Shown here: positions 1 through 64,000 of the stretch, piece by piece
Layout: every line of letters begins with the position of its first letter
Numbering within the stretch: position 1 is the stretch's first letter
Assembly: GCF_016916835.1 (NCBI RefSeq)
Contig: NZ_JAFFIX010000010.1
Coordinates: 124,001 to 188,000 of the forward strand
Direction of reading: 5' to 3'
DNA length: 64,000 bases
DNA from: Actinacidiphila bryophytorum
GTDB lineage: Bacteria; Actinomycetota; Actinomycetes; Streptomycetales; Streptomycetaceae
Translations under genes and position numbers: made by a program
Notes under the pieces: generated by a model
What the model saw: the letters and a program-made list of their open reading frames with translations, nothing else
Databases searched by the model: none
What the model was told of the DNA's origin: nothing

Positions 1-1276
<1,276 letters not shown>

Positions 1277-1314
1277 CGGTTACTCCGCTTCGTTTTCCAC
1301 CACGACAGACATTG

Positions 1315-1326
1315 CTTGATATCAAG
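1315..1326. promoter_or_regulatory. Palindrome CTTGATATCAAG upstream of isocitrate dehydrogenase
   Basis: A perfect 12-bp palindrome lies 39 bp upstream of the isocitrate dehydrogenase start, in the 157-bp gap before the glycerol facilitator stop. The AT-rich symmetric TTGATATCAA core resembles MarR-family operators. From memory, the Streptomyces MarR regulator TamR is reported to control aconitase, isocitrate dehydrogenase and malate synthase genes; I cannot compare its consensus here, so that link is inference. Confidence 0.45.
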
Positions 1327-1433
1327 ATATCCCGTCGCCGTCGCGACCTCGACGAGGGGGCGCCCGCACCGGCCGGCCCCGGCGCGGTCGTGCGCCGGGG
1401 CCGGGCCTGTGCGGGCGCCGGGTGCGGTCGGGG

Positions 1434-2330
1434 CTACAGCTCCTCGACGGCGGGACCCTCCTCGGCCTCCTCGCCCTTGCGCGCCCTGATCACCGGCTTG
1501 ATGATCAGGTCGTAGACGGCCACGCCGACGACACCGCCGATGAGCGGGCCGACGATGGGGATCCACCAGTAGTGGTCGAACCACTGGAACTTCCCCGGCA
1601 GGGCGATGGAGCCCCAGCCTTCGAAGTACGTGAACAGCCGGGGGCCGAAGTCGCGGGCGGGGTTGATCGCGTACCCGGCGTTGGTGCCGAAGGTCAGGCC
1701 GATCGCGACGACCACCAGGCCGATGATGAACGGGTGCAGGTTGGCCAGCGGTGCCGTGTTGCGCAGGTCGATCAGCGCGCAGATCAGCAGCAGCAGGATG
1801 CCCGTACCCACGATCTGGTCCAGCAGCGGACCCCACCAGGAGTTGCCGAAGTACTCGGCGGGGAAGGTGGCGAAGATCGAGTAGGTGGACAGCGACTTGT
1901 CCCTGGCCAGCCCCGCCTTCCCGTCGAAGGCCTCGATCGCCCACCGGTAGCAGGCGTAGACCAGGGCGGCGGCCACGAAGGCGCCGAAGACCTGGGCGAG
2001 CCAGTACGGCAGGACCTTCCGCCAGGGGAAGTCCTTCCTGACCGCGAAGCCGAGGGTCACCGCGGGGTTGAGGTGGGCGCCGCTGATCCCGCCGGCCACG
2101 TACACACCGAACACCACCGCGAGGCCCCAGCCCCACGAGATGATGAGCCAGTTGGCGGCACCGAAGGGCACGGCCTGTCGGCCCGAGCCGGGCAGGCCGA
2201 CGACTGCGACAGCCACCGACCCCACGCCCAGCAGAATCAGCACGAACGTTCCCAGGAACTCGGCAAGCATCTCGCCGCCGATACCTTCTCGATAGCCGCG
2301 TCGGCGCGCGGTGCGTTCAGCCATCGCCAT
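1434..2330 (-). CDS. glpF: MIP-family channel, glycerol uptake facilitator / aquaglyceroporin
   Basis: Predicted inner-membrane channel for facilitated diffusion of glycerol or small polyols, 298 aa from the chosen ATG. It shows the MIP signature GAHLNPAVTLG in the first half and the second NPA box, NPARDFGPRL, in the second half, with six hydrophobic segments plus the two half-helices. The residues after the second NPA include the Asp-Arg pair (ARD) typical of glycerol-conducting members. The start at 2330 (MAMAERTARR) is preferred over an upstream in-frame ATG because GGGAGAG sits 5 nt before it. The acidic C-terminal tail (EEAEEGPAVEEL) is cytoplasmic. No glycerol kinase or glycerol-3-phosphate dehydrogenase gene is adjacent, so it is a solitary facilitator here. 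Confidence 0.88.
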   Translation of the reverse strand: MAMAERTARRRGYREGIGGEMLAEFLGTFVLILLGVGSVAVAVVGLPGSGRQAVPFGAANWLIISWGWGLAVVFGVYVAGGISGAHLNPAVTLGFAVRKDFPWRKVLPYWLAQVFGAFVAAALVYACYRWAIEAFDGKAGLARDKSLSTYSIFATFPAEYFGNSWWGPLLDQIVGTGILLLLICALIDLRNTAPLANLHPFIIGLVVVAIGLTFGTNAGYAINPARDFGPRLFTYFEGWGSIALPGKFQWFDHYWWIPIVGPLIGGVVGVAVYDLIIKPVIRARKGEEAEEGPAVEEL

Positions 2331-2448
2331 CGGAACTCTCCCTTGTCGGCATAGCACAGGCATATCGCCCGTCCCGGGAGATGTCGGCATAAGGAGATCC
2401 ATCGGAGTGGTCTTGTCGGCCGGTCGGTGGAAACCGGCCCCCGATGTG

Positions 2449-3489
2449 TTATCGAGCGCCCGCCGCGGAGGGCTGGGGCGGCGCGGCGGAACTGTCGCGC
2501 ACGACCAGGCTGGTGGACAGCTCCACCCGCAGCACGTCGGGGGTCTGGCCCTGGACGAGCTGGAGCAGCATGTCGGCGGCGGCTGCGCCCATCTCGGCCA
2601 GCGGCTGGCGCACGGTGGTCAGCGGCGGCGGCGACCAGCGGGCCTGCGGCAGGTCGTCGAAGCCGACGACGCTCAGGTCGTCGGGCACCCGCAGGCCCGC
2701 CTGCCGGGCGGCCTCGTAGACGCCCAGCGCCATCTGGTCGCTGGAGGCGAAGACCGCGGTGGGCGGGCGGGGGCCGGCCAGCAGCGCGGAGCCCAGGGTG
2801 AAGCCGGACTCGTGCGAGAAGTCGCCCACCCGGACCAGGTCGTCGTCCACCTCGACGCCGGCCGACTCCAGGGCCGAGCGGTAGCCGTCCAGCCGCGCCC
2901 TGCTGCACAGCAGCTCGGGCGGCCCGGCGATCATGCCGATCCTGCGGTGCCCGAGCCCGAGCAGGTGCAGCACCGCGCTGCGGCCGCCGGCCCAGTTGGT
3001 CGCGCCGATCGTGGGTATGTCGAAGGTGGGCACCCCCGCCGGGTCGATGACCACCAGCGGCATGCCGAGCCTGCGCAGCTCGGCGTTCAGCTGCGGTGCG
3101 GGTTCCGAGGTGACCAGGATCGCGCCGTCGGAGTTGCGCGACCGCACCCCGACCAGCCACTGCTGGGCGGACGCGGCCTGGTGGTGCACCGCGGAGACCA
3201 CCGCGCCGACCCCTGCGGCGTGCGCGACCTTCTCCACGCCGCGCAGGATCTCCACCGCCCAGGGGCTGTCGAGGTCGTTGAAGACCAGGTCGATGAGGTT
3301 GGCCCGGTTCGCGGCGCCGGAGGCCCTGCGCCGGTAGCCGTGCTCGGCCAGCAGGTCCTCGATCCGGCGGCGGGTCGCCGCGGCCACGTCGCTTCGCCCG
3401 TTGAGCACCCGGGAGACGGTGGGCAGCGACACCCCCGCTTCGCGGGCGATGTCGGCGATCGTGACCCGGCCCGCGCTGTCTGACGCCAC
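2449..3489 (-). CDS. LacI-family transcriptional regulator, probable regulator of the adjacent GH115/GH43 operon
   Basis: DNA-binding repressor of 346 aa. The N-terminal LacI helix-turn-helix is clear (VTIADIAREAGVSLPTVSRV, with the hinge near residue 50), followed by a periplasmic-binding-protein-like sugar-sensing domain containing VFASSDQMALGVYEAA and VVGFDDLPQARWS. The GTG start at 3489 has AGGAGG 6 nt upstream; the longer reading frame further upstream lacks family similarity. It is divergent from the GH115 and GH43 genes across a 248-bp gap that contains a good promoter and two palindromes, so control of that operon and autoregulation are likely. The effector sugar cannot be read from sequence; a xylan-derived oligosaccharide is the natural guess. 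Confidence 0.88.
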   Translation of the reverse strand: MASDSAGRVTIADIAREAGVSLPTVSRVLNGRSDVAAATRRRIEDLLAEHGYRRRASGAANRANLIDLVFNDLDSPWAVEILRGVEKVAHAAGVGAVVSAVHHQAASAQQWLVGVRSRNSDGAILVTSEPAPQLNAELRRLGMPLVVIDPAGVPTFDIPTIGATNWAGGRSAVLHLLGLGHRRIGMIAGPPELLCSRARLDGYRSALESAGVEVDDDLVRVGDFSHESGFTLGSALLAGPRPPTAVFASSDQMALGVYEAARQAGLRVPDDLSVVGFDDLPQARWSPPPLTTVRQPLAEMGAAAADMLLQLVQGQTPDVLRVELSTSLVVRDSSAAPPQPSAAGAR

Positions 3490-3618
3490 CGGTGCCTCCT
3501 GTCGCAGTGGGCTCCCAGGATATGCAGCGCCCCCGCCCCGCTGAGAAGGCGGCGCACCTTTCGGGCCGTCCCGCGCCCGCCGCGCGCCCTCGCACGCCCC
3601 GGCTCGGCACCGGAAGGG

Positions 3619-3647
3619 TTGACGCGGCAGGCCGGCGCTTCTAACGT
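3619..3647 (+). promoter_or_regulatory. Sigma-70-type promoter of the GH115-GH43 operon
   Basis: TTGACG at 3619-3624, a 17-bp spacer and TAACGT at 3642-3647 give a near-consensus vegetative promoter pointing at the GH115 gene, with a transcription start expected near 3654. Confidence 0.65.
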
Positions 3648-3656
3648 CACTCGGAA

Positions 3657-3686
3657 CTTCCGGAAGGATCACGCAAGTTTCGAAAC
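3657..3686. promoter_or_regulatory. Tandem palindromes at the GH115 transcription start, candidate LacI operators
   Basis: Two perfect 10-bp palindromes follow the predicted start site: CTTCCGGAAG at 3657-3666 and GTTTCGAAAC at 3677-3686. Both have the central CG symmetry of LacI/GalR operators and are positioned to block transcription initiation. The divergent LacI gene is the obvious candidate regulator. Confidence 0.55.
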
Positions 3687-3737
3687 CCGAGCCGCGGGAC
3701 GCCGGACCCCTGGCCGGGACCGCGGTGCGGCGAACCA

Positions 3738-6700
3738 GTGGGGGCGGCAGTGGGCGACGGCGGGGACAGCCGGCACGCGGCGCAGGACAGCGGCGCCGGG
3801 CGGGCGGAGGGCGGCGGCCCGCGGCGCAGGTCGGTCGTCGGAGCGGGCCTGGCCCTCGCGGCACTCCCCGCGGTCGCGGGCACCCTCGGCCTGGCCGGCC
3901 AGGCCAGTGCCGCCGACGCCCCCGCCGCCGGCCGGCCTTCCGGGCCGCAGCCCACCGACCCGGGTGCGTACATCGCCACGGACCCCCGCCCGGGGAGCTT
4001 TCCGCTCGTCGCGGCGGGTGCGGCGACGCCCCTGGTGGTCAGCGCCGATGACCACCAGGGCGTCGTCAGGGTGACCGGCGACCTAGCCGCCGACCTCGAA
4101 CGCGTCACCGGGGTGCGCCCGCAGGTCTCGGTGCTCGCGGCCGGCGAGCAGCCCGCCCACCGGCAGATCGTGCTGGTCGGCACCATCGGCCGCAGCCCGC
4201 TGGTCGACGCCCTGGTCGCCGCCGGCCGGCTGGACGTCGCCGGTGTCGCGGGCCGCTGGGAGACCTCGCTCGAACAGGTCGTCGAGCACCCGATGCCCGG
4301 GGTGGACCGGGCTTTCGTGATCGCCGGCAGCGACCAGCGCGGCACCATCTACGGGGCCTACGACGTCTCCCGCGGCATCGGCGTCTCGCCGTGGGTCTAC
4401 TGGGACGACGTGCAGCCCGAGCGGCGGCACGCGCTGTACGCCCTGCCCGGCGCACACACCCAGGGCACACCGGCGGTGAAATACCGCGGCTTCTTCATCA
4501 ACGACGAGAACCCGTCGCTTGGCACCTGGGCGCCGGCCGTCTTCGGCCCCGGCCTTGCGCCCGGCTACCCGGGCGGCTTCAACCACGCCTTTTACGAGAA
4601 GGTCTTCGAGGTCATGCTGCGCCTGAAGGCCAACTACCTGTGGCCCGCGGTGTGGGGGCGGGCCTTCGCCGAGGACGACCCGCTCAACCACGCCACAGCC
4701 GCGGCCTACGGCGTCGTCATGGGCACCTCGCACGAGGCGCCGATGATGCGCGGCATTGAGGAGTGGAACCGGCACGCGGTCGCCGCGGTCCGCGACGCCG
4801 CGGGCACCATCACCACCCCGGGCCACGACCCCTACGGCGGCACCGGCGAGTGGAGCTTCCGGCACAACGCGGAGGCGCTGAAGGCGTACTGGACCGACGG
4901 CATCCGGCGGATGGCCGACGAGGGCTACGAGGGCGTGGTCACCCTCGGGATGCGCGGCAACGGCGACACCAGCCTCGCCGACGGCGACGGCATCGAGCTG
5001 ATGGACCAGATCATCACCGCCCAGCGCGCCATCCTCGCCGACGTCACCGGTGCTGGTCCGGGCGAGGTCCCGCAGGTGTGGACGATGTACAAGGAGGTGC
5101 AGCGCTACTGGGACAGCGGGCTGCGCGCCCCCGACGACGTCACCGTGGTCTTCACCGACGACAACTGGGGCAACATCCGCAAGGTCCCCGATCCCGCGCT
5201 GCCGCCGCGCAGCGCCGGCTACGGGCTCTACTACCACTTCGACTACGTCGGCGGCGGGCGCGACTACAAGTGGGTCGACACCACGTCGCTGCCGAACATG
5301 TGGGACCAGCTGCACCAGACGTACGCCTACGGGGTCCGCACCCTGTGGGTCGCCAACGCCGGCGACCTCAAGGGCAACGAGCTGCCGACACAGTTCTTCC
5401 TGGACTACGCCTGGAACCCCGACCGCTGGCAGCTTGCCGACATCCCGGAGTGGGAGCGGCGCTACGCCACGGAGAACTTCGGCCCCGCCCACGCGGCGGC
5501 GATCGCGCAGGTGCTGCACACCTACGCCCACCTGCAGAGCCGCCGCAAGCCCGAACTGCTCAACCGCGCCATCACCCTGGACCCGGCCAAGGACGTCGCG
5601 CACGACGCGTCGGCGGTGGTCTACGACGACCAGGCGACGCCCTTCTCGCTGACCTCCTACCGCGAACTGGAGTCGGTCACCGCCGACTGGGCGGCGCTGG
5701 GCGCCGCGGCCGGGCAGATCGCCCGCGCCCTGCCGGCGTCCGCCCGGGACGCCTACTTCGAGCTGGTGCAGTACGAGGTGCAGGCCACCGCGAACCTCTA
5801 CGCCCTGCGCGAGGCGCAGTTCACCAGCCTGCACTACGCGGGGCAGGGCAGGGCTGCCGCCAACTCGCTGGCGGACGTGGCGCAGGCGCGCTTCGCCGAC
5901 GACCTGGCGCTGGCCGCCCGCTTCAACGACGAGGTCGCGGGCGGCAAGTGGAAGGGCTTCCAGACCCAGCCGCACATCGACTACGGCGACGTCGCCCGCT
6001 ACGGCCCCAACGCTCCCTGGCAGCAGCCCGAGTTGAACAACCAGGCGCTGCCCGACGTGATCTTCCCCGCCCTGCAGCGGGTCGACCTGCCGGCGCAGGC
6101 GTCCATGGGCGTCGCGATCGACGGCTCGGACCGCTGGTGGCCGCGGGAGCCGGGACCGGCGGTACTGCCGCCGTTCAGCCCTTACCAGACCCAGCCGGCG
6201 CAGTACATCGAGGTGTTCAACCGCGGTGCGGCCCCCTTCGACTACCGGGTCACCCCCGCGGAGCACTGGCTGACGGCGGACCGCCCCCGCGGCCGGGTGC
6301 GGGAGCAGGTGCGGGTCACCCTGCGGGTCGACTGGTCGCGGGCGCCCAAGGGCAGGACCACGGTGCCCGTCGAGGTGGCAGGCCCCGGCGGGGTGGCCGT
6401 CCAGGTGCAGGCGGTGATCGACAACCCGGTCGCGGCCCGGCCCGTCGGCTTCGTCGAGGCGGGCGGCTGCGTCTCGATCGAGGCGGCGCACGCCTCGCGG
6501 GCGGTCGCCGCCGGCGGGGTGTCCTGGGTCTGCCTGACCGACATCGGCCGCACCGGCTCCGGCATGCGCCCCTCCCCCGTCACCGCGCCCCGGCAGACCC
6601 CCGGCGGCGGCAGCGCGCGCCTGGAGTACGAGCTGACGCTGTTCTCCGCGGGCGAGGTGACCGTGTCGGCGTACGTCTCGCCGCGCAACGACGTCTTCGC

Positions 6701-7010
6701 ACGCGGCGGCCTGGCCTACGCGGTCTCCTTCGACGGCGACGCACCGCAGACCGTCAACATCACCGCGGCCAGCGGCGCCAACGACGGCACCATGAACCGG
6801 CAGTGGGAGCGCAACACCTCGAACAACGTCAACCTCACCACGACCACCCACCGCATCGGCAGGCCCGGCCGGCACGTCCTGAAGTTCTGGGCCGTCGACC
6901 CCACCGTCGTCCTGCAGAAACTCGTGGTGGACACCGGCGGGCTGCGGCCCAGCTACCTCGGGCCGCCCGAGAGCCACCGCGCCGGCTCACCCGGGGACCC
7001 GCGCCGCTGA
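3738..7010 (+). CDS. Secreted GH115 alpha-glucuronidase
   Basis: Predicted extracellular enzyme releasing 4-O-methylglucuronic acid or glucuronic acid side chains from xylan. The 1090-aa length suits GH115. A twin-arginine signal peptide is visible: RRRS at residues 29-32, a hydrophobic stretch to about 54, and AxA-type cleavage near residues 56-59. Family signatures include KYRGFFINDENP near residue 250, LKANYLWPAVWGRAF, GEWSFRHNAEALKAYW and YWDSGLRAPDDVTVVFTDDN. A C-terminal all-beta domain follows residue 800. The GTG at 3738 is the leftmost start; GTG 3750 is an alternative and neither has a strong ribosome-binding site. The stop overlaps the next start (ATGA), so the two hydrolases are translationally coupled. 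Confidence 0.9.
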   Translation: MGAAVGDGGDSRHAAQDSGAGRAEGGGPRRRSVVGAGLALAALPAVAGTLGLAGQASAADAPAAGRPSGPQPTDPGAYIATDPRPGSFPLVAAGAATPLVVSADDHQGVVRVTGDLAADLERVTGVRPQVSVLAAGEQPAHRQIVLVGTIGRSPLVDALVAAGRLDVAGVAGRWETSLEQVVEHPMPGVDRAFVIAGSDQRGTIYGAYDVSRGIGVSPWVYWDDVQPERRHALYALPGAHTQGTPAVKYRGFFINDENPSLGTWAPAVFGPGLAPGYPGGFNHAFYEKVFEVMLRLKANYLWPAVWGRAFAEDDPLNHATAAAYGVVMGTSHEAPMMRGIEEWNRHAVAAVRDAAGTITTPGHDPYGGTGEWSFRHNAEALKAYWTDGIRRMADEGYEGVVTLGMRGNGDTSLADGDGIELMDQIITAQRAILADVTGAGPGEVPQVWTMYKEVQRYWDSGLRAPDDVTVVFTDDNWGNIRKVPDPALPPRSAGYGLYYHFDYVGGGRDYKWVDTTSLPNMWDQLHQTYAYGVRTLWVANAGDLKGNELPTQFFLDYAWNPDRWQLADIPEWERRYATENFGPAHAAAIAQVLHTYAHLQSRRKPELLNRAITLDPAKDVAHDASAVVYDDQATPFSLTSYRELESVTADWAALGAAAGQIARALPASARDAYFELVQYEVQATANLYALREAQFTSLHYAGQGRAAANSLADVAQARFADDLALAARFNDEVAGGKWKGFQTQPHIDYGDVARYGPNAPWQQPELNNQALPDVIFPALQRVDLPAQASMGVAIDGSDRWWPREPGPAVLPPFSPYQTQPAQYIEVFNRGAAPFDYRVTPAEHWLTADRPRGRVREQVRVTLRVDWSRAPKGRTTVPVEVAGPGGVAVQVQAVIDNPVAARPVGFVEAGGCVSIEAAHASRAVAAGGVSWVCLTDIGRTGSGMRPSPVTAPRQTPGGGSARLEYELTLFSAGEVTVSAYVSPRNDVFARGGLAYAVSFDGDAPQTVNITAASGANDGTMNRQWERNTSNNVNLTTTTHRIGRPGRHVLKFWAVDPTVVLQKLVVDTGGLRPSYLGPPESHRAGSPGDPRR

Positions 7011-8563
7011 TGACCGTCACCGCCCACAACCCCGTCCTGCCCGGCTGCTTCCCCGACCCCTCGGTGTGCCGGGTCGGACAGGACTACTACCTCGCCAGCT
7101 CCTCCTTCGCCTACTTCCCCGGCATCCCGCTGCACCACAGCAGGGACCTGGCCCACTGGCGGCCGATCGGCCACGCCATCGACCGCGAGGGCCAGTTGGA
7201 CCTGCGCGGGGTGCGGGCGAGCGGCGGCCTGTACGCGCCGACGCTGCGCCATGCCGCGGGCCGCTTCCACCTGGTGTGCACCCTGATCGGCGGTCCCGGC
7301 GCCGCGGGCAACTTCCTGGTCTCCGCCGACGACCCGGCAGGCGACTGGTCGGACCCGGTGTGGCTGCCCGACGCCCCCGGCTTCGACCCGTCGCTCTTCT
7401 TCGACGACGACGGCTCGGCCTACCTGCTCGGCACCCGGCTGCTGCCGGGCACCGACGGCCGCACCGAGGTGTGGATGCGCGGCTTCGACGTGGCCACCGG
7501 CGCGCTCAGCGGCCCCGACCGGGTGCTCTTCCGCGGCGCCCTGGTCGACGCCCGCTGGGCCGAGGGGCCGCACCTGTACCGGCACGACGGCTGGTACGTG
7601 CTGCTGCTCGCCGAGGGCGGCACCGAGTACGAGCACGCGGTCACCGTGGCCCGCAGCCGGCAGGTCGAGGGGCCGTACGAGAACCACCCGGGCAACCCCG
7701 TGCTCACCCACCGCCACCTGGGCCTGTCCTACCCGCTGTCCGGGGTCGGCCACGCCGACCTGGTCCGGACGCCCGGCGGCGACTGGTACGCGACCGTGCT
7801 GGCCTCCCGGATGTACGGCGGCAGGTACGCCAACCTGGGGCGCGAGACACATCTGGCCCGGGTGGTGTGGGAGCAGGGCTGGCCGGTGTTCAACCCCGGC
7901 GTGGGGCTGCTCACCGAGCACACCGGGGTCGCACTGCCCGCGCACCCGTGGCCGGCGGCGGAAGCAGTGGACGACTTCGACGCCCCGGTGCTCGGCGCCG
8001 GCTGGAACCTGCTGCGGGGTGCCGCGGCCGACGCGTACAGCCTGACCGAGCGTCCCGGGCACCTGCGGCTGCGGCTGCTCCCGCAGACCCTGGCCGAGCA
8101 GAGCACCCCGGCCTTCGCCGGGCGCCGCCAGCAGCACATCGACTTCGCCGCCGAGACCGCCCTCGACTTCCGCCCGGCCGGCCCCGGCGAGTGCGCGGGC
8201 CTTGCGGTGGTGCAGTCGCCCGGCCACCACGTGACCTTGACGGTGACGGCCCGCGCGGACGGCGGCACCGTCGTCCGGCTGACCGAGCGGAATGCGGGCA
8301 CCGACACCGTACGCGGCGAACTCCCGGTCCGCCCGGGTCCGTTGCGGCTCGGGGTACGGGCCAGGGGCCAGGACTACACCTTCTCCTGCACCCAGTCCCC
8401 CGACGGCTCGCGCGACGTCGGCACGGTCGACGGCCGCTTCCTCAGCAGCCAGGTCGCCGGCGGCTTCACCGGCGTCTACCTCGGCCCGTACGCCACAGGC
8501 CCGGCGGGCGGCACGGGGCACGCCGACTACGACTGGTTCCGCTACGGCCCTGCCGCGCACTGA
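7010..8563 (+). CDS. GH43 glycosidase (beta-xylosidase / alpha-L-arabinofuranosidase class)
   Basis: Cleaves xylose or arabinofuranose residues from oligosaccharides; 517 aa and no signal peptide, so probably cytoplasmic. The five-bladed beta-propeller begins with NPVLPGCFPDPSVCR, holding the general-base Asp (about residue 16). GFDPSLFFDDDG (about residue 126) supplies the pKa-modulating Asp and WAEGPHLYR (about residue 186) the acid Glu. A C-terminal beta-sandwich (from about residue 320, DFDAPVLGAGWNLLRG onward) is typical of xylosidase-type GH43 proteins. Its ATG overlaps the GH115 stop by 4 bp. The pair would export the glucuronidase and finish imported xylo-oligosaccharides inside the cell. 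Whether xylosidase or arabinofuranosidase activity dominates cannot be told from sequence. Confidence 0.88.
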   Translation: MTVTAHNPVLPGCFPDPSVCRVGQDYYLASSSFAYFPGIPLHHSRDLAHWRPIGHAIDREGQLDLRGVRASGGLYAPTLRHAAGRFHLVCTLIGGPGAAGNFLVSADDPAGDWSDPVWLPDAPGFDPSLFFDDDGSAYLLGTRLLPGTDGRTEVWMRGFDVATGALSGPDRVLFRGALVDARWAEGPHLYRHDGWYVLLLAEGGTEYEHAVTVARSRQVEGPYENHPGNPVLTHRHLGLSYPLSGVGHADLVRTPGGDWYATVLASRMYGGRYANLGRETHLARVVWEQGWPVFNPGVGLLTEHTGVALPAHPWPAAEAVDDFDAPVLGAGWNLLRGAAADAYSLTERPGHLRLRLLPQTLAEQSTPAFAGRRQQHIDFAAETALDFRPAGPGECAGLAVVQSPGHHVTLTVTARADGGTVVRLTERNAGTDTVRGELPVRPGPLRLGVRARGQDYTFSCTQSPDGSRDVGTVDGRFLSSQVAGGFTGVYLGPYATGPAGGTGHADYDWFRYGPAAH

Positions 8564-8572
8564 ACCGGCCGG

Positions 8573-9589
8573 TCACGACAGCACGTTGACCGCGGCCGAG
8601 AACAGCGCGGGGCAGCGGGCCGCGGCCGGGACGATACGGCGCGCGGACCACGGGCGGCCGCGCAGCCACAGCAGCGACGAGGTGAGCAGCCGGTAGTCCC
8701 GCGAGGCCCGCCGCCATGCCCGGTCGTAGTCCTGCGGCCGGCCGGCCAGCACGCAGTCAACCAACTGCCGGGCGGACGCCAGCGCGACCGCGATGCCCTC
8801 GCCGGTCAGCGCGTCCACATAGCCGGCCGCGTCGCCGACCAGCAGCACCCGCCCCGCCACAGGCGTGCGCACCCGCTGCCGCAGCGGGCCCGCACCCCTG
8901 GCGGGCGTCACCGCCTGCGCGGGCAGCCGCTCCAGCAGCCGCGGGAAGGCAGCCAGGTGCCCGGCGAAGGGCGCACGGTCCCAGGTCAGCACCGCGACCC
9001 CGACCAACTGCGGCCCCAGCGGGGTGACATACGCCTCCGCGCGGGCCGACCAGTGCACCTCGACGCAGTCCGACCACGGGCGGACCGCGAAGTGCCGGCG
9101 CAGCCCGTAGCGGGCGGGGCGCGGGTCGGGACCCGCACCCAGCCGCAGCCCGCGCCTGATCGGCGAGTGCAGACCGTCGGCGGCGGCCAGGTAGCGGGCG
9201 GTGATACCGGCCGCGGTCACGCTGCCCGCGTCCTGCCGCACCCCGTCGACGCGCAACGGCACGACGGGCACGCCCAGTTCCGCCGCGGTCGCCGCGAGCG
9301 CCGCGTGCAGCTCGGTGCGCCGCACCCCCCGGCCCGGTCCCGCGCGGAAGCGGGCCTCGGCGCGGTGCCGCTCGTCGACGTAAGCGATGCCGTGCAGCGG
9401 CCGGCCGGCCACGCCCACCCCGAGGTCGGCGAGCGAGCGCACCGCGGAAGGCATCAGGCCCTCGCCGCACGCCTTGTCGACAGGACCCTGGCGCGGCTCG
9501 GCCACCACCACATCGAGTCCCGCCCTGGCCGCGTGGATCGCGGTGGCGAGCCCCGCGGGACCGCCGCCCGCGACCAGCAGGTCGATCAC
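8573..9589 (-). CDS. FAD-dependent oxidoreductase of the geranylgeranyl-reductase / aromatic hydroxylase type
   Basis: Flavoprotein of 338 aa. The Rossmann dinucleotide fold is at the very N-terminus (IDLLVAGGGPAGLATAIHAA), with GEGL in the conserved ACGEGLMPSA segment and the second FAD motif GRVLLVGDAAGYVDALTGEG near residue 270. The GTG at 9589 overlaps the stop of the methyltransferase gene by 4 bp (GTGA), so it is the third gene of a PKS-methyltransferase-oxidoreductase operon. The same order is known for the srsABC alkylresorcinol genes of S. griseus, where the flavoprotein hydroxylates the phenolic ring; here that is inference from order and family. It could instead saturate a prenyl chain. 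Confidence 0.85.
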   Translation of the reverse strand: MIDLLVAGGGPAGLATAIHAARAGLDVVVAEPRQGPVDKACGEGLMPSAVRSLADLGVGVAGRPLHGIAYVDERHRAEARFRAGPGRGVRRTELHAALAATAAELGVPVVPLRVDGVRQDAGSVTAAGITARYLAAADGLHSPIRRGLRLGAGPDPRPARYGLRRHFAVRPWSDCVEVHWSARAEAYVTPLGPQLVGVAVLTWDRAPFAGHLAAFPRLLERLPAQAVTPARGAGPLRQRVRTPVAGRVLLVGDAAGYVDALTGEGIAVALASARQLVDCVLAGRPQDYDRAWRRASRDYRLLTSSLLWLRGRPWSARRIVPAAARCPALFSAAVNVLS

Positions 9590-10098
9590 GCCGGCGCCAG
9601 GCCGAGCGCCGCGTTCTCGCAGCGCAGCCGGACCGCCAGCAGCCGCGCGTTCGCCGCCGTGAAGCACAGCGCGGTGATCCACCCCCCGTGCACCAGCGGC
9701 AGCGCGGCGCCTTCCACCACCACCGCCACGTAGTTGGGGTGCCGCAGCAGCCGGTAAGGGCCGCGGTCCACCAGCGGCAGCCCGGGCACCACGATCACCC
9801 GGGTGTTCCAACGCGGCCCCAGCGCGGCCACGCACCACCAGCGCAGCACCTGCGCGGCCAGCACCAGCGCCAGCATCGGCCAGCCCAGGGCCGCGGCGAA
9901 CGGCCGTTCCCCGAAGTGCACTTCGGCCAGGCAGCCGGCCAGCAGCCCGGTGTGCAGCAGCACCATCACCGGGTAGTGCCCGCCACCGTGCTCCCGCCCG
10001 CCCCGCGCGAAGCTCCAGGCCGCGTTGCGGCGTGCGACGTTCAGCTCGACCAGCCGCTCGGCGGCGACCAGCAGGACCAGCAAGGTGTAAGGCGGCAT
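9586..10098 (-). CDS. Isoprenylcysteine carboxyl methyltransferase (ICMT)-family membrane methyltransferase
   Basis: Small multi-pass membrane methyltransferase, 170 aa. The ICMT catalytic signature is clear: GPYRLLRHPNYVAVVVEG, containing the RHPxY...E motif that binds S-adenosylmethionine, preceded by hydrophobic segments from residue 1. In type III PKS operons such proteins methylate the phenolic product rather than prenyl-cysteine. ATG 10098 is chosen because AGGTG lies 7 nt upstream; GTG 10107, directly abutting the PKS stop, is the alternative. It is sandwiched between the PKS and the flavoprotein with essentially no spacing. Confidence 0.82.
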   Translation of the reverse strand: MPPYTLLVLLVAAERLVELNVARRNAAWSFARGGREHGGGHYPVMVLLHTGLLAGCLAEVHFGERPFAAALGWPMLALVLAAQVLRWWCVAALGPRWNTRVIVVPGLPLVDRGPYRLLRHPNYVAVVVEGAALPLVHGGWITALCFTAANARLLAVRLRCENAALGLAPA

Positions 10099-10107
10099 CA
10101 ACGGCAC

Positions 10108-11160
10108 CTACCAGCGAAGGAGGACGATTTCCGAGCAGAAGCCGGGGCCCATCGCCAGCAGCACCCCCGGACTGCCCGGCAGCGGCCGGTCGCCGGCCAG
10201 GACGTCCCGCAGGATGTGCAGTACCGACGCCGACGAGAGGTTGCCGACCTCGGCCAGCGAACGCCACGTCGCCTCCAGCGCCCTGGCCGGCAGGTCCAGC
10301 GTCTGCCTGACCGCCTCCAGCACCTTCGGGCCGCCCGGGTGGCACACCCAGCCCGCCACGTCCCGCGGCTTGAGGTCGTGGTCGGCGAGGAAGTCCCTGA
10401 CCTCCGGGCCGAGATGGCGCCCCACCAGGTCGGGCAGGTCGCTGCCCAGCACGATGCGGAAGCCGCCGTCGCCGACGTCCCAGCCGAGCAGGTGCTCCGT
10501 GTCCGGGTACAGCCGCGAACGGGTCGCCACCACCTCCGGGCCGGACGCGTCCCGGTCCCGGCCCACCGCCACGACCGCCGCGGCGCCGTCGCCGAACAGC
10601 GAGCCGGCCACGACGTTCGCCGCCGAGGCGTCGTCGCGCTGCAGCGTCAGCGAGCACAGCTCCACCGACAGCAGCACCGCGACGCCCTGCGGGCGGGCTT
10701 CCAGGTAGTCGTGCAGCCGCGCCAGGCCCGCGGCCCCGGCCACGCATCCCAGCCCGAACACCGGCAGCCGCTTCACGTCCGGCCGCAACCCGATCCGGCC
10801 GGCGATCCTCGCCTCGACGGAGGGGGCGGCGATGCCGGTGACGGAGGTGGAGATGACGAGGTCCACCTCGTCGGGGCGGATGCCGGCGGCCTGCAGAGCG
10901 CCGGTGACCGCTTCCTCGCCCAGTTCCTGGGCGGTTTCGATGAAGACGTCGTTGGCTTCCTTGAAGCCGTGCAGTGACGCGTAGCGCTCCAGGGGGAGCG
11001 CGAGGCGGCGCGACCGCACCGCCGAGGCGGCGTGCACCCGGTCCAGCACGGCCCTTGCCGCCGGCGGGGCGGCGGCCAGGCCGGCCAGGGCTTCCGTGAT
11101 CTCGTACTGCTCGTACCGGTACGGCGGAAGCGCCGTCTGCACGCCGGCGATTCGGGTCAT
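10108..11160 (-). CDS. Type III polyketide synthase (chalcone/stilbene synthase superfamily)
   Basis: Homodimeric ketosynthase that extends an acyl-CoA starter with malonyl-CoA units and cyclises the product; 350 aa, standard for the family. The catalytic triad is visible: Cys in LPVFGLGCVAGAAG (about residue 160), His in VAGWVCHPGGPKVLEAV (about residue 294) and Asn in SLAEVGNLSSASVL (about residue 327); the C-terminal GPGFCSEIVLLRW is also typical. With the methyltransferase and FAD oxidoreductase directly downstream it resembles the alkylresorcinol (SrsA-like) arrangement more than the stand-alone RppA type. A divergent UbiA prenyltransferase suggests the phenolic product may be prenylated. 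Starter and ring-closure specificity cannot be assigned by eye. Confidence 0.9.
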   Translation of the reverse strand: MTRIAGVQTALPPYRYEQYEITEALAGLAAAPPAARAVLDRVHAASAVRSRRLALPLERYASLHGFKEANDVFIETAQELGEEAVTGALQAAGIRPDEVDLVISTSVTGIAAPSVEARIAGRIGLRPDVKRLPVFGLGCVAGAAGLARLHDYLEARPQGVAVLLSVELCSLTLQRDDASAANVVAGSLFGDGAAAVVAVGRDRDASGPEVVATRSRLYPDTEHLLGWDVGDGGFRIVLGSDLPDLVGRHLGPEVRDFLADHDLKPRDVAGWVCHPGGPKVLEAVRQTLDLPARALEATWRSLAEVGNLSSASVLHILRDVLAGDRPLPGSPGVLLAMGPGFCSEIVLLRW

Positions 11161-11769
11161 TGACCCACCTTACGCACGGTCCGTCCGTTTCCCCCCAGGT
11201 AACGCCCGGTGTGTCGCCCCGCCCCCCTCTGCCCCTCCGAGCAGTCCCCCGCCCTTCCCCCGGCAGTGGCTGGGCGCGCAGTTCCCCGCGCCCCTGGGTG
11301 AGTGCCACTTGCTGTGGGCGGTCGCCTTTCCCCCGACGGTGGGCTGGTCTCGCAGTTCCCCGAGCCCCTGGGTGGGTGCCACTTACTGTGGCGTTGCATT
11401 CTTTTCGCCCGTTCGGGCTGGGCGCGCAGTTCCCCGCGCCCCTGAGGTCCTGCCCCTTGCGGTGCCATGTCGCCATTCCCCCGGTGGTGGGTTGCGCGCG
11501 CCGTTCCCCGCGCCCCCGGTTGTTGCCTCCTTCCCGCAGGGTGGGCGTTTTTCAGGGGGTGCCGTCTGGCTGGGAGGGCGAGCGTTTTTAGGGGCGCGGG
11601 GAACTGCGCGCCCAATTCACCCACTCGCCGGAAGGTGCGTGGCCACAGCAAGTGGCAATCACCTTGCACGCCCGGCCGGGGGAAAGGCGACCGCCCACCG
11701 CAGGGGGCACCCGGGCGTGGCGACGGCCGGCCGGGGGGAAGGGGGCCTAGCGTAAGGGGGGTGGTGGGT
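11161..11769. repeat. Repeat-filled divergent gap with five copies of the GGGGCGCGGGGAACTGCGC element
   Basis: No convincing gene lies in these 609 bp between the divergent PKS and UbiA genes. Copies of the repeat core occur at 11274-11295, 11350-11369, 11421-11443 and 11494-11517 (minus orientation) and 11580-11610 (plus orientation). The copies at 11272-11295 and 11420-11443 share an identical 24-bp stretch that is a perfect inverted repeat of 11590-11613. A second module, TGCCACTTGCTGTGG, follows the first core (11303-11317), recurs with one change at 11377-11391, and appears inverted at 11643-11657. Such elements are common in Streptomyces intergenic DNA; their role is unknown. Confidence 0.85.
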
Positions 11770-12603
11770 GTGGTCAGGGCGGCGCATGTGGAGGCCACCG
11801 CGGCGGTGACCGCCGTGGTGACCGTGCTGGCCGCGGCCTCCGGCCGCACGCCTGGCGCGTGCGCTCTGCTCGGCGCAGCCGTGTTGTGCGGGCAGTTGTC
11901 GGTGGGCTGGAGCAACGACTTCGTGGACGCGGCCCGCGACACCGCGGCGGGCCGCACGGACAAGCCGCTGGCCGCGGGCACGGCGTCCCCGGGGGCGGTG
12001 GCCGCTGCCGCGGCCACGGCACTGGCCGCGTGCGTCGTGCTGTCGCTGGCCGCAGGCCGCCTGGCGGGGGCGGCGCACCTGACGGGCGTGGCGGCGGCCT
12101 GGGCGTACAACCTCGGGGTGAAGCGCACGGCGGTCTCGTGGGCGCCGTACGCCCTGGCCTTCGGGCTGCTGCCGGCGTTCGTGACGCTGGGTCTGCCGGG
12201 GCGGCCGTGGCCGCCGGCGTGGGCGATGGCGGCGGGCGCCCTGCTCGGCGTGGGCGCCCACTTCACGAACGTGCTGCCGGACATCGACGCGGATCTGGCC
12301 GCGGGTGTGCGGGGCCTGCCGCAGCGGCTGGGGCGCCGGCGTACGAGGGTGCTGGCGCCGCTGCCGCTGCTGGCGGCGTCCGCGGTGCTGGTGCTGGGTC
12401 CGCCGGGGCCGGTGGGCGGGGCGGGCTGGGCGGCGCTGGTGGTGACCGCGGCCCTGGCGGCGGCGACCACGGCGGCCGCGTCGCCGGGCGCCGGCCCCGG
12501 CGCGAACCCCGCGAGCCGGCTGCCCTTCCTGGCCACGCTGGCGATGGCGCTGACCGCCGTCGCCCTGCTGGTGCTGCACGGCGGTTCCCTGACGGGCGGG
12601 TGA
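11770..12603 (+). CDS. UbiA-family membrane prenyltransferase
   Basis: Integral membrane aromatic prenyltransferase of about 277 aa that would attach a polyprenyl group to an aromatic acceptor. Both Asp-rich diphosphate-binding motifs are present: NDFVDAARD with the downstream RTDKP (about residues 50-70) and DIDADLAAGVRGLPQRLG (about residues 175-192); the rest is alternating hydrophobic helices. Several GTG codons could start it (11761, 11764, 11770); AAGGGGGG just upstream fits 11764 or 11770 best. It diverges from the type III PKS operon, which suggests the acceptor could be its polyketide product. Menaquinone and protohaem-type UbiA genes usually have other neighbours, but a primary-metabolic role is not excluded. 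Confidence 0.83.
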   Translation: MVRAAHVEATAAVTAVVTVLAAASGRTPGACALLGAAVLCGQLSVGWSNDFVDAARDTAAGRTDKPLAAGTASPGAVAAAAATALAACVVLSLAAGRLAGAAHLTGVAAAWAYNLGVKRTAVSWAPYALAFGLLPAFVTLGLPGRPWPPAWAMAAGALLGVGAHFTNVLPDIDADLAAGVRGLPQRLGRRRTRVLAPLPLLAASAVLVLGPPGPVGGAGWAALVVTAALAAATTAAASPGAGPGANPASRLPFLATLAMALTAVALLVLHGGSLTGG

Positions 12604-12608
12604 CCGGG

Positions 12609-13031
12609 TCAGCGCAGATGGCGCTGATGGCGCCGGTCGCGTACGTCCACCGCGACCAGGAAGGCGGCGGTGACGACCGTGACGAGCTGGGCCACGGCGA
12701 CGACCCGCTTCTCGGTGAACCACACCGGTTCGTACATGTTGGGCAGCGGCCCCAGCTTGCCGACGTCGACGTAGCGGTAGACGACCAGCAGCGCGAAGCC
12801 GCCGGCGGCCACGAGCCAGCCGAAGGCGTCGCCGGGCAGCCGCCGCCAGGCCAGCACCAGCAGGGCGGCGAGCGCGGAGATCGCCGCCTCGATGCGGAAC
12901 AGGTCGCCCTGGCTGAAGGTGGCCTTGACCGCGTCGTACTGCGGGGCGAGGTCGGCGTGCACATACGCGTCGACCGCGAGCCCCGCAGCGGCGAGCACCC
13001 TGGCCGCCCACACCGCCGTACGCATCTGCAT
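12609..13031 (-). CDS. Small multi-pass membrane protein, function unknown
   Basis: Protein of 140 aa with about four hydrophobic segments: residues 6-24, 46-62, 70-90 and 112-130. A conserved-looking loop, LGPLPNMYEPVWFTEKRVVA, lies before the last segment. The ATG at 13031 follows AAGGAG with 6-nt spacing. It is the gene after the cupredoxin lipoprotein on the same strand, with only 38 bp between them, so the two probably work together; a copper or electron-transfer connection is inference only. Its stop is 5 bp from the convergent UbiA stop. I recognise no named family. Confidence 0.7.
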   Translation of the reverse strand: MQMRTAVWAARVLAAAGLAVDAYVHADLAPQYDAVKATFSQGDLFRIEAAISALAALLVLAWRRLPGDAFGWLVAAGGFALLVVYRYVDVGKLGPLPNMYEPVWFTEKRVVAVAQLVTVVTAAFLVAVDVRDRRHQRHLR

Positions 13032-13069
13032 CCCGGCTCCTTCCCGTCGTCCTCGCATCCGGCAGGGTG

Positions 13070-13477
13070 TCAGACGACCGTCAGGGTGCCCTTCATGAAC
13101 GGGTGGATCGTGCAGATGAACGGGTACGACCCGGCCTCGGGGGGCGCGGTGAAGGTCGCCGTCTTACCCGGGGCGATGTCGCCGGTGTCGAAGGCCTTGG
13201 CGCCGGTCGCGGTGACGGTGTGGGTCGTCGAGTCGCTGTTGGTGACGGTGACGACGGCTCCCGCCTTGACGGTGAGCGAGGCCGGGTTGAAGGCGAAGTT
13301 CTTGATGTCGATCGTGTCGCCGCCGCCCGCGGCGGGCGAGGACGGGGACGCGGTCGCGGTCGAGCCGGAGCCGCCCGAGCCGGAGTCGGAGCAGCCGCTC
13401 AGCGCCAGCAGCAGGCTCACCGCACCCAGCACGCCCAGCGTCCGCGGGGCCAGGCCCCGCATCGCGCTACCCGCCAT
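13070..13477 (-). CDS. Cupredoxin-domain lipoprotein (plastocyanin-like blue copper protein)
   Basis: Exported, lipid-anchored single-domain copper protein of about 135 aa. The signal peptide ends in the lipobox LALSGC, followed by a Ser/Gly-rich linker to about residue 50. The cupredoxin fold runs from DTIDIKNFAFNPASLTVKAG to the end. Candidate copper ligands are His in SDSTTHTVTA and the C-terminal Cys-His-Met set in FICTIHPFMKG, the classic type 1 arrangement. ATG 13477 with GAGG 5 nt upstream is preferred; GTG 13483 is in frame. The likely partner is the membrane protein just downstream. It could shuttle electrons or buffer copper at the membrane. Confidence 0.87.
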   Translation of the reverse strand: MAGSAMRGLAPRTLGVLGAVSLLLALSGCSDSGSGGSGSTATASPSSPAAGGGDTIDIKNFAFNPASLTVKAGAVVTVTNSDSTTHTVTATGAKAFDTGDIAPGKTATFTAPPEAGSYPFICTIHPFMKGTLTVV

Positions 13478-13537
13478 GGCCACCTCACCGGTCGTGGCCG
13501 CCCGGTGGCCGCCTCACCGCCACTTTCCGCCCGGCAT

Positions 13538-13614
13538 GCGCGCGCCGCCCGCCGCAGCGTCCGGCCGGGGGACGTTTTCACGCCAACGGCTGCGCTTCGG
13601 CGGGCGGCGCGCGC
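13538..13614. promoter_or_regulatory. Long inverted repeat (17-bp arms) between the proline-rich membrane protein and cupredoxin genes
   Basis: Arms at 13538-13554 (GCGCGCGCCGCCCGCCG) and 13598-13614 are perfect reverse complements around a 43-nt loop. The loop has its own complementary stretches (CGTCC/GGACG and GCAGC/GCTGC). It lies after the stop of the upstream gene and about 60 bp before the cupredoxin start, so it may be a terminator or structured leader. There is no U-tract on either side. Confidence 0.6.
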
Positions 13615-13640
13615 TCCGCGAGGGGTGTCGGACAGTCGGG

Positions 13641-15305
13641 TCAGAAGCTGAACGGCGACTCCAGTACGTACGCGCATTCGGTGTAGATGTACCCGCTCCT
13701 GAACTGGTGGGTGTCGGCGATGGGCGTCGCGGAGTCGTCGTCGTCGAGCGGCTTCTGCATGATGTACGACGTCCCGGTCGGCAGGTGCAGGGTCCGCTTG
13801 GCGTAGTGCTTGCCGGTGTCCTTGCACGCCAGGCTCTGGGCGAGCGAGTCGCTGGAGTAGCGCGAGCAGGCGCTGCAGCCCTTGAGGGTGAAGCTGCCGG
13901 TGACCGGGCCTGTGTAGAGGATCTGGACGGCGTCGGGGCTGTCGTTGGTGAAGGTGATGCTGATGGAGCCGCCGGAGCTGTTCGTGGGCAGCTTCTTGCC
14001 GGCCGCCGGCACCTTGGTGGCGATCTCGGCGGCGATGGCGACCTTGAGGGCGAAGGGCCGGTTCTTGTTGTGCGGGTACTTCGAGGTGAAGTCGTTCATG
14101 GTGGTGAGCGCCTCGTCGAAGCTGCCGCTCTTGTACTGCGACAGGCCGCAGTTGTACGTGCCGGTCTCGACGTACCCGTCGACCCGCTTGGAGTCGGCCT
14201 TGAGCGCGTCGGCGACGCCCGCCTTGTCGCCGGGCAGGTCGGCGGCGTTCGAGCCGAGGGTGCGCAGCTTCAGGGTGGTCCCGCACGGGTCCTTGCCGCC
14301 CAGACCCTTGGCGGTGCTGTCGATGTCCGCCCTGATCGCCGGTTCGACCTTGGCGGCCTGCGGCGACTTGGGGAAGGTGGTGAGCAGCTCGCCGAGCTTG
14401 CTCGTGTCGGTGGCGGCGTCCGCGGCGGGCGCGGTCATCTCGGTCATGCCGCACTCGTACAGCGAGGTCGCGAGCCGGTCGTCGGGCCAGCCGGCGAGCG
14501 AGCCGAGCGTCTTGCCGTCGATGTGCTGCGGCACCGTCCGCAGGTATTTGAGCGGCTCTATCGCGTCGCAGTACTTCTTCTGGTCGTAGGGGGTTCCGAC
14601 GGCCGTGTAGAAGGTCTGCATCCTGGCGGGCACCTGCTTGGCGGCCTTGGAGCCCGAGTGCTTGCTGTCCAGGTCCTGGTAGGAGCCGAGCGCGGAGCTG
14701 TAGTCGGACTTGGCGCTCTCGAAGGGCTTGGCCTTGGCGGCCTGCACCAGCTGGTCGGCCTTGTCGAGCCGGTCGAGCAGCATCGCCTGCGTGGCGTCGT
14801 CCTTGGCGCCGTCGTAGTAGACGACCGCGCCGGCCGGAACCGCGAGCATCACCAGGCCGAGCAGCAGCGCCAGCGGCGCCTGCGGCGGGAAGGACAGCCG
14901 GGTGCGCAGGCCGCGCAGCCCGCCGTGCAGGGCGGTCAGCACCAGGAACACCAGGTAGGTGACCAGCACCCCGCCGGAGACGCCGTCGGGGTCGGCGGGC
15001 AGCGCGCTGACCAGGAAGGCGCCGGTGCCGATCAGCGCCACCGCGAGTCCGATCCAGCGCCGGGTCAGCAGGTAGCCCAGGCCCAGGCCGCTGAGGTTGA
15101 GCAGGCCCACCGCGACCGCGCGCAGCGGGTCGGCCGGCTCGCGCGGGGCCGGCGGTGCGGCGGGCATCGGGGGCGGTCCGAAGGGCGGCGGGGGCGGGAA
15201 GCCGCCCGGCGGCGGCGGGTATGCGCCCCCCGCGGGCGGTGGCGGCGGTCCGAAACCGCCGCCGCCTGCGTGTCCGCTGTTCCCGCCCTGCTGGTCCCAG
15301 CTCAT
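13641..15305 (-). CDS. Proline-rich N-terminus membrane protein with large extracytoplasmic Cys-containing domain
   Basis: Protein of 554 aa, not recognised. Residues 1 to about 60 are Gly/Pro-rich and low in complexity (repeated PPPP blocks), like actinobacterial tails that interact with cell-division or envelope proteins. Several membrane segments follow (about 65-160, including LLNLSGLGLGYLL and LALLLGLVMLAVPAGAVVYY). The remainder is an extracytoplasmic helical domain with TPR-like spacing and paired cysteines (KKYCDAIEPLKYL, SLYECGMTEM, GTYNCGLSQYK), ending in a Cys-containing beta-rich domain (GCSACSRYS to YIYTECAYV). The ATG at 15305 has GGGGGG 6 nt upstream. The helical region could bind peptide or glycan. 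Nothing nearby fixes a function. Confidence 0.75.
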   Translation of the reverse strand: MSWDQQGGNSGHAGGGGFGPPPPPAGGAYPPPPGGFPPPPPFGPPPMPAAPPAPREPADPLRAVAVGLLNLSGLGLGYLLTRRWIGLAVALIGTGAFLVSALPADPDGVSGGVLVTYLVFLVLTALHGGLRGLRTRLSFPPQAPLALLLGLVMLAVPAGAVVYYDGAKDDATQAMLLDRLDKADQLVQAAKAKPFESAKSDYSSALGSYQDLDSKHSGSKAAKQVPARMQTFYTAVGTPYDQKKYCDAIEPLKYLRTVPQHIDGKTLGSLAGWPDDRLATSLYECGMTEMTAPAADAATDTSKLGELLTTFPKSPQAAKVEPAIRADIDSTAKGLGGKDPCGTTLKLRTLGSNAADLPGDKAGVADALKADSKRVDGYVETGTYNCGLSQYKSGSFDEALTTMNDFTSKYPHNKNRPFALKVAIAAEIATKVPAAGKKLPTNSSGGSISITFTNDSPDAVQILYTGPVTGSFTLKGCSACSRYSSDSLAQSLACKDTGKHYAKRTLHLPTGTSYIMQKPLDDDDSATPIADTHQFRSGYIYTECAYVLESPFSF

Positions 15306-15522
15306 GGCAAACCCCCCGAGAATTCGGTCCCCACCCACGGTTGAGCGCACGAACCGGCCCTGCCGTCCGCGCGCGAAGGCCCATTTATATCTGATGCACG
15401 ACAGGGCGTGCCGGTTGCGTCCGCCGGGGACGGAGATGCGGGGCCGCGGGGCCGGGAGCAAGCTGGGTGAGGGGGAGAACGAGTGGTGCGGGGCCGCACC
15501 CTCCCGACGCCGGGGAGTGATC

Positions 15523-17124
15523 ATGGGCGACACCGAGGTACTGGTGGTGGGGGCGGGTCCCGTGGGGCTGACCGCGGCGGTGGAGCTGCGCCGCCGGGGC
15601 GTCGGCTGCCGCATCGTGGACCGGCTCGGCGAGCCGCAGCCGTACGCCAAGGCCGTCGGCATCCAGCCGCGCACCCTTGAGGTGTGGGACGCGATGGGCC
15701 TGGTCCGCGACGCTCTCGACGCGGCGGTGCCGCTCTACGGCCAGCTCGGCTACGTCAACGGCGAGCCGCAGCCGCGTGTGGACCTGCGGCTGCCGCCCGA
15801 GGTGCCGTACGGATTCGCCGCGCTGCCCCAGTACACGACCGAGGCGCTGCTGACCGCGCACCTGGAGGCGTACGGCGGACATGTCGAGCGCGGCACGGAA
15901 CTGGTCGATCTGGAGCAGGACTCCGACGGGGTACGCGCCAGGCTCCGCACACCCGACGGCACCGAGACGGTCCAGGCCCGTTACCTGGTCGGCTGCGACG
16001 GCGCGCACAGCCGTACCCGCAAGGTGCTCGGTCTGGCCTTCGAAGGCGACGCCTTCCCCGAGGAGTACATGCTCGCCGACGTCGAGGTGGACTGGGACCT
16101 GCCGTCCGGCTACACCGTCCGCTCGGCCCACCAGGACGCCGGCGGCGCCACCGACGACCTGCTGGTGTGCGTCCCGCTGCCCGGGCGCGGGCGCTACCGC
16201 ATGTCCATGCTCGTCCCGCCCGAACTGTCCGTGACGGCGCCGGACGCCGAGGCCGCGCACGGCCTGGAGGCCGGACGCGCACCAGAACTGCGGCACGTCC
16301 AGGCCGTCCTCGACCGCCTCGCGCCCCGCCCCACCACCGCCCGCGACCTGCGCTGGTCCTCCGTCTTCCGCATCAGCCACCGGCTCGTCGAACGCTACGC
16401 CGCCGGCCGCGTCTTCCTCGCCGGCGACGCCGCACACATCCACCCGCCCACCGGCGCGCAGGGCATGAACACCGGCATCCAGGACGCGTACAACCTCGCC
16501 TGGAAACTGGCGCTCGCGACACAGGGCGTCGCCGCCGACGGCCTCCTCGACAGCTACCACGCCGAACGGCACCCCGTCGGCGAGGAGGTCGTCGCACGGA
16601 CCGTGCGGCACGCCCGCGAGGGCCTCGACCTCCAGGTGATGCGCGAAGCGCAGCTCCTGGTCCGCTACCGGGACAGCCCCGTCGTCACCGCCGACCCGGG
16701 ACCCGGTTCGCCGGAACCCCGGCCGGGTGACCGGGCGCCGGACTGCCGCGGGCTCACCGGGGACATCGCCGCGTACCCCGTGCGGCTCTTCGACCTGCTG
16801 CGCAGCTCGCACCACACGATGCTGCTGTACGCCGACGCGGCGGCGGCGCCGGAGGAGCTGCGGGCCTGTGCCACGGCGGCGCGGGCTGCCGCCCACGGCC
16901 GCCTCAACGTTTTCGCGGTCCTCGCGCCAGGGGCTCCCGGGGACGGGATCGGGGTGCCGCGCGTCCACGACCGCGACGGTTCCTTCTCCCGCACGTACGC
17001 TGCGCGGGCTCCCGAGGCTGTCCTCGTCCGCCCCGACGCCCACATCTCCGCCCGCTTCCCCCACCCCGCCCCTTCCCCCCTGACCACCCACCTGACCACG
17101 ACCTTCGCCCCGCCCCCGGGCTGA
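15523..17124 (+). CDS. FAD-dependent aromatic monooxygenase (PheA/TfdB, rifampicin-monooxygenase type)
   Basis: Class A flavin monooxygenase of 533 aa using NAD(P)H and oxygen to hydroxylate aromatic rings. GxGxxG is at residues 9-14 (VVGAGPVGLTAAVEL), the DG motif in YLVGCDGAHSRTRKVLG, and the GD motif in GRVFLAGDAAHIHPPTGAQGMNTGIQDAYNLAWKL (from about residue 300). The C-terminal thioredoxin-like domain is present (from about residue 400, PRPGDRAPDC onward). The nearest relatives are antibiotic-tailoring and rifampicin-type monooxygenases. It is a single gene between unrelated neighbours, so either xenobiotic or antibiotic modification or catabolism is possible. The ATG at 15523 follows GGGGAG. 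Confidence 0.86.
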   Translation: MGDTEVLVVGAGPVGLTAAVELRRRGVGCRIVDRLGEPQPYAKAVGIQPRTLEVWDAMGLVRDALDAAVPLYGQLGYVNGEPQPRVDLRLPPEVPYGFAALPQYTTEALLTAHLEAYGGHVERGTELVDLEQDSDGVRARLRTPDGTETVQARYLVGCDGAHSRTRKVLGLAFEGDAFPEEYMLADVEVDWDLPSGYTVRSAHQDAGGATDDLLVCVPLPGRGRYRMSMLVPPELSVTAPDAEAAHGLEAGRAPELRHVQAVLDRLAPRPTTARDLRWSSVFRISHRLVERYAAGRVFLAGDAAHIHPPTGAQGMNTGIQDAYNLAWKLALATQGVAADGLLDSYHAERHPVGEEVVARTVRHAREGLDLQVMREAQLLVRYRDSPVVTADPGPGSPEPRPGDRAPDCRGLTGDIAAYPVRLFDLLRSSHHTMLLYADAAAAPEELRACATAARAAAHGRLNVFAVLAPGAPGDGIGVPRVHDRDGSFSRTYAARAPEAVLVRPDAHISARFPHPAPSPLTTHLTTTFAPPPG

Positions 17125-17164
17125 CTCCCCCTTGCGGTGCGCTGCTTGCCTGCGGCGCCGTCGC

Positions 17165-17189
17165 GGCTTGTCGCGCAGTTCCGCCCCCA
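17165..17189 (-). repeat. Single copy of the interspersed GGAACTGCGCGACAAGCC repeat
   Basis: The reverse complement of this segment matches 52670-52694 with one mismatch and shares the GGAACTGCGCGACAAGCC core with 57270-57287. It sits in the 116-bp gap between convergent stop codons of the monooxygenase and the PucR-type regulator. Confidence 0.75.
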
Positions 17190-17240
17190 CCCGGGGGAAG
17201 ATCCCGGGGGAGGCGGCAGCGGGCAGGGGGAGGGGCACCC

Positions 17241-19193
17241 TCAAGGAGGGGGCGCCAGCATGTGGAGGCGCAGCGCCAGCTGGAGTTCGAGCGCTCGCTC
17301 GGGCTCATTCCAGCCCGAGCCGAGCAGCGCCTGGATGCGGTCCAACCGCTGAACCACCGTATTGACATGAAGGTGCAGCTCATCCTTCGTACGGGTCAGC
17401 GTGCCCCCGCACGCGAAATACGCCCCGAGCGTACGGACCAGCTCCGTCCCGCGCCTGGCGTCGTATTCGAGGAGCGGCCCGAGCGTCGCGGTGACGAAGG
17501 ACCCGACGTCCCGCTCGTTGCCGAGCAGCACCCCGAGGAAGCCGAGTTCCGCGGCCCCGGCCCCGTCCCCGACGCGGCCGAGCGCGCACAGGGCGCGCAG
17601 ACACCGCACGGCTTCCGCGTGCCCGTCGGCGAGGGCCTGCGGCCCGGACGCGGGGCCTGCGGCGGCGACGGTGACGGGGGCGCCGACCAGCTGGGTGAGC
17701 TGGCCGGCGGCGGCGCGGGCGACGGCACCGGGTGCGGCGCCGTCGTGGGGCAGCAGCAGCACCACCGTGCCGGTACGTTCCGCGCTGATGCCGTCGCTGC
17801 CGAAGAGGTAGCGGCCCGCGGCGGCGGGCAGCCGGTCCTGGGAGCCGGCCGCGGCCTGGGCGACGAGCACCAGGCAGGGGCGGCTGAGGTCGACGCCGAG
17901 CCGCCGGCCGCGGACGACGAGGCCGACGGGGTCGCGCCCCGGCGCGGTGAGCAGGTCGGTGACGAGTTCGCCGCGTACCCGGTTCTCGGTCTCGGCGACG
18001 GAGCGGCTGAGCAGCAGCAGGAGTGCGGTGACGACGCCGGCGCGTTCGAAGAGCCGCCGGTCGGAGTCGTCGAGCCGGTCGCGGCCGTGCAGCACCATGC
18101 TGCCGAGCAGTTCCTGGCCGGCGAGGACCGCGCAGGTCCAGCGCCCGTCGCGGTGTTCTGCCCTGGCGGTGGGTGCGGCCCTGCCTGCGGGGGCGGGGGC
18201 GTGGGCGCGCGGCTCGGCGTCGAAGGGGGCGCCGGCGCGGCCGACGGCGGCCAGTGTGCGGCCCTCGGGGTCGTGGATGGTGATGGCGCCGTCGAGGAGT
18301 TCGGCGACGGCGGCGGCGACCTCCGACAGGTCGCCGCCGCGCAGCACCAGGTCGGTGAGCCGGTCGTGGGCCTCCTCGGCGCGCTGCATGGCGGCGGCGT
18401 GCTCGCGGATGACGGCGCCGGCCTGTGCGAGGTCGGTGATGGCCCGGGCGGTGTCGATGGCGATGGCGGCGTGTGCGGCCAGCGAGCACAGCAGCGCGAC
18501 CTCGTCGGGCGAGAAGGGGCGCGGGGTGCGGTCGGCGGCGAAGAGCACCCCGATGACGTCGCCGCCGGAGGCGGCGCCCCCGGCGCCCCCGGCGCCGCCC
18601 CTGGCGCCGAGCAGCAGCGGCACCCCGAGGATGCCGACCAGGCCTTCGTCCAGGACGCCTTCGTCGATGGAGCCGGTGTGCCGGAAGCGCTCGTCGGTGC
18701 GGTAGTCGGGGGTGGCGTAGGGGCGGGCGGTCTGGGCGACGAGGCCGCCGAGCCCGTCGCCGTAGCTGAGCCGCAGGTTCTGGAAGAGCGGTGAGACCGA
18801 CCCGTCGGTGACCCGCATGTAGGTGTCGCCCGCCTCGTCGTCGCGCAGGGTGAGGTAGGCGGTGTCGGTGCCGAGCAGCATCCGTACCCGGCGGACGATG
18901 GACTGGAGCACCGCGTCCAGGTCGCGGAGCGCCGCGAGGTCGCCCGCGGTGTCGAAGAGCGCGGCCAGTTCCGACTCCCGGCGGCGGTGCTGGCGCAGGG
19001 TGCCGCGGACCCGCAGGGCGGTGGCGGTGGCCTGTTCCAGCTCCGCGAGGTCGGCGGGACCGGCCCCGCCCGCCCGCGCCTGTGCGGCCAGCGCTCCGTA
19101 CGCCTCGGCCGGTGCGTCCTCGGCGATGAGTTCGAGCAGCCGCCGCAGCGGGCGGGCGACCGGGGCGGGGGCGGGGGCGGGGCTGTCTGCCAT
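17241..19193 (-). CDS. GAF-domain / PucR-CdaR-type transcriptional regulator
   Basis: Regulator of 650 aa. A coiled region at about 60-80 precedes a GAF domain at about 90-240 (VQSIVRRVRMLLGTDTAYL through HAAIAIDTARAI). The C-terminus carries the PucR/CdaR helix-turn-helix (about residues 590-640: TKDELHLHVNTVVQRLDRI). It follows the 3-hydroxybutyrate dehydrogenase gene by 83 bp on the same strand, and the PHB depolymerase gene diverges from that pair. It is therefore a good candidate for the activator acting at the two similar promoters at 20112-20347. The GAF domain may sense 3-hydroxybutyrate or a related acid; that is inference. ATG at 19193. Confidence 0.82.
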   Translation of the reverse strand: MADSPAPAPAPVARPLRRLLELIAEDAPAEAYGALAAQARAGGAGPADLAELEQATATALRVRGTLRQHRRRESELAALFDTAGDLAALRDLDAVLQSIVRRVRMLLGTDTAYLTLRDDEAGDTYMRVTDGSVSPLFQNLRLSYGDGLGGLVAQTARPYATPDYRTDERFRHTGSIDEGVLDEGLVGILGVPLLLGARGGAGGAGGAASGGDVIGVLFAADRTPRPFSPDEVALLCSLAAHAAIAIDTARAITDLAQAGAVIREHAAAMQRAEEAHDRLTDLVLRGGDLSEVAAAVAELLDGAITIHDPEGRTLAAVGRAGAPFDAEPRAHAPAPAGRAAPTARAEHRDGRWTCAVLAGQELLGSMVLHGRDRLDDSDRRLFERAGVVTALLLLLSRSVAETENRVRGELVTDLLTAPGRDPVGLVVRGRRLGVDLSRPCLVLVAQAAAGSQDRLPAAAGRYLFGSDGISAERTGTVVLLLPHDGAAPGAVARAAAGQLTQLVGAPVTVAAAGPASGPQALADGHAEAVRCLRALCALGRVGDGAGAAELGFLGVLLGNERDVGSFVTATLGPLLEYDARRGTELVRTLGAYFACGGTLTRTKDELHLHVNTVVQRLDRIQALLGSGWNEPERALELQLALRLHMLAPPP

Positions 19194-19276
19194 GGGGCGT
19201 CATCCAATCACCTTGCGGTGCGGCGTCCCAGACCTCGTACCGCACGAAAAACCGCACGTCCCGGCCCCGCAGGGGG

Positions 19277-20104
19277 TCAGTGCGCCGTCCAGCCGCCGTC
19301 GAGCGGGAGCGAGGTGCCGGTGATGTAGCCGGTGTGCGGGGAGCACAGCCACAGGGCGGCGGCGGCGACCTCGACGGGTTCGATGAGCCGCTTGATCGCG
19401 GTGCGGTCCAGCATCACCTGGGCGACGACATCGGCCTCGGGGATGCCGTGGGCGAGCGCCTGCGTGGCGATCTGGTCCTCGACGAGCCGGGTGCGGACGT
19501 AGCCGGGGCTGATGCAGTTGCTGGTGACGCCGAACTCGGCGCCTTCCAGGGCGACGGTCTTGCTGAGCCCTTCGAGGCCGTGCTTGGCGACGACGTACGC
19601 GGACTTGTAGGGGCTGGCGCGCAGGCCGTGCACCGAGGAGATGTTGACGACCCGTCCCCAGCCGCGGGCGTACATGTGCGGCAGGTTCCTGCGCAGGATG
19701 CGGAAGGGCGCCTCGACCATGACGCGCTGGATCAGCGTGAAGCGCTCCGGCGGGAACTCGTGGACGGGGGCGATGTGCTGCAGGCCCGCGTTGTTGACGA
19801 CGATGTCGGCGTCGGCGGGCAGCGTGTCGACCGCGCCGGGCTCCGAGAGGTCGGCGACCACGCAGGTGCCGCCGGTCTCGGCGGCGGCGTCCTTGGCGCC
19901 CGCCGCGTCCCGGTCGACGACGTAGACGTGCGCGCCGGCCGCGGCGAAGGCCACCGCGCAGGCCCGCCCGATGCCTGCGGCGGCGCCGGTGACCAGGGCG
20001 GTGCGGCCGGCGAGGAACGGCCCGCCGGCCGGTACCGCGGCGGTGGCGTCGTCCGGTGGCGCGGCGGGGACCTGGTCCCGGCCGGGGCGCTGAGTGCTCT
20101 CCAT
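19277..20104 (-). CDS. D-3-hydroxybutyrate dehydrogenase (short-chain dehydrogenase/reductase)
   Basis: NAD-dependent SDR enzyme of 275 aa that oxidises 3-hydroxybutyrate to acetoacetate. The cofactor motif TGAAAGIGRACAVAF (about residues 40-54), NNAG (about 108), the catalytic Ser in VVNISSVHGLRASPYKSAYVVAKHG and the YxxxK pair are all intact. The sequence GLQHIAPVHEFPPERF and the C-terminal GTSLPLDGGWTAH closely match the 3-hydroxybutyrate dehydrogenase subgroup. It is divergent from the extracellular PHB depolymerase and probably co-transcribed with the downstream regulator, giving a complete route from polymer to acetoacetate. The ATG at 20104 lies 8 nt from the predicted -10 box, so the message may be leaderless or nearly so. 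Confidence 0.9.
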   Translation of the reverse strand: MESTQRPGRDQVPAAPPDDATAAVPAGGPFLAGRTALVTGAAAGIGRACAVAFAAAGAHVYVVDRDAAGAKDAAAETGGTCVVADLSEPGAVDTLPADADIVVNNAGLQHIAPVHEFPPERFTLIQRVMVEAPFRILRRNLPHMYARGWGRVVNISSVHGLRASPYKSAYVVAKHGLEGLSKTVALEGAEFGVTSNCISPGYVRTRLVEDQIATQALAHGIPEADVVAQVMLDRTAIKRLIEPVEVAAAALWLCSPHTGYITGTSLPLDGGWTAH

Positions 20105-20111
20105 GGCGGCC

Positions 20112-20144
20112 ACGCTAGGAAGGTTGCGGCAGGGCGCACACGTG
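20112..20144 (-). promoter_or_regulatory. Promoter of the 3-hydroxybutyrate dehydrogenase gene: CACGTGT-N18-CCTAGCGT
   Basis: Read on the minus strand, CACGTGT (20138-20144) is followed by 18 bp and then CCTAGCGT (20112-20119), which holds a TAGCGT -10-like box. An inverted repeat GGGCGCA/TGCGCCC (20132-20138 and 20148-20154) flanks the CACGTGT. The divergent depolymerase promoter has the same two boxes with identical spacing. Confidence 0.6.
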
Positions 20145-20314
20145 TCCTGCGCCCATACTTCCCCCGCCTGTGGTGGCGTCCGCACCCATGTCGCGGGGGC
20201 CGCCGCGGCGGCACGGTGAGCGGGCCCGCGGCCCCCGGCCGGCGGCCACCCGCGGGGGCCGCGTACCGCAATGGCCGTGTCCGCCACTTCCGGGGCGGGG
20301 GCATGGCGGTCCTT

Positions 20315-20347
20315 CACGTGTCTGCGGCCACAGCGCGGTCCTAGCGT
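20315..20347 (+). promoter_or_regulatory. Promoter of the PHB depolymerase gene: CACGTGT-N18-CCTAGCGT
   Basis: CACGTGT at 20315-20321, exactly 18 bp, then CCTAGCGT at 20340-20347. The TAGCGT part is a plausible -10 box, placing CACGTGT over the -35 position where an activator could substitute for a poor -35 hexamer. A good ribosome-binding site (AGGAG) precedes the ATG at 20382. Confidence 0.6.
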
Positions 20348-20381
20348 CCAACGCCAACGGATCCCCCCATAGGAGTGCGCC

Positions 20382-21893
20382 ATGAACAGCACACCACTCC
20401 CCCGCCCCCGAGGAAAAGCGCACCGCCCCACCCCTCTCCGCCGCCGCGTCGCCGGCGCGGTGACCGGGGTGCTCGCGCTGGTCGCGGCCTGTCTGGGCGC
20501 CGTCGCGGGCGCGGAGCCCGCCGCGGCTGCGGGCCTGACCCAGGTGACGTCCTTCGGCTCGAACCCGGGCAACCTCGCGATGTACGAGTACGCGCCCGCC
20601 GGGCTGCCGGCCGGCGCCCCCGTGGTGGTCGCGCTGCACGGCTGCACGCAGTCGGCGAGCGACTACTTCGCCCACTCCGGCTGGCAGAAGTACGCCGACC
20701 TGTGGGGCTTCGCCCTGGTGCTGCCGCAGACCAGCGCGTCGAACAACTCGCTGTCCTGCTTCAGCTGGTTCGACCCGGCCAAGGACACCCGCGGCAAGGG
20801 CGAGGCGGCCTCGGTCGTCTCGATGGTGTCGCACGCGGTCACGCAGTACGGCTCGGACAGCGGCCGGGTCTTCGTCACGGGTCTTTCCGCGGGCGGCGGC
20901 ATGACCGCCGACCTGCTGGCCGACTATCCGGACGTCTTCGCGGGCGGCGCGGTCGACTCGGGCCTGCCCGCGCAGTGCGCGACCTCGCAGACCGCCGCGT
21001 CCACCTGCCAGTACGGCAGCGTCAACCTGACGCCCGCCCAGCTGGGCGACAAAGTACGGGCCTCCGACCCGGGCTACTCGGGGCCGTGGCCGCGGGTGGC
21101 GATCTGGCAGGGCGCCTCCGACTACACCGTCTACCCGGTCAACGGCACCGAGCTGCGCGACCAGTGGACGAACGTGTGGGGCATCGGGCAGACCGCGTCG
21201 TCCACCCAGACGCTGCCGGGCGGCACCACGCTCAGCGTCTACGACGACCCGTCGGGCAGGCCGGCGGTGCAGCTCTACCAGATCTCCGGCATGGGCCACG
21301 GCCTGGCCGTCGACCCGGGGTCCGGCACCGAGCAGTGCGGCACGACCGGCTCGTACTACCTGGACACCATCTGCTCCAGCTACTACACCGCCCGCTTCTG
21401 GGGCCTCGACGGCTCGACCCCGCCCGGCGGCGGTGGCGGTACGCTCCCGGCGCCCACCGCCGTGACCGTCGCCGGCACCACCGACAGCACCGTCTCGCTG
21501 AGCTGGGGCGCGGTCACCGGCGCGGCCTCCTACCGGGTCTACCGCGGCGGCACCCTGGCCGGTTCGCCGACCGGGACCTCCTTCACCGACACCGGGCTGA
21601 CGGCGGGCACGGCGTACAGCTACACGGTCGCGGCGGTGGACTCCTCCGGCGCGGTCGGCGCGGCCTCGTCCGCGGTGGCCGCGACCACCACCGGCGGTGG
21701 CGGATCAGGCTCGGGCCAGTGCTTCACCGACAACAACTACAACCAGGTCGCGGCGGGCCGCGCCCACCAGAGCGGCGGCTACACGTACGCGGACGGCTCC
21801 GACCAGAACATGGGCCTGTGGAATCTGTTCACCACCCACACCCTGAAGGAGACCGGCGCGGACTACTACGTCATCGCGGACGGCACCTGCTGA
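20382..21893 (+). CDS. phaZ: Extracellular poly(3-hydroxybutyrate) depolymerase
   Basis: Secreted serine esterase of 503 aa that depolymerises PHB granules outside the cell. A signal peptide (basic to residue 25, hydrophobic to about 44, cleavage after AAAA near 50) leads to a PHB-depolymerase esterase domain. The oxyanion segment is VALHGCTQSASDY, the nucleophile lies in the lipase box GLSAGGGM (Ser about 169), the Asp in QGASDYTVYP (about 247) and the His in GMGHG (about 306). A fibronectin type III linker (about 357-440) and a short C-terminal substrate-binding domain (447-503) complete the classic three-part architecture. The divergent 3-hydroxybutyrate dehydrogenase supports the substrate. 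Feruloyl esterases share the fold but not the C-terminal domain. Confidence 0.9.
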   Translation: MNSTPLPRPRGKAHRPTPLRRRVAGAVTGVLALVAACLGAVAGAEPAAAAGLTQVTSFGSNPGNLAMYEYAPAGLPAGAPVVVALHGCTQSASDYFAHSGWQKYADLWGFALVLPQTSASNNSLSCFSWFDPAKDTRGKGEAASVVSMVSHAVTQYGSDSGRVFVTGLSAGGGMTADLLADYPDVFAGGAVDSGLPAQCATSQTAASTCQYGSVNLTPAQLGDKVRASDPGYSGPWPRVAIWQGASDYTVYPVNGTELRDQWTNVWGIGQTASSTQTLPGGTTLSVYDDPSGRPAVQLYQISGMGHGLAVDPGSGTEQCGTTGSYYLDTICSSYYTARFWGLDGSTPPGGGGGTLPAPTAVTVAGTTDSTVSLSWGAVTGAASYRVYRGGTLAGSPTGTSFTDTGLTAGTAYSYTVAAVDSSGAVGAASSAVAATTTGGGGSGSGQCFTDNNYNQVAAGRAHQSGGYTYADGSDQNMGLWNLFTTHTLKETGADYYVIADGTC

Positions 21894-21943
21894 CCGCCCG
21901 GCGGTGACTCGGACCCCGCGATGACCGCAGGTCCTGCGGCGAC

Positions 21944-22669
21944 TCAGATCCTGCGGGCCAGCACCAGCCCCGCCCGCGGGCTGCCGTCCGAGCGGCGGCC
22001 GACCTCGTCGAGCGCGTCCAGCGCCACGTCGAAACCGGCCGCCGCGAGGTCGGCGCGCACCCCGGAGTAGGGGAAGGTGCGGTAGTACATCACGAACGGC
22101 GGGCGCCACAGGGCGTTGCGCACCCGCATGGCGCCGTCGAAGCCGGCCATCGCCCAGTACCAGGGCGAGGTGACCGGCGGCGGCGCCCCCACGGGGAAGG
22201 CGAACAGGCCGCGGGGGCGCAGCGCCCGGTACACCTGGCGGAACAGGCCGGGGCGTTCCGCGGGCAGGAAGTGCCCGAAGGCGCCGAAGCTGACCACGAG
22301 GTCGAAGGCCTGCCCGAAGGGCAGCGCACGGGCGTCGGCCCGTACGAACTCCGGCCGCGGGCCTTCCGCGTGCGGCGGCGCCGCGGCGGCCTGTGCCAGC
22401 ATCCCGGCGCTGAAGTCCACACCGGTCACGCGCTTGCGGCACAGCGGGGCCAGGACCCGCAGGCCCGCTCCGGTGCCGCAGCACAGGTCGAGCCCGGCGT
22501 CGAAGGGGCCGAGCGGGGCGAGGGCCGCGGCGGTGGCGTCGAGGAAGCGGTCGGGGGTGCGGAAGGGCGTGTGGTCGAAGGCCGGGGCGAGCAGGTCGTA
22601 GCCGCGGTCGACCGACGACATTGCCTGGACGGCCAGTTCGCGCACCGTGGGACCTTCGGGTGAGAACAC
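21944..22669 (-). CDS. Class I SAM-dependent methyltransferase
   Basis: Methyltransferase of 241 aa with the Rossmann SAM-binding motif I LDLCCGTGAGLRVLAPL (about residues 60-76), motif II VTGVDFSAGMLAQA, and motif III FDLVVSFGAFGHF. The substrate is unknown; the short C-terminal region has a Trp/Tyr-rich insertion (SPWYWAMAGFDGAM) suggesting a hydrophobic acceptor. The GTG start at 22669 has only a weak GGCGGG upstream. It is 36 bp downstream of the cis-prenyltransferase stop on the same strand, so the two may be co-transcribed. Confidence 0.8.
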   Translation of the reverse strand: MFSPEGPTVRELAVQAMSSVDRGYDLLAPAFDHTPFRTPDRFLDATAAALAPLGPFDAGLDLCCGTGAGLRVLAPLCRKRVTGVDFSAGMLAQAAAAPPHAEGPRPEFVRADARALPFGQAFDLVVSFGAFGHFLPAERPGLFRQVYRALRPRGLFAFPVGAPPPVTSPWYWAMAGFDGAMRVRNALWRPPFVMYYRTFPYSGVRADLAAAGFDVALDALDEVGRRSDGSPRAGLVLARRI

Positions 22670-22705
22670 CCCGCCAGGATAGGCGGGTGCGGCCTGCCCG
22701 GCAGG

Positions 22706-23482
22706 TCAGGCGCTCTGGCGGCGCTGCCGGGCGGCGTAACTGCGCAGCGCCCGCAGGAAGTCGACCTCGCGGAAGGCCGGCCAGTGCGCGTCGCAGAAGT
22801 ACAGCTCGGAGTAGGCGCTCTGCCACAGAAGGAAGTTGGACATCCGCTGCTCGCCGCTGGTCCTGATCACCAGGTCGGGGTCGGGGCGGCCGGCCGTCCA
22901 CAGGTGCCTGGCGATGTCCTCGGGGGCGACCTCGGCGGCGAGTTCGGCCAGTGACTGGCCCGACTCGGCGCGTTCGGTGAGCAGTTCGCGCAGCGCCTCG
23001 ACGACCTCCTGCCGGCCGCCGTAGCCGATGGCGAGGGTGACGTGGGCGCCGGTGGTGCAGTCCTCGGTGGCGGCGACCGCCTCCTTGAGGGCGCGGGCGG
23101 TGCGGTCGGGCAGCGCGTCGAGGCTGCCGGCGATGTGCAGTTGCCAGCGGGCGCCGGGCCTGGCGAGCTTGTCGGTGACGACCTGCTCGATCAGGCCCAT
23201 CAGGAAGGCGACCTCGCTGTCGCTGCGGCGGCTGAGGTTCTCGGTGGAGCAGACGAAGACGGTGACATGCCGGATGCCGAGCGCCTCGCACCAGGCCAGC
23301 ACGTCGTCCACGTGCTCGGCGCCCGCCTTGTGGCCCAGACTGGGGCTGACCAGGCCCGCCTGCTTCGCCCAGCGGCGGTTGCCGTCCATGATCAGCCCGA
23401 CGTGCCGGGGCAGCGCACCGCCCCGCAGCTGCCGGCGCAGCCGGCGGGCGTACAGCGTGTAGGCCGGAGAGACGATCCGCAT
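22706..23482 (-). CDS. uppS: Isoprenyl transferase (cis-prenyltransferase, UppS family)
   Basis: Condenses isopentenyl diphosphate onto allylic diphosphates to give polyprenyl diphosphate, the precursor of the cell-wall carrier lipid; 258 aa, peripheral membrane. All family motifs are present: HVGLIMDGNRRWAK, GHKAGAEHV, TVFVCSTENLSRR, and the C-terminal DPDLVIRTSGEQRMSNFLLWQSAYSE signature (region about 205-230). The ATG at 23482 follows AAGGAC. Streptomycetes commonly carry two or more paralogues, so this could be the housekeeping or an accessory copy. A LacI-type palindrome 90 bp upstream is unexpected for a housekeeping wall gene. Confidence 0.9.
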   Translation of the reverse strand: MRIVSPAYTLYARRLRRQLRGGALPRHVGLIMDGNRRWAKQAGLVSPSLGHKAGAEHVDDVLAWCEALGIRHVTVFVCSTENLSRRSDSEVAFLMGLIEQVVTDKLARPGARWQLHIAGSLDALPDRTARALKEAVAATEDCTTGAHVTLAIGYGGRQEVVEALRELLTERAESGQSLAELAAEVAPEDIARHLWTAGRPDPDLVIRTSGEQRMSNFLLWQSAYSELYFCDAHWPAFREVDFLRALRSYAARQRRQSA

Positions 23483-23571
23483 GGTGGTGTCCTTTCCCGT
23501 CCGCCGAGCGTAGGACACCACGGCCCGCCCGCCGGGCGGGACATGGGGACGAGTCGCGGGGTGTGCGACAG

Positions 23572-23589
23572 TGTGGAAGCGCTTCCACA
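23572..23589. promoter_or_regulatory. 18-bp perfect palindrome TGTGGAAGCGCTTCCACA, LacI/CebR-like operator
   Basis: This palindrome lies 90 bp upstream of the cis-prenyltransferase start and about 190 bp upstream of the MFS exporter. The GGAAGCGCTTCC centre belongs to the same class as the boxes at 33065, 55497 and 63361. No adjacent sugar gene explains it. Confidence 0.55.
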
Positions 23590-23702
23590 GCTCCTGACGC
23601 CACCGCTCGGCACGGGTCGGCACAAAGGCTCAGGTCACCGCCGGTGTGCGCGGGGCGGCCGGAAAATTCCCCGGCCGGGTGTGCGCTTTCCCTCATCGCC
23701 GC

Positions 23703-23762
23703 GAAACGGAACGATCATTCCTGATCCCTTATCCTGTAGTTCCGGAATGATCGTTCCGTTTC
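23703..23762. promoter_or_regulatory. Double operator (19-bp perfect inverted repeat) in the MFS exporter promoter
   Basis: GAAACGGAACGATCATTCC at 23703-23721 and its exact reverse complement at 23744-23762 flank a 22-bp spacer containing TATCCT (23730-23735), a -10-like box. Each half contains a near-perfect 14-bp palindrome (GGAACGATCATTCC, one mismatched pair), so this looks like two TetR dimer sites bracketing the -10 region. The TetR gene downstream of the exporter is the expected ligand-responsive repressor. AAGGAG and the ATG follow directly. Confidence 0.75.
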
Positions 23763-23779
23763 ATCTTCTAAGGAGTTCC

Positions 23780-25249
23780 ATGGCGTCCGAGACCCGGCGC
23801 ACGCACCACCAGGTCACGTTCGCGGTCCTTGCGGCGGGTGTGACCGCCTATGCGCTGCTCCAGTCCCTGGTCACCCCGGTGCTGCCGACGATCCAGGAAG
23901 ACCTGCACACCAACCAGAACACCGTCACCTGGGTACTGACCGCCTATCTGCTGTCGGCCTCGATATTCACGCCGATCATGGGCCGGATAGGCGACATGAT
24001 CGGCAAGGAAAGGGTCTTCGTCGCGACGCTGGGCGCGCTCGCGGCCGGCTCGCTGCTCGCGGCGCTGGCGACCAACGTGTCGACGATGATCGTCGCCCGG
24101 GCGATCCAGGGCATCGGCGGCGGTGTGCTGCCGCTGGCCTTCGGCATCATCCGCGACGAGTTCCCGCGCGAGAAGCTCAGCGGCGCGGTCGGCCTGATCG
24201 CCTCGATCCTCGCGGTCGGCGGCGGGCTGGGCATCGTGCTGGCCGGTCCGATCGTCAACGCCCTCGACTACCACTGGCTGTTCTGGCTGCCGATGATCCT
24301 GACCCTGGTCTCCGCGGTCGCCGCCCACTTCTTCGTCCCCGAGTCGCCGGTGCGCACGGCGGGCCGGATCAGCTGGGCGCCCGCGGTGCTGCTGTCCGCG
24401 TGGCTGGTGGCGCTGCTGGTCGCGCTCAGCCAGGCGCCGGTGTGGGGCTGGGGCTCGGGCAAGGTGCTCGGCCTGATCGCGGCGGCCGTCGTGCTCGCCG
24501 TGGCCTGGGTGCTGGTCGAACTGCGCGCCGCCACACCGCTGATCGACATGAAGATGATGGCCCGCCCCGCGGTGTGGACCAACAACCTGGTGGCGCTGCT
24601 GGTCGGCGTCGGGATGTACGCGGTCTTCGCCTTCCTGCCGGAGTTCGTGCAGACCCCGAAGTCCACCGGCTACGGCTTCGGCGCGAGCATCACCCAGTCC
24701 GGGCTGATCCTGCTGCCGATGTCGGTGATGATGTTCCTGGTCGGTCTGGGCGCCAACGGCCTGGCCAACCGCATCGGCGGCAAGAAGGTCGTCGTGATGG
24801 GCTCGCTGATCGGTGCGCTGTCCATGGCGCTGCTGGCCTTCGCGCACACCTCCAAGTGGGAGCTGTACGTGGCCACCGCCGTCATGGGCGCCGGCTTCGG
24901 ACTGACCTTCGCCGCGATGTCCAGCCTGATCGTCAGCGCGGTCCCGCCCGCGCAGACCGGTGTGGCCAGCGGTATGAACGCCAACATCCGCACCATCGGC
25001 GGCTCCATCGGCGCCGCCCTGATGGCCAGTGTCGTCACCGCGAGCCCGGCGGCCGACGGCCTGCCGCGGGAGGCCGGCTACACCCACGGCTTCGCGATGC
25101 TGGGCGCCGCCATGGTCGTCGCGGCCTTCGCGGCGGTCCTCATCCCGGTCGCCCGGCGTACCACCCGGGTCGACTTCGCCGACGAACCGCAGCACGGTGA
25201 GCTGGCCATGGTCCCCGGAGGTACCGTCGTGGGTGACAAGCCGGAATGA
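23780..25249 (+). CDS. MFS drug exporter, DHA2 (14-TM) type
   Basis: Proton-coupled efflux transporter of 489 aa with about 14 hydrophobic segments. MFS motif A is seen as GRIGDMIGKERVFV (about residues 70-83), motif B-like ARAIQGIGGGVLPLAFGII and motif C-like LAVGGGLGIVLAGPIV. These identify the drug:H+ antiporter-2 group, which exports antibiotics, dyes or quaternary compounds. The ATG at 23780 has AAGGAG with ideal spacing. A TetR gene follows 48 bp downstream, and the promoter carries the double operator, so a drug-inducible exporter-repressor operon is likely. The substrate cannot be inferred. Confidence 0.9.
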   Translation: MASETRRTHHQVTFAVLAAGVTAYALLQSLVTPVLPTIQEDLHTNQNTVTWVLTAYLLSASIFTPIMGRIGDMIGKERVFVATLGALAAGSLLAALATNVSTMIVARAIQGIGGGVLPLAFGIIRDEFPREKLSGAVGLIASILAVGGGLGIVLAGPIVNALDYHWLFWLPMILTLVSAVAAHFFVPESPVRTAGRISWAPAVLLSAWLVALLVALSQAPVWGWGSGKVLGLIAAAVVLAVAWVLVELRAATPLIDMKMMARPAVWTNNLVALLVGVGMYAVFAFLPEFVQTPKSTGYGFGASITQSGLILLPMSVMMFLVGLGANGLANRIGGKKVVVMGSLIGALSMALLAFAHTSKWELYVATAVMGAGFGLTFAAMSSLIVSAVPPAQTGVASGMNANIRTIGGSIGAALMASVVTASPAADGLPREAGYTHGFAMLGAAMVVAAFAAVLIPVARRTTRVDFADEPQHGELAMVPGGTVVGDKPE

Positions 25250-25297
25250 GGCGCGGGAGCGGCGGGCACCGGGCCTGCCGGGAGTGAGCGAGCGACG

Positions 25298-25999
25298 ATG
25301 ACAGGACACGCGCGCCCGAAGGCGCCGGCCACCCCGTCAGGCCCGGCGGTGGCGTCAGAACAGGACCCGCCCGCCAGGCCCTTGCGGCGGGACGCGGTGC
25401 GCAACCACCAGCTGGTGGTCGAGGCGGCCCGCGAGGTGTTCGCCGAGTTCGGCACCGACGCCAGCATGGAACTGATCGCCTCACGGGCCGGCGTCGGCGT
25501 CGGCACGGTCTACCGGCGCTTCCCCAACAAGGAGGCGCTGGTCGACGAGATCGCCGGGCTGATGCTGCGCGAACTCACCGAGGTGGCCCGCCGTTCGCTC
25601 GCACTCCCGGACGGCACCGGCCTTGAGCGCTTCCTGTACGTCATCGGCCGCTCGCTGGCCGAGCACCGCGGTTACGCCGACAAGCTGGTCGGCCACTCCA
25701 AGGCGGCCGACGTCGAGCTGCTGCGCGACCGGATCGCCGAACTGCTGGTCCAGGCGCAGGAGTCAGGGCGGGTCGCGGCCGGCGTCGAGCTGGGCGACAT
25801 CATGGCGCTGGTCTGGGGCCTGCGCGGCATCGTGGAGACCAGCGGGGCGGTCGTACCCGACGCCTGGAAGCGGCAGTTGGACCTCCAGCTGGCGGGGCTG
25901 CGGGCCGCCGCGGTGCCGGACGGCATCCCGCCGGCGGTGACGCGGGCGCAGCTGCGGCTGATCGGCACGGGGCGCCGGGAGGCCGAGGCCGGTCAGTGA
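25298..25999 (+). CDS. TetR-family transcriptional repressor
   Basis: Repressor of 233 aa. The N-terminal helix-turn-helix is standard (LVVEAAREVFAEFGTDASMELIASRAGVGVGTVYRRFPNKEAL, residues about 38-82); it is preceded by an unusually long, proline-rich 35-residue extension. The ligand-binding domain ends in a TetR_C-type segment (GDIMALVWGLRGIVETSG). It is co-oriented with the MFS exporter 48 bp upstream, and the likely operators are at 23703-23762. The ATG at 25298 has only a weak upstream GAGCGAG; a GTG within the extension is possible. Confidence 0.88.
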   Translation: MTGHARPKAPATPSGPAVASEQDPPARPLRRDAVRNHQLVVEAAREVFAEFGTDASMELIASRAGVGVGTVYRRFPNKEALVDEIAGLMLRELTEVARRSLALPDGTGLERFLYVIGRSLAEHRGYADKLVGHSKAADVELLRDRIAELLVQAQESGRVAAGVELGDIMALVWGLRGIVETSGAVVPDAWKRQLDLQLAGLRAAAVPDGIPPAVTRAQLRLIGTGRREAEAGQ

Positions 26000-26115
26000 C
26001 ACCGGCCGGCTCACTCCGCTTCCGGCGAAAGCAAGTCCGGCTTCCGGTACGGGAGTCTGGGCGTGGGACGACCTGCGGCGACGCACGGTCGTCCCACATC
26101 CCAATATTCACTTCA

Positions 26116-26131
26116 GGTGGTCTAGACCCCA
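26116..26131. promoter_or_regulatory. DasR-responsive-element-like site GGTGGTCTAGACCCCA
   Basis: The TGGTCTAGACC core matches the known DasR/dre consensus AGTGGTCTAGACCACT at 13 of 16 positions. DasR controls GlcNAc and chitin genes in streptomycetes, but no such gene is adjacent: this site sits in a convergent gap, so its function is unclear. Confidence 0.45.
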
Positions 26132-26291
26132 ACCGCCCCGACACGGCATAGTGGGCCGTGCAAGATCAACGGCCTGCACCACAGGGCCGGTCCGCGGCAG
26201 CCCTGGGCACCGCGGCGGCCCGCACCGACCCCCGTCTGCGATGTCGCGCGCCGAACACCCGGCGCGCGGCCGCGGCGGTCAGGGGGCCTTC

Positions 26292-26328
26292 CGGCATCGC
26301 ACCGGCGCCACATGCCGGTGCGATGCCG
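26292..26328. terminator. Bidirectional hairpin terminator between TetR and bL36 genes
   Basis: A 15-bp perfect stem (26292-26306 with 26314-26328; arm CGGCATCGCACCGGC) closes a 7-nt loop. It is placed between convergent genes. No T-tract is present, as is usual in streptomycetes. Confidence 0.7.
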
Positions 26329-26365
26329 CGGCGTCCCGGCACCCCCCGCCGGCGGACGGCCCTCT

Positions 26366-26488
26366 TCAGCGCTGGCGGGCCTTGTACCGCGGGTCCTTGC
26401 GGTTGATCACGTACACCTTGCCGCGGCGGCGCACGATCTGAGCGCCCGGGCGGTTTTTCATTGAACGCAGTGAGTTGCGTACTTTCAC
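26366..26488 (-). CDS. rpmJ: 50S ribosomal protein bL36, zinc-independent (C-minus) paralogue
   Basis: A 40-aa ribosomal protein of the large subunit, reading [16 protein letters not shown] at the start and ending [11 protein letters not shown]. It lacks the CxxC...C/H zinc-binding residues of the canonical L36, so it is the zinc-free paralogue that streptomycetes express under zinc starvation, typically under Zur control. No Zur box could be seen in the 108-bp gap to the divergent SPHF-repeat gene. The GTG start at 26488 is supported by AGGAGAAGG about 9 nt upstream. Confidence 0.95.
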
Positions 26489-26564
26489 AGGTCGCGCCCT
26501 TCTCCTGGTGATCTGGTCATACTCGTCACGCACGGACCACAACCGCAGCACCCCGGTATTCATT

Positions 26565-26586
26565 CCGCGGGGCGCGGCCCCCGCGG
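26565..26586 (+). promoter_or_regulatory. Leader hairpin overlapping the ribosome-binding site of the SPHF-repeat gene
   Basis: CCGCGGGG (26565-26572) pairs with CCCCGCGG (26579-26586) around a 6-nt loop. The last two bases of the right arm are the first two of the GGAGGA ribosome-binding site (26585-26590), so folding could reduce access to it. Confidence 0.5.
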
Positions 26587-26596
26587 AGGAGACGGC

Positions 26597-27010
26597 ATGA
26601 GCGACGAGGTGCAGCCCGCGGCGGAGGAGGAGGAAGCGCCGGAATTCCACCCCGGCTACTCCAGCCCGCATTTCGCCAGCCCGCACTTCACCAGCCCGGA
26701 GTCCACGATCCACGACTACACCCCGCCCGACTACGTCGTGCCGCCCTTCCACGGCCCCGACTCCGAGCCGGGCATCGACCTCGGGATCGAGGTGGACGAC
26801 GAGCCGGTGCAGGACGAGGCGCTTCCCGAGGGCCACCACCTGTACCACCCGCACTTCACCAGCCCGCACTTCACGACGCCGGGCTCGATGCGGCACGGCC
26901 GCCCGGCCCGTCCCGGCCCGCAGCCGCCCGCGGCGACACCCGCGACGCCCGCGACGCCGCCCGCCGCCGAGGACAGCGGCCCGCCCGCGCAGGACGGGCC
27001 GGCGCGGTAG
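26597..27010 (+). CDS. Histidine-rich SPHF-repeat acidic protein, function unknown
   Basis: Protein of 137 aa, not recognised, without a signal peptide or membrane segment. It has two related blocks: [13 protein letters not shown] (residues 22-34) and [13 protein letters not shown] (83-95), each with two (S/H)PHF units. These are separated by an acidic middle ([20 protein letters not shown]). The C-terminal third is Pro/Ala/Thr-rich and low in complexity. It has ten histidines, most of them in or next to the repeats, suggesting metal binding; the divergent neighbour is a zinc-free ribosomal protein, so a zinc-related role is conceivable but unproven. A GGAGGAGA ribosome-binding site and a terminator hairpin downstream support it as a real gene. 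A peptide-precursor role is an alternative, but no modifying enzyme is adjacent. Confidence 0.75.
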
Positions 27011-27025
27011 GGCACCTCCGTGGAC

Positions 27026-27056
27026 GGCGTGCCCCGGTGAGGGGGCGGGGCACGCC
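27026..27056 (+). terminator. Hairpin terminator after the SPHF-repeat gene
   Basis: GGCGTGCCCC (27026-27035) pairs with GGGGCACGCC (27047-27056) around an 11-nt loop, 15 bp after the stop codon. Confidence 0.65.
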
Positions 27057-27105
27057 TGCGGAAAACCCGTCGCGGGGCGGTGACCGGCGGTGTTGACTGC
27101 CGCCG

Positions 27106-28107
27106 ATGACGAATCCTGATGACATGAACGGCCGGAAGACCGAAGCACCCGCCGCGGCGGGGGAACCTCCGCCGGGCCTGGATGTGCGCCCGATCACCGG
27201 CGCGCAGGAGCTGGACCTCTTCACGCGGCTGCCCTACGTGCTGGACGGCGAGCTGGCCGGCGATCTCGCGGGCGGGCGGCGGCGCCCCGAGTGGATGTGG
27301 GTCGCGCTGCGCGGCGACCGTCTGCTGGCCAGGGTCGCCTGGTGGAGCCGGGCCGGCGCACAGGTCCCCGCCCACCTGGACGTCTTCGACATCGCCGACG
27401 GCGCGACCGACCCCGACCTGCTGGACGTCGCCGAGCACCTGCTGCGTAGCGCACGGGCGGCGGTCCTTCCCGCCGGGGCCGAGCCCGCCGAGTACAGCCG
27501 CTTCGTGCCGCCCACCTGGCAGGAGGACCCGGCGGCCCGGCAGGCGGCGGAGGACCGCATGGCGGTGCTCGCGCGGACCGGGGCGCGGCTGCTCGTGGAG
27601 CGGCTGCGGCTGGAGTGGCGGCCCGGCGCACCGGTCCCCGCGGGCAGCGGGCGGCTCGCCTTCCGGCCGGTGCGGGACGCCGACGAGATCACCTCGCTGA
27701 TGGCCGAGGTGCTCGACGGCACGCTGGACGCCCACAGCCTCGCCGACCTCGCCACGATGACGCCCCGCGAGGCGGCGGCCGAGCACTACGAGGGCGAGCT
27801 GGCCCGCTACACCAGCCCGCGCCAGTGGTGGCAGGTCGCGGCGCTGCCCGGCGGTGAGCCGGTGGGCTTCGTGCTGCCGGCCCGCAACGACTACAACGCG
27901 ATCATCGCCTACATCGGGGTGCTCCCCGCCCACCGCGGGCACGGCTACATCGACGACCTGCTCGCCGAGGGCACCCGCATCCTGGCCGCCCAGGACGTGC
28001 CGCGCATCCGCGCATCCACCGACGTGGGCAACATCCCCATGGCCCGCGCCTTCGCGCGCGCCGGCTACGCGGACTTCGAACGCACCCTCACCATGGTCTG
28101 GTCATGA
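27106..28107 (+). CDS. GNAT-family N-acetyltransferase
   Basis: Acetyl-CoA-dependent transferase of 333 aa. A degenerate N-terminal GNAT-like half (residues 20-150) precedes the active C-terminal domain. The acetyl-CoA-binding loop is in [25 protein letters not shown] (about residues 270-294; the Q/RxxGxG/A motif appears as HRGHGY), and the downstream [25 protein letters not shown] is the typical GNAT end. The substrate is unknown. The ATG at 27106 lacks a clear ribosome-binding site; ATG 27124 is also in frame. Its stop overlaps the convergent LysR gene by 6 bp. Confidence 0.8.
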
Positions 28108-29043
28108 CCTGCGAGCGCGCCCCGCGTGCCCGCCCAGCGGCGGGGCCAGGGATGCGGCCGCCGCGCGGGTGACGGCGGCGGCCAGCGCGGCCAGGGGCGG
28201 CGAGTCGAGCTTCCACTGCTGCCAGTAGAGCGGTACGTCCATGGCCCGGTCCTCGGCCAGGTCGGCCAGGGCGCCGGCCGAGCAGTGCGGCTCGGCCTGC
28301 GCCTCGGGGACCATGCCCCAGCCAAGGCCCGCGGCGACGGCTGCCACGAAGGACTCGGAGGCGGGCACGTACGTCCTGGGCTGACCGCCGGTGGGGCGGC
28401 CGGGGGCGAGGCGGCGCAGGAAGCCGTCCTGGATGTCGTCCTTGCGGTCGAAGACCACCATGGGCGCGGCCGGCAGCAGCTCCGCGAGCGGCCCGCCGGC
28501 CAGGTACCGCTCGGCGAAGGCGGGTGCGGCGTACGCCCGGTAGGTCATGCGGCCCAGCGGGCGTACCGAGCAGCCCTGCACCGGCTCGTGCGAGGAGGTG
28601 ACCGCGGCCATCACCCGGCCCTGCCGCAGCAGCAGCGCGGTGTGGTCCTGGTCGTCGCGGTGCAGGTCGAAGCACACGTCGAGGGTGCGGGCGGTCTCCG
28701 CGAGGGCGGGCAGGAACCAGGTGGCGAGCGAGTCGGAGTTGACCGCGACCGGCAGCGTCGTCGGCCCGGGGGCGCCGCTCATGCCGATCTCCGCGGCCGC
28801 GTCCTGCTCCAGGCGGGCGAGCTGCCGCCCGAAGCGCACCACGACCTCGCCGGACGGGGTCAGCCGCACCGGCTTGGACCGCAGCAGCAGCACCCGCCCA
28901 GTGCGCTGCTCCAGCGCCTTGATCCGCTGGCTGACCGCGGACGGCGTCACGTGCAGCCGGGCGGCGGCCGCCTCGAAGGTGCCCTCGTCGACGGCGGCGA
29001 GCAGCGTACGCACCTGGTCCAGCGGCAGCCCCGCGGTCGTCAT
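28102..29043 (-). CDS. lysG: LysR-family regulator of the ArgP/LysG type
   Basis: Transcriptional activator of 313 aa. The helix-turn-helix LLAAVDEGTFEAAAARLHVTPSAVSQRIKALE (about residues 13-45) and the effector domain with RRDDQDHTALLL-like and FDRKDDIQDGFLRRL segments match the ArgP/IciA/LysG subgroup, which senses lysine or arginine and activates an exporter gene. That exporter, LysE-type, is divergent 70 bp away. ATG 29043 is used; GTG 29046 is immediately upstream in frame. A 12-bp palindrome in the gap is the likely binding site. Confidence 0.88.
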   Translation of the reverse strand: MTTAGLPLDQVRTLLAAVDEGTFEAAAARLHVTPSAVSQRIKALEQRTGRVLLLRSKPVRLTPSGEVVVRFGRQLARLEQDAAAEIGMSGAPGPTTLPVAVNSDSLATWFLPALAETARTLDVCFDLHRDDQDHTALLLRQGRVMAAVTSSHEPVQGCSVRPLGRMTYRAYAAPAFAERYLAGGPLAELLPAAPMVVFDRKDDIQDGFLRRLAPGRPTGGQPRTYVPASESFVAAVAAGLGWGMVPEAQAEPHCSAGALADLAEDRAMDVPLYWQQWKLDSPPLAALAAAVTRAAAASLAPPLGGHAGRARRS

Positions 29044-29055
29044 CACGATGTCTAA

Positions 29056-29067
29056 TCTTAGCTAAGA
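29056..29067. promoter_or_regulatory. Palindrome TCTTAGCTAAGA in the lysG-lysE gap
   Basis: A perfect 12-bp palindrome lies 13 bp upstream of the lysG start and 45 bp upstream of the lysE start. It has a central AGCT and fits a LysR-type recognition site with a T-N-A arrangement. Confidence 0.55.
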
Positions 29068-29112
29068 AAGATGAGCTGGACTGATGACGGTGGCGCTTCC
29101 TAGCCTCGACCC

Positions 29113-29724
29113 ATGAACACCGCTCTCCTCGCGGCTCTGGCCGGTCTCGGCACCGGCATGTCGCTGATCGTCGCGATCGGCGCGCAGAACGCCTTCGTCC
29201 TGCGCCAGGGCATCCGCCGCGAGCACGTCCTGGCGGTGGTCGCGATCTGCGCGGTGTCCGACGCGGTGCTGATCTCGGTGGGCATCTCCGGGGTCGGCTC
29301 GGTGCTGCGGGCCTGGCCGTCAGCGGTCACCGCGACCGGCTGGATCGGCGGCGCCTTCCTGGTGACGTACGGGGTGCTGGCCGCCCGCCGCGCGCTGCGG
29401 CCCGAGCGGCTGGACGCGGCGGGCGACGCGGGCGGGTCGCTGAAGGCCGCGGTGCTCACCTGCCTGGCGATGACCTGGCTCAACCCGCACGTCTACCTGG
29501 ACACGGTGCTGCTGCTCGGCTCGGTCGCCAACGGCTACGGCACCTCCCGCTGGCCCTTCGGCGCCGGGGCCGCGACCGGCAGCGTCCTGTGGTTCAGCGG
29601 CCTCGGCTTCGGCGCCCGGCTGCTGCAGCGGCCCTTCTCCCGGCCGGGCTCCTGGCGGGCGCTGGACGTCGTGATCGCCTGCACGATGATCACCCTCGGC
29701 GTCCTGATGGCGGCCAGGGCCTGA
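29113..29724 (+). CDS. lysE: LysE/ArgO-type basic amino-acid exporter
   Basis: Inner-membrane exporter of 203 aa with about six hydrophobic segments, removing excess lysine or arginine. The N-terminal LSLIVAIGAQNAFVLRQG-like signature (here MSLIVAIGAQNAFVLRQGI, residues 16-34) and the mid-protein MTWLNPHVYLDTVLLLG are diagnostic of LysE. It is controlled by the divergent LysG-type regulator. The ATG at 29113 lacks a Shine-Dalgarno sequence, and a TAGCCT -10-like box lies only about 7 bp upstream, so the message may be leaderless. Confidence 0.9.
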   Translation: MNTALLAALAGLGTGMSLIVAIGAQNAFVLRQGIRREHVLAVVAICAVSDAVLISVGISGVGSVLRAWPSAVTATGWIGGAFLVTYGVLAARRALRPERLDAAGDAGGSLKAAVLTCLAMTWLNPHVYLDTVLLLGSVANGYGTSRWPFGAGAATGSVLWFSGLGFGARLLQRPFSRPGSWRALDVVIACTMITLGVLMAARA

Positions 29725-29770
29725 CCGGCACCGGGCACGTACCCGGTACTGACACGCACCGGCGCCGGGG

Positions 29771-31852
29771 TCAGGTCAGCCGGGCGGACAGCACCCGGCC
29801 GGGGGCGATCGGCCGGAAGCCGATCACGGCCGCGTCGTCGCGGCGGTCGGCCGCCGCGGCCAGCAGCCGCTCGCACAGCGTCTCCAGCGGCAGTCCGCGC
29901 AGGCGGGCCTGCTCGGCGTGCTCGGCCAGCGCCGCCATGCCCTCGGTCAGGTCGGTGCCCGGCACCTCGATCAGGCCGTCGGTGTAGAGCAGCAGCGTGT
30001 CGCCGGGGCGCAGCTCGTAGTGCCAGGTGGTGCGGCTCATCCACGGGGCCACGCACAGCGGCAGGTCGGGTCCGTCGCCCTCCAGGAAGCGCGGCCGGCC
30101 CGACGCGGGCAGCAGCAGCGGCGGCGGGTGGCCCGCGTTGGACCAGGCCGCGTGCCAGCCGCCGCCCGGTCGCCGCTCCAGTCGGGCGTGCACGGCGGTG
30201 ACCAGCGGCGCGATGTCCAGGCCTTCCGCGACCGTGTCGAGCCGGGTGAGGCTTTCCGCCGGGGTGTTCAGGTGCGAGCGGTCGTAGGCGATGACCCGCA
30301 GCATGCTGCGCAGCTGGCTCATCGAGGTGGCCGCCTCCAGGTCGTGGCCCGCGATGTCGCCGATGGTCAGGGTGAGCGAGCCGTCGGGCAGCAGCAGCGA
30401 GTCGTACCAGTCGCCGCCGATCTCGGCGGTCCTGCTGGCAGGCTGGTACTGCGCCGCGAGCTCGGCGCCCGGCACCCGGGGAGTGGGGGCGAGCAGGGCG
30501 CGCTGCAGGGTGAGCGCGGTGTGCCGGGTGCGCTGCAGCTCCAGTGCCTGCCGCAGCGGGTCGCGCACCTCGTGCAGCACCTCGCCGAGCATCTGCAGGT
30601 CGGCGGGTCCCGGCGGCGGGCTGTCGGCGCAGCCGGCGGCGACCGCGAAGGCGACGACGGCGGTGTCGATCACGATCGGCACCATGGTGATGCTGGTGGC
30701 GCGGGCCTCCCGCAGCCAGCTCATGGACAGATCGGGCAGCACCCCGGCCGGCGGGTCGCCCGCGGCGAAGGTGAAGAGCCGCGGTCTGCGGCTGTCGACG
30801 ACCTGCTGGGCGACCGGGCCGAGCCGCCGCAGCTCGTGGCTCATGGGCGGCAGCGAGGGGAGCCCCTCGCGGGCGGTGGAGGCGATCCGGGTGGCGGACA
30901 GGGTGCCGGCCGTGCCGTGCTGGCCGCCGGGCGGCAGCAGGAAGACCGCGCACACGTCGGTCAGGTCGGGCACCACCGCGTCGGTGACGGCGGCGAAGGC
31001 CTGCGGCACGTCGTTGGCCGAGATGACCTGCGCGACCTTGGCCCGGAGCCGTTCGCGCAGCCGGTTGCGCCACTGGTCCTCGACGTCGGCCGTGGTGCCG
31101 ATCCACTCGACGGGGACCCCGTCGCGCACGATGGGGACCGCACGGGACTGCACATGGCGGTAGACCCCCGAGGCGGTGCGCATCCGGAAGGTGCACACGA
31201 ACATCGAGGGAGTGCCGTCCGCCGCCTCCCGCCAGCTGCTCACCAGCCGGCTGCGGTCGTGCGGGTGCACCGCGGACAGCCAGTGCTGGTCGATCATCGG
31301 GCGCCACGGGATCCCGGTGTACTCCTGGAAGCCGCCGACCAGCTCCTCGATCTCACCGGTGGGCTGCATCAGCCAGACGATCTGGCTGACCGCGGACATC
31401 AGCGCCTCGTAGCGCTGCAGCGCCTGGTGCCGCTGCTCCGACAGCAGCTCTGCGCGCTGCACCGCCTCCACCTGCGCGGTGGTGTCGATGGCCACCGTCA
31501 GCACGCCGGGGCCGTGCCGGGAGACCATGGGCGAGCAGCTGTAGACGAAGTGCCGCACCCCGGAGTCGCCACGTGCGGCGCCCTCCGTGGTGCGCGGCGA
31601 CGTGACCTGGCGGGCGGTGCGGTCCTGGTAGACCTCGTCGAGCATGGCCAGGAAGGGCGCCGCACGCGGCTCGGCGAAGGCCTCCCGGGCCGGGACGCCG
31701 AGCGGGCGGGGGCCGAAGAGGGTGCGGAAGGCCTCGTTGCAGTAGACGAGCACGTGGTCACTGCCCGCCGTCATCGCGATGGGCACGATGGCGCTGTCGA
31801 ACACCTCGGGTTCGAGTTCGGGCACACCCGTCTCGTGGCCGCTACGCCTCAT
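29771..31852 (-). CDS. PAS/GAF-sensor PP2C (SpoIIE-type) serine phosphatase
   Basis: Signalling phosphatase of 693 aa. Two PAS-like domains (about residues 15-130 and 145-265, the second containing PAC-type YRHVQSRAVPIVRDG) are followed by a GAF domain (about 270-430) and a C-terminal PP2C/SpoIIE domain (about 450-680). Metal-binding aspartates are visible in EIGGDWYDSLLL, IGDIAGHDLEA, LLLYTDGLIEVP and DDAAVIGFRP. Such proteins dephosphorylate anti-sigma-factor antagonists in streptomycete partner-switching pathways. No kinase (RsbW) or STAS gene is adjacent. The ATG at 31852 has GGAGG directly abutting it, so the true start may be the GTG at about codon 9. Confidence 0.86.
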   Translation of the reverse strand: MRRSGHETGVPELEPEVFDSAIVPIAMTAGSDHVLVYCNEAFRTLFGPRPLGVPAREAFAEPRAAPFLAMLDEVYQDRTARQVTSPRTTEGAARGDSGVRHFVYSCSPMVSRHGPGVLTVAIDTTAQVEAVQRAELLSEQRHQALQRYEALMSAVSQIVWLMQPTGEIEELVGGFQEYTGIPWRPMIDQHWLSAVHPHDRSRLVSSWREAADGTPSMFVCTFRMRTASGVYRHVQSRAVPIVRDGVPVEWIGTTADVEDQWRNRLRERLRAKVAQVISANDVPQAFAAVTDAVVPDLTDVCAVFLLPPGGQHGTAGTLSATRIASTAREGLPSLPPMSHELRRLGPVAQQVVDSRRPRLFTFAAGDPPAGVLPDLSMSWLREARATSITMVPIVIDTAVVAFAVAAGCADSPPPGPADLQMLGEVLHEVRDPLRQALELQRTRHTALTLQRALLAPTPRVPGAELAAQYQPASRTAEIGGDWYDSLLLPDGSLTLTIGDIAGHDLEAATSMSQLRSMLRVIAYDRSHLNTPAESLTRLDTVAEGLDIAPLVTAVHARLERRPGGGWHAAWSNAGHPPPLLLPASGRPRFLEGDGPDLPLCVAPWMSRTTWHYELRPGDTLLLYTDGLIEVPGTDLTEGMAALAEHAEQARLRGLPLETLCERLLAAAADRRDDAAVIGFRPIAPGRVLSARLT

Positions 31853-31928
31853 CCTCCGATCATCGCGCGCGGCGCCCGGTCCCGCCGCACGAGGCGCACC
31901 GCGGCCGGCGCGGCAGGGCCTGCTCCGC

Positions 31929-32975
31929 TCACGCGGAGTCGCGGACCACCAGCCGGGTGGGGGTGATGATCGAGGACAGCGCGGGCAGGCCGTCCGGGTC
32001 GGACTCCGATTCGAGGGCGTGCAGCAGCAGCTGCGCCATCAGCCGGCCCATCTCCTCGATGTCCTGCCTGACGGTGGTCAGCGGCGGGTCGGTCCACTCG
32101 GCCACCGACACCATGTCGTCGAAGCCGACCACCGCGACATCGTCGGGCACCCGCCGGCCGCGGCTGCGCAGCACCCGCAGCGCGCCCGAGGCCATGACGT
32201 CGGAGGCGGCGAAGACCCCGTCGAGGTCGGGCGAGCGCTCCAGCAGCCGCTCCATCGCCCGGGCGCCGCCCTCGGGCGTGAAGTCGCCCTCGGCGATCAT
32301 CGGCGCCCCCACGCCGGGCAGGACGTCGCGGAAGCCGTCGAGGCGGTCCACCGAGGCCGGCTGGTCCAGCGGCCCCGCGATGTGCACGATCCGCTGCCGC
32401 CCGAGCGCCAGCAGCCGGCGCACGGCGTCCCTTGCGCCGCCCCGGTTGTCGCAGTCGACGTAGAGGGTGCGGCGGCGGGCGTCCGGGTCGGGCCAGGTGG
32501 GGCGCCCGCCGATGACGGTCGGCACGCCGGCCTTGCGGGCGATCACCGGCAGTGAGTCGTCGGCGTGCAGCGAGAAGATCAGCGCGCCGTCCACGTGCCC
32601 GCCGGTCAGGTAGCGGCCGACCCGCTCGTGGTCGGCGCCGCCGCCGGTGAGCAGCAGCACCAGCTGGTTGTCGTGGGCGGCCAGCTCCCGGCTGATGCCG
32701 CGCACCTGCTGGGCGAAGAAGGGGTCGGTGAAGAACCGGGACTCCGGCTCCGCGACGACCACCGCGATGGCGCCGTTGCGCCGGGTGACCAGGGTGCGGG
32801 CGGCCTGGTTGGGGACGTAGCCGAGTTCCTCGACCGCCGCGCGCACGCGGGCCACGAGCGGCCCGCGCACCCCCGCTCCCCCGTTGACCACCCGCGACAC
32901 GGTGGCGCGCGACACCCCGGCGCGGGCCGCGACGGCTTCCAGCGTGGGGCGTGGGGCGGAGGGCGGCACGGGCAA
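31929..32975 (-). CDS. LacI-family transcriptional regulator (CebR-like N-terminus)
   Basis: Repressor of 348 aa. The helix-turn-helix and hinge (RPTLEAVAARAGVSRATVSRV, then LGYVPNQAARTLVTRR) resemble the streptomycete cellobiose/oligosaccharide LacI group. The sensor domain carries GVFAASDVMASGALRVL and VVGFDDMVSVAEWTDPPLTT. The TTG at 32975 has AAGGAG with 8-nt spacing and is preferred over the GTG at 32969. A 12-bp palindrome GAGAGCGCTCTC lies 89 bp upstream and may be its own operator. No adjacent sugar gene is on the same strand, so it could act elsewhere, for example on the similar box at 63361. Confidence 0.85.
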   Translation of the reverse strand: MPVPPSAPRPTLEAVAARAGVSRATVSRVVNGGAGVRGPLVARVRAAVEELGYVPNQAARTLVTRRNGAIAVVVAEPESRFFTDPFFAQQVRGISRELAAHDNQLVLLLTGGGADHERVGRYLTGGHVDGALIFSLHADDSLPVIARKAGVPTVIGGRPTWPDPDARRRTLYVDCDNRGGARDAVRRLLALGRQRIVHIAGPLDQPASVDRLDGFRDVLPGVGAPMIAEGDFTPEGGARAMERLLERSPDLDGVFAASDVMASGALRVLRSRGRRVPDDVAVVGFDDMVSVAEWTDPPLTTVRQDIEEMGRLMAQLLLHALESESDPDGLPALSSIITPTRLVVRDSA

Positions 32976-33064
32976 CGGGATGTCTCCTTGGCTGGGGGAC
33001 GCGGGGCGGCGGAAGGCGGCCGACGGCCTGGCGGGCGACAGCGTAGCGGTTTCCCGCCTGCCGT

Positions 33065-33076
33065 GAGAGCGCTCTC
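33065..33076. promoter_or_regulatory. Palindrome GAGAGCGCTCTC between the LacI and aldo/keto reductase genes
   Basis: A perfect 12-bp palindrome lies in the 217-bp divergent gap. It differs from the CebR box by one symmetric change per arm and is identical to the palindrome at 63361-63372. Confidence 0.6.
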
Positions 33077-33192
33077 TGGAGACATCCGAGACCCGCCGCG
33101 GCCGGGGCGGGTCGCCGCCCGCAGGACGGCTCCGCCGTGCGCCGTTACGGTGGGTGAAGGGCACCACGGACGGAGAGCGAGGGAAGACACCG

Positions 33193-34029
33193 ATGACCAG
33201 CATTCCCGATCTCACCCTCAACAACGGCGTCTCGATTCCCCAACTGGGCTTCGGGACCTTCCAGATCGAGCCGCAGGACACCCGCGAGGCGGTCCGCTTC
33301 GCGCTGGACACCGGCTACCGGCACATCGACACCGCGCAGATGTACGGCAACGAGAAGGAGGTCGGCCAGGCCGTCAGGGACTCGGGGCTGCCGCGCGGCG
33401 AAGTCTTCGTGACCAGCAAGCTCAACAACGGCCACCACGCCTACGGGGACGCGCTGGCCGCGTTCGGCCGCACCCTGGAGGACCTGGACCTGGAGTACGT
33501 CGACCTCTTCCTGGTCCACTGGCCGCTGCCCGCGGTCGGCGACTACGTCGAGACCTGGAAGGCGATGGAGGAGATCCTGCGCTCCGGCCGGGTCAGGGCG
33601 ATCGGCGTGTCCAACTTCCAGCCGGCGCACCTGGAGCGGCTGCTGGCGGCGACCGAGACCGTCCCGGCGGTCAACCAGATCGAGGTCCACCCGTATCTGA
33701 CCCAGGACGACGTACGCGCCTTCGGCACCGACCGGGGCATCGCGACCGAGGCGTGGTCGCCCATCGCGCAGGGCAAGGTGCTGGACGACCCGGTGATCAC
33801 CGCGATCGCCGAGCGGGTGGGGCGCTCCCCCGCGCAGGTCACGCTGCGCTGGCACCTGCAGCGCGGCGACATCGTCTTCCCCAAGTCGGTGACGCCCGCG
33901 CGGGTCGAGGAGAACTTCCGGCTCTTCGACTTCGAGCTGACCGCCGACGACGTGGCCGCGATCACCGCGCTCAACCGCGACGAGCGCACGGGACCCGACC
34001 CGGACACCTTCAACTGGATCCCGGACTGA
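33193..34029 (+). CDS. Aldo/keto reductase
   Basis: NADPH-dependent carbonyl reductase of 278 aa, (beta/alpha)8 fold. The catalytic tetrad is visible: Asp and Tyr in GYRHIDTAQMYGNEKEVG (residues about 42-60), Lys in VFVTSKLNNG, and His in LFLVHWPLP. The C-terminal cofactor segment PKSVTPARVEENFRLFDF is canonical. This is the 2,5-diketo-gluconate-reductase-like subgroup of broad specificity. The ATG at 33193 follows GAGGGAAG. Its 3' end overlaps the convergent LacI gene by 20 bp. No pathway partner is adjacent. Confidence 0.9.
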   Translation: MTSIPDLTLNNGVSIPQLGFGTFQIEPQDTREAVRFALDTGYRHIDTAQMYGNEKEVGQAVRDSGLPRGEVFVTSKLNNGHHAYGDALAAFGRTLEDLDLEYVDLFLVHWPLPAVGDYVETWKAMEEILRSGRVRAIGVSNFQPAHLERLLAATETVPAVNQIEVHPYLTQDDVRAFGTDRGIATEAWSPIAQGKVLDDPVITAIAERVGRSPAQVTLRWHLQRGDIVFPKSVTPARVEENFRLFDFELTADDVAAITALNRDERTGPDPDTFNWIPD

Positions 34030-35032
34030 CCCGCGGGCCGCGGAACTCGCCGGAGCCGCGCACCACGAAACGGGTGAGCAGCACCACGGAACGCGGCGCG
34101 GAGCGGTCGCCGGCGATCCGGGAGAAGAGCAGGTTGGCCGCGGTGCCGCCGAGGGCGACGGGGTCCTGGCTGACCACCGTCAGCGGCGGGGTGAGCCGCT
34201 CCCCGAGCGGCAGGTCGTCGAAGCCGACCAGCGCGAGCGGCGCCGGGTGGTCGAGGCCGTCCAGCACTCCCAGCGTGATCAGGTCGTTGCTGGTGAACAG
34301 CGCGGTGGGCGGGTCGTGCAGGGTGCGCAGCACCGCGAGGGCGTCGCGGGCCTGCGGGTGCGAGCGCAGTTCGTGCCGCACCAGGGCCGGGTCCTCGGGG
34401 ATGCCGTGGGCGGCGAGCGCGTCGAGGTAACCGGCGTAGCGCTCGGCCTGGGTCCAGATGTCGAAGCGGTCGCCGAGGTAGGCGATGCGGGTGTGGCCGT
34501 GGCCGAGCAGATGGGTGACGGCCCGCATGGCGGCGGCCCGGTTGTCGACGGTGACGGTGTCGACGGCCAGGCCCTTGGCGGGGCGGTCGACACAGACCAC
34601 CTGGGTGCCGCCGGCCATGGGGCGTTTGAGGAAGGCGTGGCTGCCGATGGTGGGCACGATGATCAGGCCGTCCACCTGGCGGGCGGTGAAGGCGGCGATG
34701 ACCTCGCGTTCGCGCTGCGGTTCGTCGTTGGTGCTGCCGACCAGCACGACATGGCCGCGGCGGTGGGCCTCGTCCTCGACCGAACGGGCCATCAGGGCGT
34801 AGAAGGGGTTGGCCAGGTCGTCGACGACCAGGCCGATGGTGGAGGTGCCGAGGTTCTTCTGCCGCAGGCTGCGGGCGTTGTCGTTGCGCTGGTAGCCCAG
34901 TTTGCGCACCGCCTGGCCGACCCGGGCCGCGGTCTCGGGGGCGACGCCCGCTTCGCCCGCGACGACCCGGGAGACCGTCATGGGACTGACCCCGGCTGCG
35001 CGGGCCACGTCCTTCATCGTCGGGCGTTTCAC
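34010..35032 (-). CDS. LacI-family regulator, last gene of the sugar ABC importer operon
   Basis: Repressor of 340 aa. The helix-turn-helix (PTMKDVARAAGVSPMTVSRVV) is followed by a sensor domain with ALFTSNDLITLGVLDGL and LVGFDDLPLGERLTPPLT. The GTG at 35032 is preferred because GAGGAGG lies just upstream; ATG 35017 is an alternative. It follows the substrate-binding-protein gene by 127 bp on the same strand, which makes it the likely regulator of the importer and of the divergent GH92 gene through the shared operator at 38121 and 38289. That assignment is inference. Confidence 0.86.
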   Translation of the reverse strand: MKRPTMKDVARAAGVSPMTVSRVVAGEAGVAPETAARVGQAVRKLGYQRNDNARSLRQKNLGTSTIGLVVDDLANPFYALMARSVEDEAHRRGHVVLVGSTNDEPQREREVIAAFTARQVDGLIIVPTIGSHAFLKRPMAGGTQVVCVDRPAKGLAVDTVTVDNRAAAMRAVTHLLGHGHTRIAYLGDRFDIWTQAERYAGYLDALAAHGIPEDPALVRHELRSHPQARDALAVLRTLHDPPTALFTSNDLITLGVLDGLDHPAPLALVGFDDLPLGERLTPPLTVVSQDPVALGGTAANLLFSRIAGDRSAPRSVVLLTRFVVRGSGEFRGPRVSPGSS

Positions 35033-35159
35033 GGGCCTCCTCGTCGCTGTGCCGGCAGCCGGCGCCGGCCGCCGGCGGACCACCGGTGAGCGGCGGCCGG
35101 CCGGGGGCCTGCGTCGATGATGGCAGGCGGGCTGCGGACGCGTGACCGGGCTCCCCCGA

Positions 35160-36152
35160 TCAGCAGGCGGCCTGGTAGAAATACTTCTTGATGTCGGGTT
35201 GGTCCATGTTGGCCTTGGTGATGGCCACCATGTCGGTGCCGATGTGCGCGGTGACCTGCTTCTTGTCGATCGCGGCGAGCGCCTGGTCGACGCCCTGCCG
35301 GCCGATGGCGCCGGGGTCCTGGGCGACCAGCACGTCCAGGGTGCCGTTGCCGAGCGCGGTGATCTCGTCGGGCTCCGCGTCGAAGGCGGCGACCTTGACC
35401 TTGCCCTGCTTGCCCGCGGCCTGCAGCCCGGTGGCGATGCCCTGGGCGGTGTTGGTGTTGCCGGCGAAGACCCCGCCGAGGTCGGGGTGGGCGGCCAGGG
35501 TGGACTGGATCTGCGAAGCGGCGGTGGCGGGCAGGTCGTTGTCGTAGAGGACCGGGAGCAGCGTGATGCCGGGGTGGTGAGCCTTCATCTCCTCGGTGAA
35601 GCCCTTGATACGCGCGTCGGTGGTGGACACGCCGGGCTTGACGCTGATCACGATCGCCGAGCCCTTGTCGCCCATGAGCTGGGCGAGCGAGGTGGCCGCG
35701 GTCCTGCCGCCCGCCTCGTTGTCGGACGATATCCGCGACACCCCGATCGAGGCGTCGCTGACCTCGGTGTCGACCAGGACGACCTTGGTGCCCGCGTTCT
35801 GGATCTGCTGCAGCGAGGGGGTCAGGGCCGCGGTGTCGACCGGGGAGATCAGCAGGCCGCCGGGGTGGGTGGCGGCGACCGAGTCGATGATCGGGCGCTG
35901 CACGGCGACGTCCCACTGGGCGGAGCCGTTGACGGTGAGCTTGACGCCGCGCTTCTTGGCCTCCTGCTGGGCCGCGCAGGTCATGGTGATGTAGAAGGGG
36001 TCGCTCTTGACGCCGGTGATCAGGTCCAGGGACGTCGACCCCGAGCCGCCGGAGTCGCCGCCGCAGCCTGCGGTGGTCGCCGCGGTGAGCGCGAGGACGG
36101 CGCAGAGCGCGGCGAGGGCCGGGGTTCTTCTGGTCGGGTGGGTCGGGCGCAT
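35160..36152 (-). CDS. Sugar ABC transporter substrate-binding lipoprotein
   Basis: Lipid-anchored receptor of 330 aa (peripla_BP_4 / ribose-binding class). The signal peptide ends in the lipobox TTAGCGG, with a Gly/Ser linker after the Cys. The binding domain starts LDLITGVKSDPFYITMTC and includes GLLISPVDTAALTPSL, VSRISSDNEAGGRTAA and GVFAGNTNTAQGIATGL, typical of pentose/hexose receptors. It is third in an ATPase-permease-receptor operon. The divergent GH92 mannosidase suggests a mannose-containing ligand, but the residues contacting sugar cannot be assigned by eye. Confidence 0.88.
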   Translation of the reverse strand: MRPTHPTRRTPALAALCAVLALTAATTAGCGGDSGGSGSTSLDLITGVKSDPFYITMTCAAQQEAKKRGVKLTVNGSAQWDVAVQRPIIDSVAATHPGGLLISPVDTAALTPSLQQIQNAGTKVVLVDTEVSDASIGVSRISSDNEAGGRTAATSLAQLMGDKGSAIVISVKPGVSTTDARIKGFTEEMKAHHPGITLLPVLYDNDLPATAASQIQSTLAAHPDLGGVFAGNTNTAQGIATGLQAAGKQGKVKVAAFDAEPDEITALGNGTLDVLVAQDPGAIGRQGVDQALAAIDKKQVTAHIGTDMVAITKANMDQPDIKKYFYQAAC

Positions 36153-36198
36153 GGCGGGAGCCTTTCGGTGAGGGCACGTGGGTGGGCGCGACGACGGC

Positions 36199-37245
36199 TC
36201 AGCCGTGGTCCCTGCCGCGTCTGCGGAACTGGTCCAGGTAGACGGCGGCGACCAGGACGACGCCGATGGCGACGTCCTGCCAGTACTGCTGGACGCCCAT
36301 GATGATCAGGCCGGTGCTGAGCACCGCGGGGATGAAGACGCCGATGACCGTGCCGAGTACCGATCCGCGCCCGCCGAAGAGGCTGGCGCCGCCGAGCACG
36401 ACGGCGGTGATGACCTTGAGGTTGTCGGTGGAGTGGCCGGCGATGGAGGTGGTGCCGAAGTAGGCCAGCCACATGACGCTGCCGAGCCCGGACAGCAGGC
36501 CCACCAGCGCGTAGACCTTGACCAGGTGGGCGTCGACGTTGATGCCGACACGGCGGGCGGCCTCCGGGTTGGAGCCGATGGCGTAGGTGTAGCGGCCGAA
36601 GCGGGTGAAGGCCAGGACCAGGCCGAAGACCAGGGTGGCCGCGAAGGCGATGACGACCAGCCAGGGGATCTGGCCGAAGAGCTTGCCGAAGCCGATGGTC
36701 TTCTGCAGCTTGCCGGAGACGGCGCCTGCGGGGTCCTGGCCGCCGGTGATGATCTGCGCGGCGCCGAGTGCCGCACCGAAGCCGCCGAGGGTGACGATCA
36801 GCGGGGGGACCTTGGCCTTGGCGACCAGCCAGCCCTGCAGGGCGCCCCACAGCAGGCCCGTTGCCAGTGCGATCAGGGTGCTCACCGCGATGGTGCCCCA
36901 GCCGGACCCGGCCCCGCCGTGGTGGATGGTGTACTCGGCGGACAGCACGGCGGACAGCACCAGCACGGAGCCGACGGACAGGTCGATGCCGGCGACGATG
37001 ATCACGTAGGTCATGCCGACGCCGAGCACCAGGTAGATGGCCGCGTTGGTGGCGATCTGGGTGATGTCGTAGCGGGTCAGGAAGGTACTGGGCCGGGCGG
37101 CGGTGAAGAAGGCGACGAGCAGCGCGAGCACGCCGAAGGTCCAGGTCTCGTTGGCGGCGGCGACCCGCCGCAGCCAGGACGGTACGGGGGGCCTGCGGGC
37201 GGTCTCCTGCCGGTCCTTGACGGGGGCGGGGGCCTGGGCGGTCAT
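36199..37245 (-). CDS. Sugar ABC transporter permease (RbsC-like)
   Basis: Inner-membrane permease of 348 aa with about ten hydrophobic segments. The BPD_transp_2 signature GMTYVIIVAGIDLSVGSVL (about residues 75-93) and the ATPase-contact loop YTYAIGSNPEAARRVGINV (about 215-233) are present. The single permease presumably homodimerises, as in ribose-type importers. Its ATG at 37245 overlaps the ATPase stop by 4 bp (ATGA). Confidence 0.9.
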   Translation of the reverse strand: MTAQAPAPVKDRQETARRPPVPSWLRRVAAANETWTFGVLALLVAFFTAARPSTFLTRYDITQIATNAAIYLVLGVGMTYVIIVAGIDLSVGSVLVLSAVLSAEYTIHHGGAGSGWGTIAVSTLIALATGLLWGALQGWLVAKAKVPPLIVTLGGFGAALGAAQIITGGQDPAGAVSGKLQKTIGFGKLFGQIPWLVVIAFAATLVFGLVLAFTRFGRYTYAIGSNPEAARRVGINVDAHLVKVYALVGLLSGLGSVMWLAYFGTTSIAGHSTDNLKVITAVVLGGASLFGGRGSVLGTVIGVFIPAVLSTGLIIMGVQQYWQDVAIGVVLVAAVYLDQFRRRGRDHG

Positions 37246-38066
37246 GGCGCGCCGTCCTTTCGTGGGGCGTCGGCGGCTGCTTGCCCGGCGGAACCGGCTG
37301 CTCCTCCGGCGGACTCCGCGTCCAGGGCGCCGGTCATCGCGCCGACGAGTTCCTCGACGGTGGTGTCGGCGGCGGTGAAGCGGGCGACCCTGCGGCCGAG
37401 CCGCAGCACTTCGACGCGGTCGGCGACCGACAGCACCTCGGGCATGTTGTGGCTGATCAGGACGACGCAGATACCGCGGTCCCGGACCCGGCGCACGGTG
37501 TCGAGCACCCGGCCGCGCTGGACCACGCCGAGGGCCGCGGTGGGCTCGTCCATGAAGATGATGCGGTTGGCGAAGGCCACCGCCCGGGCGACGGCGACGG
37601 ACTGCCGCTGGCCGCCGGACAGGGTGGCCACCGGGGCGCCGACGTCCTGCAGGTCGACGCCGAGTTCGGCGAAGGCGGTGACCGCCGAGCGGCGCATGGC
37701 CGCGTGGTCGAGGACGCCGAGCCGGCCGAGCAGGCCGCCGCGGTAGAGCTCGCGGCCCAGGTGCAGGTTGGCGGCGGCGTCGAGGTCGGGGGCGAGGGCG
37801 AGGTCCTGGTAGACGGTCTCGATGCCGTGGCGCCTGGCGTCGAGCGGGCTGTGCAGCTCCACGGGGCTGCCGTCCACGAGGATCTGGCCCCCGTCGGGCC
37901 GGATGGTGCCTGACAGGGTCTTGACGAGGCTGCTCTTGCCGGCGCCGTTGTCGCCGACGAGGGCGACGACCTCGCCCGGGTAGGCGGTGAAGTCGGCGTC
38001 CTGGAGTGCCCTGACGTGACCGAAGCGCTTGGTCAGGCGGCGGGCTTCCAGGAGTGGTTGTGCCAT
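37242..38066 (-). CDS. Sugar ABC transporter ATP-binding protein (single-domain)
   Basis: Cytoplasmic ATPase of 274 aa powering the importer. Walker A is GDNGAGKSS (about residue 38), the Q-loop lies in IETVYQDLALAP, the signature in VATLSGGQRQSVAVARAV and Walker B in RIIFMDEPTAALG, with the H-loop in VVLISHNMPEV. Ribose-type importers often use a double-length ATPase; this one is the single-domain form with an Ala/Gly-rich tail. First gene of the operon. The ATG at 38066 lies about 75 bp from the predicted start site. Confidence 0.9.
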   Translation of the reverse strand: MAQPLLEARRLTKRFGHVRALQDADFTAYPGEVVALVGDNGAGKSSLVKTLSGTIRPDGGQILVDGSPVELHSPLDARRHGIETVYQDLALAPDLDAAANLHLGRELYRGGLLGRLGVLDHAAMRRSAVTAFAELGVDLQDVGAPVATLSGGQRQSVAVARAVAFANRIIFMDEPTAALGVVQRGRVLDTVRRVRDRGICVVLISHNMPEVLSVADRVEVLRLGRRVARFTAADTTVEELVGAMTGALDAESAGGAAGSAGQAAADAPRKDGAP

Positions 38067-38120
38067 CGGCTGTCTCCCAGCGTCGGGGAACGCGGTGCCT
38101 TGGTGGTGCCCGTTGGTCCG

Positions 38121-38175
38121 TTGGTAACGTTCGCAAGCGTTGGGGGATTGTGCTGGCGTGCTGACGGCGTGTCAA
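38121..38175 (-). promoter_or_regulatory. Promoter and operator of the sugar ABC importer operon
   Basis: On the minus strand TTGACA (38170-38175), a 17-bp spacer and CACAAT (38147-38152) form a good promoter with its start near 38140. TTGGTAACGTTCGCAAGCG (38121-38139) covers that start site and contains an imperfect LacI-type palindrome (AACGTTCG/CAAGCGTT). The same sequence family recurs at the GH92 promoter. Confidence 0.65.
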
Positions 38176-38249
38176 TACGTCGCGCAGCAGGGGGGCGTAC
38201 GCCGTCCCGGAGCGCGCCTTGAGCGGAACTCCGGTGGCCGCGGGGACCC

Positions 38250-38310
38250 TTGACACCACAGCGTGTACACATCAAACTGCTGATTCGCTTGGTAACGTTC
38301 ACATGCGCTG
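38250..38310 (+). promoter_or_regulatory. Promoter and operator of the GH92 mannosidase gene
   Basis: TTGACA (38250-38255), a 17-bp spacer and CAAACT (38273-38278) are followed by TTGGTAACGTTCACATGCG (38289-38307). The first 12 bases and 17 of 19 overall match the importer operator, again placed at the expected transcription start. Confidence 0.6.
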
Positions 38311-38410
38311 TGCACCGTGCGCATCCACGTCGCGCATCCCCCCCGTGCCCCGAGGCCGCTCGCCGTGCGTCATCTCATGGCCTGCCGCCTCCGCGAGAAG
38401 GTGGTCATCC

Positions 38411-41400
38411 GTGCTCCCTCCCGTGCTCCGCAGCAGAACCGCGGGCGCCGTCAGCGCCCTGTTACTGGCCGCCCTCGGCGTCGGCGGCCTCACCTCGGCA
38501 CCGGCGCACGCCGCCACCGCCAACCTCACGCAGTACGTCGACACCTTCGTCGGCTCCGACGACAGCAACGCCCCCAACCCGGTCGGCGGCGGCGCCGGCG
38601 GCAGCACCTACCCGGGGGCGGTGGCACCATTCGGCGGCGTGCAGTTCAGCCCCGACACCCCGACCGCCTCGCCGTCCGGCTACCGCTACTCCGACGGCTC
38701 GATCGAGGACTTCAGCCTCACGCACTTCGACGGTGCGGGCTGCCCCAACAACGAGGACCTGCCGCTGATGCCGATCACCGGCGGCGTCGGCACCTCCCCC
38801 GGCAGCAACTGGACGAGCTACGCGTCGGCGTACACCAAGTCCAACGAGTCGGCCGCACCCGGCTACTACAAGAACCGGCTGGACAAGTACGGCACCGGCG
38901 TCGAGCTGACCGCCACCACCCGCACCGGCATGGCCCGGCTGACCTATCCCTCGACCACCAGCGCGGGCCTGCTGATCAACACCGGGCGCAGCGCGACCGG
39001 CAACCGCAGCGGCTCGGTGAAGATCAGCGGCTCTGAGGTCACCGGCAGCGTCACCGCGGGCGGCTTCTGCGGCTCGTCGAAGACCTACCAGATCTACTTC
39101 GACATCCGCTTCGACCGCGCCCCCTCCGGTTTCGGCACCTGGAACGGCGGTACGGTCTCGGCGGGTTCGACCAGCACCTCGGGCACCAACACCGGCGCGT
39201 ACGTCACCTTCGACACCACCGGCAACCAGACCGTGCAGACCAAGGTCGGCCTGTCCTACGTCAGCGTCGCGGGGGCGCAGGCCAACCTGACGTCGGAGAA
39301 CAACGGCTGGGACTTCGACGCCACCCGCACCGCGGCCGACACCGCCTGGAACACGATGCTCAACCGCGCCCAGGTCACCGGCGGCGCGACGGCCGACCTG
39401 AAGAAGTTCTACACGGCGCTCTACCACGTCTTCCAGAGCCCCAACATCTCCAGCGACGTCAACGGCGACTACCGCGGCTTCGACGGGGCGGTGCACAACT
39501 CCTCCCGGCCGGTCTACCAGAACTACTCGGGCTGGGACATCTACCGCTCGTGGGCGGCACTGGTCGCGCTGATCGCGCCGACCGAGGCCGCCGACATCGC
39601 CAAGTCCATGGTGCTGGACGGCCAGCAGGGCGGGCTGCTGCCCAAGTGGTCGCAGCAGACCAACGAGGACTTCGTGATGACCGGCGACCCGGGGCCGATC
39701 ATCGTCAGCAGCATGTACGCCTTCGGGGTGCGCGACTTCGACACCGCGGCCGCGCTGTCGCTGATGGAGAAGGCCTCCAACGGCGGTACGGCGCAGGGCT
39801 CGCCGATCCGCGGCAACCAGGGTCCGTACACCAGCCAGCACTACCTGAGCGCGCCGTCCGACTCCCTGGAGTACAGCGCCTCGGACTTCGCGGTGGCGCA
39901 GTTCGCCAAGGCGCTGGGCGACACCGCCAGCTACACCACCCACATGACCCGCGCCCAGTGGTGGCGCAACACCTTCAGCACCGAGTCGGGCTATGTGCAG
40001 CCGCGCAACTCCGACGGCAGCTGGTCGTGGCCGCTGGACCCGGCCAGCCAGAGCAACTTCACCGAGGGCAACGCGGCGCAGTACACCTGGATGGTGCCCT
40101 ACGACTTCGCCGACCTGATCAACGACATGGGCGGCCCGGCCACCGCGCAGCAGCGGCTCGACCACCACTTCACGCAGGTCAACGCGGGCCAGAGCCTGCC
40201 CTACTACTACATCGGCAACGAGCCCGAGCACGGCGTGCCGTGGGCGTACAACTTCGCCCGCCACCCCGCGGGCACCGCGGACGCGGTGCACAAGGTGATG
40301 ACCGAGTCCTTCACCACCGGCGCGGGCGGCCTGCCCGGCAACGACGACCTCGGGGCGACCTCGGCGTGGTACGTGTGGGCGGCGCTGGGGATGTACCCGG
40401 CGACCCCCGGCGCCGACACCCTCGCCGTCAACGGTCCGCAGTTCCCCTCGGTGCTGATCCAGCGCCCGGGCGGCAACATCACCGTCAACTCCTCAGGCAG
40501 CGGCGGCTATGTGCAGGGCCTGAAGGTCAACGGCACGGCCACCAGCCACAACTACCTGCGCTACCCCGACATCGCCGGCGGCGGCACCCTGGACTACACC
40601 ATGGGCGGCTCCCCGAGCGGCAGCTGGGGCACCGGCGCCGGCGACGTACCGCCGTCCTTCCAGGACGGTGCCACCCCGGTGCCGACCGCGCCGGCGCTGG
40701 GCACCAACCTGGCGCAGGGCAAGCCGGTCACCGCGTCGGCGGCGTGCGCGACGGCGGAGTCCGCCGACAAGGCGGTGGACAACTCACTGAAGAACAACAG
40801 CAAGTGGTGCTCCAAGGCCGCCAACCCGACGCTGACGGTCGACCTCGGCTCCACCCAGACCGTGGGCTCCTTCGTGGTCAAGCACGCCGGGCTCGGCGGT
40901 GAGAACACCAGCTGGAACACCGGTGCCTTCCAGATCCAGACCAGCACCGACAACAGCACCTGGTCCACCGCGGTCAACGTCACGGGCAACCGGTCGAGCC
41001 GCACCTACCACACCGTCACCCCGCGGCAGGCCCGCTATGTGCGGCTGGCCATCTCGGCGCCCAGCAACACCGGCGGCGACACCGCGGCCCGCATCTACGA
41101 ACTGGAGGTCTACGGGCAGTCCACCGGCGCGAGCCCGCACGCCATCACAGGACTGGCCGGCAAGTGCGTGGACGTCGCCAACTCCGGCACCGCCGACGGC
41201 ACCCATGTGCAGCTCTACGACTGCAACGGCACCGGCGCCCAGCAGTGGACGGTCGGCAGCGACGGTACGGTTCAGGCGCTGGGCAAGTGCCTGGACGACG
41301 CAAACTCCGGTACTGCTGACGGCACGGTGGTGCAGCTGTGGGAGTGCAACAACACCAACGCCCAGAAGTGGACGGTCAGCGGCAAGCAGCTGGTGAACGC

Positions 41401-41509
41401 CGCGGCCAACAAGTGCCTCGACGTGCCCGGCTCCAACACCGCCAACGGCACCCAGCTGGACGTGTGGACCTGCAACGGCGGCGCCAACCAGCAGTGGACG
41501 GTGAGCTGA
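38411..41509 (+). CDS. Secreted GH92 alpha-1,2-mannosidase with F5/8-type and ricin-B lectin domains
   Basis: Exported exo-alpha-mannosidase of 1032 aa that trims alpha-linked mannose from N-glycans or fungal mannan. A signal peptide (ending TSAPAHA) leads to the GH92 N-domain (YVDTFVGSDDSNAPNPV) and catalytic domain, with family motifs GNEPEHGVPWAYNF (catalytic Glu region) and GNDDLGATSAWYVWAALGMYP. An F5/8-type/CBM32-like beta-sandwich (about residues 755-900, GKPVTASAACATAESADKAVD) and a CBM13/ricin-B trefoil (about 910-1032, repeated CxD and QxW units) follow. The GTG at 38411 has GAGAAGGTGG upstream; longer in-frame ATGs would place the signal peptide internally. It shares an operator with the divergent sugar importer. 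Confidence 0.92.
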   Translation: MLPPVLRSRTAGAVSALLLAALGVGGLTSAPAHAATANLTQYVDTFVGSDDSNAPNPVGGGAGGSTYPGAVAPFGGVQFSPDTPTASPSGYRYSDGSIEDFSLTHFDGAGCPNNEDLPLMPITGGVGTSPGSNWTSYASAYTKSNESAAPGYYKNRLDKYGTGVELTATTRTGMARLTYPSTTSAGLLINTGRSATGNRSGSVKISGSEVTGSVTAGGFCGSSKTYQIYFDIRFDRAPSGFGTWNGGTVSAGSTSTSGTNTGAYVTFDTTGNQTVQTKVGLSYVSVAGAQANLTSENNGWDFDATRTAADTAWNTMLNRAQVTGGATADLKKFYTALYHVFQSPNISSDVNGDYRGFDGAVHNSSRPVYQNYSGWDIYRSWAALVALIAPTEAADIAKSMVLDGQQGGLLPKWSQQTNEDFVMTGDPGPIIVSSMYAFGVRDFDTAAALSLMEKASNGGTAQGSPIRGNQGPYTSQHYLSAPSDSLEYSASDFAVAQFAKALGDTASYTTHMTRAQWWRNTFSTESGYVQPRNSDGSWSWPLDPASQSNFTEGNAAQYTWMVPYDFADLINDMGGPATAQQRLDHHFTQVNAGQSLPYYYIGNEPEHGVPWAYNFARHPAGTADAVHKVMTESFTTGAGGLPGNDDLGATSAWYVWAALGMYPATPGADTLAVNGPQFPSVLIQRPGGNITVNSSGSGGYVQGLKVNGTATSHNYLRYPDIAGGGTLDYTMGGSPSGSWGTGAGDVPPSFQDGATPVPTAPALGTNLAQGKPVTASAACATAESADKAVDNSLKNNSKWCSKAANPTLTVDLGSTQTVGSFVVKHAGLGGENTSWNTGAFQIQTSTDNSTWSTAVNVTGNRSSRTYHTVTPRQARYVRLAISAPSNTGGDTAARIYELEVYGQSTGASPHAITGLAGKCVDVANSGTADGTHVQLYDCNGTGAQQWTVGSDGTVQALGKCLDDANSGTADGTVVQLWECNNTNAQKWTVSGKQLVNAAANKCLDVPGSNTANGTQLDVWTCNGGANQQWTVS

Positions 41510-41523
41510 CCCCCACCGGGTAC

Positions 41524-41553
41524 TGACCCCCCGCCGGGTGCGGCGGGGGGTCA
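41524..41553. terminator. Bidirectional hairpin terminator between GH92 and glgC
   Basis: TGACCCCCCGCCG (41524-41536) pairs perfectly with CGGCGGGGGGTCA (41541-41553) around GGTG. It lies between convergent genes and overlaps the glgC stop codon. Confidence 0.75.
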
Positions 41554-42768
41554 GCCGACCTGCTGGGCCTTGCCCAGCGCGATGACCCCGGCCTCGGACA
41601 CCGTGTACAGCTCACGGTCGCGGTCGGGGTTCACGCCGATGGTGGCACCGGGCGGCACGTCCACGTTCTTGTCCAGCACCGCCCCGCGCACGATCGCACC
41701 GCGCCCGACCCGTACGCCGTCGTGCAGCACGGAACCCTGCACGACGGCGCCGGCGTCCACGACGACGCCGGGCGACAGGACCGAGCGGGTGACCTGGCCG
41801 CGGATGACGCAGCCGGGGCTGACCACGGACTCCCCCACGATACCGCCGGCCGCGATCTTGGCGGGCGGCAGCTGGCCGGGGTGGGTGTAGATCGGCCAGC
41901 GCCGGTTGTACAGGCTGAAGGCGGGCTGGTCGGAGATCAGGTCCATGTGCGCGTCGTAGTAGGCGTCCAGGGTGCCCACGTCCCGCCAGTAGCCGTGGTC
42001 GCGGGCGGTCTCGCCGGGCACGTGGTTGGTGTCGAAGTCGTACACCTGGGCGACACCGGCGGCGGTGAGCCGCGGCAGGATGCTGCCGCCCATGTCGTGC
42101 ACCGACTGGGTGTCCTCGGCGTCCTCCTGGAGGGCGTCGATGAGGGTCTTGGTGGTGAAGAGGTAGTTGCCCATCGAGGCGAAGACGTGCCCGGGGTCGC
42201 CGGGCAGCCCCGGCGGGTCGGCGGGCTTCTCCAGGAAGCGCTCCACCGACACGCCGTCGGCGGCCGGCGAGATCACCCCGAAGCCCGCCGCGTCGGCCCG
42301 CGGCACCTTGATGCCGGCCACCGTCACCCCAGCGCCGTGCTCGACGTGCTGGGCGAGCATCTGCCGCGGGTCCATGCGGTAGACGTGGTCGGCGCCGAAC
42401 ACCGCGATGTAGTCGGGCTGTTCGTCGTGCACCAGGTTGAGCGACTGCAGGATCGCGTCGGCGCTGCCCAGATACCAGCGCGGGCCGAGCCGCTGCTGCG
42501 CGGGCACCGGTGTGACGTAGTTGCCCAGCAGGCTGGACATCCGCCAGGTCGTGGTCACATGGCGGTCCAGCGAGTGCGACTTGTACTGCGTCAGCACGCA
42601 GATCCGCATCATGCCGCCGTTGACCAGGTTGGACAGCACGAAGTCCACCAGGCGGTAGGTGCCGCCGAAGGTCACCGCCGGTTTCGCCCGGTCGGCGGTG
42701 AGCGGCATCAGCCGCTTGCCCGCGCCGCCCGCCAGCACTATGCCGAGCACCGATGGTCCACCGCGCAT
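41551..42768 (-). CDS. glgC: Glucose-1-phosphate adenylyltransferase (ADP-glucose pyrophosphorylase)
   Basis: Makes ADP-glucose for glycogen or related alpha-glucans; 405 aa, cytoplasmic, normally tetrameric. The N-terminal nucleotidyltransferase motif is [26 protein letters not shown]; substrate segments [24 protein letters not shown] and VERFLEKP are intact, and the C-terminal left-handed beta-helix repeats ([19 protein letters not shown]) carry the regulatory domain. The ATG at 42768 has GGGGGA 5 nt upstream. It lies 99 bp downstream of glgA on the same strand. Confidence 0.95.
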
Positions 42769-42867
42769 CGACGTCCCCCTTGGGTCGTGGTCCCGCCTGC
42801 CGCCCTGCCGCCCTGCGTGTTGCCGGTGCCGCCTGCCCTCTTCCTACCCAACTCACCGCCCGGCTTC

Positions 42868-44034
42868 CTACCCGGCGGCGAGCACCTTCTCGTAAAGCTC
42901 GACGGTACGGCGGGCGACGGTGTCCCAACCGAACTCCCGCACCGCCCGCTCGCGGCCCGCGGCGCCCAACGCGGCGGCCTGGGCGGGGTCGCGGACCAGC
43001 CGGTTGAGCGCCTCGGCGATCCCGGCCTCGAAGTCGGCGGTGCGCTGCTCGTCGTAGCGCACCAGCAGCCCCGTACTGCCGTCGGCGACGACCTCGGGGA
43101 TGCCGCCGACCGCCGAGGCGACCACGGCGGTGCCGCAGGCCATCGCCTCCAGGTTGACGATGCCCAGCGGCTCGTAGACCGAGGGGCAGGCGAAGGCGGT
43201 GGCGTGGGTGAGCAGTTGGACGACGGCGGGGCGCGGCAGCATCGCCGGGATCCAGTGCACCCCGTCGCGGACCGCGCTCAGCTCGTCGAACAGCGCCCGG
43301 AACTCCCGGTCGAGCGCGGGGGTGTCGGGCGCGCCCGCGCACAGCACCAGCTGGGCCGCCGGGTCGAGGTCCCTGGCCGCCCGCAGCAGGTGCGGGACGC
43401 CCTTCTGCCGGGTGATGCGGCCGACGAAGAGCACATAGGGGCGGTCGGGGTCGACGCCGATCCTGCGCAGCACGTCGGTGCGCTCGTCGGCGCGGTAGGC
43501 GGCGGTGTCGATGCCGTTGCGTATGACGTGCACGTCGCCCGGGTCGAGCGCCGGGTAGCAGGACAGGATGTCGCGGCGCATCCCCTCGGAGACCGCGACG
43601 ACCGCGTCGGCCGACTCCATCGCGGTGCGCTCGGCCCAGCTGGACAGGGCGTAGCCGCCGCCGAGCTGTTCGGCCTTCCAGGGCCGCAGCGGCTCCAGGG
43701 AGTGGGCGGTGAGGACGTGCGGGACGCCGTGCAGCAGCTTGCCGACGTGACCTGCCATGTTGGCGTACCAGGTGTGGGAGTGCAGCAGGTCGCAGCCCTG
43801 GACCGCGTTGGCCATCCCCAGGTCGACGGCGAAGGTGCGCAGCGCGTCGTTGGCGCCGTCGAGCGACGCGGGCGCCCGGTGCCTCGTGACACCGCCCTCG
43901 GGCGGCGCGTCACCCCAGGCGTGCACCTCGACGTCGATCAGCTCGCGCAACTCCCGTGCCAGGAACTCCACATGGACTCCGGCGCCGCCGTAGACGTCCG
44001 GCGGATACTCCCGAGTCAGCAGCCCGACCTTCAC
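42868..44034 (-). CDS. glgA: Glycogen synthase, actinobacterial GT4 type
   Basis: Glycosyltransferase of 388 aa using an activated glucose donor for alpha-1,4-glucan or maltose-1-phosphate synthesis (the actinobacterial GlgA/GlgM type). The N-terminal acceptor domain begins KVGLLTREYPPDVYGGAGVHVEFLAREL; the GT4 donor domain has VLFVGRITRQKGVPHLLRA and the E-x7-E motif in CPSVYEPLGIVNLEAMACGTAVVA. The GTG at 44034 follows GGGAGAG. In mycobacteria the homologue makes maltose-1-phosphate for GlgE, so that activity is possible here too. Upstream of glgC on the same strand. Confidence 0.92.
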   Translation of the reverse strand: MKVGLLTREYPPDVYGGAGVHVEFLARELRELIDVEVHAWGDAPPEGGVTRHRAPASLDGANDALRTFAVDLGMANAVQGCDLLHSHTWYANMAGHVGKLLHGVPHVLTAHSLEPLRPWKAEQLGGGYALSSWAERTAMESADAVVAVSEGMRRDILSCYPALDPGDVHVIRNGIDTAAYRADERTDVLRRIGVDPDRPYVLFVGRITRQKGVPHLLRAARDLDPAAQLVLCAGAPDTPALDREFRALFDELSAVRDGVHWIPAMLPRPAVVQLLTHATAFACPSVYEPLGIVNLEAMACGTAVVASAVGGIPEVVADGSTGLLVRYDEQRTADFEAGIAEALNRLVRDPAQAAALGAAGRERAVREFGWDTVARRTVELYEKVLAAG

Positions 44035-44243
44035 CGGTACTCTCCCGCCCTCGACAATCGTGTGCCCCTTCCCTTCCCCGATCGGGCGCGGGCCTACCGC
44101 ACAGGGCGTACGGCGGGAGGTACTACGACAGGAACGGTTGGCATGGATTCCGGCCAGATCCGCCCCGGGAGCCTGCCGCCGCGACCTGCGGGCGCCACGG
44201 CGCGGCAGGTCCGCGCCCGGCACAACTGATGAGGTGTCAGCCC

Positions 44244-44453
44244 ATGGATGCGACGGCTGGGATCCCGGGCGTGCACCGGCGGCGACGGGCGGTCGCGCAC
44301 CGCAACCGGGAGCGGCGCGGACGCAAGCACAAGTCGGGTGCGCACAGCGGCAATACCGCGGATCCGGCCCGTTCGGGCGTTCGGCGGATTGACGATTTAT
44401 GGACGGCTGCGAGGGCCGGAGCCCGGGCACACGTAGGAGAAGACAGACCGTGA
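44244..44453 (+). CDS. Small very basic hypothetical protein, coupled to the GNAT gene
   Basis: Possible 69-aa protein, strongly basic (VHRRRRAVAHRNRERRGRKH near the N-terminus), no known family. A GAGGTG lies 7 nt before the ATG, and the stop (TGA at 44451-44453) overlaps the GTG start of the next gene, as in translationally coupled pairs. An in-frame ATG at 44229 also exists, overlapping the end of a tiny 28-codon frame from 44143. The high arginine content is what random GC-rich frames give, so this may be spurious. Confidence 0.3.
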   Translation: MDATAGIPGVHRRRRAVAHRNRERRGRKHKSGAHSGNTADPARSGVRRIDDLWTAARAGARAHVGEDRP

Positions 44454-45010
44454 TGACCACCACCCCACCGACCGCACCCGTCCCGCTGCGCGCCGGAGCA
44501 CGGTTGGCGTTGGCACTGGCGAGGGAAGAGATGATGCAGGAGTACCACCGGTGGGAGACCGATCCGGCGACCGTCGTCGGCTTCGGCGCCCGCTGGCCGG
44601 TATCCTGGGAGGTCTTCAGCGCGCGCTTCCGCTCCAGTCATACGTCGGACCACTACCAGCTCTTCGAGGTGATCACCGCACCGGGCGGCACCCCGGTGGG
44701 GACCACCGCACTCAGTGTCGACCAGTCCGTCAACAGCGCCGAGTTCACCCTGGTGATCGCCCCGGAGCAGCGCGGCCGGGGCTACGCGGCGGAAGCCACC
44801 GCGCTCACCCTGGAGTGGGCGTTCACGATCGCCTCGCTGGACTCGGTGTGGCTTGAGGTGCCCGCACCCCACACCCCCGCGGTCAACGCCTATCTCAAGG
44901 CCGGCCTGCGGCCTGCCGGGCGGTTGCGCAGTGCCGCCCTGTGGCACGGCGAGCGGGTCGACAAACTGCTGTTCGACTGCGTACCCGACGACCTCGCAGA
45001 GAAGAGGTGA
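44450..45010 (+). CDS. GNAT-family N-acetyltransferase
   Basis: Acetyltransferase of 186 aa, RimJ/RimL-like in layout. The acetyl-CoA loop is in FTLVIAPEQRGRGYAAEATALTLEWAF (QRGRGYA, about residues 98-124), followed by VNAYLKAGLRPAGRLRSAAL and a terminal hydrophobic strand, as in enzymes acetylating protein N-termini or antibiotics. The GTG at 44450 has AGGAG 10 nt upstream; the ATG at 44453 is adjacent in frame. The substrate is unknown. It may be co-transcribed with the small Cys-rich frame 6 bp downstream. Confidence 0.82.
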   Translation: MMTTTPPTAPVPLRAGARLALALAREEMMQEYHRWETDPATVVGFGARWPVSWEVFSARFRSSHTSDHYQLFEVITAPGGTPVGTTALSVDQSVNSAEFTLVIAPEQRGRGYAAEATALTLEWAFTIASLDSVWLEVPAPHTPAVNAYLKAGLRPAGRLRSAALWHGERVDKLLFDCVPDDLAEKR

Positions 45011-45016
45011 CCACCC

Positions 45017-45115
45017 ATGTCCTGCCCCGACGTGAACTGCCGCAAGGGCGGCTGCACGACCGACCCGGGCCGAGGCCGGCCCGCCGGCGAAGGCGACACC
45101 AAGCGTTCACGCTGA
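45017..45115 (+). CDS. Possible 32-residue Cys-containing peptide
   Basis: A 32-codon frame starting MSCPDVNCRKGGC has three cysteines spaced at residues 3, 8 and 13, then a polar tail. GAGGTG, overlapping the GNAT stop, lies 7 nt upstream of the ATG, which is what a coupled downstream gene would show. It could be a small metal-binding peptide, or noise. Confidence 0.35.
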   Translation: MSCPDVNCRKGGCTTDPGRGRPAGEGDTKRSR

Positions 45116-45228
45116 CCACCGGTCGCCGACCCGCGTTCTTCGCGAATCCGCACGACCCGGACGGCCGGGCGGCTCCCGCGCGCACCACGCGGGACCGTCC
45201 GGTCGGGCCGTTGCCGGAACCGGGGGCC

Positions 45229-45240
45229 TCAACCGGTTAA
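45229..45240. promoter_or_regulatory. LacI/GalR-like box TCAACCGGTTAA upstream of the CE7 esterase
   Basis: The AACCGGTT centre is a perfect 8-bp palindrome with one further matching outer pair, 77 bp upstream of the esterase ATG. It suits a LacI-family repressor acting on a carbohydrate gene. The rest of the 202-bp gap from 45116 shows no gene. Confidence 0.4.
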
Positions 45241-45317
45241 GCGGGGGCTTCTGCACAGGCACCACCAGGACGTACGGTGTCCCTGAACGACCGACGCCCA
45301 GCTGTGAAGGACTCCGC

Positions 45318-46301
45318 ATGGCCCTCTTCGAACTGCCGCTCGACGAGCTGCGCGACCGTCGCAGCAGCTCGGTGGAGCCCGCGGACTTCGACCAGTTCTG
45401 GACCGACACCCTCGGCCAGGCCAGGCAGCACGACCTCGACGCCCGCTTCGAGCGGGTCACGACCGGCCTGACGACCCTGGACACCTACGACGTGACCTTC
45501 GCCGGCTTCGGCGGGCACCCCGTCAAGGGCTGGTTCACGGTGCCCGCGGGCACCACGGAACCGCTGCCGCTGGTGGTGGAGTTCATCGGCTACGGCGGCG
45601 GCCGGGGCCTGGCCCACACCCATCTGCTGTGGGCGTCGGCCGGCTACGCGCACTTCGTGATGGACACCCGCGGCCAGGGCAGCGGCTGGTCGGCGGGCGA
45701 CACCGACGACCCGGTCGGCAGCAGCCCCGCCGTGCCCGGCTTCCTGACCCGCGGTATCGAGGACCCCTACGACTTCTACTACCGCCGGGTCTTCACCGAC
45801 GCGGTGCGCGCGGTCGAGGCCGCCCGCTCGCACCCGCTGGCCGACGCCTCGCGCACGGTCGCGGTCGGCGGAAGCCAGGGCGGCGGCATCACGCTGGCGG
45901 TCGGCGGCCTGGTGCCCGACCTGGCCGCGGTCGCCCCCGACGTGCCCTTCCTGTGCGACTTCCCGCGGGCGGTCACCCTCACCGACTCGCACCCCTACCG
46001 CGAGGTCGGCATCTACCTGTCGGTCCACCGCGACCGCAAGGCGCGGGTGCTGGACACCCTCGCCTACTTCGACGGCGTGCACTTCGCGGCCCGCGGCCGG
46101 GCGCCCGCGCTGTTCTCCACCGCCCTGGAGGACGACGTCTGCCCGCCGTCCACGGTCTTCTCCGCCTTCAACGCCTATGCGGGACAGGACAAGCAGATCG
46201 AGGTCTACGACTTCAACGGCCACGAGGGCGGCGGCCCGCACCAGCAGGCGGCCCAGCTGCGGTGGCTGCCCGGCCGATTGAAAGGTAACGGGAAGGCATA
46301 G
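45318..46301 (+). CDS. CE7-family acetyl xylan esterase / cephalosporin-C deacetylase
   Basis: Intracellular serine deacetylase of 327 aa removing acetyl groups from xylo-oligosaccharides. The nucleophile is in VGGSQGGGITLAVGGL (Ser about 185), the Asp in TALEDDVCPPSTVFSAFN (about 275), and the His in NGHEGGGPHQQ (about 305), the complete CE7 triad. EFIGYGGGRGLAHTHLLWASAGY and MDTRGQGSGWSAGDT are also family hallmarks. There is no signal peptide, as usual for CE7. Functionally it complements the GH115/GH43 pair at 3.7-8.6 kb. The ATG at 45318 follows GAAGGA. Confidence 0.92.
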   Translation: MALFELPLDELRDRRSSSVEPADFDQFWTDTLGQARQHDLDARFERVTTGLTTLDTYDVTFAGFGGHPVKGWFTVPAGTTEPLPLVVEFIGYGGGRGLAHTHLLWASAGYAHFVMDTRGQGSGWSAGDTDDPVGSSPAVPGFLTRGIEDPYDFYYRRVFTDAVRAVEAARSHPLADASRTVAVGGSQGGGITLAVGGLVPDLAAVAPDVPFLCDFPRAVTLTDSHPYREVGIYLSVHRDRKARVLDTLAYFDGVHFAARGRAPALFSTALEDDVCPPSTVFSAFNAYAGQDKQIEVYDFNGHEGGGPHQQAAQLRWLPGRLKGNGKA

Positions 46302-46358
46302 ACCCGCGCCGGCGGGGAAGGCGGTACGCCACCAGTCGTACGAGTGCGAGGCGATGAC

Positions 46359-47204
46359 GTGACCGCAAAGGTTGAGCAGGCTACCGGCGGACTGCCGTTG
46401 ATCGACGATGCGACGGCCGTGGCGCCGCGGGACGCGAGGACGCTGTCGAAACTGTTCTTCGACCGCCTGCAGGAACTGGAGGAGGGCTCTGCAGCCTACA
46501 GTTACGCACGCAACACGCTGATCGAGATGAACCTGTCGCTGGTGCACTTCGCGGCCGGGCGCTACCGCAACCGGCCCGCCACCGACCACGAGGAGATCGT
46601 GCAGGTGGGCACCATCGGCCTGATCAAGGCGATCGACCGCTTCGACCTGTCCCGCGAGACGGAGTTCACCACCTTCGCGGTGCCCTACATCGTCGGGGAG
46701 ATGAAGCGCTTCTTCCGTGACACCACCTGGGCGGTGCATGTGCCGCGGCGGCTGCAGGAGCTGCGGGTGGAGCTGAGCAAGGCCAAGGAGACGCTGTCGC
46801 TGGAGCTGGACCGCGACCCGACGGTCGCCGAACTGGCCGCGCACATGGACCTGTCGGAGGAGGAGGTCGTCGAGGGCCTGGTGGCCGCCAACGGCTACAC
46901 CGCGGGTTCCATCGACACCCCGTACACCGACGCCGACAGCACCTCGGACGGCGAGGGCCGCACGCTGGGCGAGACGTTCGGCGAGTGCGACCCGGCCCTG
47001 GACCTCTTCGAGGACTTCCACACCCTGGCGCCGCTGATCGAGAAGCTGCCGGAGCGCGACCGCCTGCTGCTGCGGCTGCGGTTCGGCGAGGAGCTGACGC
47101 AGGCGCAGATCGGCGAGCGGCTGGGGTGTTCGCAGATGCATGTGTCGCGGCTGCTGAGCCGGGTCGTGGCCCGGCTGCGCTCGGGGCTGCTGACCCAGGA
47201 CTGA
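46359..47204 (+). CDS. SigB/SigF/SigG-family RNA polymerase sigma factor
   Basis: Alternative sigma factor of 281 aa, group 3. Region 2 is clear (NLSLVHFAAGRYRNRPATDHEEIVQVGTIGLIKAIDRFD, including the -10-recognising helix FTTFAVPYIVGEMKRFFRD), region 3 is LQELRVELSKAKETLSLEL, and region 4 has LTQAQIGERLGCSQMHVSRLLSRV. Streptomycetes carry many such stress or development sigma factors controlled by RsbW-type anti-sigma partners; none is adjacent, though a broken ATPase gene of that class lies at 52.3 kb. The GTG at 46359 has GAGG 9 nt upstream; GTG 46344 is also in frame. Confidence 0.93.
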   Translation: MTAKVEQATGGLPLIDDATAVAPRDARTLSKLFFDRLQELEEGSAAYSYARNTLIEMNLSLVHFAAGRYRNRPATDHEEIVQVGTIGLIKAIDRFDLSRETEFTTFAVPYIVGEMKRFFRDTTWAVHVPRRLQELRVELSKAKETLSLELDRDPTVAELAAHMDLSEEEVVEGLVAANGYTAGSIDTPYTDADSTSDGEGRTLGETFGECDPALDLFEDFHTLAPLIEKLPERDRLLLRLRFGEELTQAQIGERLGCSQMHVSRLLSRVVARLRSGLLTQD

Positions 47205-47220
47205 CAGTGCAGACACACGC

Positions 47221-47250
47221 CGTCCCCCGGCCCGCACGGGCCGGGGGACG
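47221..47250. terminator. Bidirectional hairpin terminator between the sigma factor and MFS genes
   Basis: CGTCCCCCGGCCC (47221-47233) pairs perfectly with GGGCCGGGGGACG (47238-47250) around a 4-nt loop, between convergent genes. Confidence 0.75.
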
Positions 47251-47273
47251 GGCGCGTCCAGGAGCCGGAGCCG

Positions 47274-48776
47274 TCAAGCGCGGGTGGTGGCCGACACGGG
47301 CTCGTCGGGCGGCGCGGCCTGGGACAGCGGTGTGGCGATGTCTTCCAGCGACCTGCCCTCGGCCCTGACCGCGAGGAAGGCCGCGACCAGCCCGCCCGCG
47401 CACATCAGCGAGGCACCGATCACGAAGGCGGTCACGGTGTCGCCCACGACACCGGACTTGGTCAGGTCGGCGAAGACCAGCGGGCCGCTGATGCCGCCCG
47501 CGGCGGTGCCGACCGCGTAGAAGAAGGCGATGGCCATCGCCCTGGTCTCCATCGGGAAGATCTCCGAGACCGTCAGGTACGCGCTGCTGGCGCCGGCCGA
47601 CGCGAAGAAGAGCACCGCGCACCAGCACGCGGTCATCGTCGTGGCGTCCAGCGAACCGCGGTCGAACAGCCAGGCGGTGCCGAACAGCAGCAGGCCGGAG
47701 AGCAGATACGTCGAGGAGATCATGATCCGCCGGCCCACGGTGTCGAAGAGCTTGCCGAGCAGCAGCGGGCCGAGGAAGTTGCCGGCCGCGATCACCGCGA
47801 AGTAGTAGCCGGTCTTGCCGGTCGACACGTCGAAGAAGGTGGTGAGGATGTTGCCGAAGCCGAAGGTGATGGCGTTGTAGAGGAAGGCCTGGCCGACGAA
47901 GAGCGCCAGGCTGAGCACCGCCCGCCGCGGGTAGCGGGTGAAGACCGTCCTCGCGATGATCCCGAAGCCGATGCCCGCCCGCTGGTGGATGGTGATCTTC
48001 GTCTTCGGCGGCGGGAGCGTGCGGTGCTTCTCCCGCTCGATCTCCTCCTCCACCGAGCCGACCAGCTCCTCCGCCTCGTCGCCGTGGCCGTGGATGAACT
48101 GCCATCGCGGGCTCTCCGGCACATGGCGGCGCACCAGCATGATCACCAGGCCGAGCACCACACCGAGGGCGAAGGTGAGCCGCCAACCGACGTTTTTGGG
48201 GAAGATGTTGGTGTTGAGCATCACGATCGACAGCAGCGAGCCGCCGATCGCGCCCAGCCAGTAGCTGCCGTTGATGATCAGGTCGACCCGGCCGCGGAAG
48301 CGGGAGGGGATCAGTTCGTCGATGGCGGAGTTGATGGCCGCGTACTCGCCGCCGATGCCGAAGCCGGTCAGGAAGCGGAAGGTGAAGAACCACCAGGGCT
48401 GGAAGGACAGCGCGGTCATCGCGGTGGCGCCCAGGTACACCGCCAGCGTGATCATGAAGAGCTTCTTGCGGCCGTGCCGGTCGGTCAGCCAGCCGAAGAA
48501 CAGCGCGCCGGAGCAGGCGCCCGCCACGTAGAGCGCCGCGGCGATGCCGGTGATCTGCGCGGCCGTCACCGACAGGCCGCTGCCGTCCTCGGCGATCCGC
48601 CCGGCGATGTTGCCGACGGTCGTCACTTCCAGGCCGTCGAGGATCCACACCGTGCCGAGCCCGACGACGATCATCCAGTGCCACCGCGACCACGGCAGCC
48701 GGTCCAGCCGTGCGGGCACGTCCGTGGTGACGGTGTCACCGCCGCCCGCGGGAGTACCCGCGGCGGATCCGTCCAT
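47274..48776 (-). CDS. MFS sugar-porter-like transporter
   Basis: Membrane transporter of 500 aa with 12 hydrophobic segments. Sugar-porter-type motifs are seen: GWLTDRHGRKKLFMI (about residue 97), RFLTGFGIGGEYAAINSAIDELIPSRFRG and RRHVPESPRW before the central loop, and KLFDTVGRRIMI after it. The central cytoplasmic loop is acidic and charged (EELVGSVEEEIEREKHR). It most resembles metabolite/sugar-type SP-family carriers that import organic acids or sugars; the substrate is unknown. The ATG at 48776 has GAGGTG 6 nt upstream. Confidence 0.87.
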   Translation of the reverse strand: MDGSAAGTPAGGGDTVTTDVPARLDRLPWSRWHWMIVVGLGTVWILDGLEVTTVGNIAGRIAEDGSGLSVTAAQITGIAAALYVAGACSGALFFGWLTDRHGRKKLFMITLAVYLGATAMTALSFQPWWFFTFRFLTGFGIGGEYAAINSAIDELIPSRFRGRVDLIINGSYWLGAIGGSLLSIVMLNTNIFPKNVGWRLTFALGVVLGLVIMLVRRHVPESPRWQFIHGHGDEAEELVGSVEEEIEREKHRTLPPPKTKITIHQRAGIGFGIIARTVFTRYPRRAVLSLALFVGQAFLYNAITFGFGNILTTFFDVSTGKTGYYFAVIAAGNFLGPLLLGKLFDTVGRRIMISSTYLLSGLLLFGTAWLFDRGSLDATTMTACWCAVLFFASAGASSAYLTVSEIFPMETRAMAIAFFYAVGTAAGGISGPLVFADLTKSGVVGDTVTAFVIGASLMCAGGLVAAFLAVRAEGRSLEDIATPLSQAAPPDEPVSATTRA

Positions 48777-48936
48777 CAAGATCACCTCCGTCGTCGCAGT
48801 CTCACACCGGGCTGCACCTTCGCGCGGCTGCCACGCCCGGCCCGGCCGACGGGGCACGATGGTGCGTCGGACCCGCCCGCCGACCGGTACGTCTTGCCCG
48901 TACGCCCGCGAACACGCCTGGAGGAGGCCGACCGCC

Positions 48937-49665
48937 GTGCATCCCGTACTCCGCGAAGCCCGCGACACCCTGGTCCCCGACCCCGCGGGACCGCACGGTC
49001 CGCTGCCGCCGCTGCTGCTCGCCCTCACCCTGGTCACCGGCCTGGTCGACGCCTTCAGCTACCTCGTACTGGGCCACGTCTTCGTGGCGAACATGACCGG
49101 CAACGTCGTCTTCCTGGGCTTCTCGCTGGCCGGAGCCAGCGGCTTCTCGGTGACCGCGTCCGTGGTGTCGCTGGCCGCCTTCGCCGTCGGCGCCCTGCTC
49201 GGCGGGCGGCTCGCCCACACCATGCCAGGGCACCGCGGGCGGCTGCTGCTGGCGGTCACCGCCGCGCAGACCGCCCTGGTCACCGCCGCCTGGGCGCTGG
49301 CCGCGGCATCGGACCTGCCCGCGCACGGCGGTACGCGGTCGGCGCTGATCGTGCTGCTGGGCCTGGCCATGGGCGGGCAGAACGCGGTGGTACGGCGGCT
49401 GGCCGTACCCGACCTGACCACCACCGTGCTGACCATGACCATCACCGGGATGGCCTCCGACGGCCGCCTCGCGGGCGGCTCCGGCGCCAAGGTGGGCAGC
49501 AGGCTGCTGTCGGCCGCCGCGATGTTCCTCGGCGCCCTCGCCGGGGCCGCCCTGATCGGCCACGCCGGCCGCGAGCTGCCGCTGCCCGTGGCGGCCGCGG
49601 TGCTGGCCGCGGTCGCCGCCGCGCTGTTCGCACAGCGCCGCTCGACCAGGCGGTGGGCGGGCTGA
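48937..49665 (+). CDS. DUF1275 (YoaK-like) membrane protein
   Basis: Multi-pass membrane protein of 242 aa. The DUF1275 signature is recognisable: LVTGLVDAFSYLVLGHVFVANMTGNVVFLGF (about residues 26-56) and GGQNAVVRRLAVPDLTTTVLTMTITG (about 145-170). Function is not established for the family. The GTG at 48937 follows AGGAGG with 9-nt spacing. It is divergent from the MFS transporter, with 160 bp between them. Confidence 0.85.
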   Translation: MHPVLREARDTLVPDPAGPHGPLPPLLLALTLVTGLVDAFSYLVLGHVFVANMTGNVVFLGFSLAGASGFSVTASVVSLAAFAVGALLGGRLAHTMPGHRGRLLLAVTAAQTALVTAAWALAAASDLPAHGGTRSALIVLLGLAMGGQNAVVRRLAVPDLTTTVLTMTITGMASDGRLAGGSGAKVGSRLLSAAAMFLGALAGAALIGHAGRELPLPVAAAVLAAVAAALFAQRRSTRRWAG

Positions 49666-49706
49666 CAAGGCCGCGGACAGAAAAATCCGGGCGATCCCCG
49701 GCGGGG

Positions 49707-49733
49707 TGTACATCCGGGCGGATCCCGATCGTC
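49707..49733 (+). promoter_or_regulatory. Putative ECF-type promoter of the YCII-ECF42 pair
   Basis: TGTACA (49707-49712), a 17-bp spacer and CGTC (49730-49733) resemble ECF-sigma promoters; ECF42 factors are reported to use a TGTCGA-like -35. A small hairpin (ACCGGGA 49745-49751 with TCCCGGT 49756-49762) lies in the leader. Confidence 0.35.
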
Positions 49734-49787
49734 GTAGGGATGAGACCGGGAATCCTCCCGGTGACGGAACGCACGAGGAGATGTGCC

Positions 49788-50123
49788 ATGAAGTACCTGC
49801 TGCTGATCTGCAGTGAGACCGCCGAGGGTTTCCCCGGCGCCACAGCCGAGGACATGGACGCCGAGCCGTGGGTCGAGGAGATGACCCGCAGGCGGGTGCG
49901 CCTCGACGGCAACAGGACGCGACCCGCCGAGGACGCCACGACCGTACGGGTCAGGAACGGCGCCCAGCTGCTCACCGACGGGCCGTACGCCGAGACCAAG
50001 GAGCAGATGTGCGGCTTCGACATCATCGACTGCGCCGACCTCGACGAGGCCGTCGAGATCGCGGCCAAGCATCCGGTCGCGAAGTTCGGCATGGTCGAAG
50101 TACGGCCGTTCTGGACGGACTGA
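49788..50123 (+). CDS. YCII-related (DGPF-type) protein, ECF42 partner
   Basis: Small cytoplasmic protein of 111 aa with the YCII fold. The family's DGPF motif appears as [22 protein letters not shown] (DGPY at about residues 64-67), and it ends VEVRPFWTD. Such genes are regularly found with ECF42 sigma factors and are their usual targets; the ECF gene follows 13 bp downstream. The biochemical activity is unknown. The ATG at 49788 follows GAGGAG. Confidence 0.88.
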
Positions 50124-50136
50124 GGCGGAAGCGGAC

Positions 50137-51387
50137 GTGCGTGACGCGGTGAAGGAGGCCGTCGCCACGGCCTGGTCCCAGGAGTGGGGCCGGGTCGTGG
50201 CGGCGGTGATCCGGCAGACCGGGGACTGGGACCTGGCGGAGGAGTGCGCGCAGGACGCCTTCGAGCGGGCGCTCGAACGCTGGCCGCGCGACGGGGTGCC
50301 GCGCCGCCCCGGCGCCTGGCTGACCACCACCGCGCGCAACCGTGCGCTCGACCGGCTGCGCCGGGCGGCCAACGAGAGCGTCAAGCTGCGCGAGGCCGCC
50401 CGGCTCACCCCGGACGCGCCGCACCCGGCCCCGCCCGACGAACTGCCCGACGACGCCCTCCCCGACGACCGGCTGCGGCTCATCTTCACCTGCTGCCACC
50501 CCGCGCTGCAGCTGCCCGCGCAGGTCGCCCTGACCCTGCGCACCCTGACCGGGCTCGGCACCGCCGAGATCGCCCGCGCCTTCCTGGTGCCCGAGGGCAC
50601 GATGGCGCAGCGGCTCACCCGCGCCAAGAACAAGATCAAGAACGCCGGCATCCCCTTCCGGGTGCCGCCCCCCGAACTGCTGCCCGAGCGCACCGCGGCG
50701 GTGCTCGCGGTGCTCTACCTGCTCTTCAACGCCGGTTACGCACCAGGCGCCGCCGGTCTCGACCAGCGGCGCGTCACCGCGGAGGCTATCCGGCTCGCCC
50801 GGCTGCTCACGGCGCTGCTGCCCGGTGAGCCGGAGGCCGCGGGCCTGCTCGCCCTCATGCTGCTGCACGACGCGCGGCAGGCGGCCAGAACGGATGCGGA
50901 CGGCGGGCTCGTGCCGCTCGACGAGCAGGACCGGTCCCGGTGGGACCGGCGCCGTATCGCCGAGGGCACGGCGGTGCTCGACGCCGCGCTCGCCGCCCGG
51001 CGGCCCGGCCCCTACCAGGTGCAGGCCGCCATCGCCGCGTGCCACGCGGAGGCGGAGGACGCGGCGGACACGGACTGGCCGCAGATCGCGCTCCTCTACG
51101 GGGAGCTGGCCCGGATGGCCCCCGGGCCGGTGGTCGAGCTGAACCGGGCCGTCGCCGTCGCCATGTCGGAAGGCCCCGCGGCCGGGCTCGCCCTGGTCGA
51201 CGCCATTGCCTCCGGCGGTGAGCTGGCCCACTACCACCTGCTTCCGGCGACCCGCGCGGACCTTCTGCGGCGCCTGGGCCGCCACCGCGAGGCCGCGGCG
51301 GCCTACCGCCAGGCCATCGCCCTGGCCCCCACCACCTCCGAACGCACCTACCTCACCACCCGCCTCACCTCCCTGCCCAAGGGCTGA
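50137..51387 (+). CDS. ECF42-type RNA polymerase sigma factor with C-terminal TPR-like domain
   Basis: ECF sigma factor of 416 aa, about twice the length of a simple ECF. Sigma-2 (about residues 20-90, [20 protein letters not shown] through NRALDRLRR) and sigma-4 (about 115-170, [31 protein letters not shown]) are followed by a helical TPR-like extension (about 200-410) with the family segment [13 protein letters not shown]. In this class the extension replaces a separate anti-sigma factor and is needed for activity. Its partner YCII gene is 13 bp upstream. The GTG at 50137 is used. Confidence 0.9.
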
Positions 51388-51589
51388 CCCTGCCCCTTGC
51401 GCAGCCTTCCCCCGGACAGGGAACCCGGCGTGCCGTCCGGGGGGCGGGGGGTCATCGGCCTTGCCGCCAGGTCACCCGCTGCAAGTGCTGTGACCGGCAA
51501 AGTTGGCCGAGTCGGTGGTTGTGGCGGTTGGATGTCCGGTGACGCCCGATCCCGTCCTTCTGCAACCCCGCACCCCAGGGAGCTCTGGC

Positions 51590-52156
51590 ATGGCAGTGGA
51601 GATCGTCTACGAAACCCACGCCACCACCACGGACAACGAGGCCGGCATCTCCACCGGCTGGCTTCCGGGCCACCTCTCGGAACAGGGCCGCCGCGAAGCC
51701 CGTGAACTCGGCGAACGCCGCCGCGGCCAGGACATCGCAGCCGTGTTCACCTCCGACCTGTACCGCTCCGTCGAGACCGCCCTGATCGCCTTTCCCGAGG
51801 GCCGACCGCCGATCCACCAGGACACCCGGCTGCGGGAGTGCAACTACGGCGAACTCAACGGCCTGCCATCCGAACTCGTCGCGGCCCGGCGCGCCCGACA
51901 CATCGATGAGCCCTTTCCCGGCGGCCAGAGCTACCGACAGGTTCTGGCCGCCACCAACGACCTCCTCCAGGACCTGGCCCGGCACTGGAACGGCAGGCGA
52001 ATCGTGGTGATCGCCCACACGGCCAACCAATGGGCACTGGACTGCCTGCTCACCGGAACCTCCCTCCACGGCCTGCTCACCTCCCCGTTCACCTGGCAGC
52101 CAGGCTGGTCCTACACGCTGCCCTCCGACTGGGGCAACCAGCCCGCCCGGCCTTGA
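51590..52156 (+). CDS. Histidine-phosphatase-superfamily protein with a variant RHG motif
   Basis: Phosphoglycerate-mutase-like fold, 188 aa. The usual N-terminal RHG is replaced by ETH (IVYETHATTTDNEAGISTGWLPGHLSEQGRREA), keeping the nucleophilic His but losing the phosphate-binding Arg. The second half has FTSDLYRSVETA, the acid segment LRECNYGELNG and the second His in VVIAHTANQWALDCLL. Activity may therefore be altered. The ATG at 51590 is preceded by GGGAG. It is flanked by repeat-bearing and decayed DNA downstream. Confidence 0.82.
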   Translation: MAVEIVYETHATTTDNEAGISTGWLPGHLSEQGRREARELGERRRGQDIAAVFTSDLYRSVETALIAFPEGRPPIHQDTRLRECNYGELNGLPSELVAARRARHIDEPFPGGQSYRQVLAATNDLLQDLARHWNGRRIVVIAHTANQWALDCLLTGTSLHGLLTSPFTWQPGWSYTLPSDWGNQPARP

Positions 52157-52300
52157 CGGTCGCAGCCCTGACGGTGACCCGCCCGGCATCGAGGACGGTC
52201 AGCTCGGGGGGGTGGTTGTAGGCATCCATGCTGGCCTTGTTGGTGGAGGCGTCCTGGAAGATCAGTTCCCAGTGGCCGGTGGCGCCGTGATCCGTGCATC

Positions 52301-52564
52301 GTGGGCGGGGTGCGGCGGCTGCTGGTGTGGTATCCGGCCGCGTGGGACCTGCGGGAGCTGGCGGACGTGGCCGAAGTGCTGGTCTCCGAGCTGGTCACCA
52401 ATGCCGTGAGCATGCCCACGGACCGGGGGACGCCCTGGTCGAGACGCGATTCGAGCGCCCGCCGGGCGGGGATCTGCGCATCGAGGTGCACGACGCCAAG
52501 GCGGACAAGCCCGAGCTGCGTCCGTTGTCTGCCGATGCCGAGTCGGCGCCAGGGGGCACCTCTC
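52301..52564 (+). pseudogene. Broken RsbW-like ATP-binding (HATPase) protein gene, frameshifted and truncated
   Basis: One frame reads VRRLLVWYPAAWDLRELADVAEVLVSELVTNAV, the N-box region of the streptomycete anti-sigma-type ATPases; a different frame then continues DALVETRFERPPGG...LRIEVHDAKADKPELRPLSADAE, the next conserved segment. A frameshift near 52400-52430 joins them. The expected G-boxes are absent because the sequence ends at repeat DNA (from about 52565). No start codon with a ribosome-binding site is evident. Confidence 0.7.
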
Positions 52565-52694
52565 AGGGGCGGGGAACTGCGTGCTCAATCACCCACGCAC
52601 AGGAAGGTGCAAGCTCACAGCAAGTGGCAACCGCCCAGGAGGCGCTGGGGGTGCCCCCAGGCGAAGCTCTGGGGGCGGAACTGTGCGACAAGCC
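52565..52694 (+). repeat. Composite repeat: interspersed core, AGCAAGTGGCA module and GGGGGTGCCCCC palindrome
   Basis: Degenerate core AGGGGCGGGGAACTGCGT (52565-52582), the TCACAGCAAGTGGCA module (52615-52629), the palindrome CTGGGGGTGCCCCCAG (52645-52660) and a second core copy (52670-52694, one mismatch to the reverse complement of 17165-17189). It lies between the broken ATPase gene and the 3' end of the GH9 gene, which is on the opposite strand. Confidence 0.8.
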
Positions 52695-52757
52695 CACCGC
52701 CCGGGGAAGGGCGACCGCCCCAGCGCGAGGGGCAGTCGCCAAGGGAACCCGGAGGGG

Positions 52758-55583
<2,826 letters not shown>

Positions 55584-55723
55584 TCAGGGGGCATCCTGAT
55601 CCACTCACGAGGGTTTCTTTTCTTCACATGAGATGACTGACGTCTCGAGTGGCAGGAAGAAGGGGAGACGCGACCGCCGTCTCCGGCCCTTGCCGGACGA
55701 CCGATGAGGTGTGAGGTCCCACC

Positions 55724-57091
55724 GTGCGCAAGCCGACACGTTCCCCCGCTGACCCGCGACAGCGCCGCGCGCCGATCCGCGCGGCATCGCACGGCGGTCT
55801 GCCCGCCGGGGTCCGCGGGGCAGCTCTCGTCCTCGGCCTGCTGGCCACCGCGACCGCGGGCCTGACCGCGTGCGGCAACGGCGGCTCGAACTCCTCGGAG
55901 AACACCGCCTCGGCGACCGCCCCCGGCTCCTCGCCCACGACCACCACCGGCACCCCCAGCCCCACCGCCACGTCGGCTTCCCCCACGGCCACGCACACCA
56001 CGGCCGTACCGCCGCCCCCCAACACCGGCACCGCCAAACCCGCCGGCTGCATCAGCCGGGCGATCTCCGGCATGAGCCAGTCGCAGCAGGTCGGCCAGCT
56101 GTTCATGAGCGCGGTGAGCACCTCGGGCATGACCGGCGCGCAGGCCGCAGCGATCACCGGCGGCCGGGTCGGCTCGGTCTTCCTGATGGGCCACTCGAGT
56201 GCCGGCACCGCGGCCGTCAAACGGGTCACCGACCAGGTCAAGAAGCTGGCGCCGTCGGTGAAGGGCGTCACCGTCAAGATGATCATCTCCACCGACCAGG
56301 AGGGCGGCGAGGTCCAGGTGCTCAGCGGCCCGGGCTTCAGCAGCATCCCGACCGCCGTACAGCAGGGCAAGCTCTCACCGAGCACGCTCCAGAAGGACGC
56401 CAAGACCTGGGGGCAGCAGTTGAAGGCCGCCGGGGTGACGATGAACCTGGCGCCCGTCGCCGACACCGTGCCGCCCAACCTGGTCAACGTCAACGCGCCC
56501 ATCGGCAAGCTCCAGCGCGAGTACGGCACGGACCCTGCCGCGGTCGCCACCCACAGCACCGCCTTCCTCAAGGGCATGCTCCAGGCCGGCGTCATCACCA
56601 GCGCCAAGCACTTCCCCGGGCTCGGCCGGGTGACCGGCAACACCGACTTCAGCGCCGGAGTCACCGACGCGACCACCGCGGCCAACGACCCCTACCTGCA
56701 GCCCTTCCGCAGCGCGGTCAAGGCGGGTACGCCCTTCGTGATGGTGTCCTCGGCGATCTACTCCAAGATCGACCCGAACACGCAGGCGGCCTTCTCCTCG
56801 GCGGTCATGCGCAACCTGCTGCGCGGGTCGCTGGGCTTCAAGGGCGCGATCATCTCCGACGACCTCGGAGCGGCCGTGGCGGTCAGCGACCACACGCCCG
56901 CCCAGCGGGCGGTCGACTTCCTCAAGGCCGGCGGCAATGTCGTCCTCACGGTCAAGCCGAGCGACATCGTCCCCATGACGTCAGCCGTACTCAGCCGTAT
57001 GCCTACGGACTCCGCGCTGCGGAGCGCGGTGTCCGACAGTGTTCGGCGGGTGCTGACCGCCAAACAGAACGCAGGCCTCCTGACCTGCTGA
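55724..57091 (+). CDS. GH3 (NagZ-like) lipoprotein
   Basis: Exported glycoside hydrolase of 455 aa with a lipobox (LATATAGLTAC, Cys at about residue 49) and a Ser/Thr/Pro-rich linker to about 100. The GH3 barrel begins SRAISGMSQSQQVGQLFM and contains IISTDQEGGEVQVL, VITSAKHFPGLGRVTGNTD and GFKGAIISDDLGAAVA (nucleophile Asp). The NagZ DSH dyad loop reads NTDFS here, so the usual His general acid is missing. Likely role: a peptidoglycan or chito-oligosaccharide beta-N-acetylhexosaminidase at the cell surface, with modified chemistry. GTG at 55724. Confidence 0.84.
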   Translation: MRKPTRSPADPRQRRAPIRAASHGGLPAGVRGAALVLGLLATATAGLTACGNGGSNSSENTASATAPGSSPTTTTGTPSPTATSASPTATHTTAVPPPPNTGTAKPAGCISRAISGMSQSQQVGQLFMSAVSTSGMTGAQAAAITGGRVGSVFLMGHSSAGTAAVKRVTDQVKKLAPSVKGVTVKMIISTDQEGGEVQVLSGPGFSSIPTAVQQGKLSPSTLQKDAKTWGQQLKAAGVTMNLAPVADTVPPNLVNVNAPIGKLQREYGTDPAAVATHSTAFLKGMLQAGVITSAKHFPGLGRVTGNTDFSAGVTDATTAANDPYLQPFRSAVKAGTPFVMVSSAIYSKIDPNTQAAFSSAVMRNLLRGSLGFKGAIISDDLGAAVAVSDHTPAQRAVDFLKAGGNVVLTVKPSDIVPMTSAVLSRMPTDSALRSAVSDSVRRVLTAKQNAGLLTC

Positions 57092-57503
57092 CCCCACCCC
57101 GGGTACGCCCACGCAGTTCCCCGCGCCCCCTTTCGCGTGATTGCCCCTTGCGGCGGGCCTACACCTTCCGGTGAGTGGTGGGCTGGGCGCGCCCCGCGCC
57201 CCTGATGGTTGCCCTCTCCCGCAGAGGCGGCGCCCTCGCCTGCAAGGGTGAGCGTTTTTAGGGGCGCGGGGAACTGCGCGACAAGCCACCACGCAGGCGC
57301 GGGCACGGGATGTACGGGGAGGGGCGCGGCCTGGGGCCGGTGGGGATCGCGGGGTTGAAAACCCCGGAAAGGGTGCCCTTAGGTGGCTGGTCGGTGAACT
57401 GCCGCGGAATTGTGGATTCCCGCGCATCGGCGACCGCATGGCTGCGCCATGCGGTGCTTAGCATGAGCCGCACCGATCCACCGCACCGAACTGGAGGTCC
57501 GGC
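57092..57503. repeat. Repeat cluster between the GH3 and efeO genes
   Basis: No gene is evident in the first 240 bp. Repeat cores occur at 57111-57130 and 57185-57203 (minus; the second lacks AGTTCC) and at 57250-57280 (plus), the last identical over 31 bp to 11580-11610 and continuing with ACAAGCC. This repeats the minus-minus-plus order seen in the 11.3-kb cluster. A 7-bp stem hairpin with a GAA loop lies at 57350-57366. The remaining 140 bp hold the efeO promoter. Confidence 0.8.
57434..57464 (+). promoter_or_regulatory. efeO promoter region with an 8-bp inverted repeat
   Basis: CCGCATGG (57434-57441) and CCATGCGG (57447-57454) flank a 5-bp spacer immediately upstream of TAGCAT (57459-57464), a plausible -10 box. 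A repressor bound here would cover the -35 region. It does not resemble the DmdR/IdeR iron box. Confidence 0.5.
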
Positions 57504-58763
57504 GTGTCCGCCGCACCTGACGGCATAGTTCCGCCACACCCCCCCGAGCCCGCGCGGCCGAACCGCTTCCGGCGGTGGCAGGCCGCCGCCGCGGTCGTCG
57601 TGGTCGCCGCCGCGGTGACCGCGACCGTGCTGGCCGCCGGCGCCGGTGGCGGCTCGTCGTCGCCCGACGCGAAGGCGACCGCGCCGGCCGACGGCCTGCG
57701 GCACACCGTGATCGAGGTGTCGACCGGCACCTGCGGCCGGGGCTGGATCCGGCCGCAGGCCGGTACGCAGGTCTTCGACCTGCACAACACGTCGAGCACG
57801 GCTTCCGAGGTCGATCTCACCGACCCGCGGACCGGGCTGATCTACGGCGAGGTGGAGGGTCTGGCGCCGGGGACGACCCGGGCGATGACCGTGGACCTGG
57901 GCAGCGGCAGCTACGCGTTCAAGTGCCTGGAGAACGACGCCGACGCGGTGACCGGGCCGACCGTGGTGGTGGCGGGGAAGCAGCCGCAGGGGCCGGCCGC
58001 GGCGCCGGTCAACCAGCACGACCTGATCCCGCCGACGCTGGCGTACCAGAAGTGGGTGGGGCAGCGGATCGACGAACTCGCGGCCGGCACGGGGAAGCTG
58101 AAGGCGGACATCGACGGCGGCGACCTGGCCGCGGCCCGCCGCGACTGGCTGCCCGCACATCTGGTCTACGAGCGGATGGGCGCGGCCTACGACACCTTCG
58201 GCGACGCGGACGCGGCCATCAACGGGACGGTGGCCCGTACTCCCGGCGCGACCGCCGACAAGGACTTCGCCGGCTTCCACCGGATCGAGTACGGGCTGTG
58301 GCACGGCGAGTCCGCGGCCTCGCTGCGGGCGCCGGCCGCCGCCTTGGACGGCGCGGTGCGCACCCTGCAGAAGGAGTGGCCGCAAGCGCGGATGGACCCG
58401 GCGGCGATGGGCCTGCGGGCGCACGAGATCGTCGAGAACGCCGAGCAGTTCGAGCTGACGGCCCGCACCGACTACGGCAGCGGGACGAACCTGGCGACGG
58501 CGCGGGCCAACCTGGACGGGACCCGGGCGATCCTCGGCCGGCTGCGCGGCCTGCTGGAGCCGCGCGACACCGGGCTGGCGAAGCTGGACGCGGCGCTGGA
58601 CCGTACGCAGGCCGCGCTCGACGCGCAGCACCACGGCGCCGCTTGGACGCCGGTGGACAAGCTCACCCACGCCCAGCGGCAGCAGATCAACGCCGACTTC
58701 GGCGATCTGCTCGAACAGCTCGCCCCGGTGGCGGCGATCTTCGAAGTACGGAGGACGGCATGA
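57504..58763 (+). CDS. efeO: EfeO iron-uptake protein (cupredoxin plus M75/imelysin domain)
   Basis: Extracytoplasmic component of the EfeUOB iron system, 419 aa. An N-terminal membrane anchor (about residues 26-46) is followed by a cupredoxin-like domain (about 65-155, from [18 protein letters not shown]) and the M75 helical domain (about 165-415) with the GxHxxE metal motif [16 protein letters not shown]. It would bind ferrous/ferric iron and pass it on. The GTG at 57504 follows GGAGG. It overlaps efeB by 4 bp. The permease gene efeU is not in the adjacent 400 bp. Confidence 0.92.
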
Positions 58764-60013
58764 CCGACACCCGCAACGGCGGCGACCTGCACCGGCGGGG
58801 TTTCCTGCGGGGTGCGGCGCTGGGCGTGGGGGCGGTCGGCGCGGTCGCCGGCGGCGCCACCGCACTGGCCGGCTCGGCCGCCTCGGCCGCCGCCCCGACC
58901 GCGGCCCCCGCCAGGCGCAGGGCGGGCTTCCACGGGGTGCACCAGGCGGGCATCGTGGAGGGCGTCCAGCTGTCCACCGCCTTCCTGTCCTTCGACGTCA
59001 CGGCGGCCGACCGGCGGGAGCTCACCGACCTGCTGCACACCGTCACCGAGCGGGCGCGCTTCCTCACCTCTGGCGGTACACCGGCGGCGCTGGGCATCAC
59101 CGACTCGCCGTCGGACAGCGGCACTCTGGGTCCGCAGGTGCCCGGCGACGGGCTGACGGTGACCGCGGGGGTGGGCGCGTCGCTGTTCGACGGGCGGTTC
59201 GGGCTCGCGGACCGCAAGCCGCTGCGGCTGTCGCAGATGCCGGCGTTCGAGGACGACGACCTCGACGAGGCCTGGTGCCACGGAGACCTGAGCCTGCAGC
59301 TGAGCGCACCGCACGCGGACACCGTGCTGCACGCGCTGCGTGACATCGCCCGCAACACCAGGGGCGGTATGCAGGTGCGCTGGCGGATGGACGGCTTCAC
59401 CAGTCCGCCGCGCCCGAGCGGCACCCCGCGCAACCACCTGGGCTTCAAGGACGGCACCGCCAACCCGGACGTCGCCGACCCCGCGGTCGCCGACCGCCTG
59501 GTGTGGGTGGGCGCGGGGGCGGAGCCGGCCTGGACGGCGGGCGGCTCCTACCAGGTGGTGCGGCTGATCAGGATGCTGGTCGAGTTCTGGGACCGGGTCT
59601 CGATCACCGAGCAGGAGCGGATGTTCGGCCGCAGCCGGGACACCGGCGCGCCGCTGGACGGCTCGCACGAGTTCGACGCGCCGAAGTTCGCCGAGGACCC
59701 GACGGGCGACATCATCCCGCTGGACAGCCACATACGGCTGGCCAACCCGCGGACCGCCAAGACCGACGACTCCCGTCTGCTGCGCCGGGGTTACAACTAC
59801 GACCGGGGCATGGACAGCAACGGCAACCTCGACATGGGCCTGGTCTTCGTCTGCTACCAGCAGGACCTGGAGCGGCAGTTCGCGGCGGTGCAGCAGCGGC
59901 TGGCGGGTGAACCGCTGGTGGACTACATCTCACCGTTCGGTGGCGGTTACTTCTACGCCCTGCCGGGGGTGCGCGACCGCTCCGACTGGCTGGGGCGGAC
60001 GATGCTGGCCTGA
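58760..60013 (+). CDS. efeB: EfeB, Tat-exported DyP-type haem peroxidase / deferrochelatase
   Basis: Periplasm-side haem peroxidase of 417 aa. A twin-arginine signal ([12 protein letters not shown], residues 12-23) and AxA cleavage near 45 are present. DyP motifs include the GxxDG loop in [17 protein letters not shown], the proximal His region in [11 protein letters not shown], and the arginine in [25 protein letters not shown]. It oxidises iron or removes it from haem, feeding EfeO. The ATG at 58760 overlaps the efeO stop (ATGA), with GGAGGACGGC upstream. Confidence 0.93.
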
Positions 60014-60061
60014 GGCCGTCACCCTGAGTGCAAAGAGCAGGTCAAGACTTGTCCTGGATTT

Positions 60062-60094
60062 ACTGACCCGCTGTTCACCCGGGCGCCACCACCG
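60062..60094 (+). promoter_or_regulatory. Possible PHO box upstream of the phosphoesterase
   Basis: GTTCACCCGGG (60073-60083) matches the GTTCACC direct-repeat unit of streptomycete PhoP sites; flanking 11-bp units (60062-60072 ACTGACCCGCT and 60084-60094 CGCCACCACCG) are more degenerate. It is 103 bp upstream of a secreted phosphoesterase gene, which suits phosphate control. Confidence 0.4.
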
Positions 60095-60196
60095 GGCCGT
60101 TGTCATGTCGCGGACCGCCCGGACGATCGCGTTCGACAACGTGCACGAATCCACAGCGGCACGCGTAAAGCGCCACTTAGCGGAGGCTGAGAGAGC

Positions 60197-62152
60197 ATGA
60201 GCACCACAGGCGGTACGAGCAGGAGAAGAGGGGCGGGCTCGCGCAGGCGCGCGGCGCGCCTGGGGGCGTTCGCCGGGGCTGCGGCACTCGTACTGGCGGG
60301 CGGCGCGGCCCCCGCCTACGCCGACTCGAACAACCACGGCGGTGGCAGCGGCAAGACCGCCACGCCGATCAAGCACCTGGTCGTGATCTTCGACGAGAAC
60401 ATCTCGTTCGACCACTACTTCGGCAGCTACCCGGTCGCGGCCAACACCGACGGCACGAAGTTCACGGCGGCCAAGAACACGCCGAAGGACATCGACACCC
60501 TCAGCCACGCGGGCCTGCTGACCAAGAACCCGAACCAGTACCTGCCCAAGCGGCTCGGCCCGGACAAGGCCGTGACCTGCGACCAGAACCACAACTACGG
60601 CGCCGAGCAGTACGCCGCCAACGGCGGCAAGGCCGACCTGTACGTGCAGAACACCGAGACCAGCACCTGCTCGGGCGGCCTGTTCGGCGAGCCCGGCCTG
60701 GTGATGGACTACTACGACGGCAACACCGTCACGGGTCTGTGGAACTACGCCCAGCACTACTCGCTCGGCGACAACTCGTACAGCACCACGTACGGCCCCT
60801 CCACCCCCGGCGCGCTCAACCTGGTCTCCGGCCAGACGCACGGTGTGATCTCGGTCGACCCCAAGTCGGGCACCGAGAACCCCAAGCAGACCGCGACGCC
60901 CGACCCGTACACGGTCCTCTCCCCGGACGCCAAGGGTGTCGGCACGGTCATCAACGACCCCGACCCGGCCTACGACGACTGCTCGAACAACAGCCGCGCC
61001 AGCAGCAACGCGCTGGCCGCGATGCAGGGCAGGAACATCGGCGACCTGCTCAACAAGCAGGGCGTGACGTGGGGCTGGTTCCAGGGCGGCTTCCGCCCCT
61101 CCACCCCCTGGGACGGCAAGTCGGGTGACTACGCCAGCTGCGCCGGCAGCACCCACGCCAACGTGGGCGGCGCCTCCTCGGTGGACTACAGCCCGCACCA
61201 CTCGCCGTTCCAGTACTACAAGTCGACGTCGAACCCGCACCACCTGGCGCCGAGGAACACCGCCGAGATCGGCCACAACGGCCAGGCGAACCACAACTAC
61301 GACCTGACCGACTTCGACGCGGCGCTCAAGGCGGGCAACCTGCCGGCCGTCAGCTTCCTGAAGGCGGCCGAGTTCCAGGACGGCCACGGCGCCTACTCGG
61401 ACCCGATCGACGAGCAGAACTTCCTGATCAAGGAGATCAACCAGCTCCAGCAGTCGCCGGAGTGGAAGGACACCGCGGTCGTCATCTCCTACGACGACTC
61501 CGACGGCTGGTACGACCATGCCTACGCCAAGCCGCAGAACGGCTCGAAGAACACGACGGTCGCGTCCAACGGCAAGACCGTCGACAGCCCGGCCTGCCAG
61601 GCCGGTCCGGCGTCGGCCGGCGGCTACGCCGACCGCTGCGGCCCGGGCACCCGGCAGCCGCTGCTGGTGATCTCGCCCTACAGCAAGGTCAACTCGGTGG
61701 ACCACACCCGCACCGAGCAGACCTCGATCACCAAGTTCATCGAGGACAACTGGAACACCGGCCGGATCGGTGACGCGGCCTTCGACAGCCGCGCCAACTC
61801 CCTCTACGGCGCCTTCGACTTCAAGCACCCGAACAACAAGCAGGTGCTGCTCAACGCCGACGGCTCGGTGAAGTCGGTCAAGCCGATCAGCACTCACGGC
61901 AACGGCGGCGGCAACGGCAACGGCGGCTCGAACGCCAACGGCGGCGGCAACGGCAACGGGAACGGCGGGGCCGACGGCGGCAACGGCAACGGCGGTTCGG
62001 GCAACAACGCCTCCACCCAGACCCTGGCCGAGACCGGCGGCTCCTCGCCGGTCATGCCGCTGGGCATCACGGCCGGCGTCCTGCTGGTCGGCGGCGGCGC
62101 GCTCTACTACGCCCGCAGGCACCGCCGCCAGACGGCGACGCCCGCTGTCTGA
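60197..62152 (+). CDS. Secreted, sortase-anchored phosphoesterase (phospholipase C / acid phosphatase family)
   Basis: Exported phosphoesterase of 651 aa. A signal peptide (RRAARLGAFAGAAALVLAGG, cleavage AYA) leads to the phosphoesterase domain: HLVVIFDENISFDHYFGSYP (metal and nucleophile region), NDPDPAYDDCSNN, and SYDDSDGWYDHAYA. After residue 570 a Gly/Asn repeat linker precedes a cell-wall sorting signal: LAETGG, a hydrophobic helix and RRHRRQ. LAxTG is the class E sortase motif of actinobacteria. Likely role: release of phosphate from lipids or organic phosphates at the cell surface. ATG 60197 with AGAGAG upstream. Confidence 0.9.
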   Translation: MSTTGGTSRRRGAGSRRRAARLGAFAGAAALVLAGGAAPAYADSNNHGGGSGKTATPIKHLVVIFDENISFDHYFGSYPVAANTDGTKFTAAKNTPKDIDTLSHAGLLTKNPNQYLPKRLGPDKAVTCDQNHNYGAEQYAANGGKADLYVQNTETSTCSGGLFGEPGLVMDYYDGNTVTGLWNYAQHYSLGDNSYSTTYGPSTPGALNLVSGQTHGVISVDPKSGTENPKQTATPDPYTVLSPDAKGVGTVINDPDPAYDDCSNNSRASSNALAAMQGRNIGDLLNKQGVTWGWFQGGFRPSTPWDGKSGDYASCAGSTHANVGGASSVDYSPHHSPFQYYKSTSNPHHLAPRNTAEIGHNGQANHNYDLTDFDAALKAGNLPAVSFLKAAEFQDGHGAYSDPIDEQNFLIKEINQLQQSPEWKDTAVVISYDDSDGWYDHAYAKPQNGSKNTTVASNGKTVDSPACQAGPASAGGYADRCGPGTRQPLLVISPYSKVNSVDHTRTEQTSITKFIEDNWNTGRIGDAAFDSRANSLYGAFDFKHPNNKQVLLNADGSVKSVKPISTHGNGGGNGNGGSNANGGGNGNGNGGADGGNGNGGSGNNASTQTLAETGGSSPVMPLGITAGVLLVGGGALYYARRHRRQTATPAV

Positions 62153-62215
62153 CGCCACCCGGCGCGGCGCGGCACCTCCGCACGACGCACGACCGGCACC
62201 CTGACGCCGGTCACC

Positions 62216-62247
62216 GAGGCCGCCCCGGCACCCGCCGGGGCGGCCTC
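62216..62247 (+). terminator. Hairpin terminator after the phosphoesterase gene
   Basis: GAGGCCGCCCCGGC (62216-62229) pairs perfectly with GCCGGGGCGGCCTC (62234-62247) around ACCC, 63 bp after the stop. Confidence 0.75.
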
Positions 62248-62373
62248 CGCGCTGCCGCCCGCGTGCCTCGCGCCCGTGCCCTTGCGTGACCGGCGCCCGC
62301 GGGCCGTACGCCGTACGCCATACGGCCGCGTCGCAGCCGCCCGTCGCGACACGCCGGGTTTATGGTCGGCTGC

Positions 62374-63069
62374 ATGGAAACCGCCGGATATCTTCCCGCG
62401 CTGCGCCGCGAGAGCGACGCCTTCCGCGGCGCGCTGCTCGGCGACCTGACAGCGCGGGTCGAGCACTGCGGCAGCTGGACGCTGTACGACCTGGCGGGCC
62501 ATCTGGGCGCCGGCCACCACCGGGCGGTCACCGCGGTCACCGCCCGCCACCCCGGGCACCGCTCCCCCGCGGCGCCGCGCGAGGCGGCCGCGCTGCTGCG
62601 CTGGTTCGACCGGCGCACCGCGGCGCTGCTGGACGTGCTGGACACCGATCCCGCCGCGCCCGCCTGGACCTTCCACCCGCCGCACACGGTGGGCTTCTGG
62701 CAGCGGCGGCGCTGCCTGGAGACCCTGGTGCACCGCTGGGACGCCCAGCACGCGCTGGGGGTCCTTCCCGGGCCGCTGGAGCCGGAGCTGGCGGCCGACG
62801 GCATCGCCGAGGTCTTCGACACCTTCGCGCCCCGGCAGATCGCGGTCGGCAGGGCCTGCGCGCCGGCCTGCGCGGTGCGCTTCGAGGCGACCGACACCGG
62901 CAGCTCGTGGACGTACGGCCCCGGCACACCGGCAGCCGCGGTCACCGGCACCGCGGGTGACCTGCTGCTGATGCTCTGGGGCCGGCTGCCGGCCGGCGAC
63001 GGCGGCCTGGAGTGGAAGGGCGACCGGGACGCGGCGCGCACGGCACTGCGCGGGCCGCTGGTGGCCTGA
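62374..63069 (+). CDS. Mycothiol-dependent maleylpyruvate isomerase-family protein
   Basis: Cytoplasmic DinB-like protein of 231 aa of the actinobacterial maleylpyruvate isomerase family, which uses mycothiol as cofactor. Seen are the N-terminal helix with LYDLAGHLGAGHHRAV (metal-binding His pair region), LETLVHRWDAQHAL, and a C-terminal SCP2-like domain with AAAVTGTAGDLLLMLWGR. The family includes isomerases and many members of unknown substrate. ATG 62374 is chosen (the in-frame ATG at 62362 is also possible); neither has a clear ribosome-binding site. Confidence 0.83.
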   Translation: METAGYLPALRRESDAFRGALLGDLTARVEHCGSWTLYDLAGHLGAGHHRAVTAVTARHPGHRSPAAPREAAALLRWFDRRTAALLDVLDTDPAAPAWTFHPPHTVGFWQRRRCLETLVHRWDAQHALGVLPGPLEPELAADGIAEVFDTFAPRQIAVGRACAPACAVRFEATDTGSSWTYGPGTPAAAVTGTAGDLLLMLWGRLPAGDGGLEWKGDRDAARTALRGPLVA

Positions 63070-63501
63070 GCCGGGCAGGCAGAACGGGAGGCACCGCTTC
63101 CACGTTCACGAACTGAAGGCAGCTCACGACCCGGCCCGCGGCGGCCACTTGCCCGACCGAGGTGCGGCAAGAGTGACGGCCGGGGCGTCCGCCGAACACC
63201 CTCCGCGATACGTGCTGGTCACCGCGTCAAGTTCAAGCTCTGTCGCAAGTTACATGGTATTTGCCGGAGTTGTGGATGCTTCCCCCTTTCGCCGCCTCGG
63301 CTTTGTGCACAACTCTTGACATGGATGAAACACAGGGAGAAACATCGCCGTGTGCGTCGGGAGAGCGCTCTCATTTCTACCCGGTTTCCACCGGAAGAGC
63401 GCCCGCCGGGACGTGAACTGCCCTGTTTTCCCCGTCCGGCCGCACGTGGTCCGGACACGCACCCCACTGCTCCCCCACCTGTGGAACCAGGAGAGTTGCC
63501 C
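63070..63501. promoter_or_regulatory. 432-bp upstream region of the F5/8-type secreted protein, with a LacI-type palindrome
   Basis: No gene is apparent. TTGACA at 63316-63321 could be a -35 element. The palindrome GAGAGCGCTCTC (63361-63372), identical to 33065-33076, lies 129 bp upstream of the next ATG. An AGGAGAG ribosome-binding site is at about 63489-63495. Confidence 0.55.
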
Positions 63502-64000
63502 ATGCTCGCTCCCCCCACCGGTACGGCCGCACTGAGAACCTCGGTGTTGTCGAACCGGCGCAAGACGGCCGCGGCGGTCATCACGGCGCTGATCGCCTCG
63601 CTGCTGCTCTTCGTGCCCATGCGCTCCGCGCATGCCGCCGACACCCTGCTGTCGCAGGGCAAGACCGTCACCGCCTCCTCGACCGAGAACGCCGGCACCC
63701 CGGCGTCCGCGGCGGTGGACGGCAACACCGGCACCCGCTGGTCCAGCGCGGCGGCCGACCCGCAGTGGCTGCAGGTCGACCTCGGCGCCACGGACACGAT
63801 CTCGTCCGTCACCCTCAACTGGGAGACGGCGTACGGCAAGGCCTTCAAGATCCAGACCTCGGCGGACGGCTCCACCTGGACCGACGTCTACTCCACCACG
63901 ACCGGCACCGGCGGCGTGCAGACGGTTTCCGTAAACGGTTCCGGGCGCTTTGTCCGGATGTACGGGACCGCCCGCGGCACCCAGTACGGCTACTCGCTGT
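63502..64000 (+). CDS. Secreted F5/8-type C (CBM32-like) domain protein, start only
   Basis: The first 166 codons of an exported protein that continues beyond the window. A signal peptide (TAAAVITALIASLLLFVPMRSAHA, about residues 22-45, cleavage AHA/AD) precedes a discoidin/CBM32-like beta-sandwich: GKTVTASSTENAGTPASAAVDGN, TRWSSAAADPQWLQVDLGA and FVRMYGTARGTQYGYSL. Such N-terminal modules are typically followed by a glycoside hydrolase; which one cannot be seen. The LacI-type palindrome upstream supports a carbohydrate-degrading role. The ATG at 63502 follows AGGAGAG. Confidence 0.85.
   Translation, partial: MLAPPTGTAALRTSVLSNRRKTAAAVITALIASLLLFVPMRSAHAADTLLSQGKTVTASSTENAGTPASAAVDGNTGTRWSSAAADPQWLQVDLGATDTISSVTLNWETAYGKAFKIQTSADGSTWTDVYSTTTGTGGVQTVSVNGSGRFVRMYGTARGTQYGYSL

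Follow-up and report, generated by a model that had tools for sequence, protein, structure and literature searches.

The intergenic gap between bdhA and phaZ in Actinacidiphila bryophytorum raises the question of which regulator reads its two divergent promoters, and which other genes come under the same control. A string search of the window (the whole 64,000-nucleotide stretch of DNA analysed here) found CACGTGT-N18-CCTAGCGT with zero mismatches at 20112-20144 on the minus strand and at 20315-20347 on the plus strand. The two copies are divergent and both lie inside the gap, which spans 277 bp from ATG to ATG (20105-20381). No match to this string occurred across 100 dinucleotide shuffles of the window, and the whole genome (8.05 Mb, 96 contigs) contained no CACGTGT/CCTAGCGT pair besides these two when spacers of 16-20 were allowed. 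The identical divergent box pair with its N18 spacing, reported in the initial annotation, is exact in the window and unique in the genome.

The gene bdhA (19277..20104, minus strand) was assigned as a probable 3-hydroxybutyrate dehydrogenase of the SDR family from NCBIfam matches and the closest solved structures. Its product scored 259.8 bits against PRK12429 (cutoff 258) and 298.1 bits against TIGR01963, just under the cutoff of 307, and structure comparison returned D-3-hydroxybutyrate dehydrogenases as the nearest solved proteins. According to NF050058 and Pfam, phaZ (20382..21893, plus strand) belongs to the secreted type-1 short-chain-length PHA depolymerase family. The product scored 296 bits against NF050058 (cutoff 150), which places it with the extracellular dPHAscl type 1 enzymes, and comprises a catalytic domain with a GLSAG lipase box, a fibronectin III linker and a C-terminal domain (Pfam Esterase_PHB, fn3). 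Because solved members of this depolymerase family include feruloyl and acetylxylan esterases, PHB as the putative substrate rests on the family model together with the regulon context.

The gene of a GAF + GGDEF_2 + PucR-type HTH_30 regulator (17241..19193, minus strand) was identified by Pfam, and is proposed as the activator from co-occurrence and linkage. A gap of 83 bp separates it from bdhA, which lies upstream in the same orientation, so it is probably co-transcribed with bdhA and autoactivated. The HTH_30 domain (PF13556) covers residues 585-643 (63.7 bits, cutoff 27), and the GGDEF-like domain (PF17853), which occurs in about half of the PucR-type family, covers residues 421-534 (54 bits, cutoff 24.5). 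PF07905, the PucR N-terminal domain, was not among the Pfam matches of the regulator and a GAF domain (73.3 bits) was found instead; the protein was therefore classed as a GAF-PucR variant of the PucR type (HTH_30), and not as a PucR orthologue. The regulator's own genome contained no second full-length homologue. Convergent with the regulator gene is a gene for an FAD-dependent aromatic-ring monooxygenase (PF01494; window 15232-17124, plus strand), at which no operator was seen.

A total of 80 orthologous dehydrogenase loci were retrieved, nearly all from Streptomycetaceae plus one from Actinomadura, and 76 dehydrogenase promoters were aligned with the -10 element as anchor (effective number 42). 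These promoters contain two dyad-symmetric blocks at fixed distances, a distal repeat with the consensus CATGG-N9-CCAYG centred at about -76 and a proximal repeat with the consensus TRTGK-N9-MCRTG centred at about -43. The -10 consensus CCTASCGT follows downstream of both repeats, and a -35 consensus is absent. In a symmetry scan these two centres ranked top, with mean arm matches of 3.4 and 2.9-3.2 of 5 (background 1.46); here the proximal repeat could be read in either of two registers, N9 centred at -43 or N7 centred at -44. The distal and proximal repeats are 32-33 bp apart, which corresponds to three helical turns and the same face of the helix, and their symmetry extends upstream to -85 and ends downstream at -34. 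The phaZ promoters of the window and about 15 relatives have both repeats as well, pointing the other way; three of the automatic depolymerase-promoter alignments had been drawn to the adjoining dehydrogenase operators, and these three were judged by eye. Across Streptomycetaceae the tandem-repeat layout is conserved, as it is more weakly in other Actinomycetes families.

On the minus strand of the gap, the -10 element CCTAGCGT of bdhA occupies 20112..20119, and its TA and T are invariant in the anchored alignment. The promoter alignment places the proximal predicted operator of bdhA (TATGG-N9-ACGTG, centre about -43) at 20139..20157 and the distal one (CATGG-N9-CCACC, centre about -76) at 20172..20190. 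For phaZ, on the plus strand, comparison of depolymerase promoters places the distal predicted operator (AATGG-N9-CCACT) at 20270..20288 and the proximal one (CATGG-N9-ACGTG) at 20302..20320. The -10 element CCTAGCGT of phaZ lies at 20340..20347, from the string match and the same comparison, and the sequence has a ribosome-binding site, AGGAG, at 20371..20375. Both CACGTGT boxes (20138-20144 for bdhA, 20315-20321 for phaZ) overlap the proximal predicted operator of their gene. The reading of CACGTGT as the operator box has to be replaced: as judged from the alignments it forms the right arm of an imperfect 19-bp inverted repeat and is not the operator itself, and each promoter has two such repeats.

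The exact CACGTGT-N18-CCTAGCGT string was present in 10 of 35 same-genus genomes (own included), mostly at the bdhA-phaZ gap, and in just 9 of the 76 dehydrogenase promoters. The commonest hexamer of the proximal arm was CACATG. CACGTG as a stand-alone palindromic operator was rejected, because its G is a lineage variant (17 CACGTG versus 31 CACATG among the 76 promoters) and the symmetry spans 17-19 bp. Orthologous gaps were checked for absence of the box, and the CACATG variant was found at the same distance, so that the paired-promoter proposal was not refuted. The -10 octamer of bdhA ends 7 nt ahead of the ATG, a distance of 6-8 nt in 76/76 orthologous promoters. As transcription would start on or next to the ATG, the bdhA mRNA is predicted from this position to be leaderless; phaZ, in contrast, has a leader with its AGGAG.

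The own genome was scanned by covariance-model search with R1, a sequence-only model of the whole promoter layout. Scores were 55.8 bits for bdhA, 41.7 for phaZ, 27.1 for a site at C5:17466 and 20.2 for a site at C5:16373, and the next match scored 16.1 bits. The C5:17466 site stands ahead of a complete Liv-type ABC importer operon (substrate-binding protein, two ATPases and two permeases), and its promoter reads CACATGT-N18-CCTACGGT, with the same spacing as bdhA and phaZ. Noise was rejected as an explanation of this match, given the same N18 spacing and the fact that the same genes adjoin the regulator in other genomes. The C5:16373 site precedes an alpha/beta hydrolase gene; its score is low and no clear -10 was matched, and its assignment as a real regulon site is less certain than that of the ABC promoter. 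The importer and the hydrolase were found by motif alone on another contig; that their genes sit next to the regulator gene elsewhere provides independent support. A self-contained regulon at the locus, as originally suggested, does not agree with these data, since the five-gene importer and the hydrolase carry the same predicted operators elsewhere in the genome.

In relatives, R1 sites likewise precede the genes of the dehydrogenase, depolymerase, ABC importer and hydrolase; others stand ahead of an MHS symporter gene (TIGR00883, 440 bits), and one ahead of the gene of a secreted hydrolase without a family name. Genes for 3-oxoacid CoA-transferase lie between hydrolase and importer in three loci (L148-L150), and in L170 these genes (scoAB) are divergent from the regulator gene with operators in between. 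The target set makes up successive steps of PHB use: depolymerisation, import, splitting of oligomers, oxidation to acetoacetate and activation to acetoacetyl-CoA.

Two further observations concern R1 sites in other genomes. The secreted alpha/beta hydrolase encoded at L163:2904-4160 (minus strand), downstream of an R1 site, has a GWSKG box, no NCBIfam match and a weak Pfam match. Homologues of it are encoded close to the regulator in L169 and L225, and we regard it as a candidate for a PHA or polyester depolymerase not yet described. Orphan MHS symporter promoters were seen at L157:1436-1517, L158:1207-1285, L165:1432-1507 and L167:3930-4011. They retain both operators and about 33 codons and all break off at nearly the same base (..GAGTGGTACGAC); in three of the four cases a shared sequence of 30-80 nt comes next; the L165 orphan then enters an IS110-type transposase-like reading frame, as recognised by eye. 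Small-RNA promoters were rejected as an explanation, the sites being the symporter promoter plus about 33 codons, and they look like recurrent site-specific insertion or element-borne fragments.

Among 160 genomes of the family, an R1 site and the PucR-type protein were found together in 105, each without the other in 11, and neither of them in 33 (Fisher p ~1e-15, a value not to be taken literally for related genomes). With a looser search the regulator, in fragments, turned up in 10 of the 11 operator-only genomes, and in 9 of the 11 regulator-only genomes a weaker operator was found beside the regulator. The remaining two regulator-only genomes were a contig cut at the promoter and a 42% paralogue without operator. 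After correction, with the neither-group partly re-searched at looser thresholds, both were present in 124 of the 126 genomes with either, one further genome being operator-only (G108) and one cut off. As the regulator gene is mostly linked to bdhA, some of the co-occurrence comes from the two being inherited together, and genomes of relatives are not independent samples. A further line of evidence is dissociation of the two genes: the dehydrogenase was kept and the regulator orthologue absent in eight genomes, and operators were absent in seven of the eight (G011, G068, G067, G078, G122, G023 and L079, the last of which appears identical to G064). In G011 (locus L232) the -10 CCTAGCGT and the distance to the ATG are intact, and the repeats alone are gone. 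The single clear exception to the pairing is G108, a complete one-contig genome with no regulator orthologue, in which the bdhA promoter (L156; G108:C1:1585310-1585383) has an intact proximal operator. Co-occurrence and dissociation across genomes back the GAF/PucR regulator as partner of the promoters, as the initial annotation had suspected.

Outside the family, regulator orthologues (42-62% identity) from other Actinomycetes families adjoin the dehydrogenase in 19/19 loci retrieved, and the clusters often also include a depolymerase, hydrolase, importer or symporter. Most of the loci have operators ahead of bdhA or the symporter. The R1 sites found here are weaker, mostly 12-25 bits, and are for the most part located immediately before the dehydrogenase or symporter gene. 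In L170, L174 and L177 the regulator has no adjacent bdhA, and operators are still present before the symporter or at scoAB. GAF-PucR paralogues at L178:5276-7114 and L231:5410-7278 (37-42% identity) have no bdhA or operator nearby, and at the 37% paralogue locus, L231, neither dehydrogenase nor operator was found; these paralogues point to a second regulator group. One same-genus genome has two copies of the regulator and its operator site, some 16 kb from each other (G009:C146:111561-113447 and 127850-129736).

These distributions bear on who reads the repeats. A different transcription factor, encoded elsewhere, might bind them, with the PucR-type gene a passenger of the dehydrogenase operon, and the operator of G108 would agree with this. 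We consider it unlikely, since operators disappear with the regulator in genomes where bdhA stays, L232 has lost the repeats and kept its -10 and ATG spacing, the regulator loci without adjacent bdhA retain operators, and binding to tandem repeats of this kind has a precedent among PucR-type activators (PMC7652997). A chance resemblance between two GC-rich promoters would draw on the shortness of the boxes and on nothing else; with 0/100 shuffles, uniqueness in the genome and conservation across genera and, more weakly, families, we regard it as extremely improbable.

The fixed 18-bp spacing and the conserved -10 in both promoters would also suit an alternative (ECF-type) sigma factor, for which CACGTGT and CCTAGCGT would be the -35 and -10 elements. 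The conserved upstream part, however, consists of two dyad repeats reaching -85 and not of a single -35 motif, and the -10 (CCTASCGT) persists in L232 where the repeats are lost, which indicates that it is read independently of them; at the locus itself no sigma gene was seen beside these genes. An ECF-type sigma factor is thus very unlikely. That the GAF-PucR regulator itself acts as an inducer-released repressor, or in a dual role, has a precedent in Bacillus subtilis PucR, which is both activator and repressor (PMC7652997). The repeats, however, lie upstream of -33 and leave the -10 and the start free at promoters with no -35 consensus, a typical activator position, and most characterised PucR-type regulators are activators (PMC7652997), so a repressing or dual role is unlikely here. 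The activator-type promoter position suggested in the initial annotation is supported by the same features.

In Gram-negatives, 3-hydroxybutyrate use or PHB metabolism is regulated by PhaR/AniA and, in pseudomonads, by HbcR, a sigma54-dependent activator of 3-hydroxybutyrate catabolism; these are regulator types unrelated to the PucR type and are set apart from the present system by description. A close parallel in promoter layout is GabR of Corynebacterium glutamicum, a PucR-type activator of gabTDP whose two 21-bp binding repeats lie immediately upstream of the -35, both being required for strong binding (PMC7652997). GabR and the present regulator share a PucR-type HTH, two repeats directly upstream of -35 and, as predicted here, the control of uptake and catabolism of one compound through adjacent genes. 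They differ in that GabR lacks a GGDEF-like domain (PMC7652997) and has 21-bp repeats, GABA as its compound and one operon, whereas here the compound would be 3-hydroxybutyrate and the units are several and dispersed. Two repeats three turns apart, ending at -34 and without a -35 consensus, fit a GabR-like mode.

AdeR, PutR and PucR of B. subtilis resemble the regulator as PucR-type proteins with a GGDEF-like domain and catabolic targets, but have other substrates and operators, AdeR and PutR binding palindromes of 24 and 17 bp (PMC7652997). Against the AdeR model the regulator gave a low-scoring local match (34 bits, cutoff 700). Among solved structures the only PucR-type chain matching it was 9f80, MabR (Rv2242) of Mycobacterium tuberculosis (PMC11617747); MabR shares the PucR-type C-terminal region but controls mycolic acid synthesis and has a globin-like N-terminal domain in place of the GAF domain (PMC11617747). 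The phaZ product resembles the tested PhaZ of Streptomyces ascomycinicus (PMC3741128) in its signal peptide, GLSAG catalytic domain, fibronectin III domain and C-terminal binding domain; this likeness is one of domain order, and PMC3741128 does not treat regulation. In the open literature, the field covered by our search as distinct from subscription journals, we found neither an account of this regulon nor one of how PHB depolymerases are regulated in Streptomyces, and none of how actinomycetes turn PHB degradation on.

Taken together, sequence comparison makes it highly probable that these genes form a regulon for the use of external PHB and 3-hydroxybutyrate, governed by a GAF/PucR-type activator at class II promoters and including a leaderless bdhA mRNA. 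The repeats, their fixed spacing, the target set and both co-occurrence with and dissociation from the regulator are computational results; we infer binding, activation, inducer and transported substrate as follows. The regulator would bind both tandem repeats as an oligomer, its GAF domain sensing an inducer that, from the pathway, is probably 3-hydroxybutyrate or a derived metabolite. Once bound, it would act as a class II activator, bringing RNA polymerase to a -10 without a -35 consensus. Switching on would yield the secreted depolymerase, the importer (a Liv-type ABC system here, an MHS symporter in most of the relatives), the alpha/beta hydrolase, which probably acts on oligomers, the dehydrogenase and more regulator, with 3-oxoacid CoA-transferase joining the set in relatives.

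For a wider proposal we see about an even chance: that a so far undescribed GAF-PucR activator runs a conserved PHB and ketone-body scavenging regulon in many Actinomycetes, comprising depolymerase, a Liv-type ABC importer of 3-hydroxybutyrate or its oligomers, oligomer hydrolase, dehydrogenase and CoA-transferase, and that its operator flags unknown plastic-degrading genes such as that of the L163 secreted hydrolase. If this were true, uptake of 3-hydroxybutyrate or its oligomers would be an unexpected substrate class for Liv-type ABC transporters. The proposed GAF-PucR PHB regulon would add to the PucR-type catabolic regulons and is testable, because its regulator is named, its operator defined and its targets listed; it also offers a candidate 3-hydroxybutyrate-responsive promoter. 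For the study of bioplastic degradation by actinomycetes, it provides a promoter-based route to unknown depolymerases and to importers of bioplastic breakdown products that goes beyond sequence alone.

Follow-up and report, generated by a model that had tools for sequence, protein, structure and literature searches.

Accessory loci of the AbaA (OrfA)/WhiJ type in Streptomyces place a gene for a HATPase-domain protein beside a gene for an XRE-type HTH protein and, according to the part of the source consulted, occur as many paralogues per genome (PMC10294661). Like these loci, the family of the gene remnant described here combines a HATPase gene with a neighbouring XRE-type gene and forms large paralogue sets per genome. 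Unlike them, the ATPases of the intact relatives carry a C-terminal HTH_3 domain, and the copy studied here is dead. The repeat array at which the remnant ends can be compared with REP/BIME repeats, which the consulted sections of a second source describe as present in both orientations and in composite structures, with over 100 copies in each genome (PMC2817692). Our repeat resembles them in all three respects; it differs in having units of ~74 bp with another core, and in a host genome that gave no match for a Y1 (REP-type) transposase. A third comparison is offered by Streptomyces clavuligerus, in which bidirectional transcript ends are unusually frequent at XRE-DUF397 units, as stated in the consulted part of that report (PMC8269248). 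There as here, 3'-end regions on opposite strands are concerned, whereas that part describes no repeat family, and termination at our array is a plausible function.

The window is a 64,000-nucleotide stretch of Actinacidiphila bryophytorum (G000:C2:124001-188000), whose genome comprises 8.05 Mb in 96 contigs. The first-pass annotation had reported an ATPase gene at 52301-52694 with HATPase segments split over two frames. The split was confirmed. When tblastn was run with the intact protein of locus L029 as query, HATPase coding similarity was found at 52277-52411 and then, in another frame, from 52411 (E 1.5e-31), and an alignment with six intact homologues showed that, up to 52549, the only indel is the loss of one base near 52407. 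The limits had to be corrected: together with ungapped walks, these comparisons define 52276..52549 on the plus strand as the central portion of an AbaA-like HATPase-HTH gene, and 52550-52757 is repeat array and spacer. Over ~270 bp, the DNA of the ATPase piece is 84-85% identical to loci of two relatives, G012 and G031 (E ~1e-80), a similarity far above chance; the values are 82% for G020 and 80% both for G009 and for an intact paralogue of the accessory AbaA-like/XRE-pair ATPase elsewhere in the same genome (contig C34). The piece starts at the equivalent of residue 119 in a relative of 341 aa, and its homology ends at ~52549, just ahead of the GRGL stretch of the intact proteins. The broken ORFs as they stand gave no Pfam domain; the intact relatives L029, L034 and L031 gave HATPase_c_2 above the cut-off together with HTH_3, and the window fragment covers part of HATPase_c_2 only. 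Codon-position counts in the remnant showed no clear loss of constraint and are too few for dating the decay. The sequence at 52276-52549 is a dead, doubly truncated, ordinary accessory pseudogene, and no function is expected of it.

Next to the ATPase piece lies a second remnant which, like the 5'-side cut itself, had been missed in the earlier annotation. It is the C-terminal tail (~25 codons) of an XRE-type HTH regulator gene, the partner of the ATPase, at 52207..52281 on the minus strand, with 93% DNA identity to G009:C61 and 88% amino acid identity to residues 227-251 of the L029 protein (253 aa). Loci L029 (G009) and L030 (G012) hold the intact divergent pair, with an XRE gene of 253 aa in both and an ATPase-HTH gene of 341 and 294 aa, respectively; the 253-aa XRE gene itself scored below the cut-off for HTH_3. 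In L031 and L034 the ATPase has other HTH genes as neighbours. The stretches that match the window lie ~1.2 kb apart in L029 and ~1.06 kb apart in L030, and in the window they touch. Ungapped walks, made from L029, L030 and L035 on the XRE side and from L029, L031, L032 and L034 on the ATPase side, placed the end of XRE homology at 52281 and the start of ATPase homology at 52276/52277, so that the two share 5-6 bases at a deletion junction (52277..52281). Judged from these alignments, this looks like one deletion of ~1.2 kb at a short direct repeat, an event supported by comparison with the intact pairs. It would have fused the XRE tail to the ATPase middle, taking away the larger part of the XRE gene together with the common promoter region and the ATPase start.

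The same evidence bears on the idea that a functional gene only looks broken through a mistake in sequencing or assembly. A single 1-base deletion is a typical error type. However, both ends of the gene are gone in any frame, the partner is cut to 25 codons, and the contig, 299 kb long, is collinear with relatives on both sides, which makes this explanation highly improbable.

Both remnants belong to a segment of ~1.1 kb (ATPase piece, phosphatase and IS630-type end) that was seen between the ECF sigma gene and the GH9 cellulase gene in this genome alone. Its left neighbour is a conserved ECF-type sigma gene with DUF6596 (50137..51387, plus strand; Pfam). On the right, the array is followed by the conserved GH9 cellulase gene (52758..55541, minus strand; Glyco_hydro_9, E 3e-142), whose best orthologues in relatives have 82-92% DNA identity. 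Upstream of the phosphatase gene, at 51484..51552 on the plus strand, lies the left-end remnant (terminal repeat and ~55 bp) of an IS630-type insertion sequence. This end is 81-85% identical over 65-84 bp to the starts of DDE_3/HTH transposase genes in L214, L215 and L216 (Pfam was run on L214 and L216). Like IS630-type insertion sequences, it has a left end with a terminal repeat, which occurs once in the window, at 51484; unlike them, the window segment lacks both the DDE_3 transposase, which is present in L214 and L216, and the right end. The phosphatase gene itself is an intact accessory histidine-phosphatase gene (~51590..52156, plus strand; His_Phos_1, E 3e-27), with its start codon picked from homologue matches. 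Its distribution is patchy, in 12 of 61 family genomes including this one (E 1e-20); a search in named genomes gave 58 loci with a best identity of 80%. Six phosphatase neighbourhoods in relatives (L139-L144) had no match to the 253-aa XRE protein or the ATPase, and the phosphatase and the XRE/ATPase pair are therefore probably independent accessory genes. Nothing in a plasmid collection matched 52150-52900.

The ATPase had also been read, tentatively, as an anti-sigma factor whose loss left a SigB/F-type sigma factor 5 kb away orphaned, a reading that the comparison did not support. The sigma gene in question (46344-47204) has sigma regions 2, 3 and 4 in Pfam, the SigB/F label being that of the first-pass annotation. 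The presence of HATPase_c_2 in the intact relatives would suit an anti-sigma factor of this sigma gene. Yet the gene is in the same place in G012, G020, G015 and G008, and no ATPase match lies near it in the fetched stretches of L097, L100, L102 and L105; in L029-L034 the ATPase lies elsewhere. The ATPase family, moreover, has a C-terminal HTH and accompanies XRE-type genes, and an intact paralogue of this accessory pair's ATPase is kept on C34. The sigma gene nearest to the remnant is the ECF-type one with DUF6596, beside a YCII-domain gene. That a true anti-sigma factor was lost here is scarcely credible. The position expected of an RsbW/SpoIIAB-type anti-sigma gene, beside its sigma or anti-anti-sigma gene, is likewise not that of the ATPase in these stretches. 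HATPase_c_2 had 62 matches over the cut-off in the genome, none of them inside the window. As a separate observation, the YCII-domain gene and the DUF6596 sigma gene follow one another at 49785-51387 and presumably form the usual ECF42-type pair, which has no separate anti-sigma factor.

As the earlier annotation had noticed, the gene similarity stops where the repeat begins: the ATPase homology ends at ~52549, and own-genome repeat copies that reach this edge start aligning at 52543-52551, mostly at 52550/52551. On the basis of these copies, their alignment starts and ends and a core scan, the feature at 52550..52745 (plus strand) is the right half of a composite repeat array, composed of a core unit, a hairpin element (52643-52678) and a further unit. 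At many of 20 own-genome places examined, a reverse arm leads into a centre bearing a hairpin and a T run, which a forward arm follows; of this often two-armed arrangement the window has the right half alone. The copies that match this array best (87-90% identity) are found at other sites in the genome. With up to 1 mismatch, the 20-base core occurs 622 times in the genome (303 forward, 319 reverse), compared with 0 in the control. It was found in 27 of 35 genus genomes, being absent from the other 8, and in 78 of 121 genomes sampled across the family. The window holds three arrays, at 11275-11610, 52550-52745 and 57110-57280.

Several observations concern the nature of the repeat. Flanking genes at the own-genome arrays were convergent in 6 cases, in the same direction in 8 and divergent in none, for the 14 of 20 places that could be called by a crude GC3 test with several narrow calls (a GC3-GC2 excess of at least 0.2 in both flanks, a threshold chosen after seeing the output; 6 of 20 were dropped). 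A terminator-like match is present at 57235 in the neighbouring array (57.1-57.3 kb), and none in 52550-52757. RNA folding of four pieces was no better than that of shuffles for three, and no Rfam family was found in the window. With one terminator-like match, crude orientation counts and folding near that of shuffles, a terminator function can be called plausible. The array is most likely a 3'-end (terminator-like) intergenic repeat and, most likely too, a site of chromosomal recombination and of gain or loss of DNA. Y1 transposase (PF01797) had 0 matches in this genome and was positive in 6 of 41 genomes, in a search whose control detected 5 of 14 known genomes. REP/RAYT-type mobility was rejected on the absence of Y1_Tnp from the genome; with no REP-type transposase found there, the repeat would have to spread in some other way, such as by template switching or gene conversion. 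Among the titles and abstract openings searched, no description of this repeat in Streptomyces was found.

Two accounts of the 3' cut had been offered, insertion of the repeat into the gene and repeat-mediated deletion of its 3' end, together with the proposal to compare relatives that carry the intact ATPase. In six such homologues the reading frames continue beyond the cut point and no repeat lies there. In the window, the ATPase 3' half is absent beyond the array, where the next feature is the cellulase stop at 52758. We then compared the spacer in 14 relatives with a GH9 orthologue, 10 spacers being read (~2.1 kb in all). None of the 14 had a match to the phosphatase-XRE-ATPase segment beside the cellulase. 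In seven of them (G012, G006, G020, G015, G026, G008 and G022) the sigma and cellulase genes are adjacent, ~90-500 bp apart. Allowing up to 4 mismatches, the core was present in 5 of the 10 spacers (G012, G031, G006, G020 and G026), compared with 3 and 5 chance matches in two 64-kb controls, and absent from the other five (G009, G015, G008, G032 and G022). It lies on the cellulase side in G031 and in the sigma-cellulase spacer in G012, G006, G020 and G026, in every case without the ATPase.

Since five relatives have the core there and none the segment, repeats in this spacer are independent of the ATPase. Likewise, the absence of the segment from all 14 relatives, several of which carry the same type of repeat, suggests that the repeat was probably resident and the ATPase the newcomer. 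An intact XRE/ATPase pair in the sigma-cellulase spacer was found in no genome, and the order of events was thus not seen. The G012 spacer has a hairpin element like that at window 52643-52678; its array differs from that of the window in unit content, with only 59 bp aligning well. Because unit content varies between species and the closest copies lie elsewhere in the same genome, the array appears to have turned over, and its replacement or conversion might date from when the segment arrived or from later.

These results separate the two accounts. Movement of the repeat into an intact ATPase gene, with later loss of the downstream half, would explain the sharp junction at 52549/52550, and the array copies most like that of the window do lie elsewhere in the genome. 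It is unlikely all the same: no ATPase 3' sequence is present beyond the array, the same kind of repeat occurs without the ATPase in the spacers of G012, G006, G020 and G026 and on the cellulase side of G031, and the presence of a single half, where arrays often have two arms, is better explained by loss than by the insertion of a complete element. As the 3' half does not reappear and related genomes have this repeat type without the ATPase, insertion into the gene is unsupported, and deletion is the better supported of the two.

Arrays also lie at the ends of a rearranged block. The GH9-GH3 block (52757-57095, or 52.7-57.1 kb) is inverted relative to both flanks in two sister species, G031 (L098 and L203) and G009 (L099 and L204), and has the window's order at both ends in G012, G020 and G006. 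The break points of the inversion lie within 51387-52757 and 57095-57357, both of them spacers with an array in the window. At the inverted block, core copies are present at one end only in G031 and at neither end in G009, which makes array-mediated inversion a fair inference rather than a demonstration. The GH3-side spacers contain 2-5 kb of extra DNA in G012, G006, G031 and G009. A further insertion spot was observed between convergent genes at 47.2-47.3 kb, with an additional 1.2 kb in G020 (L100) and 8.4 kb in G009 (L204). The window has no repeat core at this spot, and with large insertions there as well, the arrays are not the sole places of insertion.

Arrays that are numerous and that lie at the ends of an inverted block make exchange between them plausible. 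Recombination between arrays might accordingly have brought the fragment, already truncated at an array elsewhere, into the spacer together with the phosphatase; the 622 core copies, the arrays at the ends of the block inverted in G031 and G009, and the closest resemblance of the window array to other own-genome copies would all suit such a transfer. Against it, the truncated junction was found only once in the genome, and the left edge of the segment is the IS630 end, not an array. We consider this course of events improbable.

We hold instead, with good though not full confidence, that the remnant is a doubly truncated accessory XRE/ATPase pair in the sigma-cellulase spacer, trimmed at a resident, terminator-like, recombining array. 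A divergent accessory pair, made up of an XRE-type HTH gene and an AbaA-like HATPase-HTH gene, would have been gained in the ECF sigma-GH9 spacer, which would already have contained a repeat array, as several relatives do. The pair would have arrived with, or next to, the histidine-phosphatase gene and the IS630-type element. Besides the deletion that joined the XRE tail to the ATPase middle, a second deletion, from the ATPase interior to the array centre, would have removed the ATPase 3' half and the left half of the array. We infer that the repeat itself drove this 3' deletion.

On a larger scale, we can suggest only tentatively that this Streptomycetaceae-wide repeat, with its two-armed arrays, terminator-like hairpin and position at the 3' ends of genes, serves as a substrate for recombination. 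Gene blocks might be flipped by paired arrays, array centres might act as break points that capture or trim incoming accessory DNA, and the ATPase remnant might be one frozen case. The interest of the repeats lies in a possible part in inversions and in the trimming of incoming genes, and in a multiplication for which no transposase is known. The gene remnant itself represents ordinary decay of accessory DNA. The repeat may matter more, with several hundred copies, a distribution that takes in the majority of the family genomes examined but leaves some out, and a position at both ends of a gene block whose orientation depends on the species.
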